Shown here piece after piece: positions 1 through 8,597 of a DNA stretch of 8,597 bases. Numbering within the stretch: the stretch's first letter is position 1; every line of letters starts with the position of its first letter. The notes beneath the pieces were generated by a model. The model was not told the DNA's origin and ran no database searches. It saw only the letters and a list, made by a program, of their open reading frames with translations. The DNA is from Alistipes sp. (GTDB lineage: Bacteria; Bacteroidota; Bacteroidia; Bacteroidales; Rikenellaceae), in the NCBI GenBank assembly GCA_017934845.1, contig JAGBIR010000141.1, forward strand, positions 1 to 8,597, read 5' to 3'. Position numbers and translations under genes: made by a program.

Positions 1-1003
1 ATGCCGACAGGTTATAAATCGTATAGTTTATACGGTGGTCGGTAATACGGCCCTGAGGATAGTTATAGGTACGAATCTTTGCCGAACGGTCGCCTGTCGA
101 AACCATAGTCTTACGCTTCGACGCAATCTCGTCCAAATACTTCGAGTACTCGAGGTTGAAAACTCGCGTACGCAACTCCTCGAACGCCTTATCGAAGTTC
201 TTAAGCTGCGACTTCTGATCCTGACACTGCACAACGATACCCGTTGGGATGTGCGTAAGGCGAATAGCCGAATAGGTAGTATTTACCGACTGTCCACCGG
301 GACCCGATGCACAGAAGATATCCTTTCTGATATCGTTCATCGAAATCTCGACATCAAACTCCTCGGCCTCGGGCAATACGGCAACCGAAGCGGCCGAAGT
401 ATGCACACGACCCTGAGTCTCGGTCTGTGGCACACGCTGCACGCGGTGAACGCCCGACTCATACTTCAACGTACCATATACGCTCTGGCCCGTAACCTTC
501 AACACTACCTCCTTATATCCACCGGCAGCACCATCCGAGAATGATGTAATCTCATATCGCCAGCCCTTTGACTCGATATATTTGGTGTACATAAGCAACA
601 GGTCGCCTGCAAAGATTGCAGCCTCGTCGCCACCCGTACCGCCACGAATCTCAAGGATAGCATTCTTCTCGTCCTGCGGATCCTTCGGGATAAGCAATAG
701 CTTGATATCCTCCTCCATCTTTACCAGCGCGGGCTCCAACTCGGCGATCATCTCGCGAGCCATCTCGCGGATCTCCTCGTCCTTATCGTTTACGAGCGTA
801 TCCTTTGCCTCGGCCAAGTTAGCCAACGCGGTACGGTAACGCTCCGAAGTCTCAATGATGGGTTCAAGCTCCTTGTACTCCTTTGTAAGTTGCACAAACT
901 GCTTTACGTCGGCAATCACTTCGGGATCGGTAAGTTTCTGGCCTGTCTCCTCATATTTGAGCTGCAAGCCGTCAAGGCGCATAAGTATTGAATTATCTGC
1001 CAT
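1..1003 (-). CDS. prfA: Peptide chain release factor 1 (RF1), C-terminus cut by window edge
   Basis: Class I release factor that recognises UAA and UAG in the ribosomal A site and triggers peptidyl-tRNA hydrolysis in the cytoplasm. The minus strand is open from an ATG at 1003 to the left edge (334 codons), with no frameshift in the stretch I translated by hand from the start through the PxT motif (about residue 195). The N-terminus reads MADNSILMRL. The conserved RF1 signature RGGTGGDEAAIFAGDL lies near residue 115-130. The stop-codon-recognition tripeptide is P192-Q193-T194 within HRVQRVPQTETQGRVHTSA, and the catalytic loop ASGPGGQSVN has GGQ at 236-238; its glutamine is the PrmC methylation target in this family. 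RF2 would carry SPF in place of PxT. RF1 is usually about 355-360 aa, so roughly 25 residues lie beyond the window. The start is preceded by only a weak purine stretch (AAAGAGAAACATTT). It is divergent from the B12 operon and functionally unrelated to it. Confidence 0.97.
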   Translation of the reverse strand, partial: MADNSILMRLDGLQLKYEETGQKLTDPEVIADVKQFVQLTKEYKELEPIIETSERYRTALANLAEAKDTLVNDKDEEIREMAREMIAELEPALVKMEEDIKLLLIPKDPQDEKNAILEIRGGTGGDEAAIFAGDLLLMYTKYIESKGWRYEITSFSDGAAGGYKEVVLKVTGQSVYGTLKYESGVHRVQRVPQTETQGRVHTSAASVAVLPEAEEFDVEISMNDIRKDIFCASGPGGQSVNTTYSAIRLTHIPTGIVVQCQDQKSQLKNFDKAFEELRTRVFNLEYSKYLDEIASKRKTMVSTGDRSAKIRTYNYPQGRITDHRINYTIYNLSA

Positions 1004-1027
1004 AAATGTTTCTCTTTTATTCGCGGA

Positions 1028-1035
1028 CAAAGATA
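1028..1035 (-). promoter_or_regulatory. Probable prfA promoter (-7 element)
   Basis: On the minus strand this reads TATCTTTG, an exact match to the Bacteroidetes -7 consensus TAnnTTTG. It would place transcription initiation near base 1022 and leave a 5' UTR of about 20 nt before the prfA ATG at 1003. The -33 position (about 1055-1058) reads GAAA on the minus strand, not TTTG, so the upstream element is weak. This is a consensus match only. Confidence 0.5.
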
Positions 1036-1066
1036 GTGATAATTTTCAAGAATATTTCATCTATTA

Positions 1067-1097
1067 TTTGCAAATTCGTTTTTAATTACTACTTTTG
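1067..1097 (+). promoter_or_regulatory. Bacteroides-type promoter of the B12 uptake operon
   Basis: TTTG at 1067-1070 matches the -33 element and TACTTTTG at 1090-1097 matches the -7 consensus TAnnTTTG exactly. The 19-nt spacer is the spacing expected for the primary sigma factor of Bacteroidetes. Initiation about 5 nt downstream would fall near 1102, where the first strand of the riboswitch P1 stem begins (1102-1107). That agreement supports the assignment. It divides the intergenic region between this plus-strand promoter and the prfA promoter. Confidence 0.7.
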
Positions 1098-1295
1098 CCA
1101 TTGCAAATGGTTCCCCGTAGGCCACGCGGCCCTCGGGGTGAAAAGGAAATCCGGTGTAAATCCGGAACAATACCTGTTGCTGTAAGTCCCATTTCCGAAA
1201 GGGAATTTTATTCTGTTGCACTCTTTGCCACTGGGTTCAGACCTGGGAAGGCGCACAGATAGGGATAAGTCAGAAGACCTGCCTTTGCATTTTGG
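1098..1295 (+). promoter_or_regulatory. Cobalamin (adenosylcobalamin-type) riboswitch aptamer
   Basis: The leader RNA would bind cobalamin and lower expression of the downstream B12 uptake operon. The B12 box at 1268-1283, AGTCAGAAGACCTGCC, fits the family consensus AGYCMGgAgaCCkGCC. Other matching parts are the AAATCCGGTGTAAATCCGGA segment, whose TCCGG (1150-1154) pairs with CCGGA (1162-1166); the TTGCTGTAAG stretch at 1177-1186; and GCCACTGGG at 1227-1235 followed by GGGAAGGC. P1 can form between TGCAAA (1102-1107) and TTTGCA (1284-1289). A further stem pairs CCCCG (1113-1117) with CGGGG (1134-1138), and a stem capped by GAAA (1191-1206) forms a peripheral arm. Placement upstream of btuG and btuB agrees with known control of such loci. 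The exact outer ends are approximate. Confidence 0.93.
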
Positions 1296-1311
1296 ATTTT
1301 TGGCCTGCAGG

Positions 1312-1369
1312 ACTACGGGACGAATCAAAACTAATTTTTAGCAGTAAATTTTAAGTTTTGCCCCGTAGT
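1312..1369 (+). promoter_or_regulatory. Two-part hairpin in the riboswitch expression platform
   Basis: ACTACGGG (1312-1319) is perfectly complementary to CCCGTAGT (1362-1369). Directly inside, CAAAACT (1326-1332) is perfectly complementary to AGTTTTG (1354-1360). The two helices are separated by 6 unpaired bases on the left and 1 on the right, with a loop at 1333-1353. No U-tract follows, so this is not a classical terminator. Its role in B12 control is inferred from position only. Confidence 0.6.
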
Positions 1370-1397
1370 GGTGGTGAAGCGCGATTTTAGGAGTTGT

Positions 1398-1415
1398 TGT
1401 GGCTCATGTGGCTCA
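1398..1415 (+). repeat. 9-bp perfect tandem duplication in the leader
   Basis: TGTGGCTCA occurs twice back to back (1398-1406 and 1407-1415). It lies in the untranslated leader about 100 nt before the first gene of the operon. It may be a protein or RNA contact site or simply a slippage duplication; nothing in the sequence decides between these. Confidence 0.5.
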
Positions 1416-1515
1416 TTCCGAAGAGTCGATTTTTGACGGCAAAAATGTTTTGAGTTAATTTTCAGTTCTGCTTTAATGGCGCAACTTTTTTATTAACTTA
1501 AAATATTTATGCGTT

Positions 1516-2625
1516 ATGAAGCGATTTTTCTTTTTTGCAGCACTTTGCGTAAGTGCTTTTTCGCTCGCCTCTTGCGAGTACGATGACACCGATTTGTGGC
1601 AGAAGGTTGACAACCTGCAACAGCAAGTCGATGCCAACACAGCCGAGATTGAGACACTCTCGACACTATTGGATGCATTGAGTAGTGGCAAAGTCATCAC
1701 CTCTGTCGAGCAGACCGAAGATGGCTATCGACTATCATTTAACGATGGAAGCAGCGTTGAGCTTACCAACGGACAGGATGGTCAGGATGGCGATTCGCTC
1801 TTTGCAAGTATTGAACAAGTCGATGGTATGTTAATCATTACCTTGACCGATGGTCGAGTAATCAAACTCCCCGTAATCAATTATGATTTGCGCGTGCTGA
1901 CCTTTGAGGATGGCGATTACCGTGGCTCGGCGGCCAACGCTGCAACCTATTGGAGCGACTTTATTCCCGCCGACACACAGTATGGTAACGGTCACGGAAA
2001 ATATTCTTGGTATGACGAGGGTAATACCGAATTGGCCTTTACACCCTCTACCACAGCACTCTTCCCCGGATATGGTGGCCACGCTCTGTCGAACTACGTT
2101 GGCAGCGACCTTTCGCTGGGCAATTATATGTATGATTTGCAGGCATATAACGTCGCAGGAGGAGCAAACGGATCGAAGAATTTCTGCGTGCATTTCGGCT
2201 ACCTCGATGATTCAGGTCTCGGCATGATGAACGAGCTGGTTTATTTCCATTTCGAGGATGGCGTGGCTCGCGTAATCGACCACATGTATGTTACCAACAT
2301 CACCTATGTTTATAACGTTTTGACCAACGGCGATGGCTGGATGGTACAGAAGGGTGGTGTTCGCGAGGATACTTGGTTTAAAATCGTTGCCTACGGATAC
2401 GACCAGAACGACAATCTAACAGGCACTTCGGAGTTCTTTCTTTGGGAAAAGGGCCGCAAGGGCGTAAAGGATTGGACTCGTTGGAATCTCTCATCGCTGG
2501 GCAAGGTTTGCCGCGTGGAGTTCAACCTCATAGGTAGTGACGAGCTTTACGAGAGTGGCTATGGACTCGGCGCTCCGGGCTATTTCGCCTATGATGATGT
2601 TGCAGTAAGATTCGACAAAGAATAA
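1516..2625 (+). CDS. Surface lipoprotein with DUF4988-like N-terminus and DUF4465-like domain (B12 operon)
   Basis: First gene of the B12-riboswitch operon, 369 aa. Residues 1-20 are a lipoprotein signal peptide ending in LASC, with lipidated Cys20. The following EYDDTD resembles the acidic surface-export signal of Bacteroidetes lipoproteins, so the protein is probably displayed outside the cell. Residues about 23-60 have a heptad pattern (LWQKVDNLQQQVDANTAEI) suggesting a coiled coil. A short beta-rich stretch with DGQDGQDGD around 90-98 resembles DUF4988 domains. From about residue 125 the sequence fits DUF4465: VLTFEDGDY, YVTNITYVYN near 258, WFKIVAYGY near 287, WNLSSLGKV near 323, and the closing YFAYDDVAVRF. 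The family recognition is from memory, not a search. The operon context suggests a B12- or corrinoid-binding accessory; it could be equivalent to the reported BtuH lipoproteins, which I cannot confirm. It ends 12 nt before the next gene. Confidence 0.85.
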   Translation: MKRFFFFAALCVSAFSLASCEYDDTDLWQKVDNLQQQVDANTAEIETLSTLLDALSSGKVITSVEQTEDGYRLSFNDGSSVELTNGQDGQDGDSLFASIEQVDGMLIITLTDGRVIKLPVINYDLRVLTFEDGDYRGSAANAATYWSDFIPADTQYGNGHGKYSWYDEGNTELAFTPSTTALFPGYGGHALSNYVGSDLSLGNYMYDLQAYNVAGGANGSKNFCVHFGYLDDSGLGMMNELVYFHFEDGVARVIDHMYVTNITYVYNVLTNGDGWMVQKGGVREDTWFKIVAYGYDQNDNLTGTSEFFLWEKGRKGVKDWTRWNLSSLGKVCRVEFNLIGSDELYESGYGLGAPGYFAYDDVAVRFDKE

Positions 2626-2637
2626 GTCTTGTAAAGA

Positions 2638-3579
2638 ATGAGATTTTTTAGATTTTTGTGTATGTTGTTGATCGTGATCACATCGTCTTGTAACAAAGAC
2701 GATGTGATTACAATCACCTTTGATAAAGGTTTTTACCGCCCTGCAACCGAGCAATCGTCTGCAGCATGGAACAAGGTCTTTGAATATACACCCGCACCGG
2801 GGCAATTTATAGGAGATACCAAGACGGGAGGTTTTTCGGGTGAGGAGCAGAGTGCAGCGGATGCCGCAGCCTATGCCGAAAGGCGACTCTCGGAGGGAAA
2901 ATTTGTATCGTTAGGAGGTTTTGGAGGTTACATTATCGTTGGCTTCGACCATAGTATCGACAACAGCGTAGGCTACGATTTGGCTATTGGCGGCAACGCT
3001 TTCGATGGCTCTTCCGAGCCGGGTGTTGTATGGGTGATGCAGGATGAGAATGGCGATGGCGAGCCAAACGACAGGTGGTATGAGTTGCGGGGCAGTGAAA
3101 GTGGCTCGGCAACGACACTGCAAAACTATTCGGTAACCTACTACCGCCCCACGCAACCACAGCAAGCAATAAAGTGGCGCGACAGCGAGGGCGCAGAGGG
3201 TGAGATTGACTACTTGAGCAGTTACCACACGCAAGATTCCTACTATCCACAATGGATTACGGCCGACAGCTACACCCTTTCGGGTACTCGCCTCGAAGCA
3301 CGTAACTACGATAAATCGGGTAACGGAACAATGTGGATTCAACCCGCTTACGATTGGGGCTACGCCGATAATTTCAGTTCGGCAGATCACACATCGGATG
3401 GTGGAAATATGAACTTGATTGATATTGCCAACGCCATAACAAGCACAGGCGAAGAGACAGAACTGGAGTATATAGATTTTGTAAAGATACAGACTGCCGT
3501 AAACACTAAAAGTGGCTGGTTAGGCGAAAATTCGACCGAAGTTACAGGCATTTACGACTACAGATTAATGAGAAGATAA
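2638..3579 (+). CDS. Putative surface lipoprotein of unknown function in B12 uptake operon
   Basis: A 313-aa protein with a short lipoprotein signal peptide (MRFFRFLCMLLIVITSSC, lipidated Cys18) followed by NKDD, which fits a surface-export signal. I do not recognise a characterised family, but the sequence resembles uncharacterised 'cell surface proteins' found beside B12 transporters in Bacteroidetes. It is rich in Gly, Ser, Tyr and Trp and has no further membrane segment, which suggests a beta-rich extracellular fold. GGFGGYIIVGFDHSIDN near residue 94 is followed by an EF-hand-like acidic loop, D136-E-N-G-D-G-E-P-N-D145, that could bind calcium. The C-terminal part has YIDFVKIQTAVN. Its stop codon overlaps the btuG start by one base (TAATG), so translation is probably coupled to btuG. 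A role in B12 capture or in stabilising the BtuBG complex is inferred from position only. A 13-bp inverted repeat covers its lipobox codons. Confidence 0.85.
   Translation: MRFFRFLCMLLIVITSSCNKDDVITITFDKGFYRPATEQSSAAWNKVFEYTPAPGQFIGDTKTGGFSGEEQSAADAAAYAERRLSEGKFVSLGGFGGYIIVGFDHSIDNSVGYDLAIGGNAFDGSSEPGVVWVMQDENGDGEPNDRWYELRGSESGSATTLQNYSVTYYRPTQPQQAIKWRDSEGAEGEIDYLSSYHTQDSYYPQWITADSYTLSGTRLEARNYDKSGNGTMWIQPAYDWGYADNFSSADHTSDGGNMNLIDIANAITSTGEETELEYIDFVKIQTAVNTKSGWLGENSTEVTGIYDYRLMRR
2676..2709 (+). repeat. Strong inverted repeat inside the 5' end of the second lipoprotein gene
   Basis: ATCACATCGTCTT (2677-2689) is the exact reverse complement of AAGACGATGTGAT (2696-2708), with a 6-nt loop GTAACA. 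A G-U pair (2676 with 2709) could extend the RNA stem to 14 pairs. It starts about 40 nt after the start codon and covers codons 14-24, including the lipidated Cys18 codon. No U-tract follows, so it is not a standard terminator. It might affect mRNA stability, processing or early translation, or be an operator; the function is unknown. Confidence 0.9.
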
Positions 3580-4649
3580 TGGTAAGATTTTCGACATATT
3601 TTCAACTTCTGATGCTGACCGCAATGTTAGCATTTGCAGGCTGTATGAAGTGGGAGTATGGATTGGAGGAGGATTTCTCGGCCGAGGGCAAAGGATTGTT
3701 CGTCATCAACGAGGGAAATTTCAACTACGGCAACGCCACACTCTCGTACTACAACCCCACGACGAAGAGTGTCGAAAACGAGATATTCTATCGTGCCAAC
3801 GCAATGAAATTGGGCGACGTGGCACAGTCGATGACCATCCACGACGGCAAGGGCTGGGTTGTGGTTAATAATTCCCACGTCGTATTCGCCATCGACCTTA
3901 CAACATTCCGCGAGGTGGGCCGCATCATGAATCTCACTTCGCCACGTTACATCCATTTCGTATCGGACGATAAGGCCTACGTTACACAGCTTTGGGATAA
4001 TCGCATCTTTATTATTAACCCAAAGAATTACAGCGTTATAGGCCATATCGAGTGTCCCAATATGACTATGGAGACTGGCTCGACCGAGCAGATGGTACAA
4101 TATGGCGACTACCTTTTTGTTAACTGCTGGTCATACCAAAACCGTATTCTGAAAATCGACACCCGCACGGATAAAATTGTTGCCGAATTGGAACTCGGTA
4201 TCCAGCCCACATCGCTTGCGCTGGACAAAAACGGCAAATTATGGAGCGTTACAGACGGAGGTTTTGAGGGTAGCCCCTACGGTTATGAAGCACCCTCGCT
4301 TTATCGTATCGATGCCGAGAGCTTTACCATCGAAAAGGAGTTTCGTTTCAGCCGAGGTGATGCTCCTTCCGAGGTGCAGCTAAACGGCACGCGCGACCGT
4401 CTTTACTGGATAAACGACGACGTTTGGGAGATGTCGGTTGATGCCGACCGCCTGCCCGTACGGCCATTTCTGCCTTATGCCGAAACCATATATTACGGCC
4501 TTACCATCTGCCCCTCGACGGGTGATGTTTACGTGGCCGACGCCATTGATTATCAGCAACCCGGCAAGATTTATCGTTACACGGCACAAGGTGAAAAGAT
4601 AGATGAATTTTATGCAGGTGTTATACCTGGTGCTTTTTGTTGGAAATAA
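3579..4649 (+). CDS. btuG: BtuG, surface vitamin B12-capturing beta-propeller lipoprotein
   Basis: BtuG proteins are outer-surface lipoproteins of gut Bacteroidetes that bind B12 very tightly and sit over the BtuB barrel, passing the ligand to it. This 356-aa protein starts with a lipoprotein signal peptide ending AFAGC (lipidated Cys22) followed by MKWEYGLEED. The rest shows about seven propeller-type repeats of roughly 45 residues, each with a hydrophobic strand followed by a ligand-loop pattern: GLFVINEGNFNYGNATLSYY near 38, GWVVVNNSHVVFAIDL near 92, KAYVTQLWDNRIFIINP, YLFVNCWSYQNRILKIDT, KLWSVTDGG, RLYWINDDVWEM, and DVYVADAIDY before the end. This matches the DUF5074/YncE-like architecture of BtuG. 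The length, the lipobox and the position directly before btuB (6-nt gap) all agree. The start overlaps the previous stop (TAATG) and is preceded by GAGAAG. Binding residues cannot be assigned from this sequence alone. Confidence 0.92.
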   Translation: MVRFSTYFQLLMLTAMLAFAGCMKWEYGLEEDFSAEGKGLFVINEGNFNYGNATLSYYNPTTKSVENEIFYRANAMKLGDVAQSMTIHDGKGWVVVNNSHVVFAIDLTTFREVGRIMNLTSPRYIHFVSDDKAYVTQLWDNRIFIINPKNYSVIGHIECPNMTMETGSTEQMVQYGDYLFVNCWSYQNRILKIDTRTDKIVAELELGIQPTSLALDKNGKLWSVTDGGFEGSPYGYEAPSLYRIDAESFTIEKEFRFSRGDAPSEVQLNGTRDRLYWINDDVWEMSVDADRLPVRPFLPYAETIYYGLTICPSTGDVYVADAIDYQQPGKIYRYTAQGEKIDEFYAGVIPGAFCWK

Positions 4650-4655
4650 GAGAGT

Positions 4656-6710
4656 ATGAAACGACTGCTAACCATAGTCTTTGCCATATTGCCGCTAATT
4701 TCAATTCAAGCGCAGGAGGTCGAGAATTGGCTCGACAAGGGACTCTCTATTCCTGAAGTTGCGGTTTTGGGCGAGCGACCTATGAAGCAAATCGGCACGC
4801 AGCAGACCTCATTCAGCGAGTCGGTGCTGAAGGAGAGTATTTCCCTCTCGATGGCCGATGTTCTTACGTTCAACTCCTCGATTTTTGTCAAAAACTATGG
4901 TCGTGCTACTCTTTCAACTGTCTCATTTCGTGGTACATCGCCTTCACACACGCAGGTTACATGGAATGGTATGCGAATGAATAGCCCGATGCTCGGCATG
5001 ACTGATTTTTCGATGATTCCCGCCTACTTTATCGACGAAGCGTCGCTCCTGCACGGCACCTCGTCCATAAACGATACGGGTGGCGGTTTGGGTGGCTCTA
5101 TACGACTTGCAACCAAGCCTCTGCAGAACAAGGGATTCGGCCTGCAATATATTCAGGGCATAGGCTCGTTCCGCACCTTTGATGAGTTTCTGCGCCTGAG
5201 CTACGGCACACGCAAATGGCAATTTTCGACCCGCGCATCATACTCTTCATCGCCCAACGACTTCAAGTATCGCAATCGCGACAAGCGCGAGAATATCTAC
5301 GACGAGCAGATGAACATCATAGGCCAATACTACCCCATCGAGCGCAACCGCAGCGGTGCTTTCAAGGATTTGAACATCCTGCAGGAGATTTCGTTCAACG
5401 CAGGCCGTGGAGACAGGCTCTCACTCAGTGCGTGGTACGTTAATTCCAATCGCGAGCTGGCTATGCTGACAACCGATTATGGCGACGAGGGCGACTTCGA
5501 CAACCGCCAGCGAGAACACACCCTGCGAAGCGTCTTGCAGTGGGATCATCTGCGCAGTAACTGGAAGTTAGCAGCCAAGGCAGGCTACCTACATTCGTGG
5601 ACGGCATACGACTACAAGCGCGATCCGGGCAATGGCACGATGGAGGTTATGACACGCTCACGAAGTCTGACCGACACCTTCTTCGGGCAAGCCGAAGGCG
5701 AGTATTACGTGGGCAACAAATGGCTCTTCACGGCAAATATCGCTGCACACCAGCACTTTGTCGAGAGCCGCGACAAAAACATCATACGCCAAGATGGCAA
5801 CCAAGCCATCGTAGGCTACGACCAGAGTCGCATAGAGTTGTCAGCTGCCATCTCGGCAAAGTGGCGTCCGACAGAGAAAATCGGTCTTTCGGTTGTTCTG
5901 CGCGAGGAGATGTTCGGGCGCGATTTTTCACCCATCATACCTGCATTTTTTGCCGAATATGAGCTTTCGCGCCGCGGCAATATCGTTGCAAAAGGCTCGG
6001 TATCAAGAAATTTCCGATTCCCATCGCTCAACGACCTCTATTTCCTACCGGGCGGCAATCCCGACTTAAGAAAGGAGAGCGGCTGGACCTACGATGCGGG
6101 CGTATCGTTTGCCATAGGTAAGACAAAGCGATATTCGCTCTCAGGCTCGGCAACGTGGTTTGACTCCTATGTTAAAGATTGGATTTTGTGGCTCACCACA
6201 CCAAAAGGATTCCTCTCGCCACGCAACATAAAGGATGTACACTCCTATGGTATCGAACTCAAGGCCAATACATCCATCGCCCTCGCGCGCCATTGGATGA
6301 TAGAGGGCTCGGCCACATTCTCGTGGACGCCATCAATCAACGAGGGCGAGCCGCTCACGCCAGCCGATAAATCGGTGGGCAAGCAGTTGCCATACATCCC
6401 CGAATATACCGCTACGGCTACCGGCACCCTGAAGTGGCGACGCTGGGCATTGCTCTACAAGTGGTGTTATTACAGCGAACGATACACAATGTCGAGCAGC
6501 GACATTACACTCACCGGCCGCCTGCCAAAGTATTATATGAGTAACCTCTCGCTGGAGAAGAGCATCGCACTACGCTGGGCCGACCTCTCATTAAAAGGCA
6601 CCGTTAACAACCTCTTCGACGAAGAGTATGTCTCAGTCCTCTCGCGCCCAATGCCCGGCATCAACTTCGAGATTTTCATCGGCATAACACCCAAGTGGGG
6701 AAAGCGATAA
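4656..6710 (+). CDS. btuB: BtuB, TonB-dependent outer-membrane vitamin B12 transporter
   Basis: A 22-strand outer-membrane barrel with a plug, powered by TonB-ExbBD, that moves cobalamin into the periplasm. The 684-aa precursor has a Sec signal peptide (about 1-19, cleavage likely IQA|QEV). It lacks the N-terminal carboxypeptidase-like domain of SusC-type receptors. IPEVAVLGER at 32-41 is the likely TonB-box region. The plug spans about 45-155, with SFRGTSPSHTQVTWNG and the family motif GGGLGGSI at 142-149. The barrel follows, with FRFPSLNDLYFLPGGNPDL, a hallmark of TonB-dependent receptors, near 450-470, and VNNLFDEEYVSVL near the end. The final strand NFEIFIGITPKWGKR ends in a basic residue rather than the usual aromatic one. 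Substrate is inferred from the riboswitch and btuG. It is the last gene of the operon; no BtuFCD genes follow. Confidence 0.92.
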   Translation: MKRLLTIVFAILPLISIQAQEVENWLDKGLSIPEVAVLGERPMKQIGTQQTSFSESVLKESISLSMADVLTFNSSIFVKNYGRATLSTVSFRGTSPSHTQVTWNGMRMNSPMLGMTDFSMIPAYFIDEASLLHGTSSINDTGGGLGGSIRLATKPLQNKGFGLQYIQGIGSFRTFDEFLRLSYGTRKWQFSTRASYSSSPNDFKYRNRDKRENIYDEQMNIIGQYYPIERNRSGAFKDLNILQEISFNAGRGDRLSLSAWYVNSNRELAMLTTDYGDEGDFDNRQREHTLRSVLQWDHLRSNWKLAAKAGYLHSWTAYDYKRDPGNGTMEVMTRSRSLTDTFFGQAEGEYYVGNKWLFTANIAAHQHFVESRDKNIIRQDGNQAIVGYDQSRIELSAAISAKWRPTEKIGLSVVLREEMFGRDFSPIIPAFFAEYELSRRGNIVAKGSVSRNFRFPSLNDLYFLPGGNPDLRKESGWTYDAGVSFAIGKTKRYSLSGSATWFDSYVKDWILWLTTPKGFLSPRNIKDVHSYGIELKANTSIALARHWMIEGSATFSWTPSINEGEPLTPADKSVGKQLPYIPEYTATATGTLKWRRWALLYKWCYYSERYTMSSSDITLTGRLPKYYMSNLSLEKSIALRWADLSLKGTVNNLFDEEYVSVLSRPMPGINFEIFIGITPKWGKR

Positions 6711-6713
6711 TAC

Positions 6714-6741
6714 AAAAAAATGCCCGCCAAAAGCGGGCATT
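6714..6741 (-). terminator. Intrinsic terminator between convergent genes
   Basis: AATGCCCGC (6719-6727) pairs with GCGGGCATT (6733-6741) in a 9-bp stem with a 5-nt loop. On the minus strand the stem is followed by a U-run from the A-tract at 6714-6720, so it is a good terminator for the beta-galactosidase gene that ends at 6771. In the plus direction the stem is followed by GCACTTATATC with no U-run, so it would stop btuB transcription less efficiently but may still contribute. Confidence 0.85.
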
Positions 6742-6770
6742 GCACTTATATCTATTTTCTACCAAATCAT

Positions 6771-8597
6771 CTATTTCGGTAGCATCGTAAAGCTCCATTC
6801 GTAGTTACCATCGGTACGAAGTCTGCACTCAGGCTCGGGAAGTGATCCCCAGCTGTCGTAACCACCCACGCCTGTTTGACGATAGTCGATATTCACCACG
6901 ATATAGTCGTTCTTCGAAGTGTCGATATCGTTGGTGTGCATCTGGCGACGACCGCCCTGTGTATCGGTATCACCCTCGAAGAAGCGACGCCACTGGAAGT
7001 CGCGCTTGGTGTTGGTTGCAGGATCGTACTCCTCCCAGCCGTTGCACAACACATTAAACTCCATCTTATCGGCAGCTACTATCTTCAAGCCATCGAATGC
7101 AATCCACTCAACATCGGTATGGTGGCCGGTCTCCTGCGGACGCACATAGGGGTAATGCTCGGCCGAGGCGGTTGTATGATACAGACCGGGCAACGTACCA
7201 TTATTTCTATCCCAATAGTTCTCCTCGGGGCCACGGCCATAGTAAGAGAAGGCCTCCTTCGAGCGTGGCAGATAGAACTCCAAGCCCAGACGAGGTAACT
7301 CGGGCAACTTCTCGCCCTTACCGCCACAGAACTTACCATTTACTGTCACGAAACCAGCAGAATTTACGACGTAATCAACCGTAAGCATAGCATCGTAAGG
7401 CAACTTATAGTCGGCCGAAATGGTTACGCCATTTGCACCCTTCTCAACTCGCGTTGCCACAACATTGTGGAAAATAGAGGCCTTAAACCACTCGTAGCAA
7501 CGCTTGGGTTCGCCATTTCCGAAGTCATTGTCGGTAGAGGCACGCCAGAACAACGGGCGGAAACCATAGTGGTTATCACCATATTTCATTGCAGCAAAGA
7601 TCTCGCGACCGTTATACTTGTAAGAAGTAACGTGACCTATCATCTTGGCGAATACAAACTCTACCTTCTTGCCCTTGACCTTTACTTGGTATCTATCCTC
7701 CTCGACGCTCAACTCGCCACTCGCCTTTGCAGCATAGTCGGTACGCACAGCCTTCTGCAATTCGAAAGCATCGTGAGCCACAACCCAGCCGGCAGGTATC
7801 AATCGCTCCTCGTTGATAGCGATAGCCTCCAACTTAAGCACATACGACAGTTCGGGGCGCATCTTTGTAAATGCAGGAACAGCAACCGTTGCGCGTGACT
7901 GCGGAGCTACGTTGGCCGAAAGTTCGCCACTCTTTACCGCCTTACCGTCGGCAAGATAGGTATAGCGGAACTTATAACCGCTCAAATCCTTGAAGTAGAA
8001 GCGGTTTTCAATCTCATACTCATTAGCAGCCTCGCCCTTATGGAAGGCGATGTCGCTATATACCCACTTCACCTCGGCCATAGCGGGATGCTCCGTGCGG
8101 TCGGGATTGATAATTCCGTTGCAGAGGAAGTTGGCATCGCTTGGAGAGTTTACTCCATAGTCACCACCATAAGCCCAATACTTCACGCCATTCTCATCCT
8201 TCTCGGCAAAGCCCTGATCGATCCAGTCCCAGATAAACGCACCCTGAAGGTTGGGATAAGTGTAGATATGCTGCCACTGGAACCACAAACCACCGGTCGA
8301 GTTACCCATCGAGTGGCAATACTCCGAGGGTACCAACGGGCGGTCGGCACCATTTTTACCACGATTCTCAAACCACTTTGCACCCGGGTACTGCGGGACA
8401 TACATATCGCTATTCCACTCCCACTGCGCACGCTCGTAACATATAGGACGATTCATTCTGCCCTCGCCCTTCTCCAAAGCTGCCACAAGGTCGTAGCCGA
8501 GATAGAAGTTATAGCCATTACCCGCCTCATTTCCAAGCGACCAGATGGTTACGCAAGGATAGTTGCGATAGATCATATACATATTGTTGATACGATC
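6771..8597 (-). CDS. GH2 beta-galactosidase, N-terminus cut by window edge
   Basis: Glycoside hydrolase family 2 enzyme of the LacZ type, which hydrolyses terminal beta-D-galactosides by a retaining mechanism. The 608 codons present read in frame from the right edge (DRINNMYMIYRNYPC), so the first 400 or so residues are missing; the internal Met at 8582 is not the start. Numbering from the edge, the acid/base Glu24 lies in WSLGNEAGNG and the nucleophile Glu92 in VPSEYCHSMGNS, both intact. The catalytic barrel runs to about 165. A LacZ domain-4-like segment (NPDRTEHPAMAEVKWVYSDI) runs about 166-265. The Bgal-small domain covers about 310-600, with FWRASTDNDFGNG near 353, SYYGRGPEENYWDRNNG near 455 and PYVRPQETGHHTDVEW. 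Substrate beyond beta-galactosides and any signal peptide cannot be judged. It is convergent with btuB, ends 30 nt before a terminator, and has no visible link to B12. Confidence 0.95.
   Translation of the reverse strand, partial: DRINNMYMIYRNYPCVTIWSLGNEAGNGYNFYLGYDLVAALEKGEGRMNRPICYERAQWEWNSDMYVPQYPGAKWFENRGKNGADRPLVPSEYCHSMGNSTGGLWFQWQHIYTYPNLQGAFIWDWIDQGFAEKDENGVKYWAYGGDYGVNSPSDANFLCNGIINPDRTEHPAMAEVKWVYSDIAFHKGEAANEYEIENRFYFKDLSGYKFRYTYLADGKAVKSGELSANVAPQSRATVAVPAFTKMRPELSYVLKLEAIAINEERLIPAGWVVAHDAFELQKAVRTDYAAKASGELSVEEDRYQVKVKGKKVEFVFAKMIGHVTSYKYNGREIFAAMKYGDNHYGFRPLFWRASTDNDFGNGEPKRCYEWFKASIFHNVVATRVEKGANGVTISADYKLPYDAMLTVDYVVNSAGFVTVNGKFCGGKGEKLPELPRLGLEFYLPRSKEAFSYYGRGPEENYWDRNNGTLPGLYHTTASAEHYPYVRPQETGHHTDVEWIAFDGLKIVAADKMEFNVLCNGWEEYDPATNTKRDFQWRRFFEGDTDTQGGRRQMHTNDIDTSKNDYIVVNIDYRQTGVGGYDSWGSLPEPECRLRTDGNYEWSFTMLPK

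Follow-up and report, generated by a model that had tools for sequence, protein, structure and literature searches.

The closest described counterpart of the locus analyzed here is cobalamin uptake locus 2 of Bacteroides thetaiotaomicron, which in the available portions of its description (PMC12751083) contains btuJ2-btuH2-btuL-btuG2-btuB2 along with further genes and carries a cobalamin riboswitch. The BtuJ proteins belong to the DUF4465 family (IPR027828), for which the structures 9fct, 9i2l and 9hmu are available. BtuH domains are known from the C-terminal domain of BtuH2 (7biz) and from the H-domain of BtuG1/BtuGH (8blw), and a BtuH type that carries no additional domains is also described in the accessible text of PMC8941943.

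The window, meaning the whole 8,597-nt stretch at positions 1 to 8,597 of Alistipes sp. contig JAGBIR010000141.1 (GCA_017934845.1), includes homologues of the same proteins encoded in the same order, btuJ-btuH-btuG-btuB, and also has a cobalamin riboswitch (Table 1). Unlike locus 2, the operon lacks btuL and btuFCD, its BtuH has no PKD domains, and its BtuJ carries a DUF4988/Gly-X-X stalk for which alignments show no counterpart in BtuJ1 and BtuJ2. The riboswitch match at 1090-1300 spans the full RF00174 model (1-189) and is the only one in the 70%-complete genome. Behind it lie four intact ORFs of 369, 313, 356 and 684 aa on the + strand, as the original prediction of a riboswitch and four close-set genes had described. 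Twelve bases separate btuJ from btuH and six separate btuG from btuB, whereas the btuH stop and btuG start overlap by one base (TAATG); no gene separates btuH from btuG. BtuJ, BtuH and BtuG each begin with a hydrophobic signal followed by Cys and acidic residues (CEYDD, CNKDD and CMKWE); for the first two, such acidic motifs after the Cys had been noted before. We consider it probable that this is a riboswitch-controlled operon of BtuJ, BtuH, BtuG and BtuB homologues that likely captures cobamides at the cell surface and passes them to BtuBG, with BtuJ mounted on a predicted trimeric stalk.

Table 1. Features of the Alistipes sp. locus, numbered from the first nucleotide of the window.
Feature	Coordinates	Strand	Basis or remark
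Putative promoter ahead of aptamer, TTTG-19-TACTTTTG	1067..1097	+	Read by eye; Bacteroides-type consensus
Cobalamin riboswitch aptamer, RF00174	1090..1300	+	89 bits versus gathering 31.5; E 1.6e-21
Leader, two predicted hairpins	1301..1515	+	Second pairs region around btuJ start; possible expression platform
btuJ, lipoprotein, DUF4988 stalk plus BtuJ-type DUF4465 head, 369 aa	1516..2625	+	Pfam, profile search, AlphaFold2, Foldseek
BtuJ residues 20-85: mature N-terminus, predicted coiled coil (Asn41 in core position d) and first beta-hairpin	1573..1770	+	Alignments, AlphaFold2
BtuJ short Gly-X-X run, GQDGQDGDS, 3 triplets	1771..1797	+	Alignment, stalk sequences
BtuJ second stalk beta-hairpin (residues 95-123)	1798..1884	+	AlphaFold2 strands 96-102, 105-110, 115-120
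BtuJ-type DUF4465 head (about residues 124-367)	1885..2616	+	Alignments, AlphaFold2, Foldseek
btuH, lipoprotein, BtuH B12-binding domain alone, 313 aa	2638..3579	+	phmmer versus solved structures
btuG, beta-propeller surface lipoprotein, 356 aa	3579..4649	+	E 1.4e-185 to 8p97_B
btuB, TonB-dependent cobamide transporter, 684 aa	4656..6710	+	E 0 to 8bmx_C
10-pair hairpin between convergent btuB and lacZ-like gene	6719..6741	.	T-run on - strand

The putative promoter resembles the Bacteroides-type consensus TTTG/N19-21/TAnnTTTG; a promoter scan of E. coli type has no bearing on it, being uninformative in this phylum. The leader between aptamer and btuJ has a predicted minimum free energy of -75.1 kcal/mol (z -4.28), which was equaled in one of 200 shuffles, and comparable hairpins are present in seven leaders. 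Because the covariation term is unfavorable (+1.74) and changes on both sides occur in 4 of 33 pairs, the suggestion that a leader hairpin serves as the expression platform is kept as a guess.

The original assignments of btuG and btuB are unambiguous (Table 1), and homology to solved proteins provides BtuG with its beta-propeller and BtuB with its barrel and plug. BtuB scores 45.2 bits against the NCBIfam TonB-B12 equivalog (cut-off 599.7), a model that represents another BtuB branch. Elsewhere in the genome, one FecCD permease scores above cut-off (C44) and is a tentative btuFCD candidate; among NCBIfam models it matches BtuC best, with 191 bits (cut-off 334).

Comparison of the two leading lipoproteins with solved structures, which had been proposed as a check, matched the first to BtuJ and the second to the BtuH domain. 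The 313-aa protein yields no Pfam or NCBIfam match at E <= 0.1, which explains why it had been labeled unrecognized and credited with no nameable role. By phmmer, however, its residues 38-308 match BtuH (7biz) with an E value of 1.7e-94, where 159 of 270 aligned residues are identical. Seven of the eight B12-contact residues of BtuH2 are identical as well, and the eighth, Tyr510, is replaced by Met232. The N-terminal PKD/Ig domains of BtuH2 have no Pfam match here. On this sequence evidence the protein is a BtuH B12-binding domain without the PKD domains of BtuH2, sharing the whole domain with 7biz and 8blw, and is made as a free-standing lipoprotein.

The first lipoprotein was correctly recognized as DUF4465-like (Pfam 115.8 bits, cut-off 25), whereas the proposal that it is a BtuH-type B12 binder is ruled out, as both profile and fold matches point to BtuJ (available portions of PMC12751083 and PMC13398666). 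A profile search with the head recovered BtuJ2 (9i2l, E 1.5e-19) and BtuJ1 (9fct, E 1.7e-12). The AlphaFold2 monomer model of the protein (pLDDT 84.2) adopts the augmented jelly-roll fold of BtuJ1 and BtuJ2 as assessed by Foldseek (9i2l, E 2.1e-17, TMt 0.69; 9fct, E 2e-12). Sequence and model agree that the protein is a member of the BtuJ family. Furthermore, alignments indicate that the corrin-contacting tyrosines of the DE-loop and HI-loop are retained as Tyr264 and Tyr356, and the head likely binds cobamide. As for oligomeric state within the family, the DUF4465 protein D5EK51 runs as a monomer according to the accessible text of PMC13398666.

The HI loop is where this head departs from its relatives. 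Asn241 and Thr242 of BtuJ1, which are two of the four cobalamin-hydrogen-bonding side chains common to BtuJ1 and BtuJ2, correspond to Gly352 and Ala353, giving GAPGY rather than NTPSY or NTPAY. This replacement, together with the LGAPGY, LGVAGY, LAVPGY, LNAPGY and LNCPAY variants that occur in the 40-row alignment A1, would be expected if the protein were selective for some cobamides or for another corrinoid. We find such a change in specificity improbable, given that the riboswitch, BtuG and BtuB are all of the cobamide type and that eight divergent members of the DUF4465 family, including a protein of a Rikenellaceae bacterium, are reported to bind B12 (accessible text of PMC13398666). The same text gives HI-loop residues a frequency of >70% and the tyrosine alone 97%, and Asn/Thr is not family-defining.

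The region that precedes the head contains an N-terminal DUF4988 domain (Pfam 51.3 bits, cut-off 30) that the original prediction had missed. Its sequence VDANTAEI includes an [I/V]xxN motif with Asn at heptad position d. All 26 aligned stalks have this Asn and hydrophobic residues at seven of nine a/d positions, and 24 of them have Ile or Val at the preceding a position. Among 120 homologues, Asn is present in 81 of the 83 coils that could be anchored. Of the 39 coils anchored in set A2, 14 do not have the Asn at this spacing. The pattern [I/V]xxNxxx with Asn at d recurs in trimeric coiled coils, as stated in the available part of PMC12933892. In the 26 aligned stalks, the longest Gly-X-X run ranges between 2 and 20 triplets. 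Among the 120 homologues it is unbroken and of whole-triplet length in 76 of 76 anchorable cases, a count in which the anchoring itself determines the Gly at either end of the run. Some DUF4988-bearing homologues (P0006, P0017) have no such run. Pfam Collagen matches 17 of 80 BtuJ ORFs and does not match BtuJ of the window. A coil with Asn at d and a Gly-X-X run that varies by whole triplets are signs of a homotrimer, and the BtuJ stalk may therefore be one, combining a coiled coil with a collagen-like run.

Alternatively, the operon could be an ordinary BtuJ-BtuH-BtuG-BtuB system wherein DUF4988 is a monomeric spacer keeping BtuJ clear of the membrane, with nothing multivalent about it. This is consistent with the short run in the window, as three triplets fall within the range of shuffled stalks (maximum 6), and with the AlphaFold2 prediction for the stalk alone as a monomer, which folds into a helix and hairpins with moderate confidence (pLDDT 71.9). 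It also accords with the lack of a trimeric structural match, as neither the search by sequence (best E 0.081, not significant) nor the Foldseek search by fold (E <= 0.001) identified a solved relative of the stalk. However, a hydrophobic heptad core with Asn at d in every aligned stalk would be odd for a lone helix, and length variation by whole triplets, reaching 20 of them, would be difficult to account for unless a triple helix forms. We therefore regard the monomeric spacer as unlikely. Matches to trimeric coil 1coi and GCN4 fusions (E 1.2 to 3.3) were below significance and were not used.

Eight reading frames of the genome contain a DUF4988 domain that scores above cut-off. When read by eye, the other seven proteins all carry M/LNTN; the stricter Asn-at-d pattern matched none of these seven. 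Stalks of this type also carry leucine-rich-repeat proteins in the genome. Such DUF4988 surface proteins, comprising the BspA-type leucine-rich-repeat proteins here and the BT3328 family lyase, resemble BtuJ in their N-terminal stalk, Asn and Gly-X-X triplets, but bear leucine-rich repeats or an enzyme where BtuJ bears a B12 binder. At 29.8 bits, the match to the BT3328 model falls far short of its full-length cut-off of 1100. In the accessible parts of the literature searched, DUF4988 appears as a table row only, a BT3328 paper does not refer to trimer, coiled or oligomer, and the two relevant DUF4465/BtuJ accounts do not mention coiled, collagen, trimer or oligomer. A stalked or trimeric BtuJ was not found in the titles, opening abstract lines and searched passages of the accessible literature on DUF4988, DUF4465/BtuJ, BT3328 and collagen-like surface proteins, a body of text that excludes preprints and most subscription journals.

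Linkage was assessed in the best 80 of 252 confirmed BtuH loci, drawn from Rikenellaceae and other Bacteroidales. All four genes are present in 73 of these loci, the DUF4465 gene in 79 and the riboswitch in 75, so the homologues do not lie mostly outside B12 riboswitch loci, a finding that would have spoken against the original prediction. The riboswitch count combines 50 loci identified by a B12-box pattern with 25 of the 30 pattern-negative loci identified by cmscan; eight of eight pattern-positive loci tried were confirmed by cmscan, and 42 rest on the pattern alone. The genus count of BtuJ matches (98 of 101 genomes) was left out of the argument, as many of these matches are confined to the stalk, a part that other surface proteins also have. 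The order btuJ-btuH-btuG-btuB is the rule among the best 80 of 252 relatives' loci. Because this order equals that of B. thetaiotaomicron locus 2 minus btuL and prevails among these relatives, the basic uptake system is already known, and the new element is the mount of BtuJ, its predicted DUF4988 coiled coil and Gly-X-X run.

If the operon functions as its homologues do, the riboswitch would leave it on when cobamide is scarce. BtuJ would extend three heads outward, while BtuH, a single short domain, would sit nearer the membrane; as with the B. thetaiotaomicron proteins, the two may bind cobamide from opposite sides and then hand it over. BtuG would act as a lid and load BtuB, which would import the cobamide with TonB energy, as published for B. 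thetaiotaomicron. The original prediction of a multi-protein corrinoid-capture system holds insofar as a riboswitch-linked surface operon places two binder-type lipoproteins before btuG-btuB. A stable complex is not indicated, because in the accessible text of PMC8941943 immunoprecipitation in B. thetaiotaomicron showed no association of BtuH2 with either BtuB2 or BtuG2. BtuJ might instead be mainly a vesicle-borne scavenger, as is reported for BtuJ1 and BtuJ2 of B. thetaiotaomicron, rather than a cell-bound antenna. Among the single-gene vesicles tested there, none but those carrying BtuJ1 or BtuJ2 were an effective cobalamin source (available portions of PMC12751083). Yet btuL, which is linked to vesicle release and lies between btuH and btuG in that organism, is absent from this position here, and we view the vesicle role as doubtful, if less so than the other alternatives.

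Homology settles the identity of both leading lipoproteins, and btuJ-btuH-btuG-btuB travels as a block with its riboswitch in most of the best 80 of 252 loci. We lean, by a modest degree, toward viewing the Alistipes-type BtuJ as a three-headed, lipid-anchored B12 antenna on a tunable collagen-like rod, whose interchangeable stalk belongs to a general display platform. On this view the stalk is a lipid-anchored trimer that would serve for display in general, its reach being set by gain or loss of Gly-X-X triplets. Since it also carries leucine-rich-repeat proteins in this genome, micronutrient capture may have been built onto a display platform of broader use in bacteria. A trimeric stalk would permit multivalent B12 capture with adjustable reach, and trimeric display would provide a function for DUF4988, a domain of unknown function.

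The original prediction of a cobalamin riboswitch followed by four closely packed genes at positions 1098 to 6710, the first encoding a DUF4465-like lipoprotein and the second an unrecognized one, was borne out in coordinates and description. The window carries a complete aptamer, its sole Rfam RNA, followed by four intact ORFs separated by 12, −1, and 6 bases, with one base common to the btuH stop and the btuG start. On reading the sequences, BtuJ, BtuH, and BtuG all have lipoprotein-type N-termini with acidic residues shortly after the Cys. The leader between aptamer and btuJ (1301–1515, ~215 nt) is predicted to form two hairpins, of which the second takes in the sequence around the start of btuJ, and is similar in relatives.

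Features of the window
Feature	Position	Details
Peptide chain release factor gene	upstream of operon	opposite strand; PCRF and RF-1 domains
Cobalamin riboswitch aptamer	1090-1300	complete; Rfam, 89 bits
btuJ	1516-2625	intact ORF
btuH	2638-3579	intact ORF
btuG	3579-4649	intact ORF
btuB	4656-6710	intact ORF
lacZ-like gene	downstream of operon	convergent

The aptamer is the only cobalamin riboswitch match in the genome assembly (G000; 1.65 Mb, 242 contigs, 70.31% complete), where the window is on contig C236. The top seven btuH relatives come from assemblies labelled Alistipes sp. or Rikenellaceae bacterium, several of them from cattle, sheep, and deer guts. Contig C44 of this assembly (locus L104) encodes a binding protein and a FecCD permease, whose best NCBIfam model is BtuC at a score far below cut-off; the pair is a candidate BtuFCD without a cobalamin riboswitch.

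Judged from their sequences, the third and fourth proteins are certainly BtuG and BtuB. In published work, BtuG serves as a lid on BtuB (PMC10404256). The second protein yielded no matches to Pfam or NCBIfam, and a phmmer search against solved structures returned 7biz (E 1.7e-94) and the BtuB1G1 structure 8blw (E 1.8e-62), the former being BtuH2 with B12 and the matched part of the latter a BtuH domain fused to BtuG1 (PMC10404256). The 7biz match, with 159 of 270 aligned residues identical, spans the globular B12 domain, to which the window BtuH adds just a signal and ~20 residues. Among the eight B12-contact residues described for BtuH2 (PMC8941943), seven are identical (Gln333, Asn399, Phe401, His476, Trp511, Trp577, and Leu578) and Tyr510 is replaced by Met232. 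Tyr510 appears to be dispensable, because the BtuG1 H-domain, which aligns a Thr at this position, is reported to bind cobalamin on its own (PMC12751083). The btuH open frame is shorter than 400 aa in 26 of 80 loci and longer in 54, and both of the long proteins scanned carry PKD domains.

The first protein comprises an N-terminal DUF4988 domain (residues 27–90) and a DUF4465 domain (186–362), the family to which BtuJ1 and BtuJ2 are assigned (PMC12751083, PMC13398666). A profile built from this protein and 39 of 120 homologues (the best 120 of 2262 matches) recovered the structures of BtuJ2 (9i2l, E 1.5e-19) and BtuJ1 (9fct, E 1.7e-12). BtuJ2 was also the top PDB match to the AlphaFold2 model (pLDDT 84.2; E 2.1e-17, TMt 0.69). 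Tyr264 and Tyr356 align with the DE-loop Tyr146 and HI-loop Tyr245; the alignment spans these two loops and does not extend to the AB loop, which holds a further conserved tyrosine, Tyr97. BtuJ1 residues Asn241 and Thr242 are replaced by Gly352 and Ala353. Because the main chain provides many of BtuJ's contacts (PMC12751083), B12 binding by the window BtuJ is likely, though not assured.

From 252 confirmed BtuH loci we took the 80 top-scoring ones, a set biased to close BtuH proteins, and found all four genes together in 73. The order is btuJ-btuH-btuG-btuB in 68, the same with two btuJ genes in one, H-G-B-J in three, and B-G-J-H in one. One locus carries a tandem pair of stalked BtuJ genes (L025:3681-5984). 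Five of the seven incomplete loci (J-H-G in three, J-H in three, H-G-B in one) reach a contig end. The other two, L084 and L086, are two-gene btuJ-btuH units with a B12-box pattern upstream, and neither btuG nor btuB was found in the 6 kb that follow; they are possibly binder-only satellites. A riboswitch precedes the genes in 75 of the 80 loci, of which 50 were identified by B12-box pattern. Eight of these were run through cmscan and all eight confirmed, L096 by a partial match barely above threshold; for the other 42 the pattern is the sole evidence. Among the 30 loci without the pattern, cmscan detected a riboswitch in 25 (10/13, 11/13, and 4/4 in three batches). In the remaining five (L037, L042, L056, L061, and L079), the contig starts at, or less than ~400 bases from, the first gene.

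Whereas alignments place no coiled coil ahead of the BtuJ1 and BtuJ2 heads, the window BtuJ has one. DUF4988 is found by Pfam in 50 of 80 BtuJ ORFs (45 by BLAST with the window stalk) and in 32 of the 40 sequences of set A1. Among 26 aligned stalks (window plus 25 of 32 extracted), seven of nine a/d positions are hydrophobic in every sequence and residue 38 in 24. Asn occupies the d position at window residue 41 in all 26, preceded by I/V at a in 24, an arrangement that recurs in trimeric coiled coils around a central chloride (PMC12933892). We infer that the stalk may trimerize; the 14 of 39 anchored coils in set A2 that lack Asn at that spacing count against this reading. Searches for a solved relative of the stalk by sequence, or for a fold match, returned nothing significant, which likewise counts against it.

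Between two conserved β-hairpins lies a Gly-X-X run, which could be anchored on both sides in 76 of the best 120 of 2262 homologues. In all 76 it is uninterrupted and a multiple of three in length, spanning 3 to 45 residues ahead of a final GDS-type triplet. The same holds for all 26 stalks of set A3 and all 26 anchored members of A2 (of 80), although these sets overlap and the first and last Gly are fixed by the anchors. In shuffled stalks the longest run averages 2.0 triplets with a maximum of 6, versus up to 20 in real stalks. The window run, at three triplets, falls inside the shuffle range, and thus the argument rests on the family. The Pfam Collagen model matches 17 of 80 BtuJ ORFs at 1e-3 and four of 40 in A1. 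Some homologues with DUF4988 and no run (P0006, P0017) count against the stalk reading.

Seven further DUF4988 frames above cut-off, one with an internal stop, are present in the assembly (contigs C24, with two, C80, C171, C192, C83, and C207). By eye, all seven carry M/LNTN at the matching place, then Gly-X-X triplets, and the three scanned have BspA-type leucine-rich repeats. The NCBIfam BT3328 lyase model matches the first 94 residues of the window BtuJ (E 1.8e-7). In some DUF4465 proteins, such as P0033, the head instead follows a fimbrillin-like N-terminal domain (Mfa_like_1, E 5e-7). A B12-type head is thus carried on several display scaffolds. Many BtuJ ORFs of 550 to 620 aa (e.g., L028:4339-5994) share a GNLGNDGDFGYA stretch, and Pfam gave no significant match ahead of the head in the two examined, from L028 and L035.

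Riboswitches of the cobalamin family free expression at low cobamide. The operon would accordingly be expressed when cobamide is scarce, and BtuJ and BtuH would then capture it at the cell surface. Published structures show the lower ligand pointing outward when bound by BtuJ or BtuG, and inward in the case of BtuH, and because of this difference in orientation those authors proposed transfer from BtuJ to BtuH to BtuBG (PMC12751083), a route that the window proteins may also follow.
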